Shown here piece by piece: positions 1 through 48,677 of a DNA stretch of 48,677 bases. The notes under the pieces are model-generated. The model was not told the DNA's origin and made no database searches. It saw only the letters and a list, made by a program, of their open reading frames with translations. Position 1 is the first letter of the stretch, and each line of letters starts with the position of its first letter. The DNA lies in the NCBI GenBank assembly GCA_011524395.1, contig WTKN01000405.1:1-48677 (forward strand), written 5' to 3'. The position numbers were made by a program, and so were the translations under genes. This stretch comes from Moorena sp. SS36440bin_2 (GTDB lineage: Bacteria; Cyanobacteriota; Cyanobacteriia; Cyanobacteriales; Coleofasciculaceae).

Positions 1-62
1 TGAGTCAAGTATATCTTAGCTATAGTCCAATATACAAGGTTGCCATCATCAGCACTGATACT

Positions 63-97
63 GCCTTGGGGGTAAAGTTAGACTTTACCCCCAAGGC
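63..97. repeat. Perfect 16-bp inverted repeat (hairpin) downstream of tkt
   Basis: The left arm is GCCTTGGGGGTAAAGT (63-78) and the right arm, 82-97, is its exact reverse complement, separated by TAG. Neither strand has a T tract after the stem, so this is not a standard intrinsic terminator. It lies about 310 bases past the tkt stop. The rest of 1-410 shows no gene I can support. Confidence 0.6.
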
Positions 98-410
98 TAA
101 TGGCCTAAGAGAGAATTTATTCTTGGGCTACACAAACTAATCCCACAAATTTTATAGCCTCTGTGCTCGGCTACGACCATTAGAAGATAACCACGCAGAC
201 TTTGTTTCTCAAGTTGGATCTTGCCCTAGAATGGCTTCTGTGGGGGGGCGCAACGGTAAACGAAATACCCCTGGTGGTGGCAGAAAGGAAGAGGATAAAC
301 TCTCCCTTTTTCCCTATGCCACTAGAACAAGCATTAGTCGTAGGCGTTCCATGACCATGGCAATATTTACCCTAGTTCAGTTAGGTATAATTAGGGTTTA
401 TATGGGTTAA

Positions 411-2417
411 TTATCCCAACAAGGCTTTGGCTTTAGCGACTACATTTTCAACCGTGTAACCAAACTTTGCCATAGCGACGCCACCGGGAGCAGAAACACC
501 AAAGCGATCAATGCTAATCATATCCCCCTCGGTACCCAAGTAACGGCACCAACCAAAGCTGACACCAGCTTCGACCGCGAGGCGCTTGGTCACTGCTTTG
601 GGCAAGACGGATTCCCGATAGGATTCATCCTGGGCTTCAAAAAGTTCCCAGCTTGGCATGGAGACAACACGGACTTTCTTACCTTCCTCTCGCAACTGCT
701 CAGCCCCTTGGACACACAGTGACACTTCGCTACCAGTACCAATCAGGATAATGTCAGGAGTGCCATCGCTGTCAGAGAGGACGTAAGCCCCTTTTGTCGC
801 TGCTTCAATGGAACTACCAGCTAGGTTAGGTAGACCTTGTCGGGTAAAGGCGATGAGAGTTGGAGCATTACGACGCTCAATAGCTACCTTATAAGCCCCA
901 GAGGTTTCGTTGCCATCAGCAGGTCGAAGTACTACCAGATTTGGTATAGTCCTTAGGGAAGCAATGGTTTCCACAGGTTGGTGTGTCGGACCATCTTCAC
1001 CTAAGGCTACCGAGTCGTGGGTCATTACCCAAATTACCCCAGCTTCTGATAAAGCCGACAGGCGAATTGCTGCCCGCATATAGTCGGTGAAAATGAGGAA
1101 TGTGGCTCCATAGGGAATCAAACCAGAGTTGTGAAGGGCAAGGCCATTGCAAATTGCTCCCATACCATGTTCCCGGACTCCAAAGCGCAGGTTCCGGTTT
1201 TCATATTGCCCTTTCTGGAAATCCCCAGATATGTTCAATAAAGTGAGATTGGAGGGAGCGAGGTCAGCGGAACCACCAATCAATTGAGGCAGTACGGGAG
1301 CGAGTGCATTGAGAGTGGCTTGAGAATGTTTACGGGTTGCTACTCCCTTGTCTTCCGGCGTGTAGGTGGGCAGGGCTTTTTCCCATCCTTCCGGGAGTTT
1401 GCCACTGGTAATTTGCTCAAATTCTGCTGCTTGTTCAGGATACTTTGCTTTGTAATCAGCTAGGGTTTGATTCCAGACAGCTTCGGCTTCACTACCTCGT
1501 TCCACTGCTTTACGGAAATGGTTGAGAGCATCATCTGGCACTACAAATGCTTCATATTCCCATCCCAGGTTTTTGCGAGTGGCATCCACTTCATCCCCAC
1601 CTAAAGCTGCACCATGGACAGCGTGTGAATTAGCTTTGTTAGGAGAACCATAGCCAATGGTGGTGGTTACCTTAATCAAAGAGGGCTTATCTGTTAAGGC
1701 TTTCGCTGCTGCTATGGCATCATTGATAGCTTCGAGGTTAGTGTTACCACTTTCTACATGTAGGACATGCCAGCCATAAGCTTCAAAGCGCTTACCCACA
1801 TCCTCAGTAAAGGCTAAGTCAGTAGAGCCGTCGATGGAAATATGGTTGTCATCGTACAGAGCGATGAGTTTGCCAAGTCCTAGGTGACCCGCTAAAGAAC
1901 AGGCTTCACCAGACACCCCTTCCATGTTGCAACCATCACCAAGGATGACGTAGGTGTAATGATCGACAATGGTGGCATCCGGTTTGTTGAACCTAGCAGC
2001 TAAGTGAGCTTCTGCCATTGCCAAACCCACACCATTGGCAATTCCCTGTCCCAATGGACCAGTAGTTACTTCAACCCCATCGGTTTCAAAGTTTTCTGGG
2101 TGTCCAGGGGTGACCGATTCCCACTGGCGGAACTGCTGAAGATCGTCTATGGTTACACCATCATAGCCAGTTAGGTAAAGTAAGGCGTATTGCAACATAC
2201 AGCCATGACCAGCCGACAAGATGAAGCGATCGCGGTTGAACCAATTGGGATTTTTGGGGTTATACCGCATAAAACGGTCCCAAAGCACGAATGCCATAGG
2301 AGCCGCCCCCATGGGCAGCCCAGGATGACCAGACTTGGCCTTTTCTACAGCATCAATCGCCAAGAAGCGGATGGAATTGATGCAAAGTTCTTCGAGAGAC
2401 TGGGTTGCAACGGCCAT
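411..2417 (-). CDS. tkt: Transketolase
   Basis: Thiamine-diphosphate enzyme that moves two-carbon ketol units between sugar phosphates in the Calvin cycle and the pentose phosphate pathway, in the cytoplasm. The 668-residue length is normal for the family. The N-terminal ThDP-binding domain has the GDG motif at residues 160-162 and its Asn partner near 191 (LYDDNHIS). The pyrimidine domain carries [10 protein letters not shown] with the cofactor-activating Glu416. The C-terminal transketolase domain is complete. The start at 2417 gives [10 protein letters not shown], as in other cyanobacterial homologues. It lies about 380 bases downstream of fabF on the same strand, and acpP-fabF-tkt is a recurrent cyanobacterial order. 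Both strong motifs are intact, so I take it as functional. Confidence 0.97.
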
Positions 2418-2672
2418 AATTTCTGTTTAATGGATATGTGTGTACTATGGTCTAACAAGAATTTGTCTGAGTTCAAACAAGGGTGGCTCTCGGTTGACCC
2501 AAAGGTACTTTCTCATAATCCCATTACCGGGATCAATCAGCAAGACATAGGGATTGGCTCAGAATGAAGGAAGGATGTTCGCTGGATAGTTTCCCTTGTA
2601 GGGTAGGATTAAGCATCAAGGATGAAAACAATCCATAAAGGGTGGGAATATGGGTTACTCAGTAAGTATCAT

Positions 2673-2702
2673 AAACTAGTAGTTGTAACTACTAGTTTTT
2701 TC
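2673..2702 (+). terminator. Candidate hairpin terminator between tkt and fabF
   Basis: A perfect 12-bp inverted repeat (AAACTAGTAGTT, 2673-2684, against 2687-2698) has a 2-base loop and runs into six T's on the plus strand. A-rich sequence on the other side could let it work in both directions. A second stem, GGGTAGC/GCTACCC (2724-2730 with 2742-2748), lies closer to the fabF stop and has no T tract. The remainder of the 380-base gap shows nothing else I recognise. Confidence 0.4.
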
Positions 2703-2800
2703 CTTGAGCTACCTTCATCCAATGGGTAGCGTAAGCTAAAGGCTACCCTTGTGTTTCTCCTACGGAGTAAGCCGTTAACTCTTCAAACTTTATTCCCACC

Positions 2801-4054
2801 TTACTGGTATTTTTTGAAGGCTAGGGTAACATTATGACCGCCGAACCCAAAGGAATTGGATAGCACTACTTCTACCATCTGCTGGCGACTATAATTGGGT
2901 ACGTAATCCAAATCACATTCAGGGTCTGGATTGTTCAGATTTATCGTTGGTGGAATCTGGTCATGGGCAATTGCCATCACTGAAGCCACTGCTTCAATGC
3001 CACCAGACCCTCCCAACAAATGACCTGTCATGGATTTGGTGGAGCTAATTGCTACTTTATAGGCATGGTCTCCTAAAGCTTTTTTAATCGCTGCTGTTTC
3101 AGTTTTATCATTGGCAACTGTACTAGTCCCGTGGGCATTGATGTAGCTAACCTGTTCGGCCGTCAAACCAGCATCCTTCATCGTCAGTGCTATAGCCCTG
3201 GCTGCTCCTTCGCCACCTGGTACAGGGGATGTGATGTGATGGGCATCACAGGTCATGGCATAGCCAACGATTTCGGCATAAATTTTTGCTCCACGACTGA
3301 GGGCGTGTTCTAGTTCCTCTAGGATCAGAATCCCAGAACCTTCTCCCATCACGAAGCCATTGCGAGCGATATCAAAAGGACAGCAAGCTGACTCAGGAGT
3401 ATCGTTACGAGTAGATAAAGCTCGTGCTGATGCAAACCCAGCCATTGCTAGGGGAGTCACCGCCGCTTCAGCACCGCCACAAATCATGGCTTGGGCATAG
3501 CCTCGCTGGATTAAGCGAAATGCATCACCTACAGCATTAGACCCTGCGGCACAAGCAGTAACTGGGCAACTATTGGGTCCCTTCGCTCCCGTATGAATTC
3601 CTGTCTGACCAGCTGCCATGTTAGCAATCATCATCGGGATCATAAAAGGACTACAGCGGTCAGGTCCACGTTTAATAAGAACTGTTTCCTGGTCTTCCAG
3701 TACCTTCAGACCACCGATGCCAGTGCCAATCATTACACCGACCTGTTCTGCGTTCAGGTCATTGATCTCAAACTGGGCATCAGCTAATGCTTGCTTACTG
3801 GCAGAAACCGCAAATTGAGCAAAGCGATCCATACGATTTGCTTCCTTACGCTTCATGTAGTCATGGGGGTCAAAGCCCTTAACCTCGCCAGCAATACGAC
3901 AAGCGTGCTTGGAGGCATCAAATAAGGAAATTAAACCAATACCATTGCGTCCGTTTAACAACCCTTCCCAGTACTCAGCCACAGTGTTGCCTATCGGCGT
4001 AATTGCACCGAGACCTGTAACAACGACCCGTTTTTTATCAAAGTTTGTCATCAT
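2801..4054 (-). CDS. fabF: 3-oxoacyl-[acyl-carrier-protein] synthase II
   Basis: Condensing enzyme of type II fatty-acid synthesis: it joins malonyl-ACP to a growing acyl-ACP. At 417 residues it is the usual KAS II length. The catalytic Cys168 lies in VTACAAGSN, and the two histidines are His308 (NAHGTST) and His345 (MTGHLLGG), giving a complete Cys-His-His triad. The Gly-rich C-terminus (SNSFGFGGHN) is also intact. Two adjacent ATG codons (MMTNF) make the start ambiguous by one residue, and no clear Shine-Dalgarno sequence precedes either. It follows acpP by 60 bases on the same strand, so the substrate carrier and the elongation enzyme are probably co-transcribed. Confidence 0.97.
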   Translation of the reverse strand: MMTNFDKKRVVVTGLGAITPIGNTVAEYWEGLLNGRNGIGLISLFDASKHACRIAGEVKGFDPHDYMKRKEANRMDRFAQFAVSASKQALADAQFEINDLNAEQVGVMIGTGIGGLKVLEDQETVLIKRGPDRCSPFMIPMMIANMAAGQTGIHTGAKGPNSCPVTACAAGSNAVGDAFRLIQRGYAQAMICGGAEAAVTPLAMAGFASARALSTRNDTPESACCPFDIARNGFVMGEGSGILILEELEHALSRGAKIYAEIVGYAMTCDAHHITSPVPGGEGAARAIALTMKDAGLTAEQVSYINAHGTSTVANDKTETAAIKKALGDHAYKVAISSTKSMTGHLLGGSGGIEAVASVMAIAHDQIPPTINLNNPDPECDLDYVPNYSRQQMVEVVLSNSFGFGGHNVTLAFKKYQ

Positions 4055-4114
4055 GCCATTAAAACTAGGCTTATAGACCGTGAACGCAGAACTTGTGGTA
4101 ATAAATCAGGCTGA

Positions 4115-4372
4115 TCAAGCTGGAGTTTCTGCTCCTGCTCCTACTTTTTCCTGAATGTAATCCACAGCCCTTTGAACAGTGTCGATCTTTTCGGCCGCTT
4201 CATCAGGGATTTCGATCTCGAAAGCTTCTTCTAAGGCCATCACCAATTCAACTGTGTCTAAGGAGTCAGCACCCAGATCGTTGGCAAAGCTGGCTTCTGG
4301 CTTAACCTCCTCCCCATCAACGTCCAACTGTTCTGAAACGATACCCTTAACTTTATCGAAAATTTCGCTCAT
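4115..4372 (-). CDS. acpP: Acyl carrier protein
   Basis: Small acidic carrier of fatty-acyl intermediates, 85 residues. Ser37 in [10 protein letters not shown] is the 4'-phosphopantetheine attachment site, and the helix-II sequence after it ([15 protein letters not shown]) is typical of the family. A GAGG Shine-Dalgarno-like sequence sits about 9 bases before the ATG. It is the first gene of acpP-fabF, immediately upstream of the synthase that uses it. The short alanine-rich C-terminal tail (GAGAETPA) is slightly longer than in E. coli ACP. Nothing suggests a specialised polyketide carrier; the neighbours are primary metabolism. Confidence 0.97.
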
Positions 4373-4435
4373 ATAAATATTCCTCAGCCTTTTTAGCTAG
4401 AACCTCTCAAGCAGTACTTACTGATTTTAGGGGTT

Positions 4436-4828
4436 TTATGATCTTATCCGAAAGAGGTCTGATCTTGTAGTTAGGTAATAATGCTTCAGATCCTGACACC
4501 ACTTCCCTTTATCATCAAAGGCTTTGGTGCCTTTGTGCCCCGTCTCATCGTATATAAATGTCCTCAAGACTCGAGAACTGCTTAGTTGGCACCACAATTC
4601 GATAGCTGACTTAGAGACATCCTTAGGAATTGTACACCAAACCTCGCCAAACTGCTCCTTTGACCTCACATGACCGTTGCCTTCCGAGAGTTGGCCCAGC
4701 CAAACCTGAGAGCGGGTGCATCTCAATATTTGTAAAAAAGTGGCGTAGGGTGCATTATAAAACGGGCTTGCCAAGACGCAAGAATCACGCCAGTTTTGGG
4801 ACAGTGGGTCCCGTAACACACCACCCAA
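4436..4828 (-). CDS. Doubtful ORF upstream of acpP, partly repeat-derived
   Basis: An open frame of 130 codons that I do not recognise. Its 5' third (about 4713-4828) lies inside the MITE-like element starting at 4713, so that part is probably not original coding sequence. The remaining stretch, with segments such as IPKDVSKSAIELWCQL and FDDKGKWCQDLKHYY, has plausible protein composition and could be the end of an older gene cut by the element. It ends 63 bases before the acpP start, where a promoter would be expected. It could equally be a chance frame. Confidence 0.2.
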   Translation of the reverse strand: MGGVLRDPLSQNWRDSCVLASPFYNAPYATFLQILRCTRSQVWLGQLSEGNGHVRSKEQFGEVWCTIPKDVSKSAIELWCQLSSSRVLRTFIYDETGHKGTKAFDDKGKWCQDLKHYYLTTRSDLFRIRS

Positions 4829-4974
4829 ACTGCAAAAGCGATGCCTCAGGTGTGACCCGTGGTGAATTTCAATTTGCTTAGGTCAAGGGCACCTAAGCAG
4901 TCTTGGGGAGGCAGTGCGGCCAAAGGGGGTCTCCACCACTCGCGCTTTGCATGGCTGACAATGAGATGCACCCC
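4713..4974. mobile_element. MITE-like element, copy 1 (degenerate, with nested repeat)
   Basis: It begins with CGGGTGCATCTCA (4713-4725) and ends with the inverted TGAGATGCACCC (4962-4973). These are the same termini as the clean copy at 5258-5392. The interior has no transposase. It contains a CCCGTAAC(A)CACCACC segment shared with copy 2, and also a module (4878-4955, with GCTTAGGT/ACCTAAGC arms and ACTCGCGCTTTGCAT) that recurs near 41.3 and 48.5 kb, so it looks composite. The flanks CTGAGAG and GTTAGAG match at 5 of 7 positions, possibly a decayed target duplication. Confidence 0.5.
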
Positions 4975-5257
4975 GTTAGAGCTTCATCGGCAGAATTTCA
5001 ACATCGTCCTTTGGAATTTGAATTTATCGCATCCGAGCTCACCCTGTTAATTCACGATGGTCAGTCTTAGAAAGTTTCAGCTGTTTTTTATTTTTTTCAA
5101 GCTAATGAAACAAAATTTTATCAAAAAAATGAGTAGGGGGAAGCTGACTTCTCAAGCCTTCCTTAAACAGAGCCTTAGACTCTTTGCATATCGGGTATAT
5201 TAGTAATCTTGAAAGAGTCAAAAAGCTTAATGCTTATGGGTTTTACGGAGTTGCAAT

Positions 5258-5392
5258 CGGGTGCATCTCAGTTTTGAAAATTTTGCTAGTGGTGCTTCAG
5301 GGGGGGCTTCATTTTTTTTTGCCTCGTAGTCAGGGTTATGTTGCTGCCCGTAACGCACCACCGTGTCAAACAACAAAAATGAGATGCACCCG
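5258..5392. mobile_element. MITE, copy 2, with 7-bp target duplication
   Basis: A 135-bp element bounded by perfect 13-bp terminal inverted repeats, CGGGTGCATCTCA (5258-5270) and TGAGATGCACCCG (5380-5392). It is flanked on both sides by TTGCAAT (5251-5257 and 5393-5399). It has no coding capacity for a transposase, so it must be moved in trans by an enzyme not present in this window. The interior holds CCCGTAACGCACCACC, also found in copy 1. Confidence 0.7.
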
Positions 5393-5603
5393 TTGCAATG
5401 TTTCGATCGCCCATGATCGCCCATCGTAAATTCATTAAGTCGAGCTTAGAGCTGATTTGTAAACTCGCTGTAATCCTTGTAGGATAAGCCTTGCATGAAT
5501 ATAGTACATTTGAACTTCATAATAGCCATAAGACAGTAATAGCAACGCTTTCAGGCTTCTTAATATTTACTTTACAAAGTAGCTATTAGTATCAGTATGA
5601 ATA

Positions 5604-5649
5604 CTTAATAAAGTACTTATACCAATCTTAATAAAGTACTTATACCAAT
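5604..5649. repeat. Perfect tandem 23-bp direct repeat
   Basis: Two adjacent identical 23-base units (5604-5626 and 5627-5649) contain TAATAAAGTACTTATACC. Diverged TTATACCAATTATT echoes follow to about 5690. The surrounding 5400-6160 is AT-rich and shows no gene I can support. Confidence 0.6.
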
Positions 5650-5770
5650 TATTGGCTTATAACAATTCTTAGGTTATACCAATTATTAGTGCTGACAAGG
5701 GTACACATTTAGTTTATAGCGTTTCTAGGACTCATGAGGTACACATAACTGTTTGACTATTGGCTCTTAC

Positions 5771-5828
5771 CTGCTCCGAAGTCCCTGCTCCCTGCTCCGA
5801 ACGCGCCCCGCGTGGCCTACGGCCTCAG
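5771..5828. repeat. Heptameric CTCCCTG repeat next to a GCG-rich repeat fragment
   Basis: CTGCTCC/CCTGCTCC heptamers (5771-5799) run directly into GAACGCGCCCCGCGTGGCC, a variant of the palindromic family clustered at 10.9-11.3 kb. Short tandem heptamers of this kind are known from heterocystous and other filamentous cyanobacteria. Confidence 0.45.
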
Positions 5829-6161
5829 TCCCTAAAAACCGGATATTTGTACCTTACAAGTCGTAGAATTGCTATATCTGAGCATATGATCATCTAAGCA
5901 TCTGACCATCTGAATCTATAAGTCTTACTTTGAATAATTGGTATTAGTTAATGGCCTAACTAACCAATTTATACTAAAAGGGCAGCAGTAAAAAAAAATT
6001 ATCAAGATGAGTTTTTTTGAATATACGACTTCGGTGAAATTCCTCGTAATATGAGTTTTGTAATGAGTTAGCTAAGTTAGCTTAAATCTGTATTTACACG
6101 GTTGTCATGCTATGGAACGTTGATGTTAAAAGTGATGTAATTACTTTACACCGAAGCTCTG

Positions 6162-6827
6162 ATGAATTCAAGTATGAGTTTTTTGTTATTCAGCTGGTTT
6201 TTATTAGCAATTTATGATTGTAAACCCAAAAACCAGACTATAAAAAATAGAAATAAAATCAAAAATTTATTAATTTATTTGGTTTTTTTTATTTTAAATA
6301 ACTATGAAGCAATTGAACAAGATCTAAATTTTGCTAATGATAAAATTAAGTGGCTGGAATATGAACTCAAAGAAAGTCATCAGCAAATTATTGGGATAAT
6401 CAATAAGTTTATTGTAGTTAATAACTCCTTAAGGAGCTTGCATAATAAAAATGTATCACTGCAAGATAGGGTTGAACAGCTGGAGCTGGAAAAGCAGGCT
6501 TTTCTTGAAGAGCTTGATGGGGGAGTAGAAACTTCACATTGGGATTATCAAGCCTGGGAGTTGATGGTACAGAAAACCAAAGGAATAATTGTGGAGCTAA
6601 ACCAAGTCAAGACGGAAGTTAAATCACTCCTCAGGCAAAACAAACAATTGGCATGGGATAAAGCATGCTTAGAAAGGCAACTTGAGTTGGAGAGGGCTGA
6701 AAATCAATGTCTGGCTATAGAAAAACAACAACTAAATCATCAAAAAAACATCTTGGCAGGTAAACTGAGACAGAAGCATATTGAAACTCAATCCCTACTC
6801 ACGGAAATCGAAGCACTAAAGATGTAA
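6162..6827 (+). CDS. Hypothetical coiled-coil protein
   Basis: A 221-residue protein with no family I recognise. Residues 1-20 (FLLFSWFLLAIYD) are hydrophobic, and a second hydrophobic patch near residues 36-46 (LLIYLVFFILN) could be a membrane segment. From about residue 50 to the end it is almost entirely helical heptads rich in Leu, Glu, Gln and Lys (for example LERQLELERAENQCLAIE), interrupted near 125-135 by GGVETSHWDYQAWELM. The gene stands alone in AT-rich sequence, with no clear Shine-Dalgarno site before the ATG at 6162, and a start at the second ATG (residue 5) is possible. Its 5' end is much more AT-rich than the neighbouring genes, which may indicate acquisition. Function unknown. 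Confidence 0.55.
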   Translation: MNSSMSFLLFSWFLLAIYDCKPKNQTIKNRNKIKNLLIYLVFFILNNYEAIEQDLNFANDKIKWLEYELKESHQQIIGIINKFIVVNNSLRSLHNKNVSLQDRVEQLELEKQAFLEELDGGVETSHWDYQAWELMVQKTKGIIVELNQVKTEVKSLLRQNKQLAWDKACLERQLELERAENQCLAIEKQQLNHQKNILAGKLRQKHIETQSLLTEIEALKM

Positions 6828-7192
6828 AAACCAAGATGTGTTGATGATAAATTTTGATCAGTCTACAAGCTTAAACCAGGACAGTTACGGTCATGAGTAA
6901 TATCCTGTCCGGTTGACTACTTATAATTATGGGGTTTTCGTTAATTTAAAATTTAAAATTAATAATTAATAATTAACAATTTTAAATTCCTGGGCATAGT
7001 ATCAACCATTTTATAAGTGATTAACCGGACTTGATCTTACCAATTCCTAATTCCACAATATTGACTCTACCAAGTTAATTTATTAGCCAAATAGTACCAC
7101 AAACTATTTTATAGTTAAGTGATGCTTGAGCATACAAATAAAACCAGGCAATAGCCAAGACAAAATACACAATAGTGATGGGTATAATTTAT
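6828..7192. other. AT-rich intergenic region, no gene seen
   Basis: About 365 bases between the coiled-coil gene and the end of pyk. It holds AATTAATAATTAATAATTAA-type simple sequence near 6945-6985 and no ORF, tRNA or strong hairpin that I can support. Confidence 0.5.
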
Positions 7193-8974
7193 TCAATTCA
7201 TTAGTAACCCGTCACTGGGACTAGCCCCAAGGGTACCAGAATAAACTAAACCCCGCTGTGTATCCAGAGTCAAAATGGCTCCATCCCGAATCAATTGGGT
7301 CGCATTCTTCACCCCCACAATTACTGGCACACCTAAGCGTAAGCCAATCACTGCTGCATGGCTTGTTATACTATCTTCCTCAGTGATAATTCCTGCTGCC
7401 TTGCGAATAACTTCCACAAATTTGGCATTGGTTGAAGGAGCGACTAGGATTTCTCCGTGGTTGAAGTTAGGTAAATCACCATCAGTGCCAGCCACCCGAG
7501 CAACACCACTTACTGATCCCTGACCAATACCAACTCCCTGACCTAAAACTGCTTTGACTACTTCTACTTTAATTAAGTCTGTTGACCCAGCCACACCTTG
7601 GATTGTCCCCGCCGTCATGACGACCAAATCTCTTTCTGTTAGAAGCTGTTTTTCCTGAGCCACACTCATTGCAGCTTGGAAGGTCTGACCAGTTGAGGGT
7701 AAATCCAGGACTAACAAAGGTCTGACCCCCCAAACTAGCTGGAGTTGTCGAGCCACATCTACATGGGGTGTTACTGCTAATATGGGAGTCTGGGGTCGGA
7801 ATTTAGAAACATTCCGTGCTGTAGCACCAGTTTTGGTCAGAGTCATGATGGCTGCTGCATCTAACTGCTCCGCAATGTGACCAACTGCCTGGGATATAGC
7901 ATTGGGAATGGAACGGCTGGTGTCACGAGCATTACCGATTATCTGTTCTTGCTCAATGCGCACCGCAACCGTGCCCATGGTCTTTACCGCTTCTACTGGG
8001 TATTTACCAACAGCTGTTTCGTTAGAGAGCATGACAGCATCAGTACCATCAAGGATAGCATTAGCTACATCAGAAACTTCTGCACGAGTTGGTCGGGGTG
8101 AGTGAACCATACTGTCCAACATTTGAGTGGCAGTGATGACTGGGATTCCCCGTCGATTGGCTGAGGCAATCAGTCGCTTTTGTAAGATTGGTACATCCTC
8201 TGCTGGCAGTTCTACCCCTAAATCACCGCGAGCAACCATCACCCCATCGCACAGGGATATAATTGCCTCCATTTGCTCAATGGCTTCATGCTTTTCAATT
8301 TTGGCAACGACGGGTACCTGCTTGCCAGCACTGTTAATGAGTTCTTTGATTTCTAATATGTCCTGAGGATTCCGAACAAAGGAGAGTGCTACCCAATCTA
8401 CACCTTGATCCAAACCAAACATTAAATCTCGTCGGTCTTTATCGGTTAGAGCTTTGATGGATAGGTAGACACCAGGGAAGTTAACTCCCTTATTATTTGA
8501 GAGGGGTCCACCGACGGTAACGGTACAGTGCAAGGCTCGTTGCTCTCGGTCTACCTCATCTACCCGCATCTCAACTTTGCCATCATCTAATAGGATGGTG
8601 GCTCCTACAGGCACTTCGTCCGCTAGGGGTTCGTAGGTAACTGAACTGATTTCCTGTTTACCAACCATGGATTTGCTGGTTAAGGTGAAGCGATCGCCAT
8701 TGTTGACAACAATGGAACCGTTTTCAAACCGCCCCAAGCGAATTTTCGGTCCTTGCAAGTCTTGCAGGATCGCCACAGGCTGATTAAGTTCAAAGGCCGT
8801 CTGGCGAATCAGGCGAATATTGTGCTGATGGTCTTCGTGGGTGCCATGGGAAAAGTTAAGTCGTAAAGTGGTGGCACCAGCTTGAATTAGTGCCTTAAGA
8901 ACATCTGGGCTATTGCTCGCAGGGCCAATTGTGGCAACAATCTTTGTCCGACGTAGGGAATTTGGCGATTGCAT
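7193..8974 (-). CDS. pyk: Pyruvate kinase with C-terminal PEP-utilising-type domain
   Basis: Converts phosphoenolpyruvate and ADP to pyruvate and ATP, the last step of glycolysis. The barrel starts with RRTKIVATIGPAS. Catalytic Lys225 lies in VAKIEKHEA, followed by MVARGDLGVELP (metal and phosphate binding) and the TATQMLDSM signature. At 593 residues it is about 110 longer than the E. coli enzymes. The extra C-terminal part (about 490-590) resembles the swivelling phosphohistidine domain of PEP-utilising enzymes and keeps the TSHAA motif with His539. This longer form is common in cyanobacteria and Bacillus. The gene is monocistronic, with more than 300 bases on each side. Confidence 0.96.
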   Translation of the reverse strand: MQSPNSLRRTKIVATIGPASNSPDVLKALIQAGATTLRLNFSHGTHEDHQHNIRLIRQTAFELNQPVAILQDLQGPKIRLGRFENGSIVVNNGDRFTLTSKSMVGKQEISSVTYEPLADEVPVGATILLDDGKVEMRVDEVDREQRALHCTVTVGGPLSNNKGVNFPGVYLSIKALTDKDRRDLMFGLDQGVDWVALSFVRNPQDILEIKELINSAGKQVPVVAKIEKHEAIEQMEAIISLCDGVMVARGDLGVELPAEDVPILQKRLIASANRRGIPVITATQMLDSMVHSPRPTRAEVSDVANAILDGTDAVMLSNETAVGKYPVEAVKTMGTVAVRIEQEQIIGNARDTSRSIPNAISQAVGHIAEQLDAAAIMTLTKTGATARNVSKFRPQTPILAVTPHVDVARQLQLVWGVRPLLVLDLPSTGQTFQAAMSVAQEKQLLTERDLVVMTAGTIQGVAGSTDLIKVEVVKAVLGQGVGIGQGSVSGVARVAGTDGDLPNFNHGEILVAPSTNAKFVEVIRKAAGIITEEDSITSHAAVIGLRLGVPVIVGVKNATQLIRDGAILTLDTQRGLVYSGTLGASPSDGLLMN

Positions 8975-9477
8975 AAACGTGAAAGGGATTAGGTTGGTTT
9001 CCCGAACAACACCTTAGCATGGCACATTACTGTTTTTTGTCTGATATTAAGTTTTCCTAAATATCTTTACAAAGACTTGTTATGAGTCATTAGTTATTAG
9101 TACCAAGCCAGGTTTAACAAGATTCGGTAAACATTCCCCAATCTACACTAAGTGCGGTTAGTAGGGGATGAATTGCCAGTTAAAAAATTTTTGTGATAAT
9201 CAAGTTGTAATAAATAAGATATTCTTAAAATAATTAGACTTAAGCAAAGTCATGCTACCCCGAAAACCAAGGGTTAATGTCAATCATAAATCAGTCTGGG
9301 TCAGTTGGATTCCTACCTGGGTTCAGCTTTCGTAGAGACATCCATCTTGGTTGTTGTCCCTGATCAAGGTTCATTTGAGCCAGAGACGCTATCTTAACCC
9401 TGTAGTAAGGGTGCATTAAGGTCATAGGTAATGAGACAGGAAGCACTGATTACACCTTTGGCTTAGTCGAGGGTACT
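8975..9477. other. Intergenic region between pyk and the sugar dehydrogenase gene
   Basis: About 500 bases that should hold the pyk promoter at its left end. I see no ORF with convincing composition, no RNA gene and no clear hairpin. A short AAGGGTGCATTAAGG near 9408 resembles part of the MITE terminus but has no partner nearby. Confidence 0.4.
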
Positions 9478-10854
9478 TCACGGGTCACTATTGCGGTATT
9501 GGATCCGGTAAATGCGGTTGTTGGCTTCTTCTGTGACGAGCAGACTGCCATCTTTTAGCACCAGCAACCCAACTGGACGTCCCCAAGTGGTTGGTCCTGA
9601 GGAATCGATCAGAAAACCAGTCAGAAAATCTTCATAGTAGCCTAATGGTCGTCTATCAGTTTTAAAGGGAACAAATACAACCTTGTAACCAGTGCCTCGG
9701 TTACGATTCCAAGAGCCACGAAACGCTACAAAGGCACCGTTACGATACTTTTCTGGAAAGGTCTGTCCATCATAAAATTGTAATCCTAGTGCTGCTGAGT
9801 GCGATTGGAATAAAACATCGGGAGTTCGGGTTTGGGCAACCAGTTCAGGTTTAATGCTTTGACCATTGCGGGTTTGACGGGGATCGATGAGATGGGGGGC
9901 TAAATAGGCATAGGGCCAACCATAGAATTCCCCTTGGCGAATGCGGGTGAAGTAATCAGGAACTAGGTCATCTCCGATCAGATCTCGTTCATTGACGGTA
10001 GTGTAAAGTTCACCAGTAATTGGGTGAAAGTCTAGGCCCACAGGATTACGTAAACCATAGGCAAAGGTCTTTTGGTTTGACCCGTCGAGGTTCATCACCT
10101 GTACTGATGCTCGGGGCAAGGGTTCCCTATCGACATTAGACCGTGAACCAATCGAGACGTAGATTTTGTTTAGGTTGGGAGACACTACCACATTGCGCGT
10201 CCAATGCTGGTTGTAGCCACCACCAGGAAGCTCAGCAATTTTTTGACCTTTGCCAGTGAGTTGGTCTTGACCTTTAGTGTAGGGAAACCGGAGTACAGCA
10301 TTAGTGTTGCCCAAGAAGAAGTATTGATCAGCAAACGCCATGCCAAAGGGAATATTTAACCCATTACTAGCATTAGCAAAGGTTTTTTTGACATCAGCAA
10401 CTCCATCACCATTGCGATCGCGCAATAAACGAATACGATTTGCCCGAGTTTCTGTGACCAAGATATCCCCAGTGGGAGTAAGTGCTAGCCAGCGGGGACG
10501 GTCTAATCCATCAGCAAATACGTTCACTTGGAAACCCGCTGGTACTTTTAGGCTTGGGTTGGATGGTACTGCTACAACATTTGGAGGTCGAGAGGCGCTA
10601 GTAGTAGCAAAGGGTTGGGGTAAATCCTTCAGGGTAATTTGAATCGGTTGCGGTGTCAGGGGTTTGGTATTTATTAGGGTTTTTGTGGATAAAGCATTGG
10701 TTTGTGTAGGTGCCTGAGCCATTTGGGGATATTCCTCAGAGGAGGACTTTTGTACAATCGGTGCAACAGGTGCTTGAGTTGAGGTGATAGTTGAACTACA
10801 GGCTACTACCGTAGTCATCAGCAGTTGCAGGATCAGGAAACGTGGGGAGTTCAT
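9478..10854 (-). CDS. Lipoprotein glucose/sorbosone dehydrogenase-like beta-propeller
   Basis: Secreted member of the glucose/L-sorbosone dehydrogenase family, whose characterised members are PQQ-dependent six-bladed beta-propellers. From the ATG at 10854 the protein has 458 residues, starting MNSPRFLILQLLMTTVVAC. This is a lipoprotein signal with the lipobox VVAC, so it is probably membrane-anchored outside the cytoplasm. A Thr/Pro/Gln-rich linker follows. The propeller begins near residue 105 (VPAGFQVNVFADGLDRPRWL) and has ETRANRIRLLRDRNGDG, YGLRNPVGLDFHP and the final LLVTEEANNRIYRI blade. A GTG four codons upstream (10866) is an alternative start; neither has a good Shine-Dalgarno. The physiological substrate is not evident. 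Confidence 0.85.
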   Translation of the reverse strand: MNSPRFLILQLLMTTVVACSSTITSTQAPVAPIVQKSSSEEYPQMAQAPTQTNALSTKTLINTKPLTPQPIQITLKDLPQPFATTSASRPPNVVAVPSNPSLKVPAGFQVNVFADGLDRPRWLALTPTGDILVTETRANRIRLLRDRNGDGVADVKKTFANASNGLNIPFGMAFADQYFFLGNTNAVLRFPYTKGQDQLTGKGQKIAELPGGGYNQHWTRNVVVSPNLNKIYVSIGSRSNVDREPLPRASVQVMNLDGSNQKTFAYGLRNPVGLDFHPITGELYTTVNERDLIGDDLVPDYFTRIRQGEFYGWPYAYLAPHLIDPRQTRNGQSIKPELVAQTRTPDVLFQSHSAALGLQFYDGQTFPEKYRNGAFVAFRGSWNRNRGTGYKVVFVPFKTDRRPLGYYEDFLTGFLIDSSGPTTWGRPVGLLVLKDGSLLVTEEANNRIYRIQYRNSDP

Positions 10855-10948
10855 GATCACGAGCACAGGGTGATTTGGGATTTATCTTAACTGACCAAGT
10901 AGCAATCCAAGGTATTAGTTGATTGCGATTCCAGGTGATCAGGTTACA

Positions 10949-11266
10949 GGTTGAACGCGCACGCGTGCCCAAAGGCCAAGGTTAGTCGGTTGAACGCGCA
11001 CGCGTGCCCAAAGGCCAAGGTTAGTCGGTGTTGCCGGTTACTGCTTAGAACCTTGGCCAAAAGGCCACGCGTTCGCGTTCAACCCACCCTACACCGAACG
11101 CCACAGGCGAACAACCGGTTAACCTTGGCCAAAAGGCCACGCGTTCGCGTTCAACCTTCAAGAACCTTCAACCGCTAACCGACTAATCTTGGCCAAAAGG
11201 CCACGCGTTCGCGTTCAACCTTCAACCGGTTAACCTTGGCCAAAAGGCCACGCGTTCGCGTTCACC
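10949..11266. repeat. Cluster of palindromic ACGCGTGGCC/GGCCAAAAGGCC repeats
   Basis: Two tandem 39-bp copies (10949-10987, 10988-11026) start GGTTGAACGCGCACGCGTG. Four copies follow in the opposite orientation (11049-11084, 11121-11156, 11188-11220, 11232-11266), built on CTTGGCCAAAAGGCCACGCG. Spacers such as CAACCGGTTAACC are themselves short inverted repeats. The unit has no even spacer or cas gene, so it is not a CRISPR. Related copies lie near 16.9, 19.1, 24.7 and 36.0 kb. Confidence 0.85.
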
Positions 11267-11425
11267 CCCATCTTCCCATAGCCTCCAGTTATCCCTACTT
11301 CAGGTAAAGCGTATCATTTAATACCATATTTTTGTAAAAAAGTATATAAATAAATGTTGCAAATCTTTCCAAAATAGGTTAACTTATATTACAGAAGCTA
11401 ACAAAGAGCTAGGAGATCTATAAAA

Positions 11426-11572
11426 ATGACTCAAGAGCAAGAATCTAAGTTCGGTTTCACTAACTTTGCTGAAACCTGGAATGGCCGTTTGGCAATGTTG
11501 GGTTTCGCCATTGGCTTGGCTACCGAGTTGCTGACTGGTAACGGAATTCTCGAACAACTAGGTCTGATGTAA
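11426..11572 (+). CDS. hli: High-light-inducible (HLIP/SCP) protein
   Basis: A 48-residue single-helix member of the chlorophyll a/b-binding superfamily, which protects chlorophyll and photosystem II assembly under excess light in the thylakoid membrane. The diagnostic helix is present: AETWNGRLAMLGFAIGL, with the Glu and Asn/Arg used for pigment binding and helix pairing, followed by ATELLTGNGIL. An AGGAG Shine-Dalgarno sequence (11411-11415) sits 10 bases before the ATG. The gene stands alone, followed after 16 bases by a GC-rich hairpin. Stress induction is expected for the family but not visible in the sequence. Confidence 0.93.
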   Translation: MTQEQESKFGFTNFAETWNGRLAMLGFAIGLATELLTGNGILEQLGLM

Positions 11573-11588
11573 TCGACCATAAGCAATA

Positions 11589-11607
11589 GGGCGCACGGTG
11601 TGCGCCC
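11589..11607 (+). terminator. Hairpin after hli
   Basis: GGGCGCAC (11589-11596) pairs perfectly with GTGCGCCC (11600-11607) over a GGT loop, 16 bases past the hli stop. The following sequence (CTAAAGTTGATT) lacks a strong T run, so it may be a weak terminator or a transcript-stabilising stem. Confidence 0.45.
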
Positions 11608-11867
11608 CTAAAGTTGATTGGTATTCTACTCAATATCTGAAGCGCTATACCTGCATTTATGACAAATATTGCGATCGCACTCGCTGAAAGCTTTACAAAA
11701 TCTAGGGTTTACCCCAATTGAAGCTCAGCAAAAAAAACAACAGTGTGTTGTTCTTCAGCGATCGCTTAACCATTCCTAATAAATATAAGTAAGTTATAAA
11801 AAATCTATATTGGTGAATAGTAACTAATAACAATCAAGCCCTTGGAGCTGACTAAAAATTTTCCTAT

Positions 11868-12686
11868 CTACTTAGTTGTTAATTGATCAACAATACCCAT
11901 AACTTCACTGCGGGTTAGTTTAGATTGTCCGAGGGCTAAAACATCAAGGGTGGCATGTGCTAAAGCCAGAGGAATTTGGCAAAAATTTCTGGCCGGACTA
12001 TTCTTCATGAGAGCATTGGTGTAAGCATCAGCTAAAGAGAGATTTACCCGAGCATATTTTTGTAGCTCTTCTTCGCCCCAGCCGTTGGGAAAAAAATCCA
12101 CTTGCCTTGTCAAGTCTTCAGAGCGGTTACGTAGAATGTTGACTGCTTGTAAACCCCGACCAAAACCAACTGCATAACTACGGTTAGTTTGGGTACCATC
12201 ATACCAAGCCCATAAATCAGAAAGTAACAATCCTACAGAGCCAGCAACGCTATATGTATAAGCATCCAAATCCATTTCTGTATTAATTTCCCAACCCCAT
12301 TCAGCCCAAGCTGCCATTCTATCTGCCATAGCTGCGCTAGCTTCCCAAATGCGAGGTGCAATGGTTTCCGGTGCTAGCATTGCCCATTCACCAATCCGAA
12401 TGGTTACTTCTGGAAGTGGCTGTTCGTGCTTACTCAAGGCTAAAGATAATTCCGAGGCACTGAATCCATTACCTATACCTTGTAGACCGAAACTAATTTT
12501 TCGCAACAGTGAAGCCTTGGTAAGGTTATCAAGCTCAAAATTATCTTCAATTTCGTCAATTGCACGCATACATAAGTATGCAGAAGCAACAGATTCTTGT
12601 AACCCTCCTGGTAAGCAACTAATTGGAATGTAGAAAGTTCGACTAGTTTCTTTGAGAATTCCTAAGGCATCTTTACATAGTTGCAT
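11868..12686 (-). CDS. Squalene/phytoene synthase family protein
   Basis: Member of the head-to-head prenyl transferase family (squalene, phytoene, dehydrosqualene synthases), 272 residues. Seen: the N-terminal SRTFYIPISCLP; the first Asp-rich motif as D44-E-I-E-D48 in MRAIDEIED; the substrate-pocket helix YTYSVAGSVGLLLSDLW (144-160); and the second Asp-rich region as N187-R-S-E-D191 in AVNILRNRSED. The last differs from the usual NILRDxxED because the first Asp is Asn. There is no hopanoid or carotenoid gene next to it, so which condensation it catalyses cannot be told. It lies between hli and purH, without an operon partner. Alternative: a squalene-synthase-like protein of altered function. 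Confidence 0.8.
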   Translation of the reverse strand: MQLCKDALGILKETSRTFYIPISCLPGGLQESVASAYLCMRAIDEIEDNFELDNLTKASLLRKISFGLQGIGNGFSASELSLALSKHEQPLPEVTIRIGEWAMLAPETIAPRIWEASAAMADRMAAWAEWGWEINTEMDLDAYTYSVAGSVGLLLSDLWAWYDGTQTNRSYAVGFGRGLQAVNILRNRSEDLTRQVDFFPNGWGEEELQKYARVNLSLADAYTNALMKNSPARNFCQIPLALAHATLDVLALGQSKLTRSEVMGIVDQLTTK

Positions 12687-12994
12687 AACTTTACCATTCT
12701 CATCACCACTTTATATTATTATATGCGTAAATTTTAAACCATAAATACTCATCAATATTGAATTTATTATGTATTTTTTGTCAAAAGGACTTAGGCAGTT
12801 GACTTAGTTTCGCTCCCTTAAGCACTTCAAGTGTGTTTCAAAATACAATAAGTTAAAAATTTTGGGTGATAGGGATTTGGGTAAATACGGAAATAGGGAA
12901 CACAACGCGCACTTACTGAAAACTAAGCCAATAAGTGTCTTTCACACCTGACTAATTAGTCGGCTTCAATCAAATGAAATGATTAACAATGGGC

Positions 12995-13036
12995 GATTCG
13001 GAGCAAAATTAGTGTTCGATAAATTTGCTCCGAATC
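12995..13036 (-). terminator. Long hairpin just past the purH stop
   Basis: Perfect 13-bp arms, GATTCGGAGCAAA (12995-13007) and its reverse complement (13024-13036), lie 30 bases downstream of purH. On the purH strand no T tract follows, so its role as a terminator is unproven. The rest of 12687-12994 shows nothing I recognise. Confidence 0.4.
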
Positions 13037-13066
13037 ACGACTATTTCTTCTGGATAATGTAAATAA

Positions 13067-14608
13067 CTAATGCAAGAAGTGGCGCATACCGGTTAGCACC
13101 ATTACTAATCCTAGTTCATCTGCTGCCTGAATCGAGTCTTGATCTCGTAAACTACCACCCGGTTGAACAATTGCCTCAATCCCTGCTTTAGCAGCTGTCC
13201 GCACTGAGTCATCGAAGGGGAAGAATCCATCACTAGCAAGGATAGCATTTTTGCTATTTTCTCCAGCCTGTTCTAAAGCTATATTGACTGCACCTACCCG
13301 ATTCATTTGACCGGCACCCACACCTAAGGTTGTGCGATCGCGTGTCATGACAATGGCATTAGATTTAACATGCTTACACACCTTCCAAGCAAATAATAAT
13401 TCTGCCATTTGGTCAGGAGTAGGTTGCTTTTGGGTTACCACTTGCCAATTCTCAGGATTATCCATAGCATCATCCGCAGCTTGTACCAGAAATCCCCCTG
13501 CAATAGCTTTCACAGTTTGCTTTGATCCCAGCTGTAAGTCTGGTAATAGCAACACCCTTAGCTTCGACTTAGCACTGAGAATTTCTTGAGCTTCTGGTTC
13601 ACACTCTGGTGCGACTACACATTCTAAGAAAGTTTTCTTTAACGCAACAGCTGTAGCAGCATCAATGGGTTTATTTAATGCCACAATTCCACCAAAGGCA
13701 GAAATAGAGTCAGCATTGAATGCCTTCTGATAGGCTTCGGAGAGGGTTTCTGCCAAGGCTACCCCACAAGGATTGGTGTGCTTGAGAATTGCTGCGGCTG
13801 GAGTTTCAGTAAATTCATTTATGATCCGCCGTGCAGCTTCTAAATCCACCAGGTTGTTATAACTGAGTTCTTTACCCTGAAGTTTAGTGGCTGCAGCCCA
13901 ACCGGTAGGAACTGTTCCGGATTGATACCACGATGCCGGTTGATGAGGATTCTCGCCATAGCGTAGAGATTGGCGCTGTTGTCCAGATAAGGTAAATCGT
14001 TTTGGTAGGGAAACTGGATCTTCGTACCCGATCAGGTAGGATGCGATCGCATGGTCATAAGCAGCAGTATGACCAAAAACCTCTATAGCGCAAGCCTGAC
14101 GGAATTCGATTGATGGTTGATTTCCATTCTGGCTTAACTCCTCTAAGTAATCCTGATACTGACTAGGATTACACAGCACTGTCAGGTGAGCATAGTTTTT
14201 CGCAGCTGCCCTCAGCAGTGTTGGACCACCGATATCAATAGTTTCAATTGCTTGTGCTAAACTCACGTCCGGTTTAGCAACAGTCTGTTCAAATGGATAG
14301 AGATTCACCACCACCAAATCAATGGGACGAATCTGGTTTGTCTCCATTTCTGCCACATCTTCGGGCAAATCTCGCCTTCCCAAAATTCCACCATGAATTC
14401 TTGGATGTAGGGTTTTCACTCTGCCACCCAAAATTTCTGGAAAGCCAGTGTAATCAGACACTTTCGTTACCGGCAAACCTTCTGATTGCAAGGCTTTAGC
14501 CGTTCCGCCACTGCTGATTAAATCAAATTTAAATTTTTCTACTAGCTGACGGGCAAAGTCGATTAGTCCAGTTTTGTCAGATACACTCAGCAGTGCCAGA
14601 TTTGCCAT
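13067..14608 (-). CDS. purH: Bifunctional AICAR formyltransferase / IMP cyclohydrolase
   Basis: Catalyses the last two steps of purine synthesis: formylation of AICAR by 10-formyl-tetrahydrofolate and closure to IMP. The N-terminal cyclohydrolase domain begins ALLSVSDKTGLIDFARQL and contains SGGTAKAL and RVKTLHPRIHGGILGRR. The C-terminal formyltransferase domain has LRYGENPHQPA, ILKHTNPCGVA and ILASDGFFPFDDSVRTA. The start at 14608 (MANLALLS) gives 513 residues, the family norm. A TTG three codons earlier would add MFE but is unlikely. No Shine-Dalgarno is evident. It has no purine-gene neighbours, as is usual in cyanobacteria. Confidence 0.96.
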   Translation of the reverse strand: MANLALLSVSDKTGLIDFARQLVEKFKFDLISSGGTAKALQSEGLPVTKVSDYTGFPEILGGRVKTLHPRIHGGILGRRDLPEDVAEMETNQIRPIDLVVVNLYPFEQTVAKPDVSLAQAIETIDIGGPTLLRAAAKNYAHLTVLCNPSQYQDYLEELSQNGNQPSIEFRQACAIEVFGHTAAYDHAIASYLIGYEDPVSLPKRFTLSGQQRQSLRYGENPHQPASWYQSGTVPTGWAAATKLQGKELSYNNLVDLEAARRIINEFTETPAAAILKHTNPCGVALAETLSEAYQKAFNADSISAFGGIVALNKPIDAATAVALKKTFLECVVAPECEPEAQEILSAKSKLRVLLLPDLQLGSKQTVKAIAGGFLVQAADDAMDNPENWQVVTQKQPTPDQMAELLFAWKVCKHVKSNAIVMTRDRTTLGVGAGQMNRVGAVNIALEQAGENSKNAILASDGFFPFDDSVRTAAKAGIEAIVQPGGSLRDQDSIQAADELGLVMVLTGMRHFLH

Positions 14609-14903
14609 TTCAAACAATTTTACAAAAGGTCAACCGAATTCTGAGTAATTATCAATTCAGAATGCAGAATTACTCCTTGCTAAATTTATGATTCAGCAAC
14701 TTAATAATTCAGAAATAACTCATAAATATTCACTCTTACTTCTGGATTATTAATTCTGCACTCTGAATGATTTTTCTCAAATTATCAAAAGGTTTTTTAG
14801 GCTAAATTTCAATAATTCTGCAAACTAATGTAGGAGCTATAAATTATTTAGCTTACCTACCAATCCGTAATGAATTATTTCAATTTTTACCCATTCTTGC
14901 TAA

Positions 14904-15029
14904 TTACAACGGATGGAAAAGTAGATCCGGGAAAAAGCGGTTAAATTCAATCAAAATTCCAGCCGTAATGGTCATCCAAACAGCCAATAACACTGGTGCT
15001 AGGGACAAATATTTAACTAAATCCTGCAT
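14904..15029 (-). CDS. psaJ: Photosystem I reaction centre subunit IX
   Basis: A 41-residue single-span thylakoid protein that packs against PsaF at the edge of photosystem I. The sequence starts [18 protein letters not shown], has one membrane helix (about residues 8-27), and ends [14 protein letters not shown], all typical of PsaJ. An AGGAG Shine-Dalgarno sequence lies about 9 bases before the ATG at 15029. It follows psaF by 163 bases on the same strand, the usual psaF-psaJ arrangement. The 295 bases between it and purH show only AT-rich sequence with repeated TTCTGAAT-like words. Confidence 0.95.
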
Positions 15030-15192
15030 GGAACATTCTCCTAAAATCGGTAACTATTTTAAGACATTTTGGCACATCAAGATAATGCCCTGTCTATAAA
15101 AGCGCGAAAATTTGATTAGCGAGAACGACAGTAGTTTTTAGCTAACTTTTCAGTGCTAAAAGCGTTCCCGCGAGGGAGTCTAAGTATGATTG

Positions 15193-15687
15193 CTAGCGTG
15201 GTGAGACAGGAATCTCATCATCTTTAGCAAACATTTCACCAGTGGTGATTTCTTTGAATGCTAACAAAGGCCATGAGGCAGCCAATAGCATCTTACTAAA
15301 TGCCAAGGGGACTTCAATGATGATTTCTTTTTCTTCTGGGTTCTTACCCTTTTGAATCGCTTGTAGATAGCTGCGACCTGCCCAGCCAATCCAGCCAGTG
15401 ATATAGAGGAAGAGTAAGCTAGGAATCAGGAAATCACCCATATGGGAGAAACGACCATCCACAATCAAGCGGGGATATCCCTCATCACCACAAAGTGCTT
15501 GAGAATACCGCTCAAATCGGTTCGCACCGGAATTGGGGTCAGCTGTAGTGTTTACGAACTGAGCCTTCCGGGCTTGAAATGCAGCAGACTCACTACAAGG
15601 GGTGAGATGATCCAAAGAAGCAGAGGCTGGGCTGATGGCGCAAAACCACACAGAGACGGCAAAAATTAAAGCTAACAATCGTCGCAT
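15193..15687 (-). CDS. psaF: Photosystem I reaction centre subunit III (PsaF)
   Basis: Lumen-exposed photosystem I subunit next to PsaJ; in some lineages it contributes to plastocyanin or cytochrome c6 docking. From the ATG at 15687 it has 164 residues: a signal peptide ([20 protein letters not shown], cleaved after ASA), a mature start [11 protein letters not shown], a conserved central [18 protein letters not shown], a membrane span ([19 protein letters not shown]) and a second hydrophobic stretch near 125-145. An AGGAG sequence 11 bases before this ATG decides the start. An upstream in-frame start would only lengthen the signal sequence. It is divergent from tsaD, with 152 bases between the two starts. 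Confidence 0.96.
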
Positions 15688-15839
15688 AGAAAAGTGTCTC
15701 CTTTTGTTAAGAAACAAAAAGTTTTTTGTACAAACCAAAAGATCAAATTATTTGTACACTCAGGCAATCTTACTCTGAGCCGTGTATCTAGTAAAGTTTA
15801 ATTAACTAAAAGTAGTGTTTCAATAAAGGTCATTGGTGA

Positions 15840-16886
15840 ATGGCTTGTATTTTAGCAATAGAAACCAGTTGTGATGAAACAGCTGTGGCGATTGTTAAAA
15901 ATCGTAAATGTTGTAGCAATATTGTTACTTCCCAAATTCCTATGCATCGGCAGTATGGCGGTGTGGTGCCAGAGGTAGCATCCCGTAGCCATCTAGAAAC
16001 CATAAATAATGCGATCGCGCAAGCCCTAGAAGCAGCTCAACTGGATTGGGGCGCAATTGATGGAATTGCTGCTACCTGCGCTCCCGGCTTAGTGGGCTCT
16101 CTACTAGTGGGGGTCACAGCTGCCAAAACCTTGGCCATGGTTCACCACAAACCCTTTGTGGGTGTCCATCATCTAGAAGGTCATATTTACGCCACCTATC
16201 TCAGTGAGCCAGAACTAGAACCACCATTTTTGAGTCTATTGGTGTCTGGGGGTCACACTAGCTTAATTTATGTCAAAACCTGTGGTAGCTATGAAATACT
16301 GGGGGCAACCCGTGACGATGCTGCCGGTGAAGCCTTTGATAAGGTAGCACGATTATTAAAGTTAGGCTATCCTGGAGGACCAGCTATAGATAAGTTAGCA
16401 AGAGAGGGCAACCCCAAAGCCTTTCCATTGCCAGAGGGTAAGATTTCCCTTGCTAGTGGTGGTTATCATCCCTATGACTCCAGTTTTAGCGGCTTGAAGA
16501 CAGCGGTGCTAAGACTGGTGCAAAAACTGGAACAGGAACACTCAGAAATTCCAGTGACCGACATTGCTGCCAGCTTTCAGGAAACCGTAGTGCGATCGCT
16601 TACCAAGCGTACCATTGCTTGTGCTCTCGACTATGGTCTCGATACGATTACCGTTGGAGGTGGGGTTGCTGCCAATAGTGGATTGAGACAACAGTTACAA
16701 GCTAAAGCAACTGAGTATAATTTGCGAGTTATTTTTCCTCCCCTGAAGTTTTGTACCGATAATGCCGCAATGATTGGCTGTGCCGCAACTGACCATTTAA
16801 ATCAAGGACATACTTCCCCTTTGACTTTGGGAGTGCGATCGCGAATGCCTATCACTAAGGTGATGGAACTTTATTCAGAGGTTTAA
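15840..16886 (+). CDS. tsaD: tRNA N6-threonylcarbamoyladenosine synthase subunit
   Basis: Transfers the threonylcarbamoyl group to A37 of ANN-decoding tRNAs, together with TsaB and TsaE. At 348 residues it is the standard length for bacterial TsaD (Gcp/YgjD). Visible motifs are [16 protein letters not shown] (nucleotide binding), the metal-site [29 protein letters not shown] and [12 protein letters not shown] near the C-terminus. It is transcribed away from psaF. A copy of the palindromic repeat begins about 17 bases after its stop, between it and the tRNA-Pro gene. Confidence 0.97.
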
Positions 16887-16902
16887 GCTTTAAGGTTTAA
16901 GA

Positions 16903-16961
16903 GGTTGAACGCGCACGCGTGGCCGAACGCGCACGCGTGGCCAAAAGGCCTTTTGGCCAAG
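16903..16961. repeat. Palindromic repeat copy downstream of tsaD
   Basis: GTTGAACGCGCACGCGTGGCC occurs with a partial second GAACGCGCACGCGTGGCC in tandem, then AAAAGGCCTTTTGGCCAAGG. It belongs to the family at 10.9-11.3 kb. AAGGTTTAAGG and CCTGTAACCGGCTAA direct repeats continue to about 17045. Confidence 0.75.
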
Positions 16962-17072
16962 GTTTAAGGTTTAAGGTTGGAGGTTTAAGGTTGAACTTTG
17001 AAGAACCTGTAACCTGTAACCGGCTAACCTGTAACCGGCTAACCTTTAAATAAAGTTATTGGACAAGTAAAA

Positions 17073-17146
<74 letters not shown>

Positions 17147-17277
17147 ATAAAGCGATAATTTAAGATTTCATCTATTTTATCATGGCTTAGGGGCAATCCG
17201 CCCCTACCTTGCTAGGATCAACATTAAAGTAACGTAACTTAAATAAATATATATATATAGTTGGAGTAGAACCAAGA

Positions 17278-18147
17278 GTGGTAGTTAAACCAGAATGGTT
17301 GCGAGTCAAAGCGCCCCAATGGCAGCGTGTCGGCAATATTAAAGAAACCTTAAGAGATTTGGATCTCAATACTGTCTGTGAAGAAGCCTCTTGTCCCAAT
17401 ATCGGAGAGTGCTTCAATGCTGGTACCGCCACCTTTTTAATTATGGGACCAGCCTGCACCCGTGCTTGTCCTTACTGCGATATTGACTTTGAGAAAAAAC
17501 CCAAAGCCCTTGACTCCACTGAACCCACACGCCTAGCGGAAGCCGTGCAGCGCATGGGTCTAAATCATGTGGTTATTACCTCTGTCAACCGGGATGATTT
17601 ACCCGATGGTGGTGCTGCCCAGTTTGTACAGTGCATTGAAGCCATTCGCCTGGTCTCACCTCATACCACTATTGAAGTTTTAATCCCAGACTTGTGCGGG
17701 AACTGGGATGCCCTCGAAACGATTCTTCAAGCCTTACCCGAAGTCCTCAATCACAATACAGAAACAGTACCCCGACTCTATCGGAAAGTACGCCCTCAAG
17801 GGGATTATCAGCGTTCCCTCGAATTACTGTTGCGGACACGAAACTTAGCTCCATCAGTTTACCGAAAATCTGGTATAATGGTAGGCTTAGGAGAAACTGA
17901 TGCTGAAGTCCGGCAAGTCATGGCAGATTTAAGGCAAGTAGACTGCGACATCTTAACTATTGGTCAGTATCTTCAACCCACTCAAAAACACCTAAAAATT
18001 TCTGAATTTATAACCCCTAAACAATTTGATACCTGGAAAGAGTATGGTGAATCCCTCGGTTTCCTGCAAGTTGTTTCTTCTCCCCTCACCCGCAGTTCCT
18101 ATCATGCCGAGCAAGTCCGAGAATTAATGGAGCGCTATCCCCGATGA
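17278..18147 (+). CDS. lipA: Lipoyl synthase
   Basis: Radical SAM enzyme that inserts two sulphur atoms into octanoyl groups on lipoyl-dependent complexes. Both iron-sulphur motifs are present: the auxiliary cluster [12 protein letters not shown] (34-45) and the radical [11 protein letters not shown] (about 59-66). The C-terminal RSSYHA completes the auxiliary-cluster ligands. At 289 residues it is standard length. The start is a GTG at 17278, preceded by TTGGAG about 11 bases upstream. It is followed 48 bases later by gpsA on the same strand, possibly co-transcribed. Cyanobacteria often carry two lipA paralogues; I cannot tell which this is. Confidence 0.95.
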
Positions 18148-18195
18148 AAGGTTGCATGGTTGGAGGACAATGGAAATTGACAACTAACAATCAAA

Positions 18196-19107
18196 ATGAC
18201 CAAAATCACTATAATCGGAGCTGGTGTTTGGGGTACAGCCCTCAATAGCCTAGCCTCTAAAAACGGTGATCAGGTTTGTTTGTGGTCCCGTCGGAGTCAG
18301 ACAAAATTAGCAGATGCTATAAAATCTAGCAGTATTATCTTGTCTGCTGTTTCCATGTCGGGGGTAAATTCTGTAGCGCAACAGCTAAAGTGTTTATCAG
18401 TATCTTCTGAGGTGATCTTGGTCACAGCGACTAAGGGATTAGATTTGCAAACTACCCGTACTCCCTCTCAAATCTGGCAAGCTGAATTTCCCAACAATCC
18501 TGTAGTGGTGCTATCGGGTCCCAATCTTTCCAAAGAAATTAAACAAGAACTCCCAGCCGCTACAGTAGTAGCTAGCACAGATGTCAAAGCAACTGAGATA
18601 CTACAACAGGTGTTTTCTTCGGCAAATTTCCGGGTTTACACCAATCGAGACCCCCTCGGTGTAGAACTAGGGGGTACCCTCAAAAATGTGATGGCGATCG
18701 CATCTGGAACCTGTGATGCTTTACAACTAGGAACAAATGCCAAAGCAGCTTTGCTAACCCGTGGACTTACAGAAATGATTCGTATTGGTACAGATTGGGG
18801 TGCTCAGGTAGAAACATTTTACGGTTTGTCGGGACTAGGAGATTTACTGGCAACCTGTAGTAGTAGCCTCAGTCGGAATTATCAAGTTGGTTATCAGCTC
18901 GCTCAGGGTCATAAACTTTCAGATATTCTGGCCAACTTGGAGGGAACAGCAGAAGGGGTAAACACTACAAAGGTTGTGATTGAACGAGCTAAGCTCAAAA
19001 GAATTTCAGTACCCATCACTTATCAAGTCCATCGATTGCTCCAAGGGGAGATTACTCCCCAAGCTGCTGTTGAAGCTCTGATGCTACGAGATACTAAGCC
19101 AGAATAA
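18196..19107 (+). CDS. gpsA: Glycerol-3-phosphate dehydrogenase [NAD(P)+]
   Basis: Reduces dihydroxyacetone phosphate to sn-glycerol 3-phosphate, the backbone for membrane lipids. The Rossmann motif is ITIIGAGVWGTAL at the N-terminus. Then come LSGPNLSKEI, the catalytic-Lys region GTLKNVMAIASG, and AALLTRGLTEMIRIG plus GLSGLGDLLATC in the C-terminal helical domain. At 303 residues it is about 30 shorter than the E. coli enzyme, because the stretch after LWSRRS is compact; cyanobacterial forms are often short. It starts 48 bases after lipA. A repeat copy follows directly. Confidence 0.95.
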   Translation: MTKITIIGAGVWGTALNSLASKNGDQVCLWSRRSQTKLADAIKSSSIILSAVSMSGVNSVAQQLKCLSVSSEVILVTATKGLDLQTTRTPSQIWQAEFPNNPVVVLSGPNLSKEIKQELPAATVVASTDVKATEILQQVFSSANFRVYTNRDPLGVELGGTLKNVMAIASGTCDALQLGTNAKAALLTRGLTEMIRIGTDWGAQVETFYGLSGLGDLLATCSSSLSRNYQVGYQLAQGHKLSDILANLEGTAEGVNTTKVVIERAKLKRISVPITYQVHRLLQGEITPQAAVEALMLRDTKPE

Positions 19108-19119
19108 TAGTCTGATCTC

Positions 19120-19165
19120 GAGTGCGTTCCCGTAGCGGCTCTGAACGCGCACGCGTGGGCCTTTA
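19120..19165. repeat. Palindromic repeat fragment after gpsA
   Basis: GTGCGTTCCCGTAGCGGCTC is followed by GAACGCGCACGCGTGGGCC and TTTAGCC, a partial unit of the dispersed family. Downstream, TGAGACATTCATTGATACAT-like short direct repeats occupy about 19271-19314. No gene is evident in 19166-19800. Confidence 0.6.
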
Positions 19166-19808
19166 GCCTTAAGAGTATCGCAACGGTAATCAAAAATTTA
19201 CGAAACCCGCTAGTATCCACTGCTCCGTGACTGCGAAAGCTCTCCTGCTTGAAAACTCAGATCACAAAACTGAGACATTCATTGATACATTCATTGAGAC
19301 ATTATTGAGACATTTTGGTATTGTCTATCAGGCATCGTGAAAATATAGACTCTTTAGGGACATGGCACTGCTTGAGCTGAAGTGACTGCATCAATAAATT
19401 GCAAACTTTAGTAAACTTTTATAAAGTTTTGTAATGCCATGGCCAATCTGGCAACATAGCTAGGTGGCTCTAATATTTGATAATTCTGGTAATTCGGCAA
19501 TAATTTGGCAATTTTGAACTATGTATATGCACTTATTCATAAGTTCGTTGTTTCTTCAAACCCATTCCAGCAAAGGATATCCGCAAGTAGCTTGGCTATT
19601 GCTTAGTCCTGGATATTAGTCCCTGATAGCCCTAAATAAAATTTTTTCTTGAATTAGCGAGAATCTTTCTGGAATCCCCATGATGCGCACTGTAGATTAA
19701 TACAGCTTTTGACCAAGGTCTCTATTTACCTATAGAGTTACTTCTAAAATAGCTCAAATCAATAGCTGAAATCAGGAAATCCCGTTCCTTTAGCCATCTA
19801 TCAACCTT

Positions 19809-19904
19809 TAGCCCTTACGGGCAAGGTCAGGTGGAGACATCGGGTGAACCGTTAGCTACGGATACTAATAAGGGCTACCAGGGATAACCGGTAAGTCTTG
19901 CCGG
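19809..19904 (+). ncRNA. Candidate structured leader RNA upstream of the sigma factor
   Basis: TAGCCCTTA (19809-19817) is perfectly complementary to TAAGGGCTA (19869-19877), closing a domain about 70 bases long. Inside it, CCGT-TAGCT-ACGG can form a hairpin, and the interior has GGTCAGGTGGAGACATCGGG. A second stem follows (CCGGTAAG with TTGCCGG, 19888-19904). Just before the gene, GTGACAAACAC (19964-19974) pairs with GTGTTGTCAC (19981-19990) with one bulge. I do not recognise a known riboswitch class. Whether it is transcribed with the gene is unknown. Confidence 0.4.
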
Positions 19905-20012
19905 AAAAAAAATTTTAGTAGCTGTTTCTCCGGTCATCATGGGTGGGAATTCTAGTACTAAGTGTGACAAACACAATTCCGTGTTGTCACTGGTTGTAAT
20001 CGAGAGATCATT

Positions 20013-21263
20013 ATGCCAGCCACTCCTTTCTATGCCGACACAGAATTAGATCACGAGACTTCTGCCTATAGCTTTGAGCTTAATGGCCCAAGGGACGATG
20101 GGGAAGGATCAGTGGATGACTTAGTTGATGTGGAGATTGAGGGTGTAGACGCGGCTAGCTTAACCAAAAATAGCACCCGTCGCACCACCGACCTAGTTCG
20201 GTTATATCTCCAGGAAATTGGTCGGGTTCGTCTACTGAGGCGAGATGAGGAAGTCTCGGAAGCTCAAAAAGTTCAGCGCTACATGAAACTACTACGGCTG
20301 CGCAATAAGTCGGCTATATCTGAGGATAAAGTCATGGAGCGCTTTGTCCACCTGATTGAAACCCATGATCGTCTAGCGTCCCAGTTAGGTCACCGTCCTT
20401 CCTTGGAACGGTGGGCAACGGCTGCAGGAATTGACGTTTCTCAACTGAAGCCGAGTATGTCAGCTGGCAAACTGCGTTGGGCAGAGTTAGCTGAACTAAC
20501 ATCCAAAGAGCTAGAGCAGGTACAAGCTGAAGGGCTCCAAGCTAAGGAACACATGATCAAAGCTAACCTACGTCTAGTAGTGTCAGTAGCGAAGAAGTAT
20601 CAAAACCGTGGCTTGGAACTCCTAGACTTAATTCAGGAAGGAACTCTGGGATTAGAGCGAGCGGTTGAGAAATTTGACCCGACCAAAGGCTACCGATTTA
20701 GCACCTATGCTTACTGGTGGATCCGTCAAGGAATCACCCGGGCGATCGCTACCCAAAGCCGTACCATTCGCCTACCAGTTCACATTACTGAGAAGCTCAA
20801 TAAAATCAAAAAAGCCCAACGGAAGATTTCCCAGGAACGTGGGCGCACAGCAACCATTGATGATATTGCTGTGGAATTAGAAATGACTGCGGCTCAGGTA
20901 CGAGAAGTATTACTACGAGTACCCCGCTCTGTTTCTTTGGAAATTAAAGTTGGTAAGGAACGAGACACCGAACTAGGAGATTTACTCGAAACTGAGGAAA
21001 CCTCTCCAGAAGAAGTGTTGATGCGAGAAGCTTTACAACGGGATTTACAGCAACTCCTAGCCGATCTAACCAACCGTGAACGGGATGTAATTCGGATGCG
21101 GTTTGGCTTGGGAGATAACCAGCCTTACTCTCTCGCTGAGATTGGTCGCGCTTTAGATCTATCTCGGGAGCGGGTACGCCAAATCGAAGCTAAAGCTTTA
21201 CAAAAGTTGCGGCAACCCAAGCGCCGTAACCGAGTTCGGGATTATCTGGAAGCTTTGAGTTAA
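20013..21263 (+). CDS. sigC: Group 2 RNA polymerase sigma-70 factor, SigC-like
   Basis: RNA polymerase specificity subunit, 416 residues. An acidic N-terminal extension (MPATPFYADTELDHE...) precedes region 1.2 (TDLVRLYLQEIGRVRLL). Region 2 includes IKANLRLVVSVAKKYQNRGL and the -10-recognition helix FSTYAYWWIRQGITRAIA. Region 3 follows, and region 4.2 is the helix-turn-helix LAEIGRALDLSRERVRQIEA. It lacks the long Lys/Glu-rich region 1.1 of the primary SigA. The MPAT...FYAD start resembles my recollection of Anabaena SigC, so the subgroup is moderately sure. Translation starts at ATG 20013, after GAGAG. A 900-base upstream region with a structured RNA candidate suggests leader control. Confidence 0.85.
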   Translation: MPATPFYADTELDHETSAYSFELNGPRDDGEGSVDDLVDVEIEGVDAASLTKNSTRRTTDLVRLYLQEIGRVRLLRRDEEVSEAQKVQRYMKLLRLRNKSAISEDKVMERFVHLIETHDRLASQLGHRPSLERWATAAGIDVSQLKPSMSAGKLRWAELAELTSKELEQVQAEGLQAKEHMIKANLRLVVSVAKKYQNRGLELLDLIQEGTLGLERAVEKFDPTKGYRFSTYAYWWIRQGITRAIATQSRTIRLPVHITEKLNKIKKAQRKISQERGRTATIDDIAVELEMTAAQVREVLLRVPRSVSLEIKVGKERDTELGDLLETEETSPEEVLMREALQRDLQQLLADLTNRERDVIRMRFGLGDNQPYSLAEIGRALDLSRERVRQIEAKALQKLRQPKRRNRVRDYLEALS

Positions 21264-21280
21264 TCCCTTGGTGACATATT

Positions 21281-21340
21281 CCCACACTTACCTATTAACT
21301 TACTTATTAGTTAACTTAACGATTAGGGAAGTGTGGGCTT
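21281..21340 (+). terminator. Hairpin downstream of the sigma factor gene
   Basis: CCCACACTT (21281-21289) pairs perfectly with AAGTGTGGG (21329-21337), with an inner TTAACT...AGTTAA stem, and CTTCTT follows. It is 18 bases after the stop codon. The T tract is poor, so the terminator call is tentative. Confidence 0.45.
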
Positions 21341-21487
21341 CTTACTAATCGTATCCTAGCTATAACCCTAGCTATCCCTTGTCCTAGGGTTCTAGTTGTT
21401 CAAAATTTATTGAATTTATAAATACCTGAGGTTAAATATCTCAGGGAGCACCCCGATCTATTTCTTTGTTAGTAGACATGAGCTGAC

Positions 21488-22675
21488 TTAAAAATAGGCT
21501 ACCCGGGCATCAAATCCTTGCGATCGCAATTCATGGGAACGACTTTCCGCTTCACTACGGCTAGAGAACGCTCCAGCATTAAAATAACGGCCTCGATTGT
21601 CCTTAGATATAATATCATCGTCAGATATAATACCACGAGTCAGCTTGATCTGATTTAGCACTTTATCATTGTGAATGGGTATCACCACCACATAGCGATC
21701 CTTCTCAGCTCCAGGATTTATATCAATAATTCCCAATGCTTGCAGGGTTTGTAAATCAGCTATCCCGGTTGGAAGTAGATTATTATTACGTATCTGAAAT
21801 TTAAACACTGCATCCTCAGTTTGTTCGCCATATCTCCCATCAACAGGACCGGGATTAAACCCTTGAGATCTCAACGCTTCCTGAAGACTTATAACCTCTC
21901 GACCGCGATCGCCCGGTCTTAGTTCCTTACTACGGATAGGACTACCAAATGCTATGGGTTCTTCACGGCTATTGTTAGCAGGAGGAAGAGGCATCGCCCC
22001 AGGTAGGAATCCAAACGGTTGTGATTGAGTAACTAAAGCATTAGATAGTTCTGCTCTAGTTTGTGATCCCACAATCCCATCAGCCCTGAGAGCATAGTCT
22101 GTTTGGAATCGAATCACTCCTTGTTCTGTAACTGGACCAAAGTAACCGGTTGGGTCGGCATTGAAATACCCCAGTTCTCCTAACTGTCGCTGGACTTCCG
22201 TAACCGCTGATCCACGAGACCCTCGTCTGAGTCCAAATTGATTAACATTGCTACGGGATGGTGCTACTCTGGTTTGGGATGGAAAGAGTGCTGCTCTGGT
22301 TCGTGCTCCGACGTCCCCATCACCAGGAAGCCCCTTGTCTCGTTGGAACCGAATCACAGCATTTTTAGTAATTGAACCAAAATAGCCAGTTGGTTGCCGA
22401 TTGAAATACCCGAGTTCTCGCAAACGACGCTGAACCTCCGTTACATCGGCTCCCCTACGACCTTCCCGCAGCACCCTTTGGGCTAGGGCTTCTTCTGCCA
22501 TGGCCACAATGCTAAGTATGGCAATTAGCAACAGTAAATAAATCCGATGGTGAGTAACTAGCTTATACTCCTTGAGCCACTGAAACAATTTTTGATTCGA
22601 CTCTGTCAAAACTGAAGGAGTATAAGCTAGCTCTTCTTCGCTTAAGGCAAGATGAAGATAGGCAAGGGTCTCCAT
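21488..22675 (-). CDS. Membrane-anchored triple peptidoglycan-binding (PG_binding_1) and SPOR-like protein
   Basis: A cell-wall-binding protein of 395 residues. A predicted membrane segment or signal anchor lies at about 43-63 (IYLLLLIAILSIVAMAEEAL). Three PG_binding_1 domains follow, at about 66-130 (GRRGADVTEVQRRLRELGYF), 150-215 (GSRGSAVTEVQRQLGELGYF) and 250-315 (GDRGREVISLQEALRSQGF). The C-terminal 70 residues (YVVVIPIHNDKVLNQIK to SQGFDARVAYF) resemble a SPOR domain, which binds denuded septal glycan. No catalytic domain is present. The long cytoplasmic N-terminus may be overcalled if translation starts later. The gene diverges from the SH3 gene at 22857. Confidence 0.85.
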   Translation of the reverse strand: METLAYLHLALSEEELAYTPSVLTESNQKLFQWLKEYKLVTHHRIYLLLLIAILSIVAMAEEALAQRVLREGRRGADVTEVQRRLRELGYFNRQPTGYFGSITKNAVIRFQRDKGLPGDGDVGARTRAALFPSQTRVAPSRSNVNQFGLRRGSRGSAVTEVQRQLGELGYFNADPTGYFGPVTEQGVIRFQTDYALRADGIVGSQTRAELSNALVTQSQPFGFLPGAMPLPPANNSREEPIAFGSPIRSKELRPGDRGREVISLQEALRSQGFNPGPVDGRYGEQTEDAVFKFQIRNNNLLPTGIADLQTLQALGIIDINPGAEKDRYVVVIPIHNDKVLNQIKLTRGIISDDDIISKDNRGRYFNAGAFSSRSEAESRSHELRSQGFDARVAYF

Positions 22676-22856
22676 GATTCTTCCAAGGAAACTTTCACCG
22701 TTAGTTTAACAGAGAACAGTAGAGCATTGGTAATGTTTCGGACAATAGAATCTCAGAAATTTTACGTAATCCGATAGTAAAGCATGTAGTTATAGAGCAA
22801 GAGTCTTACCAAAACAGAGCAATTCTCCTCTCTAACCATAACGCAATAGTTTTAAA

Positions 22857-23738
22857 ATGACCACTATTCGTCACTGGAGTAAGTTTCTCCCCGTCCTAGC
22901 TTTAGTCTTGAGCAGTTTAGGGGGAGTAGGGGCTAGGGCTACCGTAATTCCCAGCACCAATTCCGCCAACAGCATACCCTCGGCAAAACCAACCGAAGCC
23001 CAGACTCAAGGGAAATTTCAAGTGGCTCAGGGATTGATGGATCAATGTCGAGCCGCTGCTGAGTCAATGTTTATCTACAAACAGCGATCAACCTCTAACC
23101 CAATGATTGCCTTAGAGCCTGATGAAATAGTTATTATGGCCGAAGACAAGGTTAGCCAAGATGGTTGGATCGCGATCAATTCCCCGATTCCTGGATTTGT
23201 CCAAGCCAAATATCTGAAGCTCTGTCCGCCGGGGATAGGAGGAGTACGCCCATTACGAGCACAATCTGTCTGCCGCCAAGCTAAGGAGTCAATGTTTATC
23301 TACAAACAGCCATCAATCCAACCAATCAGAACCTTAGAGCCTAATGAAGAAGTTATTCTGGCCGAAAACAAGGTTAGGAAAAATGGTTGGATCGCGATCA
23401 ACTCCCCCATTCCTGGATTTGTCCGAGCTAAAGATCTCAAGTTCTGTCAGCAGACAGTAAGAGTAAGCACTAATCAAAGACAATCTCTCTGTCGCGAAGT
23501 TATATATAAAGGTAATGATGGTATAGCTGTCCGTAGACGACCGGATATTAACTCTTCTCGACTGGGTCTTGTCTCCAATGGAGTTAAAGTAACACTGGTC
23601 AACCGTCCCCCTCAACAGCAATTTTTCCTGGACTTCCAAAGGCGCGAGTGGGCAAGAATAACGTATCCTGTTAATGGATGGATGTCTAACGGGTTTCCTG
23701 ATACGGGTGAGCAGAATCTTGTGGTTTGTTCCAATTAG
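22857..23738 (+). CDS. Secreted protein with duplicated SH3-like domains
   Basis: A 293-residue exported protein with a signal peptide (FLPVLALVLSSLGGVGARA). Two near-copies follow, about 70 residues apart: one with MFIYKQRSTSNP and DGWIAINSPIPGFVQAKYLK (about 72-122), the second with MFIYKQPSIQP and NGWIAINSPIPGFVRAKDLK (about 147-196). A third, diverged bacterial SH3 domain (GIAVRRRPDINSSRLGLV, about 220-285) is at the C-terminus. Cys residues flank each repeat, suggesting disulphides. Such domains often bind cell-wall material. The near-identity of the first two units at DNA level suggests a recent internal duplication. Exact role unknown. Confidence 0.75.
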   Translation: MTTIRHWSKFLPVLALVLSSLGGVGARATVIPSTNSANSIPSAKPTEAQTQGKFQVAQGLMDQCRAAAESMFIYKQRSTSNPMIALEPDEIVIMAEDKVSQDGWIAINSPIPGFVQAKYLKLCPPGIGGVRPLRAQSVCRQAKESMFIYKQPSIQPIRTLEPNEEVILAENKVRKNGWIAINSPIPGFVRAKDLKFCQQTVRVSTNQRQSLCREVIYKGNDGIAVRRRPDINSSRLGLVSNGVKVTLVNRPPQQQFFLDFQRREWARITYPVNGWMSNGFPDTGEQNLVVCSN

Positions 23739-23787
23739 CCCATCACATAATTAGCAAGTTGTTAATTACTTATCATAAGACTTTTAT

Positions 23788-23964
23788 TTATACCAAGTCA
23801 GCCTGATGTAACAAGGCACCAACTAAGCCAGCCATAGCAGTAATTCCTATAGCAATCATTGGGTGTTGACCTTGGCTGACGGCAAATGAGGTGACAATCC
23901 CGGCACCCAAAGCAGCAGTAATAGCAGCACCCAAAAGATCCTTATTTGTATTTTTGTTGTACAT
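23788..23964 (-). CDS. Small hydrophobic membrane protein
   Basis: From ATG 23964 it encodes 58 residues, MYNKNTNKDLLGAAITAALG..., with two closely spaced hydrophobic stretches (about 10-27 and 34-52) separated by SQGQHPM. Alanine- and glycine-rich, it is probably an inner-membrane hairpin. An upstream in-frame start at 24021 would add a tail (TPSKKLNFWLTEFLANTF) that looks less natural. Family not recognised. Confidence 0.5.
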   Translation of the reverse strand: MYNKNTNKDLLGAAITAALGAGIVTSFAVSQGQHPMIAIGITAMAGLVGALLHQADLV

Positions 23965-24183
23965 AAACGTGTTAGCCAGAAATTCAGTTAACCAGAAATT
24001 TAACTTTTTTGATGGTGTCAAAAGTTAGTTTCATAACCTTATCATTCTGGATTCTGGCGTTAAAGCTAGATCGGCAAGATCGCAATCAAGATTAATATTT
24101 AGCTATTTTTCTTAACAAAAAGAATACTTGTTAAGTATTGAGTGTTGAGTGTTGAGTGTTCCTCGAAACTATTAATCTATTGA

Positions 24184-24651
24184 TTAGTCTATTTTTTTGA
24201 CATTACCTGCTTTAACCCAAGCCTTTTGGTCACTACCAGGCACGCGTACTCTCTGCCATCGCTTATCATCACTGTATCCGAGGATGATCAGGGTCTGATT
24301 GTAGCCAATACCACCTATGCGTTGAGCGTTCAGGCTAGGGGAGTCCCGAAGAATCAACCCCTGTGGCCAAGTAACACTGGCTCGATAAGCACCCGGTTCT
24401 AGTTTTGGTAAAGGACTAGGACTAGGAATGGGTTTGGGAGTAGTTGCTGGTTTAGACTGCCCAGATGAACTGGTGGGCTGAGCTTTTGGTGACGGTGACT
24501 TCTTGGGTCGCTCCTCAGCAAAGACGGGTTTTTCAGGCTCAGCTGCTAGTTTAGTAAAGAAGTAATAAACTGTACCAACAGCAGCACCTGCTAAGATGGC
24601 AATGCCAAGAATAAAACCAATGATAAACTGAGCTATCTTGGACAGACTCAT
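24184..24651 (-). CDS. Membrane-anchored SH3-domain protein
   Basis: A 155-residue protein. An N-terminal membrane anchor (IAQFIIGFILGIAILAGAAV, about 6-33) is followed by a disordered Pro/Ser/Lys linker (about 45-85, PKPIPSPSPLPKLEPG) and a C-terminal bacterial SH3 domain (about 90-155, with GLILRDSPSLNAQRIGG and WQRVRVPGSDQKAWVKAGNV). The topology suggests a cell-wall-facing sensor or anchor. It shares domain type with the gene at 22857 but is not a close copy. A palindromic repeat cluster begins just upstream of its start. Confidence 0.75.
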   Translation of the reverse strand: MSLSKIAQFIIGFILGIAILAGAAVGTVYYFFTKLAAEPEKPVFAEERPKKSPSPKAQPTSSSGQSKPATTPKPIPSPSPLPKLEPGAYRASVTWPQGLILRDSPSLNAQRIGGIGYNQTLIILGYSDDKRWQRVRVPGSDQKAWVKAGNVKKID

Positions 24652-24671
24652 GGGAAGATATTAAAGATAAA

Positions 24672-24835
24672 GGTTGAACGCGATTGCGTGGCCTTTTGGC
24701 CAAGGTTAACAGGTTGTTCGCGAAGCGTGGCCAAAGGCCAAGGTTAATAGGTTGTTCGCGAAGCGTGGCCAAAGGCCAAGGTTAACAGGTTAAAGGGTGT
24801 TCGCGTAGCGTGGCCGAAAGGCCAAGGTTAACAGG
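24672..24835. repeat. Palindromic repeat cluster upstream of the SH3 protein gene
   Basis: Four head-to-tail variants of the dispersed unit occur. One has GAACGCGATTGCGTGGCC, two have TTGTTCGCGAAGCGTGGCC, and one has GTTCGCGTAGCGTGGCC. Each ends GGCCAAGGTTAA(C/T)AGG. The position covers the promoter region of the minus-strand gene ending at 24184. Confidence 0.8.
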
Positions 24836-24955
24836 TTGAAGGGTTAAGGTTAACAGATTGTTCTAGCAACAGTTAATGATAAAATTCTAAATTAATCTAG
24901 TTGACATTAATCGATAGCGTCGATCATACTTATCAGGTCAAGTCAATTTTATTAG

Positions 24956-24993
24956 CCCTACTCCCTACTCCCTACTCCCTACTCCCTACTCCC
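24956..24993. repeat. Heptameric tandem repeat (CCCTACT)5
   Basis: Five perfect CCCTACT units followed by CCC. This is the short tandem heptamer class known from filamentous cyanobacteria. Variants with CCCTGCT occur at 32776-32808 and 5771-5799, and a reverse-oriented G-rich run lies at about 26569-26609. Confidence 0.8.
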
Positions 24994-25046
24994 ATTAACT
25001 CAGGATGAAGTATCTCACCTAATTGAGAACTGCTATATATGATTAA

Positions 25047-26561
25047 TTACTGGAGTTGGCGCTGAATCCGATCATTTAAGGGGGTATTGCGAGAAGCCAT
25101 ACGAGCTTTTCCGGCAGCTGCCCAATCCTGTAAAAATTGGATTTGCTCTTGGGCTGTCCGTGCTAAGGGGATAATTTGGCTAGCGGCTTCTAGAATATCA
25201 TCTGTGGTAAAGTCTCGGTTTTGGCTAAAGCCGATGTGCATGGCTTCGATCAGGGTCTGCTCAATTTCTGCCCCAGAGAAATCAGGGGTTTCGTAGGCTA
25301 ATCGGTCTAAAGCGTAACTCTTAAGATTATGAGGTCGCAGCCGGGATAGGTGTAGATCGAAAATAGCACGACGTTCTTCCTGGTTGGGCAAACCAACAAA
25401 AAAGATTTCGTCAAATCGACCCTTGCGAAGCATTTCTGGGGGTAAGGCTTGGATGTTATTGGCGGTAGCTACTACAAATACTGGGGATTTTTTCTCAGCT
25501 AACCAGCTAATAAAAGTACCAAAGACACGACTGGTTGTGCCTGCATCCCCTTTAGAGGATAGACCTGAGAAGGCTTTGTCAATTTCATCAATCCAGAGGA
25601 TGCAGGGAGCGAGAGCTTCGGCTAGCTGAATCATCTGCCGAGTACGGGATTCTGATTCCCCTACTAAGCCACCAAATAGACGACCGACATCTAAACGTAG
25701 CAGGGGTAGGTGCCAGTGGTTTGCGATCGCTTTTGCAGTTAAGGATTTCCCAGTTCCTTGAATCCCCACTAAGAGTAAACCACGAGGATGGGGTAACCCG
25801 TATTGTCGAGCCTGTTCTGTAAATGCTCCACCCCGTCGCAGTAGCCAGTCTTTGAGGTTGTCTAAGCCACCGATGTCGGAAATTTTTTCTTGGGTTGGGT
25901 AGAACTCTAGGATCTGGGTTTGCCTAATGGATTGACGCTTTTCTTCTAAAATTAGTTCCACATCTGAAGGTTGGATCGCATTATTAGAGGCAATCCCACG
26001 AGCTAGGACCCTACGAATTCTTTCTAAGGAAAGACCAAGAGCCGAGCGCACCAGCTCATCAATGATTTTCTCAGTCAGATTTTGACCGGTTGCCCCCAAC
26101 AAACGTTTAACCTCAGCTTTAATTTCCGATGCCGTTGGTAAGGGGAATTCCAGCACTGTCAGCACTTCCGTTAAATCCGAGGGAACCGACACTTGGGGGG
26201 TAACGATAACTATATTCTTAGGCTGGGATTTGAGGGTACGTGCCAGATTTCTGAGTTTACGAGCAACTGATACATCTTCTAAGAATCGGTGAAAATCTCT
26301 TAATACAAAGATGGCAGCAGCACTTTCTCCAATTTTATCTACAAATTCTAAAGCTTGTAAGGGATTGCGGCGTCCAAAGCCGATATCATTAGGATTTCCT
26401 TGGTAACCATCTACAAAATCCCAGATATAGACACCACGATTACCCAAACGTTTAGCGGATTGCTTGATCGCTGTTTCTACTCGCTCTTCTTCTAGAGTGG
26501 GAATATATAATAAAGGGTAGCGAGCACGTAGCAGAAGCTCAAACTCGTCATTGAAATTCAT
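25047..26561 (-). CDS. ycf46: Ycf46-type AAA+ ATPase
   Basis: AAA+ ATPase of the Ycf46 family found in cyanobacteria and some plastids; the Synechocystis homologue has been linked to inorganic-carbon use. It has 504 residues. The N-terminal half (1-230) is a family-specific regulatory domain. The ATPase domain follows with Walker A GIQGTGKS (Lys272), Walker B ILWIDEID (about 325-332), a sensor segment VVATANNIQALP and the arginine-containing RKGRFDEIFFVGLP. The Walker A has Ile-Gln where most AAA proteins have Pro-Pro. It lies downstream of the DUF177 gene on the same strand, probably with its own promoter across the 240-base gap. Confidence 0.9.
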   Translation of the reverse strand: MNFNDEFELLLRARYPLLYIPTLEEERVETAIKQSAKRLGNRGVYIWDFVDGYQGNPNDIGFGRRNPLQALEFVDKIGESAAAIFVLRDFHRFLEDVSVARKLRNLARTLKSQPKNIVIVTPQVSVPSDLTEVLTVLEFPLPTASEIKAEVKRLLGATGQNLTEKIIDELVRSALGLSLERIRRVLARGIASNNAIQPSDVELILEEKRQSIRQTQILEFYPTQEKISDIGGLDNLKDWLLRRGGAFTEQARQYGLPHPRGLLLVGIQGTGKSLTAKAIANHWHLPLLRLDVGRLFGGLVGESESRTRQMIQLAEALAPCILWIDEIDKAFSGLSSKGDAGTTSRVFGTFISWLAEKKSPVFVVATANNIQALPPEMLRKGRFDEIFFVGLPNQEERRAIFDLHLSRLRPHNLKSYALDRLAYETPDFSGAEIEQTLIEAMHIGFSQNRDFTTDDILEAASQIIPLARTAQEQIQFLQDWAAAGKARMASRNTPLNDRIQRQLQ

Positions 26562-26568
26562 ATAGCAA

Positions 26569-26609
26569 AGGGAACAGGGAACAGGGAATAGGGAAAAGGG
26601 AGTAGGGAA
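26569..26609. repeat. G-rich heptamer-like repeat upstream of ycf46
   Basis: AGGGAACAGGGAACAGGGAA continues as TAGGGAAAAGGGAGTAGGG. It is the reverse orientation of the CCCTACT/CCCTGTT heptamer class and begins only about 7 bases upstream of the ycf46 start, so it may overlap the 5' leader. Confidence 0.6.
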
Positions 26610-26803
26610 TATAGCGTCAAAAATTCTGACAATTCCTAAACGGATTCCTATATAAGAGCCAATTACTCAAACAATAAATACTAGAAAAAAATAATTAAAC
26701 CTTAAACATAGCATTTTTATTTCCAAGAAACTTGGATAACGGCTCTGCTGCTAGTAACTCCCTGACCAATTTCCCCTTCAGCATTATACTACCAGGCAAC
26801 TTA

Positions 26804-27319
26804 CTATCCAGGAAGTTTTCTCTTCAGGGATTCCAGAGCGCCCCAACGTTGATCCCGTAGTTGATCCCGTAACTCTGCTTCACTGTTATCGTTAATCTGA
26901 ATACCTATACATTCTTGGTCACACAGCTGCCGTGGCGGAATTGCCAGACATAGTTGTTCGTATAACCAAGTGTCTTGATAAAAATACCCCTGAGCTGGAA
27001 GGGTTTCTTGTAAATCATCCCAGGTTATCTCCTCCTCTAGGGATTCATCCGACAGTTGGTCAGCTGAGGAAGCTAACCAAACTAATTCGGATGTATCGAT
27101 GGTTAGGCGGTGGTTGTACTGTTTTAAGCAGCGGTGACAAGTCAAGGTAATGATCGTTTCTGCTTGAGCACAGACCTCCAGGTAATTTCCTTGATGAGCC
27201 ACTTGCACTTGACCTCGAACTGGGGTCAGTGTCTGTAAATCCACCAAGAATTGATTGACCGGAGTTACTTCTCTGTGCTCTGGTAATTTGAGCAACTCAG
27301 GAATATATGTAGCCTCCAT
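26804..27319 (-). CDS. DUF177 (YceD) family protein
   Basis: A 171-residue homologue of YceD/DUF177, a family often next to rpmF and implicated in 23S rRNA or ribosome maturation. Typical signatures are LVDLQTLTPVRGQVQVAHQG, TLTCHRCLKQY and the C-terminal LCLAIPPRQLCDQECIGI; the paired cysteines may bind metal. An acidic stretch (DQLSDESLEEEITWDDL) lies between. No rpmF gene is adjacent here. Instead the gene follows jag in the rpmH-rnpA-yidC-jag run, a cyanobacterial arrangement. The basic C-terminal tail (LESLKRKLPG) is as expected. Confidence 0.85.
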   Translation of the reverse strand: MEATYIPELLKLPEHREVTPVNQFLVDLQTLTPVRGQVQVAHQGNYLEVCAQAETIITLTCHRCLKQYNHRLTIDTSELVWLASSADQLSDESLEEEITWDDLQETLPAQGYFYQDTWLYEQLCLAIPPRQLCDQECIGIQINDNSEAELRDQLRDQRWGALESLKRKLPG

Positions 27320-27503
27320 AATGCTTATCCTTTGCAGTTGACTGTTAAGGGTTGATGGTTAACCTTGAGCTTCTCAAACACTCAGCAAAAAGCGACCATT
27401 TATAGACTTAAATAGTTATATAGAGTTAATGCATTATGTTAGTCAGGTGGTGGGAATAATCCCAAGTGAAATCAGCAGTGAGAGGGTTAAAACTCTTAAT
27501 CTG

Positions 27504-27998
27504 TCAATACCTGCGACGCACCACCAGTCGTCGGTCTGGCTCTTGCCCTCGACTAAGAGTTTCTAAATCCTCAAAAGCCTTGAATAGGGTATGGACTTGA
27601 CGCCGCTCTGCTGCCGATAGGGATTTCAATTCAAATTCTTTCCCGGTCTGACGGACTTTCATAGCAGCGTGTTCAGCGATCGCTTGAAGTTCCACTTGCC
27701 GTCTGGCTCGATAGCTATCGATATCGATGACGTAAACGGCTTGTTGCTCCTCATCATGACCCAAGTTAAGGAGGGAATTGGCTAAGTACTGGATAGAATC
27801 GATAACTTCCCCTTCCCGACCAATTAAAGTTTGAGTGTCTTTGGAGGTCAGTTGACTATTATCGATTGTCAACCAGTAGCTGGGTCGCTCTCCTAGGGGA
27901 GCGTCACCATCAGCTACCTCTATACTGGCGGGCAATCGAGATAAGCGCAGGAGTTCTTCTAACCACTCTTTTCCACGCTCCTGATGTTGATTTACCAT
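27504..27998 (-). CDS. jag: Jag/KhpB-like KH-R3H RNA-binding protein
   Basis: RNA-binding protein of 164 residues with a KH domain (GREG loop in TLIGREGEVIDSIQYLANSL, about 58-77) and an R3H domain. The R3H signature R-x3-H is seen in SAAERRQVHTLFKAF, and the basic C-terminus is PDRRLVVRRRY. Compared with Firmicute KhpB, it lacks the long N-terminal Jag_N domain. It begins 6 bases after the yidC stop, so the two are almost certainly co-translated. The conserved pairing suggests a link between membrane protein insertion and RNA handling, but the exact role in cyanobacteria is not established. Confidence 0.9.
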   Translation of the reverse strand: MVNQHQERGKEWLEELLRLSRLPASIEVADGDAPLGERPSYWLTIDNSQLTSKDTQTLIGREGEVIDSIQYLANSLLNLGHDEEQQAVYVIDIDSYRARRQVELQAIAEHAAMKVRQTGKEFELKSLSAAERRQVHTLFKAFEDLETLSRGQEPDRRLVVRRRY

Positions 27999-28004
27999 AC
28001 TAAA

Positions 28005-29174
28005 CTAACTTGATGCCTTTTTCTTTGAACGCTTGGGCTCAAAAGGCAATGCCTCTCGACCCTCTCCAGACTTAGCTGCTTGTCTTTTTGCCTCTTTTTC
28101 CTGCTGCTCAACTATTTCTTGCAAATTCTCATCCAGAGGTTCTCTCGATAGAATGAAAGTCTGGATAGTTTGAAATATATTAGCTACAACAATATACATC
28201 AATACCCCAGCTGGCAGGGGAAAGAATAAGAACATGCCAGAAAACAATACTGGAGTAATCTGATTAACTACCTTTTGCTGGTCACCGCCTTGCCCGGCAC
28301 CTGCACCTGAACCAGACAAGAGCTGGTTGACGTACAAACTGATCCCAAAGAAGAGAATCATACCTACGATATCCCAGTGGATAGTGCCATCGTCATCAAA
28401 AGCACCCACTCTTCCTAAAGCATCAATAAATAGAAAGCCTTTGTTAGCAGCTATTCCCGGTAAGGTTCCCTGAAGCTTTACCTCTCCAGGCATCAGGGCT
28501 TCTAGTGTCCCATCTTCAAGAATACGTAAGCGGTCTTCTCCGTTGACTATTTGCCAAGTGGGAGTGATATCGGTTTCTGGATGCTGAGCAATTAGTTGGT
28601 TTAAGGGTTGACCTTCAACAGTTTGAAACTCTACTTTGGTTTTTTCCCCAACTACCAGCTTATTTCCTGCCGGAAGTAGGGCGATGACTGGTTCATGTAA
28701 GCCATCGGTAATGTAAATATTTTGGGGTTTGGTGGTAAAGACTTTAGGCTGGATATATTCCAGCTGTTCTTGGGGAAAAATTTGTAAGTTGACGTCGTAG
28801 TTAATGTTTGCAAACGGTGATCCCCGCAAGGTGGCAAATAGGGCAAACAGAACCGGCATTTGTACCAACAGTGGCAAACAACCGGCTAGGGGGTTGCCAA
28901 ACTTTTGGAACAGCTTACTCATTTCTTCCTGCTGTTTAGCCGGGTCATCCTTGTAGCGCTCTTTTATTGCTTCTTGCTCCTTCTTCATCAGGGGTTGGGT
29001 GATTTTCATCTTCCTCATGTTGCGAATGGAGCCAGCATTAAGAGGGAAGAGGGCAAAGCGAATCACCAGGGTCAAGGCTATTATGGCTAAACCATAGCTA
29101 GGCACAATCCCGTAAAAGAAATCCAGGATTGGCAGCATGACGTTGTTGGAGATAAATCCGATACCAAAGTCCAT
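28005..29174 (-). CDS. yidC: YidC/Oxa1 membrane protein insertase
   Basis: Inserts proteins into the cytoplasmic and thylakoid membranes. It has 389 residues. An N-terminal helix ([17 protein letters not shown]) leads into the conserved core starting [18 protein letters not shown], with the hydrophilic-groove Arg in that helix, and then the [13 protein letters not shown] coiled region. After the second core helix ([21 protein letters not shown]) there is an unusually long lumenal or periplasmic loop of about 135 residues, typical of cyanobacterial YidC. The final helices include [16 protein letters not shown] and [19 protein letters not shown] Lys-rich tail follows, expected to contact the ribosome. 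Confidence 0.95.
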
Positions 29175-29382
29175 TCGTTTGAGGTTAACCTAGGCGCTAT
29201 TGTAAAGTTTTCTGTGTCTAATGTAACTAATCTCCGTCCCTATGCGGTTCGGGTTTCCGACATTTCTCAGGTAGATCTAATTACATGAAGCAGTTTAGCC
29301 GATTTAGGTGGCCAGATTTAGGCAAGGGTCGACCAGATCAGGGCAACTCACCCATGTCAAGGTTTTCTTTTCAATGTGCTTT

Positions 29383-29778
29383 CTACATCATTTTGATGGC
29401 ACTAACAGCTTTGCCTGTTTTGTCTGCTGTTCGTTCGGCAATGTAGTCGTAAATTTCTCTAAAGCGCGGTATTGCGCGCATTTCCAAACGGCTACCATCT
29501 TTTAGGGTCACGACAATATCTCCCCAAGTTCCTATACCACGGGGAACTGTGGCAATCTTTGAAATTTCGGAATAGATCACATCTGAGCGATCGCGTCCCC
29601 GCCAACCCCCAGTTATTGATATGCGGCGGCTGGTAATCCGATACCGTAGCCATAGAGCCCTGACAATAGCAGCTACGGTTAGAGGTATGAATATAATCGT
29701 AAATGCCAACAATATGCTAATGATCAGATCTCCCCGGTGGGGGCCACCCTCATAAAATACATCTTCTCTAATGCCCAT
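29383..29778 (-). CDS. PH-domain (bPH) membrane protein
   Basis: A 131-residue protein. One long hydrophobic segment (about 17-42, LIISILLAFTIIFIPLTVAA) is followed by a bacterial PH-like domain (RYRITSRRISITGGWRGRDRSDVIYSEISKI, about 47-77, then a beta-strand run to VVTLKDGSRLEMRAI). It sits in the rpmH-rnpA-yidC cluster, and its start overlaps the last 11 bases of rnpA, implying translational coupling. This position is conserved in several cyanobacteria. A role alongside YidC in the membrane is plausible, but function is unknown. Confidence 0.8.
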   Translation of the reverse strand: MGIREDVFYEGGPHRGDLIISILLAFTIIFIPLTVAAIVRALWLRYRITSRRISITGGWRGRDRSDVIYSEISKIATVPRGIGTWGDIVVTLKDGSRLEMRAIPRFREIYDYIAERTADKTGKAVSAIKMM

Positions 29779-30175
29779 CCAACACCTCTGCTTTTACCAA
29801 CAACTTTTCTAATTCTCTCAAAAGTTGTGCATATTCGCACTCTCTAGCTTCTGGTTTTACGATTACGACTAGTTTCCAACCGGGGGATAGGCGTGGTAAT
29901 AACTGCCTGAGGGCGGCTTTAATTTGCCGCTTAATCCGATTTCTAACAACTGCTTTCTTACTTACTTTTTGGCTGATGGAGATGCCAAGGCGGGAGGGAG
30001 GGCAATCCTCTGGTAGGGATTTTTGTCGCGCAATGGTGTCTTTAGCAATCGCGGGAATAGTACTCTGTTGTAAACCCCGTAATGTTAGGTAACGCCCTGA
30101 ACGACGGATACCCCAGCGATAAACTGTCTTAAAATCTCGCCAGTGCTTAAGTCGATTGGCTTGAGGCAATCCCAA
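29768..30175 (-). CDS. rnpA: Ribonuclease P protein component
   Basis: Protein subunit of RNase P, which with the RNA subunit trims tRNA 5' leaders. It has 135 residues. The conserved core RLGISISQKVSKKAVVRNRIKRQIK contains the RNR signature, and LVVIVKPEARECEYAQLLREL is the usual C-terminal helix. An insertion of about 20 residues (STIPAIAKDTIARQKSLPED) lies between the N-terminal strand and the core. It lies 128 bases downstream of rpmH on the same strand, the classic rpmH-rnpA order. Confidence 0.95.
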   Translation of the reverse strand: MGLPQANRLKHWRDFKTVYRWGIRRSGRYLTLRGLQQSTIPAIAKDTIARQKSLPEDCPPSRLGISISQKVSKKAVVRNRIKRQIKAALRQLLPRLSPGWKLVVIVKPEARECEYAQLLRELEKLLVKAEVLDGH

Positions 30176-30303
30176 TGCTTAACTGTAATCCTTGATGAAT
30201 GTCAATTCCTTGAGCAGGATCAAGGCAGAAAAGCCACCGGAAATGGCTGTTTCTTCACCTTTTACCTTTCACTTGCAGCAGGTCGGCATCAATGCTTGGA
30301 TGA

Positions 30304-30441
30304 CTAGACCGAGAGACGACGCCGTCCCTTGCTTCTGCGAGCTCTAATTACATTGCGACCATCTTTGGTGCGCATCCGGGCACGAAAACCGGATTTTCTT
30401 TTTTGCTTACGGTTGGTTCCGCCTAGAGTGCGTTGAGTCAT
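30304..30441 (-). CDS. rpmH: 50S ribosomal protein L34
   Basis: A 45-residue, highly basic ribosomal protein, starting [20 protein letters not shown], continuing [20 protein letters not shown] and ending RRLSV. The TxRT-GT-RK-KRxSGFRxRM pattern is diagnostic of L34. It heads the rpmH-rnpA-PH-yidC-jag-DUF177 run, so the promoter for the cluster probably lies in 30442-30550. Confidence 0.96.
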
Positions 30442-30549
30442 GGGTTTGCTGGAAGAATACTATTAACGAATACTATGAAGGATTGATTGCCAACTATAGC
30501 TGACTCTTGATCTTACCATGTTAAGGGGTGATCTATCAAGCCAAGGGAT

Positions 30550-30647
30550 CAGCATTCAGCATTCAGCATTCAGCATTCAGCTTATGAGTTAGGTCACAGG
30601 CTGGAAGCCTGTGCCACAAGGCTGACCACTGACCACTGACCACTGAT
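30550..30647. repeat. Two short heptamer/octamer tandem repeats
   Basis: 30550-30581 contains four CATTCAG heptamers in tandem, and 30623-30647 contains three TGACCAC(T) units. Between them is a small hairpin, CACAGGCTGGAAGCCTGTG, a word widespread in cyanobacterial intergenic DNA. Confidence 0.65.
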
Positions 30648-30669
30648 GGCTTACACCACCTCAGATAGT

Positions 30670-30933
30670 TTAGTCCTGGGATGCTGTATTAGGGCATGGC
30701 TCCTCTGTTGAAACCACCTTCAGTAACTTCCGAAGACCTTGATTCCACTGTTCTAGTTTTAAATATTCGGTAATTTCAATTTCCTCAATTAAGCAGTTAA
30801 GAGATTCATCAAGATTAGCTAGCTCTAGGATTTCTGCCATCCGATTTGCCTCTAATTCAGACAAAATGGGAAGAGCTATTAGCTGGCGATACTCTTCTGA
30901 TAATTGACTTTTTTTTGGTGGGATTATGCTCAT
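30670..30933 (-). CDS. Hypothetical protein downstream of the ECF sigma gene
   Basis: An 87-residue acidic, helical protein, starting MSIIPPKKSQLSEEYRQLIA, with no membrane segment and no motif I recognise. Leu/Glu-rich stretches (LESNRM-like and LIEEIEITEYLKLEQW) suggest a small helical bundle. It lies 174 bases downstream of the ECF sigma gene on the same strand. An accessory or regulatory partner is possible, but there is no anti-sigma signature. The 5' flank is AT-rich with TAATTAATAA repeats and no clear Shine-Dalgarno. Confidence 0.5.
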   Translation of the reverse strand: MSIIPPKKSQLSEEYRQLIALPILSELEANRMAEILELANLDESLNCLIEEIEITEYLKLEQWNQGLRKLLKVVSTEEPCPNTASQD

Positions 30934-31107
30934 TTTTTTGCAATTTTATTTAATTAATAAGATTGATTTTTTATTTGTTGACAAAGAAATAAAAATAGTG
31001 AAAAAAATATAGTTTAATTAATAAAGGAAGATTGGGGCAATCAGATCAGGAATGCCCCCAAGCGGTTTCCGCACCCTAATTAGCTATAGCTAATCATAAG
31101 ATTTTGT

Positions 31108-31713
31108 TTACTGATGATGAGGCTTAAGCTCAAAAAAGATTTTGCGCAAACGCTTTAGGGCACGTTTACCTCGCTGTCTGGCAGACGCCTCAGTAATATA
31201 TTCTCCCTGAGAAGCTAGATGGTTTACTACTTGTTTCCAAGATAAGCCTTCTATTTCTCGTAAGACGATTAGCTTGTAGTCCTTTGGTTCTAATTTTTTA
31301 AGGGCTAGCTCCAGCAGCCTTAAGTCTTTATCGTCATAGTTTGCCGAGTCGAGACTATTGCTGGCTTCTACTGCTATTTGATGCTGTATTAAATTAGAGT
31401 CCCATAACTGCTCTTTTTTTGGTTTCCGGCTCATCTCACGAATGACATTTAAGGAAGTCGCCCTGATCCAGGCTCTAGGTTTTTCAATCTCTTGGCCAGA
31501 GTCTAGCAGTTTTATTCCCCGTAAATAGGTTTCATTAATCACCTCATATATTTGGTCATCAGAAAATTTAAATTGGCGTAGTTTCGACTTGATTCCTTTG
31601 AATAATGCAGCATAATAGTTTGCTTCCTTAGTTTCTAATGAGGTTTGGTTAAATAAATGTTTAACCGCTGATTAAAACTTTTCCCGAGGGGTGAAAGTTT
31701 TTTTAATCGTCAT
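31108..31713 (-). pseudogene. ECF-type sigma factor gene with in-frame stop at codon 14
   Basis: Reading from the ATG at 31713, preceded by AGGAG, the frame is M-T-I-K-K-T-F-T-P-R-E-K-F and then TAA (31672-31674). It continues in the same frame for 187 more codons to the stop at 31108. After the stop come KEANYYAALFKGIKSKLRQF and FSDDQIYEVINETYLRGIKL (region 2-like), then PRAWIRATSLNVIREMSRKP. Region 4 follows, with LEPKDYKLIVLREIEGLSWK and the recognition helix near TEASARQRGKRALKRLRKIF. A CAA-to-TAA change (Gln to stop) would explain it. A GTG at 31542 could start a 144-residue product lacking much of region 2. Pseudogene, sequencing error and reinitiation remain open. Confidence 0.65.
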
Positions 31714-31725
31714 TTATTATGTCTC

Positions 31726-31757
31726 CTATGGTGACATTGAGCACCACCTCCTTTTTG
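31726..31757 (-). promoter_or_regulatory. Strong Shine-Dalgarno with three-codon minigene before the ECF sigma gene
   Basis: On the minus strand AAAAAGGAGGTGG (ending near 31743) precedes ATG TCA CCA TAG (31737-31726). The TAG overlaps a second AGGAG used by the ATG at 31713. The arrangement looks like a leader minigene whose translation could feed or block the main start. It could be accidental. Confidence 0.3.
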
Positions 31758-32049
31758 AACAATTATCTTGTAACTTTGGGAATAGTAAAGACACCCCTTA
31801 AAGACACAAAGAGACAAAGAGACTCGGGAGCAGGTCAAAGTTGCAGAACAAATGAACTATGTATCATCAGAGTAAGCTTAAACCCATGAGGGGGCTAGAT
31901 AATTAGTACAAATGCTGACGGGGTGACATGTTCCCTAAAGAGACGGATATTTTTAAACGTTCTGGATAGACACATAGGCCGCTCTCACTTTTGGTCATAG
32001 AACGTCCAGCCTCTTCTATATATATGTGCAGAACGGTCAGAAAGTGTGA

Positions 32050-32086
32050 CACCCTCTCGGGAAAATTTTCAAAAAAAAAGAGGGTG
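32050..32086. repeat. Hairpin between the ECF sigma gene and the small membrane protein
   Basis: CACCCTCT (32050-32057) and AGAGGGTG (32079-32086) pair perfectly. The loop contains the palindrome GAAAATTTTC and a run of nine A's. Apart from the minigene site at 31726-31757 and this hairpin, I see no supported feature in 31714-32357. Confidence 0.4.
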
Positions 32087-32357
32087 CTTGAATTTTGAAT
32101 AGCAGTACCTCTATAGGAATGAACCAGTCAATGTCACAGAATCCTTGAACAGGCACATTAACTATGTAGCCTCGTAATCAGACTCTAAAGCTGCTAGTAG
32201 ACGTTGAAACAACATGCCTACTAATTTTGCTGGAAAATTCTTTGGGGTAGGAATTCTACTCTGAGTGAAAGCCTGCTGGATAGTTTGTAGCGTCTAGGCA
32301 GGCACTCAACAGGAAATCGTGGCTATTTTAACACTCGTCTTGGATTCCTCAATCACT

Positions 32358-32600
32358 ATGTTAAAGAATCAACAGAAAAAACCAAGTAAGCACAACTTCC
32401 CAGTTTGGCAAATTTCCTTACCGCTCTGTGGAGTCCTGATATTTGCTATAGGAGCTATCACCACAATCTATATGATCAACGGTCGCTACCTTTTTCACCT
32501 AAAAGCTACTCCCAAGGAAATCGATGTAAGGTATCATGTAGACAAAACGGAAATTAAAGAGAAATCAAAAACAAATCAAATTAGTACAAGTGATCAATAG
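32358..32600 (+). CDS. Small single-span membrane protein, hypothetical
   Basis: From ATG 32358 it has 80 residues: a basic N-terminus (MLKNQQKKPSKHNFPVW), one membrane helix (LPLCGVLIFAIGAITTIYMI) and a charged tail (DKTEIKEKSKTNQ). A GTG at 32319, preceded by AGGA, would add 13 hydrophobic residues; I cannot decide between the two. No family recognised. Confidence 0.4.
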   Translation: MLKNQQKKPSKHNFPVWQISLPLCGVLIFAIGAITTIYMINGRYLFHLKATPKEIDVRYHVDKTEIKEKSKTNQISTSDQ

Positions 32601-32775
32601 ACTTCGCTAGTTTTTCTGGGAGGTCTAATCAACAAGGGGGTATGGCAGGTGTAGTGAGGAGGGGAGTGGGAATAAGCTGTCACCGATTTAAATTCTGAAT
32701 GGGGGCGCTTTGGGGAGATGGGGAGAGGCTATGACGGGGTGACGGTTACCCTACACCGGAAAACCAACACTCTTT

Positions 32776-32808
32776 CCCCTACTCCCTGCTCCCTGCTCCC
32801 TGCTCCCT
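32776..32808. repeat. Heptameric repeat (CCCTGCT)n
   Basis: One CCCTACT unit followed by three CCCTGCT/CCCTGCT-type units. It is the same class as 24956-24993 and lies just past the 3' end of the DUF2808 gene. Confidence 0.7.
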
Positions 32809-32853
32809 AAAACCTAGGACGATTTATCTCACCCAATTCAGAACTACAATAGA

Positions 32854-33387
32854 TTAACGACCAATACTAACAATCCAGGTACCGATATAACTGGGTAGTG
32901 GAATATCACCAGCGGCTAAGACATAACAAACGAAGTAATAAGTACCCCCATCAGGGTTTTTGACATTGGAAAATACTAATTCCACATTTTGCTTGGCTGG
33001 AACTGGCTCTTCCATGTAAATCTGAACGCTATAATTCTCTTTGTCCCAGACTACTTCAGAGACCGGGAGGGATTTACCGTCAACGCGCACTTCAATTTTG
33101 TCCACGTCGAACTTACCATCGTAGTAATCTGGATAAGAAATAGAAAACTGAGCAACTCCCAATTCCAGTTTCTTCTTGGGAATCTTCAAGCGGTAACGAT
33201 CCCAGTAATTGGGGGCACCGTTAAAATCTAGGTGATATCTCAGGATATTTTCCCGCTTAACACCACTCCAGAGTACCAATCCAGGATTACTCTGGGCTAA
33301 GCTCCGAACCGATAGCCCGGTCAAGACACAACCAGCTAATGCGATCGCGGAAATCAGGCTTTTGATGGAAGATTGTGTGGATAGCAT
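32854..33387 (-). CDS. DUF2808 domain-containing exported protein
   Basis: Cyanobacterial exported protein of unknown function. From ATG 33387 it has 177 residues with a signal peptide (SLISAIALAGCVLTGLSVRS, cleaved near SLAQS). The mature part matches the DUF2808 pattern: LDFNGAPNYWDRYRLKIPKK, FSISYPDYYDGKFD, and a C-terminal NVKNPDGGTYYFVCYVLAAG followed by PLPSYIGTWIVSIGR. Mostly beta, it is probably periplasmic. An upstream start (33417) adds ten residues and is less likely. It is transcribed away from pntA, with a 936-base gap between the two genes. Confidence 0.85.
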   Translation of the reverse strand: MLSTQSSIKSLISAIALAGCVLTGLSVRSLAQSNPGLVLWSGVKRENILRYHLDFNGAPNYWDRYRLKIPKKKLELGVAQFSISYPDYYDGKFDVDKIEVRVDGKSLPVSEVVWDKENYSVQIYMEEPVPAKQNVELVFSNVKNPDGGTYYFVCYVLAAGDIPLPSYIGTWIVSIGR

Positions 33388-33889
33388 AAATCTAATGCTG
33401 CTGACTTGAGCTAACAATTAACAGTTATTGGTTTTTTTCACTGTACTACTTATATATATATACGCAAAAATATACACAATATATATACGCAATATATCTC
33501 TAATACCAATTTCAAACCCTATCGCTACACCTTAATCACCCACTACACCCCATCACCCCATCACCTATAAATCGATCTGACTAGTAAAAATTACTTACCA
33601 CAACTGAGTGCAACAGCACAATTCCTAAAACAAGTTAAAAATAATCCTCTCTTTTGGCAGATCACCATAGGATCCAAACAGAGATCCGGTTATGGGGACA
33701 CATGTCTTTGAACAGTCAGAGAAATTTATATAGAAAAATTTATGCCAGCAGTTTAAATTCAGCAAGAGGCGATGCCTGGTGTTGGATACAAGGACAAGTA
33801 GCATACAACGAAAAATAGCACAGATGGGAAGCCAGTCAGCTGATCAGACAATTAAGGCTGGGAGGTTTTCCTCTCAAGAGCAAGTCAAT

Positions 33890-33916
33890 CACCGACCCTT
33901 AAGGGCATTGGCGGTG
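33890..33916 (+). promoter_or_regulatory. Hairpin in the long pntA upstream region
   Basis: CACCG (33890-33894) and CGGTG (33912-33916) enclose the 10-base palindrome CCCTTAAGGG (33896-33905). This lies about 410 bases before pntA. Nearby sequence (33430-33490) is a run of TATATA. No full gene is visible in 33388-34176. Confidence 0.25.
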
Positions 33917-34176
33917 TCAGGGAGCAAACTGATCCCGTTCTAGTTGAACTTGGGAATCCTCTAAACAGGGTGAACATCCCCCAGCAAGAAGAAGCTACCA
34001 GTTGCTAAAAACCACTCGAAATTAAAAGAAATAGAACGATAGATTGTCATCAAGGCACAACATTTCGATAAGAAGTTGTTACCTGATTCTATTTACCGAA
34101 AATAGTTACGGAAAACAGTTATTATTGCCAGTTTTCCTGATTCTTGTTGTCCTTACTTAAGGAGTACTTGTCACCC

Positions 34177-34327
34177 ATGACCAAAAGCTATGTTAGGAGA
34201 TACGGTGGCCTTAGCCCCTGAAAGTGGCTGGTCTGGACATCCTTTGCCTGATGCCTCTAGACCCACCTTAGTGATCAATGAATTTTCCGTCGTTATTCCA
34301 TTTAGACAACTGAAGGAGAGTCAATGA
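34177..34327 (+). other. Possible overlapping upstream ORFs of pntA
   Basis: A 14-codon ORF (34177-34221, MTKSYVRRYGGLSP) has AAGGAG 12 bases upstream. In another frame a 45-codon ORF (34190-34327, beginning MLGDTVALAPESGWSG and ending FRQLKESQ) ends in ATGA, overlapping the pntA start. Either could be a translated leader coupled to pntA. Neither matches a family I know, and chance cannot be excluded. Confidence 0.25.
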
Positions 34328-35949
34328 CCCTAGCCATTCCCAAAGAGGCTGAAACGTCAGATTTACAGCCAACCAAAACTCGCATGAAGGTTGGTATCCC
34401 CAAAGAAGTTTACCCAGGTGAATGCCGGGTAGCTGCTACACCGGATACAGCGAAGGTGCTCCAGAAACTTGGCTTTGATGTGCTGATTGAATCGGGAGCA
34501 GGAGAGACAGCTAATTTTCCTGACAATGCTTACGAACAAGCAGAATGCCAAATCATCCCTGATGCCAATAGCCTTTGGTCAGAGGCAGATATTGTCCTAA
34601 AAGTGCGTCCTCCTCAGATGCATCCAACTCTAAACAAGCATGAGTCTGAGTTGCTATCAGAAAATGGCACTTTAATCAGCTTTATCTGGCCAGCCCAAAA
34701 CCAAGAACTGCTCGAACAACTTTCAAGCCGTAAGGCTACCGTGTTGGCTATGGATGCGGTACCCCGCATCACGAGGGCGCAAAAGATGGATGCCCTCAGT
34801 TCTATGGCCAATATTGCTGGTTACCGGGCTGTGATTGAGGCAGCTAATAACTTTGGCCGCTTCTTTACTGGGCAAATTACTGCAGCCGGGAAAGTTCCCC
34901 CAGCTAAAGTGTTGGTGATTGGTGCTGGAGTAGCTGGACTGGCTGCTATTGGTACCGCTAAAGGTCTGGGTGCTGTTGTGCGCGCCTTCGATACCCGCCC
35001 CGTGGTTAAGGAACAAGTGGAAAGCATGGGGGGAGAGTTCCTGGAACTGGACTTCAAAGAAGACGGTACAGGATCTGGGGGCTATGCCAAGGTGATGAGT
35101 AAAGAGTTCATCGAGGCGGAGATGGCATTGTTCGCTGCACAGGCTAAAGAAGTGGACATCATCATCACCACTGCGCTGATCCCTGGTAAAAAAGCGCCGC
35201 TACTGATCACTGAAGAAATGGTAGCGAGTATGAAAGAAGGCTCAGTGGTTGTCGATATGGCAGCTGAGCAAGGGGGCAACTGTGAAGTTAGCAAAGCCAA
35301 TGAGGTCTACAAATACAAAGGTGTGACCATCATTGGTTTGACTGACCTACCCAGTCGTATGGCTACTCAATCTAGCCAACTCTATGGCACCAACCTTTGT
35401 CATCTCCTCAAGGACATGGGTGGTAGTGAAAATTACCGTGTCGATATGGAGGATGAAGTGGTTCGGGGAGCCTTAGTGCTAAACGCTGGGGATGTAACCT
35501 GGCCCCCACCCAAGCGCCCTACACCTCCAGCACCTCCCAAACCGGCACCCGAACCCCAGACTGCGGTAACTAAAGAGGAGTCTGTGCCAGAGACGAAGAA
35601 ATCAAAGGGTATCATGGGCTTGCTCTGGCCAGTATTAGTGGGACTCGCCCTAGTTGGCTTGGGCATCGGAGCACCACCTTCTTTCCTCTCCCACTTCACG
35701 GTATTTATCCTGGCCTGTTTCGTAGGCTGGCAAGTGATCTGGAACGTAAAACCAGCCCTGCACACTCCGTTGATGAGTGTTACTAATGCCATTAGCGGCA
35801 TCATCATCATTGGTGGAATGCTGCAAATTTCTGGCGCAGCTACCTCACCTACTACTATTCTGGGTGCGATCGCAATTTTAGTTGGAACCATCAACATCTC
35901 CGGTGGCTTCCTAGTAACCCAACGCATGCTCAAGATGTTTCAGAAGTAG
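34324..35949 (+). CDS. pntA: NAD(P) transhydrogenase subunit alpha (full length)
   Basis: Alpha subunit of the proton-translocating transhydrogenase in the membrane, which uses the proton gradient to convert NADH and NADP+ to NAD+ and NADPH. The 541 residues fuse the NAD-binding domain I ([20 protein letters not shown]; Rossmann segment [34 protein letters not shown]) to the membrane part. They are joined by a Pro-rich linker ([19 protein letters not shown]). About four membrane helices follow ([17 protein letters not shown] onward). Some bacteria split these parts into pntAA and pntAB. AAGGAG lies 7 bases before the ATG. pntB follows after 179 bases. Confidence 0.96.
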
Positions 35950-36010
35950 GTTAGCAATCGGTTAACCGCTTAGCCGGTTAGCCGGTTATAAAAACCTTCA
36001 CCATTCAACA

Positions 36011-36085
36011 TTCAACCAACTAACCTTGGCCTTTGGCCACGCGTGCGCGTTCAACCAACTAACCTACCCTTCACCGAACGCCAAA
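36011..36085. repeat. Palindromic repeat inserted between pntA and pntB
   Basis: CCTTGGCCTTTGGCCACGCG, then TGCGCGTTCAACC and CTACCCTTCACCGAACGCC, belongs to the family at 10.9-11.3 kb. GGTTAACCGCTTAGCCGGTTAGCCGG simple repeats (about 35960-35985) precede it. It occupies most of the spacer within a two-gene unit. Confidence 0.7.
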
Positions 36086-36128
36086 GGCTAACAACATTCA
36101 AGTTGAACACCATAAAACTAAGGAGACT

Positions 36129-37592
36129 ATGTCAAATAATCTGTTGACAGTTGCCTATATTGCAGCTAGTGCTTTGTTCATTCTCAGCCTGGGGGGATTG
36201 TCCAACCAGGAAAGCGCGCGTAAAGGTAATATTTACGGCATTCTTGGGATGCTGATTGCCTTTGTTGCCACTGCCCTAAGTAGCAATGTAACCGCATACC
36301 TCACTCTGGGAGGGATGATTCTGCCAGGAGTGATTATTGGTGCGATCGTGGCATCTCGGGTAGCCATGACCTCCATGCCAGAACTGGTAGCAATTCTCCA
36401 TAGTTTTGTCGGTCTTGCAGCTGTACTGGTGGGTATTGCCAATTACCTGCAACCGGAGGAATCTCTAACGGGTGCAGAAATAACTATTCACCAGTTAGAA
36501 ATTTATATTGGTGTGTTCATTGCGGCAATTACCTTCACCGGTTCAGTGATAGCCTTTGGGAAACTACGAGCTATCATCAGCAGCAAACCCCTAATGTTGC
36601 CAGCACGCCACGTACTCAATCTGGCTATGCTTGGGGCTGTGATCGGGCTGGGTTACCAGTTCATGACAGCAGAGGGGACGACTGGTCTGCAACCCCTGTT
36701 GATTATGGCTGCGATCGCATCAGTTTTAGGCATCCACCTGGTAGCTGCTATTGGAGGTGCTGATATGCCAGTGGTCATCTCCATGCTCAATAGTTATTCC
36801 GGATGGGCCGCTGCAGCAGCAGGCTTTATGCTGTCCAATGACCTGTTAATTATCACTGGTGCCCTAGTAGGTAGTAGTGGTGCTATCCTCAGCTATATCA
36901 TGTGCCGAGCCATGAACCGTTCCTTCTTCAGCGTGATTTTAGGAGGCTTCGGCGAAGGTGCAGGAACTACAGCTAAAGCTAAAGGTGGTGATCAGCCGGA
37001 AGGTGAAGTCACCGAGACTACAGTAGAAGATACCGTAGAGCTGCTACAAGGAGCCAAGAGTGTTATGATTGTTCCCGGTTACGGCATGGCAGTAGCTCAG
37101 GCTCAGCACCCGGTGTCCGATATTACCAAGATTTTGAGGAATGCTGGTATAAATGTTCGCTTTGGCATTCATCCAGTCGCTGGACGGTTACCAGGACACA
37201 TGAACGTGCTCCTGGCTGAGGCAAATGTGCCTTATGATATCGTTCTAGAAATGGATGAAATTAACGACGACTTCCCAGAAACCGATGTAGTACTTGTGAT
37301 TGGTGCTAATGATACGGTTAATCCTAGTGCCATGGAAGACCCCAGTAGCCCAATTGCTGGCATGCCAGTCTTAGAGGTTTGGAAAGCTGGTACAGTGGTG
37401 GTTATGAAACGGGGAATGTCCAGTGGCTATGCTGGCGTTGGCAATCCCCTGTTCTTCAAAGAAAACACCAATATGCTCTTTGGTGATGCCAAGACTAACG
37501 TTAGCGCTATCCTAGGCAAGCTCGTAGAATCTAGCCGGGACAGTGCAGCATCTAGCTCAGGAAAAGTCTTAGCTACATCCTCTGCGCGCTAA
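36129..37592 (+). CDS. pntB: NAD(P) transhydrogenase subunit beta
   Basis: Beta subunit of the transhydrogenase. The N-terminal two thirds is a bundle of membrane helices forming the proton channel ([35 protein letters not shown]-type segments, and [20 protein letters not shown]). The C-terminal domain III binds NADP(H): [55 protein letters not shown] and [18 protein letters not shown]. At 487 residues it is a little longer than the E. coli protein because of a Ser/Ala-rich tail. AAGGAG lies 4 bases before the ATG. Confidence 0.96.
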
Positions 37593-37840
37593 ATAAGGGT
37601 AAGAGGGGAATGACACCCGGGTTTTGACTCAAACCTTGACTTGATGTCGAGTGTGGCGGAAGGTAGGAGTGTGGAAAAGGGATATTTTATTTTATGGTAA
37701 AAATTACCTGCTATTATCTCCTCCTTCTTCTTCCTCTTCCCTATCTTCGTAAGCATTAGCTGTTGGCGTAGCCTGCGCGAGCGCGCATATGCTTACATTT
37801 TATCTTTGATTTCAACAGCAAGATAACGGAAATAATTGAT

Positions 37841-38659
37841 ATGGGTTTTTCTATAGACGTTACTAGCAGCAATTACGCCACTGAAGTTTTAGAAAAGTCT
37901 TTTGAGAAGCCTGTATTAGTAGACTTCTTTGCTACGTGGTGTGGCCCTTGTCAACTCCTAAAACCAACCTTAGAAAAACTAGCTAAAGAATACGACTTTG
38001 TTCTAGCAAAAGTTGACATTGACCGCAATCAAGACTTAGCGAATAATTTTCAAATTGAGGGAGTACCCGATGTCAGAATTGTCACCAATGGTGATATGAT
38101 TCCTGGTTTTGTGGGGGTTTTACCAGAAATTCAGTTGCGGGAAATGTTGACTAGGTTAAATCTAAAGTCTGAGCTAGACATTGGACTAGAAGAAGCTCGG
38201 GTTGCCATGGCAAGTGAGGATATACCCAGAGCCAAACAGCTGTTTGAGCAGCTAATTGCCAAGTATCCAGAGGATCAAAGTTTAGTCATTGAAGCTGCAA
38301 ATTTTTTGGTTCATATTAATGAGCCAGAAGAGGCAAGCACACTCCTAGACACCATTGAATACAATGATCGAGAATACTTCCCTAGAGCTCAAGCAATCAG
38401 AGCATTGATTCAATTTAAGCAGCAGGCGAATCCTATGGGGGAAAGTGAATTAGATCAGTTATTTGCTCAGGCATCTGGGTTAGTTGTAGAGGGAGACTAT
38501 GAAGCAGCCCTGAAAATCTTTTTAGAAATCGTCAGTAAACATCGTAACTATAGAGATGATGGTGCAAGAAAATCTATGATTGCGGTGTTTGATGTGCTCG
38601 GTAATGACCATCCCCTGACGAAAAAGTATCAGCGGGATTTGATGCTATCCCTATATTAG
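37841..38659 (+). CDS. CnoX/YbbN-like thioredoxin-TPR protein
   Basis: Thioredoxin-fold protein with a C-terminal TPR region, 272 residues. The thioredoxin domain (1-105) has the redox motif W33-C-G-P-C37, DFFATWCGPCQLLKP, and the cis-Pro loop EGVPDVRIV. The remainder (about 120-272) is helical repeat sequence (ARVAMASEDIPRAKQLFEQL and LVVEGDYEAALKIFLEIV). In E. coli the family member CnoX protects proteins from oxidation and hands them to GroEL. Many bacterial homologues, like this one, keep the CXXC that E. coli lacks, so oxidoreductase activity is likely. It lies about 250 bases after pntB on the same strand, probably with its own promoter. Confidence 0.88.
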   Translation: MGFSIDVTSSNYATEVLEKSFEKPVLVDFFATWCGPCQLLKPTLEKLAKEYDFVLAKVDIDRNQDLANNFQIEGVPDVRIVTNGDMIPGFVGVLPEIQLREMLTRLNLKSELDIGLEEARVAMASEDIPRAKQLFEQLIAKYPEDQSLVIEAANFLVHINEPEEASTLLDTIEYNDREYFPRAQAIRALIQFKQQANPMGESELDQLFAQASGLVVEGDYEAALKIFLEIVSKHRNYRDDGARKSMIAVFDVLGNDHPLTKKYQRDLMLSLY

Positions 38660-38742
38660 TTTTGGCTAAGGGTTTAATAGGGAAAATCAAAAATAGAAAA
38701 GAATAAATCTATTTTAAAGTAACAAGTTGCCACTAACAAGTT

Positions 38743-40275
38743 TTAACCTGATATATCAGTAGGGTAATCTGTATGAGCAGCTTCTAACTTCATCAAAATC
38801 TTCGGCTTCAGCTTTTCAAACTCTTGCTTAAGTATTCCTTTGCTCAACATTGCTTGATTAGTTGAGTTTATTGTCTTAGACGTATTCGCCCAATCGATGA
38901 ATAGCTGGCGTTGGGCAGGAGCAATAGTTGAGGTCATTACATTAGCACAGTATTCTGGTTGTGATTGGGCAAAAAACAAAATACGGTAATATCCAGTATC
39001 TCCCAAAAGTCTGACTATGTTCTGACCGTGATTTGTTTTGAGGTCTAAGTAGCAAGGAAGCCAACAAGCACCTTGGTAGCGATTATGCACTGCGGTAATC
39101 CATAGCACCATTGGATGAGGTACCATCACATACAAGAATTGATTGTAGCGTGTACTAACCTGACGGTTCTCAATCTCTTCTTTAGTCAGCATCACCCAGA
39201 GGGTAGGAAAGGTTGTGGTAGTGGTACGAATTATCTTAGGAAAGACAATAGATGCTTTAGGTTTGTCATCGGGCCAGGAGGTTTGCCGACAAATATCATT
39301 CCCTGATACAGGAAGTATTTGTGTTGCCTTACTCAGAGGCTTCTCGGATAGTATTGTTTGAATCCGATGACCCAGATAGCGACCGCGATCATGACCTTCG
39401 TTTAATGAATCCAATGCTCGTAGGATAATCCCGACATTTTGAGGACGATCAGATACCTCTTTCGCTATACAGGTCATGATTAGGTTTTCTAGGGACTTCG
39501 GCAGCTTTAGTTTGGGGTTAATCGAGCCAAAGGATTTAGGTGGGCTGAAGTGATGGGCTTTGTACCAACTACCAAAGGAATGATCTTCTGGAAGAATGGG
39601 CATGTGACCAGTTAACATCTCAAACATCATCACCCCGAGACTATATATATCAGAGCGTTTATCCAGTTCCTTTCCCTCCATTTGTTCCGGTGAACAATAG
39701 GCTAGGGTACCCATAAAAGAATGGGTTTGAGAACCATCAAACTGAAGAAGCTTAGCAATGCCAAAGTCAAGGATTTTGATCAGTTCACCGAAGGATGAAT
39801 CTTCGACAAGGAGAATGTTACTGGGTTTAATATCACGATGCACAATTGGAGTGAGTGTGCCTTTAAATACAATGCCTTGGTGAGCACATTGTAATCCCAG
39901 ACAAATTTGGCGGGCAATATTCAAAAATCGGGGTAAGGATAAGGTTTTAGTGTGAATTATTTCGCTTAAATTTCTCCCTGCCAAGTATTCCATGACGTAG
40001 AAGGAAATATCATTTTCATCTATGCCATAGTCCCTAACTCGCACGATGTGATTGCTTTTCTCACCAAGCAAAGCGCAAATCGTTGCTTCCCGTTCAAAGC
40101 GATCGCGCATTTTTTGGTTCAATAATGTATGGGAGAGAAATTTGACAGCAACGGTTACACCTCCCAATAGCATATCTTTGGCTTGATACACTTGACCCAT
40201 AGCACCTTTGCCGATCAACTTGACCAGTTGATAGCGATTGGCTAGTAGACGACCTTTGTTAGGGTCTGTGATCAT
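38743..40275 (-). CDS. Serine/threonine protein kinase
   Basis: Eukaryotic-type (Hanks) kinase, 510 residues. The catalytic domain is at about 14-280: the P-loop LIGKGAMGQVYQAKD, Lys45 in VAVKFL, the catalytic loop HRDIKPSNIL with Asp148, DFGIAKLL, and the APE-equivalent GTLAYCSPEQMEG followed by SDIYSLGVMMFEMLTG. It has no membrane span, so it is cytoplasmic. The C-terminal 200 residues (PTLWVMLTKEEIENRQVSTR, MVLWITAVHNRYQGACWLPC) form a domain I cannot name. It ends convergently with the CnoX-like gene, 83 bases apart. Target unknown. Confidence 0.92.
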   Translation of the reverse strand: MITDPNKGRLLANRYQLVKLIGKGAMGQVYQAKDMLLGGVTVAVKFLSHTLLNQKMRDRFEREATICALLGEKSNHIVRVRDYGIDENDISFYVMEYLAGRNLSEIIHTKTLSLPRFLNIARQICLGLQCAHQGIVFKGTLTPIVHRDIKPSNILLVEDSSFGELIKILDFGIAKLLQFDGSQTHSFMGTLAYCSPEQMEGKELDKRSDIYSLGVMMFEMLTGHMPILPEDHSFGSWYKAHHFSPPKSFGSINPKLKLPKSLENLIMTCIAKEVSDRPQNVGIILRALDSLNEGHDRGRYLGHRIQTILSEKPLSKATQILPVSGNDICRQTSWPDDKPKASIVFPKIIRTTTTTFPTLWVMLTKEEIENRQVSTRYNQFLYVMVPHPMVLWITAVHNRYQGACWLPCYLDLKTNHGQNIVRLLGDTGYYRILFFAQSQPEYCANVMTSTIAPAQRQLFIDWANTSKTINSTNQAMLSKGILKQEFEKLKPKILMKLEAAHTDYPTDISG

Positions 40276-40491
40276 AAGTTCCTTGGTGAGATCCCGAATG
40301 TAACGTGTTCATGAATCATTAGTCATTGGTCATTGGTCATTTGTAAATACTAGTAGACTTAATGTGGATCACAAAGGACTAAGGACTAATGATTAAGGAC
40401 AAAACTGACTAAGGACTTGCGCAAGATGAACGCTCTTAAGCAACTGTGACAGGCCTACTGCTTTTAAAACTCCCTTAATTCCAGAATACTT

Positions 40492-40989
40492 CTATTTTTG
40501 CTGACGTTTCAAAGTTGCTTCCATTGTGCTACTGAGATAATGACCTGCCATAATGCTACTGGAGAGGTAGTATATATTTTCATTACGTTGATACCGGGTT
40601 TCAAAACCACTGCGTCGTTGGCGATCCCCTAATACCCAATACCGTTGCACAATGGATTCTGGAGCCACCCAGCCTTCTCCCTCGACACGACCTAGGAGGC
40701 TGTGTTGTAAGACAAAGGTATACTTTGGCTCGCCAGTATCAAGACGCCCTAGATACTGGCAAGAGATATCCTCCCGTTCACTATTGGGAAAAACCAGTCT
40801 TGTGACCATAGTAAACCAGTTTTCCCGACTCCAGGTAACCATAGTCCCACCTCTGACTACAATTAATTTTCCATTGCGTTCCAGCCAATTGCCCCGAAGT
40901 GTCCAGCGTCCTGCCTCCAATAAAAAGGTGTGAGCCACGGTGTTACTCTTTAATCTGTTACTGAATATTACCCTCTCATCATTCCCCAC
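40492..40989 (-). CDS. Conserved cyanobacterial protein, possibly lipocalin-like
   Basis: A 165-residue protein with alternating hydrophobic/polar strands, as in a beta-barrel: WTLRGNWLERNGKLIVVRGG, NWFTMVTRLVFPN, KYTFVLQHSLLGRVEGEGW, SIVQRYWVLGDRQRRSGFET and YYLSSSIMAGHYLSSTMEAT. It has no signal peptide or membrane helix. The pattern recalls the CpcS/T or DUF3598-type lipocalins of phycobiliprotein lyases, but I cannot identify a lyase signature, so function is open. It lies upstream of, and on the same strand as, the kinase gene, with 216 bases between. Confidence 0.6.
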   Translation of the reverse strand: MGNDERVIFSNRLKSNTVAHTFLLEAGRWTLRGNWLERNGKLIVVRGGTMVTWSRENWFTMVTRLVFPNSEREDISCQYLGRLDTGEPKYTFVLQHSLLGRVEGEGWVAPESIVQRYWVLGDRQRRSGFETRYQRNENIYYLSSSIMAGHYLSSTMEATLKRQQK

Positions 40990-41140
40990 TAATTCTAGCT
41001 GCTATACCGGCGGGTTGTGGGCTTTACCCCCTCAGGTTATCCCATTGGCAAACTTCCGGGAGTAGCCCAACTCCTACGGATCAACAGACAAACTAGTTGA
41101 ACTCTGCTCCAAACTCAACCACGGGGGATTCTAAAGTTGC

Positions 41141-41298
41141 TCATGGCGCATGGGTCTGTGTGCGGAACCTGCGTCCGCACCGCTGTTTGCCCCGTGGGAA
41201 TCCCTGCAGGTTGGCACTGCCTCATGGTCATCTCAAGCACCATTAGCAAGTTCAAGTGACGTGACCTCCCCAAGACCGCTTAGGTGCCCTCGACCTAA
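41141..41298. repeat. Composite repeat, inverted relative to copies at 4.9 and 48.5 kb
   Basis: 41141-41169 is the exact reverse complement of 48492-48520 (29 bases, including GGGTCTGTGTGCGGAAC). 41265-41298 matches the reverse complement of 4878-4911 with two mismatches and contains arms ACCTAA and GCTTAGGT that form a hairpin. No coding capacity is evident. It lies directly past the 3' end of anmK. Confidence 0.7.
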
Positions 41299-41316
41299 TT
41301 GGTAAAATACCCAGTT

Positions 41317-42492
41317 TTAGGATGACTGGTGTTGGGATCTCGGAGAATACAGTTTTCCTAGACATACAGCCTCTGAAGCACCGGTTACTTGAGGGAGATT
41401 GCCGGGAATACCCAGGTTACGCCAATAAGCCAAAACAGCAAATGCGATCGCTTCTTTAAAATCCCGACTTAACCCAACCTGGTCAGTGGTTAATACTGGC
41501 ACCGAATCTAATCTAATTTGCAGCTGTTGCTTCAAGTATAAATTGCTTGCCCCTCCACCACACAAGAGTACTTCATCTGGGATTTGAGGCAAGAAGTTGC
41601 GATAGCTCTCAACAATAGAAGCAACAGTGAGTTCTGTGAGTGTTGCCAGGAAATCAGCAGGAGTAAGGTTATAGGCTTCACTTTCTACCAAACACTGCTT
41701 GAGATAATCTCGACTAAACAACTCTCGTCCGGTAGATTTTGGGGGCGGTATCTTGAAGAACTCTTGAGCAAGCCACTGTTCTACCAGAGCCTCACAGGGA
41801 GTGCCACTCGCTGCCCACTCTCCATTGTAATCATAGGTTTTGCTACCGTTGCTAAAATACTCGACAGCCAAATCTAACAGGGCATTCCCCGGACCAGTAT
41901 CCCAGCCATATACCTGTTCCAACCAATTCCCTTGACTAACTGGCAAGTAAGTAACATTACTAATACCACCAATATTTTGGATACATCGGTTATGGGTAGA
42001 TGACCGGAGCAAACAGGCATCTATCTTAGGAACCAGAGGCGCACCTTCTCCCCCAGCAGCAATGTCAGCCACACGGAAATTGCTGATGGTCTTGATATCG
42101 GTAATCTCAGCAATCACCTCTCCCCGTCCTAGTTGAAGGCTATATCCCAGAGTCGTTACAGGTTGCTCACCTTTGACCCCTAATGGTCGATGGTATACTG
42201 TTTGACCATGGGAACCAATTAACTCAGCGCCAGGTAACCCAGTTTGAATGGCCAGTGCTGCTTGGGCAAATTGAAATGCGATCGCATCATCCAATGCTGC
42301 CAATTCTTCCATGGATAGGGGACTTCCAGCACAGACAGCTAGAATTTTTTCCCTGAGTTCAGTGGGGTAGCCATAGGTAGCACCAGCCAGTAGCTCAATC
42401 TTTAAATCTAAGTCTGAGCCAGAAATTTCTACTAGTGCAGCATCGATACCATCTACAGATGTACCGCTCATTAAGCCAATTACACGGGTCAT
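41317..42492 (-). CDS. anmK: Anhydro-N-acetylmuramic acid kinase
   Basis: Recycles 1,6-anhydro-MurNAc from peptidoglycan turnover by hydrolysing the anhydro ring and phosphorylating it with ATP. At 391 residues it is typical. The signatures are [20 protein letters not shown] at the N-terminus, [37 protein letters not shown] and [16 protein letters not shown]. It stands alone, with about 330 bases of repeat-containing sequence downstream. Confidence 0.95.
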
Positions 42493-42811
42493 CTTAAAAT
42501 TGTGTTGCGTTAAAGTAAGCTAAAGATAGCAATATAATAGAGAAGAGGCAACGGATGGGTAACCTATGTAAGTAATAAGATAAGAGGGGGAAGAAAAACA
42601 GGTTTATTTTCTGCTTTATGTTAGCTACTGACTAGTAATTAATGTTTAGTTAGTCTATCGTTAACTCTTTATGGTTCATTTCTAATACTACCACATAACA
42701 ATAACAAAACCCCTAATACTTTAAGCCCAGGAATCCAAATAAGTAGCTACTAACTTGATCTGAGCTATTTTGCGATGTGGTTAATGGTTATATTTTGGCA
42801 GAAATTCCAGC

Positions 42812-42845
42812 AAAAAAACCCTAAGCCCGAAGGAACGGCTCAGGG
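42812..42845 (-). terminator. Strong intrinsic terminator after the small two-ORF unit
   Basis: On the minus strand CCCTGAGCC pairs with GGCTTAGGG (9 bp, one G-T) over a short loop and runs into seven T's (42818-42812). It lies 7 bases past the stop at 42852, so the short transcript above it is likely real. In the rest of 42493-42811 I see no gene. Confidence 0.8.
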
Positions 42846-42851
42846 TGGTAA

Positions 42852-42989
42852 TTAAATTTCATCTACTTCTTTTAACTCCACCATTTCTGCCACTGTATCC
42901 GGAAAATAGAAACTCAAATAATCCTTTTCCTCTTCCCGTCCTACCCTGCACCGAAGCGCTAGGGTGTCTATGGGCTTTTGGAGTTTCAT
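42852..42989 (-). CDS. Small ORF, 45 residues, coupled to the amidohydrolase remnant
   Basis: Starts MKLQKPIDTLALRCRVGREE and ends DTVAEMVELKEVDEI. Its ATG overlaps the stop of the preceding ORF (TGATG), and a strong terminator follows 7 bases after its stop, so it sits in a proper transcription unit. The middle (RCRVG) corresponds to DNA resembling the dispersed CTACCCT(A/G)CACCGAA repeat. The C-terminal half may therefore be the tail of an older gene joined to repeat sequence. No family recognised. Confidence 0.35.
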   Translation of the reverse strand: MKLQKPIDTLALRCRVGREEEKDYLSFYFPDTVAEMVELKEVDEI

Positions 42990-43165
42990 CAAGAACCATT
43001 AGCCCCATAAAGCATACGAGCATTATCACACAAAATCCCCATAGCAACTGACTCCGCCTCCTTAGCAGTCAAATCCCCATCCTGAATCGCTTTAGCAGCA
43101 GCTTCAGGAGTTAACAGGTTGTGAGCATGTTGGTCAATAGCGGTGATAGTCCACAGGTTAATCAT
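42989..43165 (-). pseudogene. Internally deleted amidohydrolase remnant (58 codons)
   Basis: The frame begins MINLWTITAIDQHAHNLLTP and ends DNARMLYGANGS. The first part resembles the N-terminus of amidohydrolases that carry the metal-binding His-x-His (here HAH). The last part (QDGDLTAKEAESVAMGILCD then NARMLYG) resembles their C-terminus. A full enzyme has over 350 residues, so the barrel is missing and the ends appear joined near EAAAKAIQDG. A FluG-type glutamine synthetase, the usual partner of such amidohydrolases, lies 2.6 kb away on the same strand. It may still be expressed, since it overlaps the next ORF and a terminator follows. A genuine small protein family is the alternative. Confidence 0.55.
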
Positions 43166-43418
43166 TTGACATTATTAGATGCTACAGATAATTGTCTGGT
43201 AGTTAGGGTAAAAGGATTTTTATTGAACTACGAAGGCACAAACTACCCGAAAAAGTCTAGGGCGTGTTTAGAGGATTGGTAGCGATCGCTATGCTTGGTG
43301 GTGGGGTCAAACATTTCGATGATGATACCTATAACTGTGTCTTTGCCAGCATTGCTGGGAATATTATGAGTGTAACCCCTAATTTTAAGTCAACTACAAT
43401 ACTCCTTCAGCACCAAAG

Positions 43419-45575
43419 ATGAAAAGTTTCCCGTTTCAAGTAGTAGTATCTTTAGCTACTTTTATCACCACAAGTATGGCTAGTGCTAATGCTCAAAGTG
43501 TCGTTCCTCAGATGGATTTTGACCGCCGTCACGCCTCGACAGAGAAAGTTGCTGCACAAGGGAGAATGATTAATGAGTTGTGGCAACAAGCCAGTCAGTT
43601 ACGAGGAATTGGTAAGTATAGTGAAGAGATAACGATATTGGAGCAGATTGTAAAACTTCAGCCAGACTCTTTTTTAGCTTGGTATTGGCGAGGGGATACC
43701 TTGAGTAGTTTAGGCCAGTATGAAGCCGCGATCGCTTCCTATGATCAAGCGATTAAAATTAAGCCCAATTACCTTTTAGCGTGGTTTGAGAAAGGCAAGG
43801 CAAACCATAAACTAAAACGATATGATGCGGTGATTACGGCCTGGAAGCAAGCACTTTCAATTCAAGCCACATCAGAATTTGAACAGCAGTTGGTACAGAC
43901 AATTATTCCCCAAAAAATTGCCAGTGTGCTGCTTTATGATTTGAAACAGTATTCTGAGGCGATCGCATTCTACAACCAAGTACTGGAAGTGGATGCCAAA
44001 GCTGCTTCAATTTGGATTGACCGAGGCACAGCTTTTTATCAACTCGGTCGATATGAAAAAGCAATCACCGATTGTGACAAGGCGATTCAGCTTGATGCTC
44101 GAAACTCTCTGGCTTGGAAACAGCGAGGATTTGCCCTCTATCGCATCGGTCGCTACGAACATGCGATCGCTTCCTTTAAAAAAGCAGCAAAATACGAGCC
44201 TGACGATGTGGAAGTCGCTGGATTACTGACAGTGTTAAAAACTTCAGGAGAATCTCAAGGACAGTTACAAACTTCACAACAGAAACTGGTTGCGGTTCGC
44301 ACTGAGATCAGTACGGCTGAAGAAAAACTCCTTCTCCTCCGTAGTCAAACTCAGACAGCAACATCACAGCTTGAATCTTCTCAAGTTCAAGTGCGTCAAT
44401 CTCAGCAGCAGTTAGTCGCTCTCAGAGGGGACATTCAAAGCGCACAATCACAACTAGAATCTTCTCAAGTAAAAGTGCGTCAATCTCAGCAGCAGTTAGT
44501 CGCTCTCAGAGGTGACATTCAAAGCGCACAATCACAACTAGAATCTTCTCAAGTAAAAGTGCGTCAATCTCAGCAGCAGTTAGTCGCTCTCAGAAGCGAC
44601 ATTGAAAGCGCACAGTCACAACTAGAATCTTCTCAAGTAAAAGTGCGTCAATCTCAGCAGCAGTTAGTGGCTCTTAGAGGCGAAATTAAAACTACCCAAG
44701 AACGACTTAAATCCTTCAAGGCAGAACGCCAAAGTTTAGAAAAGAAACTAGTGGCTGTGCGAGGGGAAATTAAAACTTCCCAACAACGGCTAGAAGCCTC
44801 TCGCCGTGAACAACAAAGCTTTGAAAAGAAACTAGTGGCTGTGCGAGGGGAAATCAAAACCTCTCAAGAACGGTTAGAAGCTTCTCGCCGTGAACAACGA
44901 AGCTTTGAAAAGAAACTAGTGGCTGTGCGAGGGGAAATCAAAACCTCTCAAGAACGGTTAGAAGCTTCTCGCCGTGAACAACGAAGCTTTGAACAGAAAC
45001 TAGTGGCTATGCGAGGGGAAATCAAAACCTCTCAAGAACGGCTAGAAGCCTCTCGCCGTGAACAACGAAGCTTTGAACAGAAACTAGTAGCTGTACGAAA
45101 GGAAATTAAAACTTCCCAAGAACGTTTAGAAACTTCTCGCCGTGAACAACGAAGCTTTGAACAGAAACTAGTAGCTGTACGAAAGGAAATTAAAACTTCC
45201 CAAGAACGTTTAGAAACTTCTCGCCGTGAACAACGAAGCTTTGAACAGAAACTAGTGGCTGTACGAGGGGAAATCCAAACCCTACAAAAACAGCGAGACA
45301 CTTTCCGCAGTGAAGTCCAAACATCACAAGAGCGTTTAGTTGCTCTTCGAGGAGAAATACGCAGTTTGGAAGATAACATAAATGTATCTCAGGGAAAATT
45401 ACGTCAATTAAATGATAAAAAGCAAGTTGCAGCGGAGAATCTACGTGTTGCAGAAATTCAGTACTGTGGTTTACAAGAAAAGCTAAGTGAATTGGAGGTA
45501 GCGATAAGCCGAATCAGAGGTACACAACAGGCATCCTACGAAGTTAAACGTTGTCCTATTGCTAATCAAAGATAG
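43419..45575 (+). CDS. Secreted TPR protein with long tandem-repeat coiled coil
   Basis: A 718-residue exported protein. A signal peptide is seen at about 1-25 (FQVVVSLATFITTSMASANA). Five or so TPR units follow at 45-270 (for example PDSFLAWYWRGDTLSSLGQY and NSLAWKQRGFALYRIGRYEH), and from about 295 to 690 there is one long coiled coil. The coil is built from 28-residue units (four heptads) in exact register, first as VRQSQQQLVALRGDIQSAQS and then as REQRSFEQKLVAVRGEIKTS. A short C-terminal segment has two Cys (YCGLQEKL, VKRCPIANQR). Probably periplasmic or envelope, serving as a scaffold or spacer. No enzyme domain is present. The ATG at 43419 is the most likely start. Confidence 0.8.
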   Translation: MKSFPFQVVVSLATFITTSMASANAQSVVPQMDFDRRHASTEKVAAQGRMINELWQQASQLRGIGKYSEEITILEQIVKLQPDSFLAWYWRGDTLSSLGQYEAAIASYDQAIKIKPNYLLAWFEKGKANHKLKRYDAVITAWKQALSIQATSEFEQQLVQTIIPQKIASVLLYDLKQYSEAIAFYNQVLEVDAKAASIWIDRGTAFYQLGRYEKAITDCDKAIQLDARNSLAWKQRGFALYRIGRYEHAIASFKKAAKYEPDDVEVAGLLTVLKTSGESQGQLQTSQQKLVAVRTEISTAEEKLLLLRSQTQTATSQLESSQVQVRQSQQQLVALRGDIQSAQSQLESSQVKVRQSQQQLVALRGDIQSAQSQLESSQVKVRQSQQQLVALRSDIESAQSQLESSQVKVRQSQQQLVALRGEIKTTQERLKSFKAERQSLEKKLVAVRGEIKTSQQRLEASRREQQSFEKKLVAVRGEIKTSQERLEASRREQRSFEKKLVAVRGEIKTSQERLEASRREQRSFEQKLVAMRGEIKTSQERLEASRREQRSFEQKLVAVRKEIKTSQERLETSRREQRSFEQKLVAVRKEIKTSQERLETSRREQRSFEQKLVAVRGEIQTLQKQRDTFRSEVQTSQERLVALRGEIRSLEDNINVSQGKLRQLNDKKQVAAENLRVAEIQYCGLQEKLSELEVAISRIRGTQQASYEVKRCPIANQR
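44328..45419 (+). repeat. In-gene tandem array of 84-bp units (13 in register)
   Basis: The Leu-Val-Ala codons recur exactly every 84 bases (44412, 44496, 44580, 44664, 44748, 44832, 44916, 45000, 45084, 45168, 45252, 45336), with a degenerate unit at 44328. Two subfamilies exist: QSQQQLVALRGDIQSAQSQL units up to about 44660, and SFE(K/Q)KLVAVRGEIKTSQERL units after. Units 45081-45164 and 45165-45248 appear identical at DNA level, indicating very recent duplication. Confidence 0.9.
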
Positions 45576-45742
45576 TCACGGTTGCGATTATAAAAAGTGG
45601 GATTTTCTCTCAGATCACGTGCCCTTTTTAATTTAAAATATAAACAAGTATGCCTAAGGATTCAGCTATTAGCTTAAAGCTTATGCTAGCTGTTCGCGTA
45701 GCGCATTAGCTGACAGCTGAATCCTTACCAATATCAATACTA

Positions 45743-47077
45743 TCAATATCGCTCTAATAAAAGCTCGACTTCTTCCTCCAACTCAAAATCTTTCATTGCC
45801 TCCCACTCGGCTTTCCTTACCGCTAGATAGGCTTGAGCCAATTCTACTCCTAAGGCATCCAACAGTACTTGATCAGCACTTAAGTTACCAATCGCTTCCC
45901 CTAAATTAGTTGGCAATAACTCAATACCCCTCTGACTACGTTCTAATTCTGTCAAATGTCCTGGATCTACTGCTACAGATTCTCCCAATTCCAAACTGTT
46001 ACGAATTCCATCCAAGCCAGCCGCAATTACTGCTCCCAAGGCTAGATAAGGATTAGAAGAAGCATCAACAGTTTTCAGTTCAAAATTGGTTGGACTGTTA
46101 CCATCTGGGTTACTCGGTACCCTGACGGCAGCCTCTCGGTTATCGATTCCCCAACAAAGGAACGCGCCACTCCAACAATGAGGGCGAATCCGTCGATAGG
46201 AATTAGTGCTGGGTGTAGTTAGTGCCATTAAAGCAGGTAAATGGTGTAAAATTCCAGCAATAAACTGACAGGCAACTTGGGAAAGTTTCCCATCCTCTTC
46301 TGGATTCAGTAACAGGTTTTTCCCATCCCGCCATAGGCTGAGGTGGAGGTGACAACCATTACCCGCTTGGTCAGCTAGGATTTTGGGCAGAAATGAGGCA
46401 ACCAGGTGATGTTGAAATGCGATCGCTTTTACTGTCTCCCGGAAGGCTATTTGTTGATCTGCCGCTGGTAGGGCTTGGGTGTATAGTATAGAAATTTCCT
46501 GTTGACCAGGACCAGATTCTGGGTAATACTGCTCTACAGGCATCCCTTGCTCCACCAAGGCTTCAGCAATATGGTCAATCACCTCCTGATGTTGATCCAT
46601 TGCCAGCGTCGAGGCAAATACGCTATTGTCTACCGGTAGAATCCCCTCAGGAGTTGGCTGCAGCAGGTAAAACTCATTTTCATATGCAGCAACCACTTGT
46701 AAGCCCTCACTTTCCGCTTCTGCTACCATCCTTTTGAGGAAGTTTCGCGGACAATACGGCCATGGGCTACCATTGTTGACCATATCCCCAAACACACGAG
46801 CATGACCAGGAGCATAGGGTAAGGAGGTTAAGGTTTCCCAATCCGGTACTAAGCGGATTTCACCGATGGGTCCCAAGCCACTGCCTGGGACTGGGGCATC
46901 TAACATCACCGGTAAAGCTTGCTGAGCTGGTGAAATACCCACACCGTGCTTGAGGTAGTCTGGTAAGGTTTTCCAGTGGACTGCTTTACCACGAATGATG
47001 TTAGCATTGTCGCACCAGAGGATACGCACAAATCGAATACCTAGTTCATCTATAGTGTTCAGGATTTTATTTTTCAT
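45743..47077 (-). CDS. Glutamine synthetase family protein, FluG-type
   Basis: A 444-residue glutamine-synthetase fold enzyme related to the C-terminal half of FluG and to gamma-glutamyl ligases for amines, rather than to the main GlnA. The N-terminal beta-grasp domain starts IRFVRILWCDNANIIRGKAV. The catalytic domain has the metal-binding AYENEFYLL, ESGPGQQEISI and GNGCHLHLSL, the ATP/Glu loop RRIRPHCWSGAFLCWGIDNR, and NFELKTVDASSNPYLALGAV. The substrate (ammonia or an amine) cannot be told. It lies on the same strand as the amidohydrolase remnant, with the TPR/coiled-coil gene between on the other strand. No Shine-Dalgarno is evident. Confidence 0.88.
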   Translation of the reverse strand: MKNKILNTIDELGIRFVRILWCDNANIIRGKAVHWKTLPDYLKHGVGISPAQQALPVMLDAPVPGSGLGPIGEIRLVPDWETLTSLPYAPGHARVFGDMVNNGSPWPYCPRNFLKRMVAEAESEGLQVVAAYENEFYLLQPTPEGILPVDNSVFASTLAMDQHQEVIDHIAEALVEQGMPVEQYYPESGPGQQEISILYTQALPAADQQIAFRETVKAIAFQHHLVASFLPKILADQAGNGCHLHLSLWRDGKNLLLNPEEDGKLSQVACQFIAGILHHLPALMALTTPSTNSYRRIRPHCWSGAFLCWGIDNREAAVRVPSNPDGNSPTNFELKTVDASSNPYLALGAVIAAGLDGIRNSLELGESVAVDPGHLTELERSQRGIELLPTNLGEAIGNLSADQVLLDALGVELAQAYLAVRKAEWEAMKDFELEEEVELLLERY

Positions 47078-47292
47078 TAAAATACAAGTTTTTTTAAAAT
47101 TATTAGTTTTTGTGGTGTTTAACTAGTAGCAAATATCCTCTCCAAAATCTAGAATCAGTATATAATAATTAATGGTTAATTGTTACTATTGTTAATAGTT
47201 AATGGTTACAATAATTAAGCATAAATCGGGTTTATTAATATAATTACTGGATTTCAGCCTTTGATTTATAACCAGTTTGACTCGGTGAGTGG

Positions 47293-47311
47293 AACGGGCA
47301 TCTTGCCCGTT
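47293..47311. repeat. Short perfect hairpin in a repeat-rich gap
   Basis: AACGGGCA (47293-47300) pairs with TGCCCGTT (47304-47311) over TCT, followed by TTATTT. This word is widespread in cyanobacterial intergenic DNA. Nearby, GTGCGCACCCTACGCAC and GAGGTGCATTGATG (about 47380-47415) recall the MITE termini. No gene is supported between 47078 and 47595. Confidence 0.5.
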
Positions 47312-47595
47312 TTATTTCCAGACTGGCGGTCTCAACAGTGGCGAAAAGGTAGAAAATGAGGGCTCGCCCGTCTTTTGTGCGCACCCTACGCACTACTGAT
47401 AATGAGGTGCATTGATGACATAGCACTTTCTTGCCCCTCATCCTACTAATACCACTATTACCCATCATCCCCCTATTCTTGACCTCCTTACTACCAAGGT
47501 TAAGACGTATCGGTCAGGGATAAGGCTGATATGGGAATGCTCAAACTGCTATCTTGGAATGTGTTAATTTGTCCATCCTGGAACGACTGAAGACC

Positions 47596-47985
47596 ATGAC
47601 ACGAAACATTATCCGTACCCCCAATGCCCCAGCACCTGTAGGACCATACAATCAAGCGATCGCAGTCAGCGGTCAAATGATTTTTGTAGCTGGTCAAATT
47701 CCCCTTGACCCTAGCACCGGTGAGATTATTGGTGGTAATGATGTTGCCAAGCAGACAGAACAGGTAATGGCTAATCTTGAAGCTATTTTAGTCGCTGCTG
47801 GAGCTAACATCCCGGACATAGTCAAAACCACGGTATTTCTGGCAGATATGAATGATTTTGCCACAGTAAATCAGATCTATGCCAAATACTTTAACGAGGA
47901 AGACGCTCCAGCTCGTGCCTGTGTTGAGGTTTCCCGACTACCTAAGGATGTTTTAGTCGAAATTGAATGCATTGCTGTGATTTAA
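47596..47985 (+). CDS. ridA: RidA family enamine/imine deaminase
   Basis: From ATG 47596 it has 129 residues, the standard length. RidA hydrolyses reactive 2-aminoacrylate and related enamines released by PLP enzymes, protecting other enzymes. Signatures are [32 protein letters not shown], and the C-terminal [20 protein letters not shown] with the Arg that binds the substrate carboxylate. The upstream in-frame start at 47554 adds 14 residues not seen in the family. It diverges from the glutamine-synthetase gene, about 520 bases away. Confidence 0.93.
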
Positions 47986-48359
47986 GGCTTGTCTGTCTTA
48001 ATCTATACAGAAAAATTAATGGTATTTATCTAATCGATTTGATACTGAATTGGGAATTTGGCGATCGCTTAGTAATCATACTCATAATCAAGCTTATTGA
48101 CGAAATGAGCTCCCTGGGGGATCGCTACCCAAATATTTTGGAGAATTTACTTTGCAGACACGCCCTAGCCAGGGTAAACACATCTAATTTTTTCAATGCT
48201 ATATATATAGCAATTCTACGACTTGTGATACCAAATCCGTTTGTCAAAACCCCTTTATAACAATCGACAAAATCTTTGTATGCCAGGAATCTATGGCTAT
48301 GCGGATAAGGGTGGTATGGGAACAGGATTTGGTATGAGGTCCAAATATCCGGGGTTTAG

Positions 48360-48560
48360 GGAGCAGCGATGCAGCGCGGTCTTGGGGAGGCAGCGCCTTC
48401 ATGCGGGGGGAACCCCCATGAGCGACTGCCGTGGTCTCCACGGGGCAAGCAGCGGTGCGTTCACGTAGTGTCTCCAAAGGAGAATCGCGGTGTTCCGCAC
48501 ACAGACCCATGCGCCATGAGCGACTGCCGTGGTTTCCCCCACTCGCGCTTTGCATCAAGA
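48360..48560. repeat. Composite GC-rich repeat region with internal duplicates
   Basis: CCATGAGCGACTGCCGTGGT occurs twice (48416-48435 and 48514-48533). GCGGTCTTGGGGAGGCAG (about 48377-48394) and ACTCGCGCTTTGCAT (48541-48555) also occur in the MITE-like copy near 4.9 kb, and 48492-48520 occurs inverted at 41141-41169. Open frames here are products of the repeat and have no protein-like composition. No gene is supported in 47986-48677. Confidence 0.75.
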
Positions 48561-48677
48561 AAAGGCCAGGTTTATTGAGAACTACCCCCGCTTACCCAAC
48601 AAGATGCGTTTACCCTGGGGTGCAGCAGGGCTGTAACATTGCTCATGAATAAATTGTAAATTCAATCGGTTGAAAGG

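Follow-up and report, generated by a model that had tools for sequence, protein, structure and literature searches.

A conserved J-Box motif and a stretch of conserved pairing upstream of sigC in Moorena and related cyanobacteria

In Nostoc punctiforme, hormogonium development is driven by a cascade of the sigma factors SigJ, SigC and SigF, with SigC as a member (PMC6495340). SigJ-dependent promoters in that species share an extended -10 element of the form GGGaAtacT, termed the J-Box, in combination with a -35 region that is AT-rich and weakly conserved; the motif is reported at pilB in many species, and at N. punctiforme sigC, where it was annotated manually and taken as a sign of direct SigJ control (PMC6495340). 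According to a review, two strains carry SigJ as an additional copy alongside SigF, and the same review gives transcription starts for sigC of Synechocystis PCC 6803, of which those at -141/-140 are constant while those at -38/-31 increase with growth (PMC2758279). It also gives the SigB-type promoter of Bacillus subtilis as RGGXTTRA-N14-GGGTAT (PMC2758279). On the RNA side, the nearest described systems are the riboswitches and structured 5' leaders of Rfam 15, which likewise consist of a structured stretch upstream of one gene.

Here we describe the region upstream of sigC in a 48,677-nucleotide stretch of DNA from Moorena sp. SS36440bin_2, referred to below as the window. The open reading frame at 20013-21263 (+ strand) is sigC, encoding 416 amino acids and scoring 720.7 bits against the SigC model NF005785 (cut-off 554). 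Upstream of it lies gpsA (18196-19107), separated from sigC by approximately 900 bp and preceded by what we take to be a lipoyl synthase-like gene. Judged by eye in flanks of up to 3 kb, 5 of 10 other loci likewise have open reading frames resembling both of these ahead of sigC. The same genome encodes two proteins that exceed the cut-off of 261 bits for the SigF subfamily, with scores of 411.6 and 378.3 bits. The Moorena set comprised four genomes with three distinct sequences, and includes the close relative Moorena bouillonii (locus L016). The features discussed below are collected in Table 1.

Table 1 Features upstream of sigC, in positions of the window.
Feature	Position	Strand	Basis
Palindromic operator-like block TTTGACCAAGGTC	19708-19720	+	Centre 29 nt before -10 hexamer, approximately -41.5
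Predicted distal -10 box TAAAAT	19745-19750	+	Equivalent TATACT or TATAAT, 10 non-Moorena family loci
Match to covariance model R1	19748-19941	+	43.9 bits, E 3e-9
Predicted long leader of distal transcript, 256 nt	19757-20012	+	Distal promoter prediction plus conserved structure
Local hairpin in P2 region (CCATCT/AGGTGG, ACCTT/AAGGT, GCCC/GGGC)	19794-19834	+	Minimum-energy folds of the window
P3 hairpin	19871-19899	+	Two-sided changes at 10/14 pairs, 11 relatives outside Moorena
GC-rich hairpin, alternative to P3	19888-19904	+	Invariant in Moorena; competes with P3 in folding
A-tract between P3 and -35 region	19905-19912	+	A-rich columns upstream of J-Box
TGTT, -35-like element of J-Box promoter	19923-19926	+	Majority bases in 40 representatives
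J-Box GGGAATTCT, extended -10	19945-19953	+	68 bp before ATG; 66/73 sigC upstreams
5'-terminal hairpin of predicted short sigC mRNA	19964-19990	+	13 distinct family hairpins, mean z -1.75

Predicted proximal and distal promoters at sigC

From 96 distinct sigC loci, 23 were dropped due to the lack of an ATG at the aligned start or to an upstream sequence shorter than 200 bp. Among the 73 that remained, the pattern GGG[A/C]AnnnT occurs 45-160 bp before the ATG in 66, while 100 dinucleotide shuffles gave a mean of 2.9 and a maximum of 8. The J-Box is thus a conserved promoter motif at this gene. A set of 40 representatives (sigC upstreams sharing less than 80% identity) showed T, G, T and T at positions -21 to -18 from the GGG in 26, 27, 32 and 26 cases, respectively, with one extra T in the -35 region of Moorena. 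This TGTT-like element differs from the weakly conserved, AT-rich -35 described for N. punctiforme. The SigB-type promoter of B. subtilis is alike in having GGG at -10, a T-containing -35 and a similar spacing, but the -10 seen here is GGG[A/C]AnnnT.

The strict motif is absent from the range -160 to -45 in 7 of the 73 loci (L120, L121, L028, L022, L063, L064 and L082). In L120 and L121 one G of the J-Box is changed, and in L028 the J-Box sits at -164, beyond the range searched. The Trichodesmium (L064), Okeania (L082) and Microseira (L022) loci have no strict J-Box upstream of sigC. The distance from the J-Box to the start codon is mostly 58-85 bp, with values of 138-164 bp in L028, L030, L046, L047, L050 and L058; in these six, extra stretches lie within the short 5' UTR, with retention of the ribosome-site block TACCTGGAGC..(N)TGAGA.

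A J-Box was also found at 13 of 19 pilB loci, including that of the same genome, where it lies 39 bp before the ATG. In four Moorena genomes (L170-L173) the inverted repeat GGAGTGGC-N-GCCACTCC stands directly before the -35 of the pilB J-Box, and L174 carries a different inverted repeat before its J-Box. No inverted repeat was seen by eye before the pilB J-Box in 8 of the 13 loci that have one. The idea that a hairpin precedes every J-Box was rejected, as one was seen by eye at only 5 of the 13.

In N. punctiforme, the +1 position is given as lying ten bp away from the -10 centre, which the text of that paper calls upstream and which is taken here as downstream (PMC6495340). The position of the J-Box in the window therefore predicts a start at approximately 19960, and by analogy with gvpA we infer a proximal transcription start there. 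A transcript starting at that point would contain none of 19809-19904. This bears directly on an earlier note on this DNA, which had proposed a structured leader before sigC: the predicted J-Box transcript begins downstream of 19904, which the note itself had named as an outcome that would refute its proposal and which holds against it for that transcript, and it is only the predicted distal transcript, starting at approximately 19757, that would carry the structure.

The further stem that the earlier note had placed before the start codon is present, and would form the 5' end of the short mRNA. None of 200 column shuffles gave a consensus energy as good as that of this hairpin; its nine basal pairs, though, are free of two-sided changes, and equally good pairing arises in 90 of 500 shuffles. 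Over the 40 representatives, the whole sigC UTR has a mean z of +0.24 (the 6 family members among them have z values of -0.04 to -2.01), which rules out a UTR fold that is general to sigC and makes the hairpin a family trait.

For the distal promoter, 14 loci out of the 19 in the family, including 4 from Moorena, have a TTTGA block followed by a TAnnnT hexamer (TATACT, TATAAT or TAAAAT) 28-30 nt past the centre of the palindrome. From this arrangement we infer a distal transcription start near 19757. Class II activators usually bind near -41.5, where the palindrome would then be centred. In L112, L117 and L118 the palindrome is degraded. The pattern TTTGACCNAGGTC occurs once in its own genome and the reversed control pattern 1 and 1 times, so the rarity of TTTGACCNAGGTC alone says nothing. 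Just upstream of the TTTGACC block, at 19690-19705, there is a near-palindrome, CTGTAGATTAATACAG, and closely similar sequences occur across much of the family.

The predicted layout is similar to that of Synechocystis PCC 6803 sigC, with its constant distal and growth-increased proximal starts, although the distances are different and the passages of the review on which this comparison is based describe no structured leader (PMC2758279).

Conserved pairing between the predicted promoters

Sliding-window folding was performed relative to the J-Box. Across 15 loci of the family (14-15 with sequence), the mean z reached -1.81 at -60, and a second minimum of -1.49 to -1.75 was found at -140/-120. 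The 19 Nostocales loci gave a mean z of -2.06 at -60, while the 23 loci outside the family and Nostocales had weaker minima (-0.43 at -60 and -0.99 at -140). Single folds of most family members show a long hairpin domain, P2, followed by P3 and the A-tract; together the P2 and P3 domains correspond to approximately 19760-19905 of the window. As a whole, 19795-20015 folds mildly better than its shuffles (z -2.06, 5/200), and 19805-19905 has a z of -1.53 (14/200).

Pairing was assessed in alignment A4, which holds 11 family sequences from outside Moorena, using a structure derived by RNAalifold with ribosum scoring. In this structure 77.9% of cells are paired, a value not matched by any of 500 shuffles, and slid versions of the structure reach 34-45%. 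Two-sided changes occur in 23 cells (0/500 shuffles), and the covariation score was attained in 7/500. Neither the number of pairs with a two-sided change (38/500) nor that of further pair types (176/500) was beyond the shuffles. Besides the changes in P3 (Table 1), two-sided changes were seen in 1, 1 and 2 pairs of the P2 helices and in none of P1. Compensatory change is hence seen in P3, weak in P2 and absent from P1.

As the structure had been fitted to A4 itself, the fitting was repeated on column-shuffled alignments. The consensus energy of P2 and P3 was -19.9, compared to -6.5 (sd 2.5) for the refitted shuffles, none of which came as low (0/200). P3 alone was likewise not matched (0/200), P2 alone was matched once (1/200), and the P3 region of 18 sequences including Moorena gave 0/200. 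The pairing is conserved, and its recovery depends on the scoring used: default consensus folding of alignments A2, A3 and A5 did not yield the claimed hairpins, the 18-sequence alignment among them giving no pairs at all, and A4 at default settings yielded P1 together with two short parts of P2 and nothing else. Ribosum scoring, or a lower penalty for non-pairing sequences, brought out P2 and P3. A trimmed alignment, A6, was excluded because trimming had removed P3.

A conserved outer helix P1 (GCTTATA/TATAAGC) was considered and rejected. It appears in single folds, but its pairs never vary or mismatch, and its counterpart in Moorena, by reading, pairs in another register. For the sequence GCTTATACT, a -10 box is the better reading.

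The support for P3 differs between individual sequences. Single-sequence folds gave p <0.05 in 9 of 18, with a mean z of -1.72; the window itself has a z of -0.45, and L123, in which P3 is absent, has +2.38. Pair probabilities of P3 in the window are 0.34-0.72 when 19795-19944 is folded, 0.15-0.31 for 19757-20015, and 0.01-0.03 for an RNA cut at the -35 (19757-19930). The GC-rich hairpin of the earlier note, CCGGTAAGTCTTGCCGG, was found as described. By reading the alignment, the outer tiers of the P2-region hairpin are retained in the three distinct Moorena sequences, and a change of G19872 to A in M. bouillonii converts a G-U pair of P3 to A-U, keeping the hairpin. The stretch between the two predicted promoters changes fast yet keeps its fold, and is probably RNA.

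Distribution of the stretch and readings other than a leader

A covariance model of P2 and P3 without P1, termed R1, was built from the 11 sequences outside Moorena. It recovers all 7 distinct non-training family sequences supplied, the window included. A sequence-only model scored 30.1 bits for the window, over 19831-19939, and the R1 score includes a contribution from the conserved 3'-terminal -35 block. Of the 7 non-training sequences, 3 scored higher with structure in the model and 4 scored lower (L005, L120, L010 and L121, where the sequence-only model outscored the structured one), although the scoring modes of the two models differ. A search of 55 sources gave one other match below E 1, at 3634-3700 of the window (E 0.29). 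Within the family, R1 matches one place in each of 19 out of 20 genomes, every time beside sigC, and the stretch is single-copy there. Across the order, R1 matches 14 out of 195 genomes, and 11 of these belong to the family; the three matches outside the family are short and weak (E 5e-4 to 0.009). M. bouillonii scores 28.5 bits, no better than one of these three, a stray match in another family with 28.0 bits.

The earlier note had recognised no known riboswitch class, and this holds: no Rfam family matches the region. A search of the whole window at gathering scores returned only a tRNA elsewhere, a search of 19100-20100 at E up to 5 gave one chance match in the coding part, and six relatives searched at E up to 1 gave two matches of microRNA models to an unrelated repeat in L122. 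The covariance search that the note proposed has come out negative against Rfam, and positive with R1, in whose training Moorena had no part. A known riboswitch was accordingly rejected as an explanation, and the region differs from the riboswitches and leaders of Rfam 15 in that neither a ligand-binding core nor an expression platform was identified here. No report of a structured sigC leader was found in the literature searched. The L122 repeat (132-185) is long, inverted and near-perfect, and may be what is left of a small mobile element.

The stretch could instead be a small RNA gene in its own right, driven by the distal promoter and ending before the J-Box, which acts elsewhere and is no more than a neighbour of sigC. 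In favour of this, the fold stops at the A-tract, shortly ahead of the proximal -35, it is single-copy, and gpsA and sigC lie approximately 900 bp apart in the window. We nonetheless regard this as unlikely, since P3 is not followed by a T-run on the + strand (the next 8 bases are A-rich in 10 of 11 relatives and T-rich in none of the 11), and since all 19 family matches adjoin sigC.

The conserved hairpins might instead act in the DNA or from the other strand, as an antisense intrinsic terminator or as a palindromic protein site beside the promoter. Loci L139-L168 were found with a Nostoc query and are presumed to be Nostocales, and the Nostocales set of 55 loci was reduced to 47 distinct sequences by dropping 8 that did not meet the pattern or had the same hairpin stretch. 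These have a hairpin just ahead of the -35, formed in L143 by CCATTACAG and CTGTAATGG. With the helix defined on one row (L143) of the same alignment used for counting, 76% of cells are paired (0/500 shuffles) and 24% unpaired, and the covariation score is 0.272, compared to 0.168 (sd 0.017) for shuffles (0/500) and at most 0.107 for slid versions. The consensus energy was not reached by any of 200 column shuffles. Two-sided changes are seen in 7 of 9 pairs, a number which 88 of 500 shuffles also reach.

The minus strand after this hairpin has at least 5 T in 8 bases in 41 of the 47 loci, making an antisense terminator a serious alternative in Nostocales, and the inverted repeat before the Moorena pilB J-Box also speaks for a role in DNA. 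In the 11 relatives from the Moorena family, by contrast, the corresponding count is only 2-4 T of 8. Also against this reading, the paired bases change together with no half-site being kept, though the unpaired Nostocales cells qualify this point. For the Moorena family we consider that a function in DNA or antisense is unlikely.

Several further observations were made in Nostocales. A conserved block close to GATTTGAATAGCTATTGGTTCAATC lies approximately 110-135 bp before the J-Box in loci including L024, L031, L045 and L048; it looks like a fixed-loop hairpin and may cause the second folding minimum of this order. The -10 part of the J-Box, AACAATAG, matches CTATTGTT in inverted form over 8 bp, the latter standing just ahead of the ribosome site. 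The stretch from -35 to -10 is flanked by CCGTG/CACGG, and there is a folding minimum at the J-Box.

It might also be that the J-Box transcript alone exists, the upstream stretch being a non-transcribed regulatory region whose pairing reflects shared ancestry and fitting. The predicted J-Box start does lie downstream of the entire structured stretch, related sequences can beat shuffles without structure, and the model score was lowered by structure in the four non-training sequences noted above. Set against this are the column shuffles with refitting at each round, the lower values of the slid controls, and a second lineage in which a different hairpin sequence occupies the same place, and we give this reading little chance.

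The earlier note had described a domain closed by a 9-bp helix. The two arms, TAGCCCTTA (19809-19817) and TAAGGGCTA (19869-19877), are indeed perfectly complementary, and the helix appears in the short fold of 19805-19905. The covariation check on it failed: across the three distinct Moorena sequences, none of the nine pairs shows a two-sided change and five are broken, all five in M. bouillonii and none compensated. Its pair probability is 0.00-0.02 in four longer stretches (three of the window and one of L110), and P3 takes the 3' arm with another partner, which the M. bouillonii change in that arm suits instead. The helix is thus unsupported, because its pairs break without compensation and its probability does not exceed 0.02 in longer RNAs; it is present, but it is not the conserved structure. 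The claim of a structured stretch upstream of sigC survives in the form of the conserved two-domain fold, and not as this helix. That the helix closes a sensory domain that acts as a switch is, on the same evidence, scarcely to be believed.

Two predicted sigC messages

With a structured stretch lying between two predicted promoters, the sigC message may come with or without a folded leader. We lean, by a little, towards a model in which sigC has two promoters, a proximal J-Box promoter and a distal one, with the P2/P3 leader carried only by the distal message and bypassed through the J-Box. The proximal promoter would be read by RNA polymerase with a SigJ/SigF-type sigma factor, giving a short mRNA with approximately 53 untranslated bases and a hairpin at its 5' end. 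The distal promoter, with its palindrome and -10 box, would probably be activator-dependent and would give a leader of approximately 256 bases that folds into P2 and P3, the fold ending just before the proximal -35. The structured leader would most likely limit how well the distal message is translated or how stable it is; once the SigJ-driven motility programme starts, the J-Box promoter would bypass this leader.

A bolder version of this model is that the stretch represents a new class of cis-acting leader RNA, in which P2/P3 restrains SigC synthesis and an internal SigJ promoter allows the motility programme to skip the fold. We put this forward tentatively, as something that would more probably fail than hold. 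The different covarying hairpin at the same place in Nostocales suggests that the arrangement may be general, with the sequence itself turning over fast.

If sigC carries a J-Box in many genera, SigC would be under the control of SigJ as a general rule. A folded leader lying between two promoters would in turn suggest how one sigma factor can have both a constant and a regulated message.
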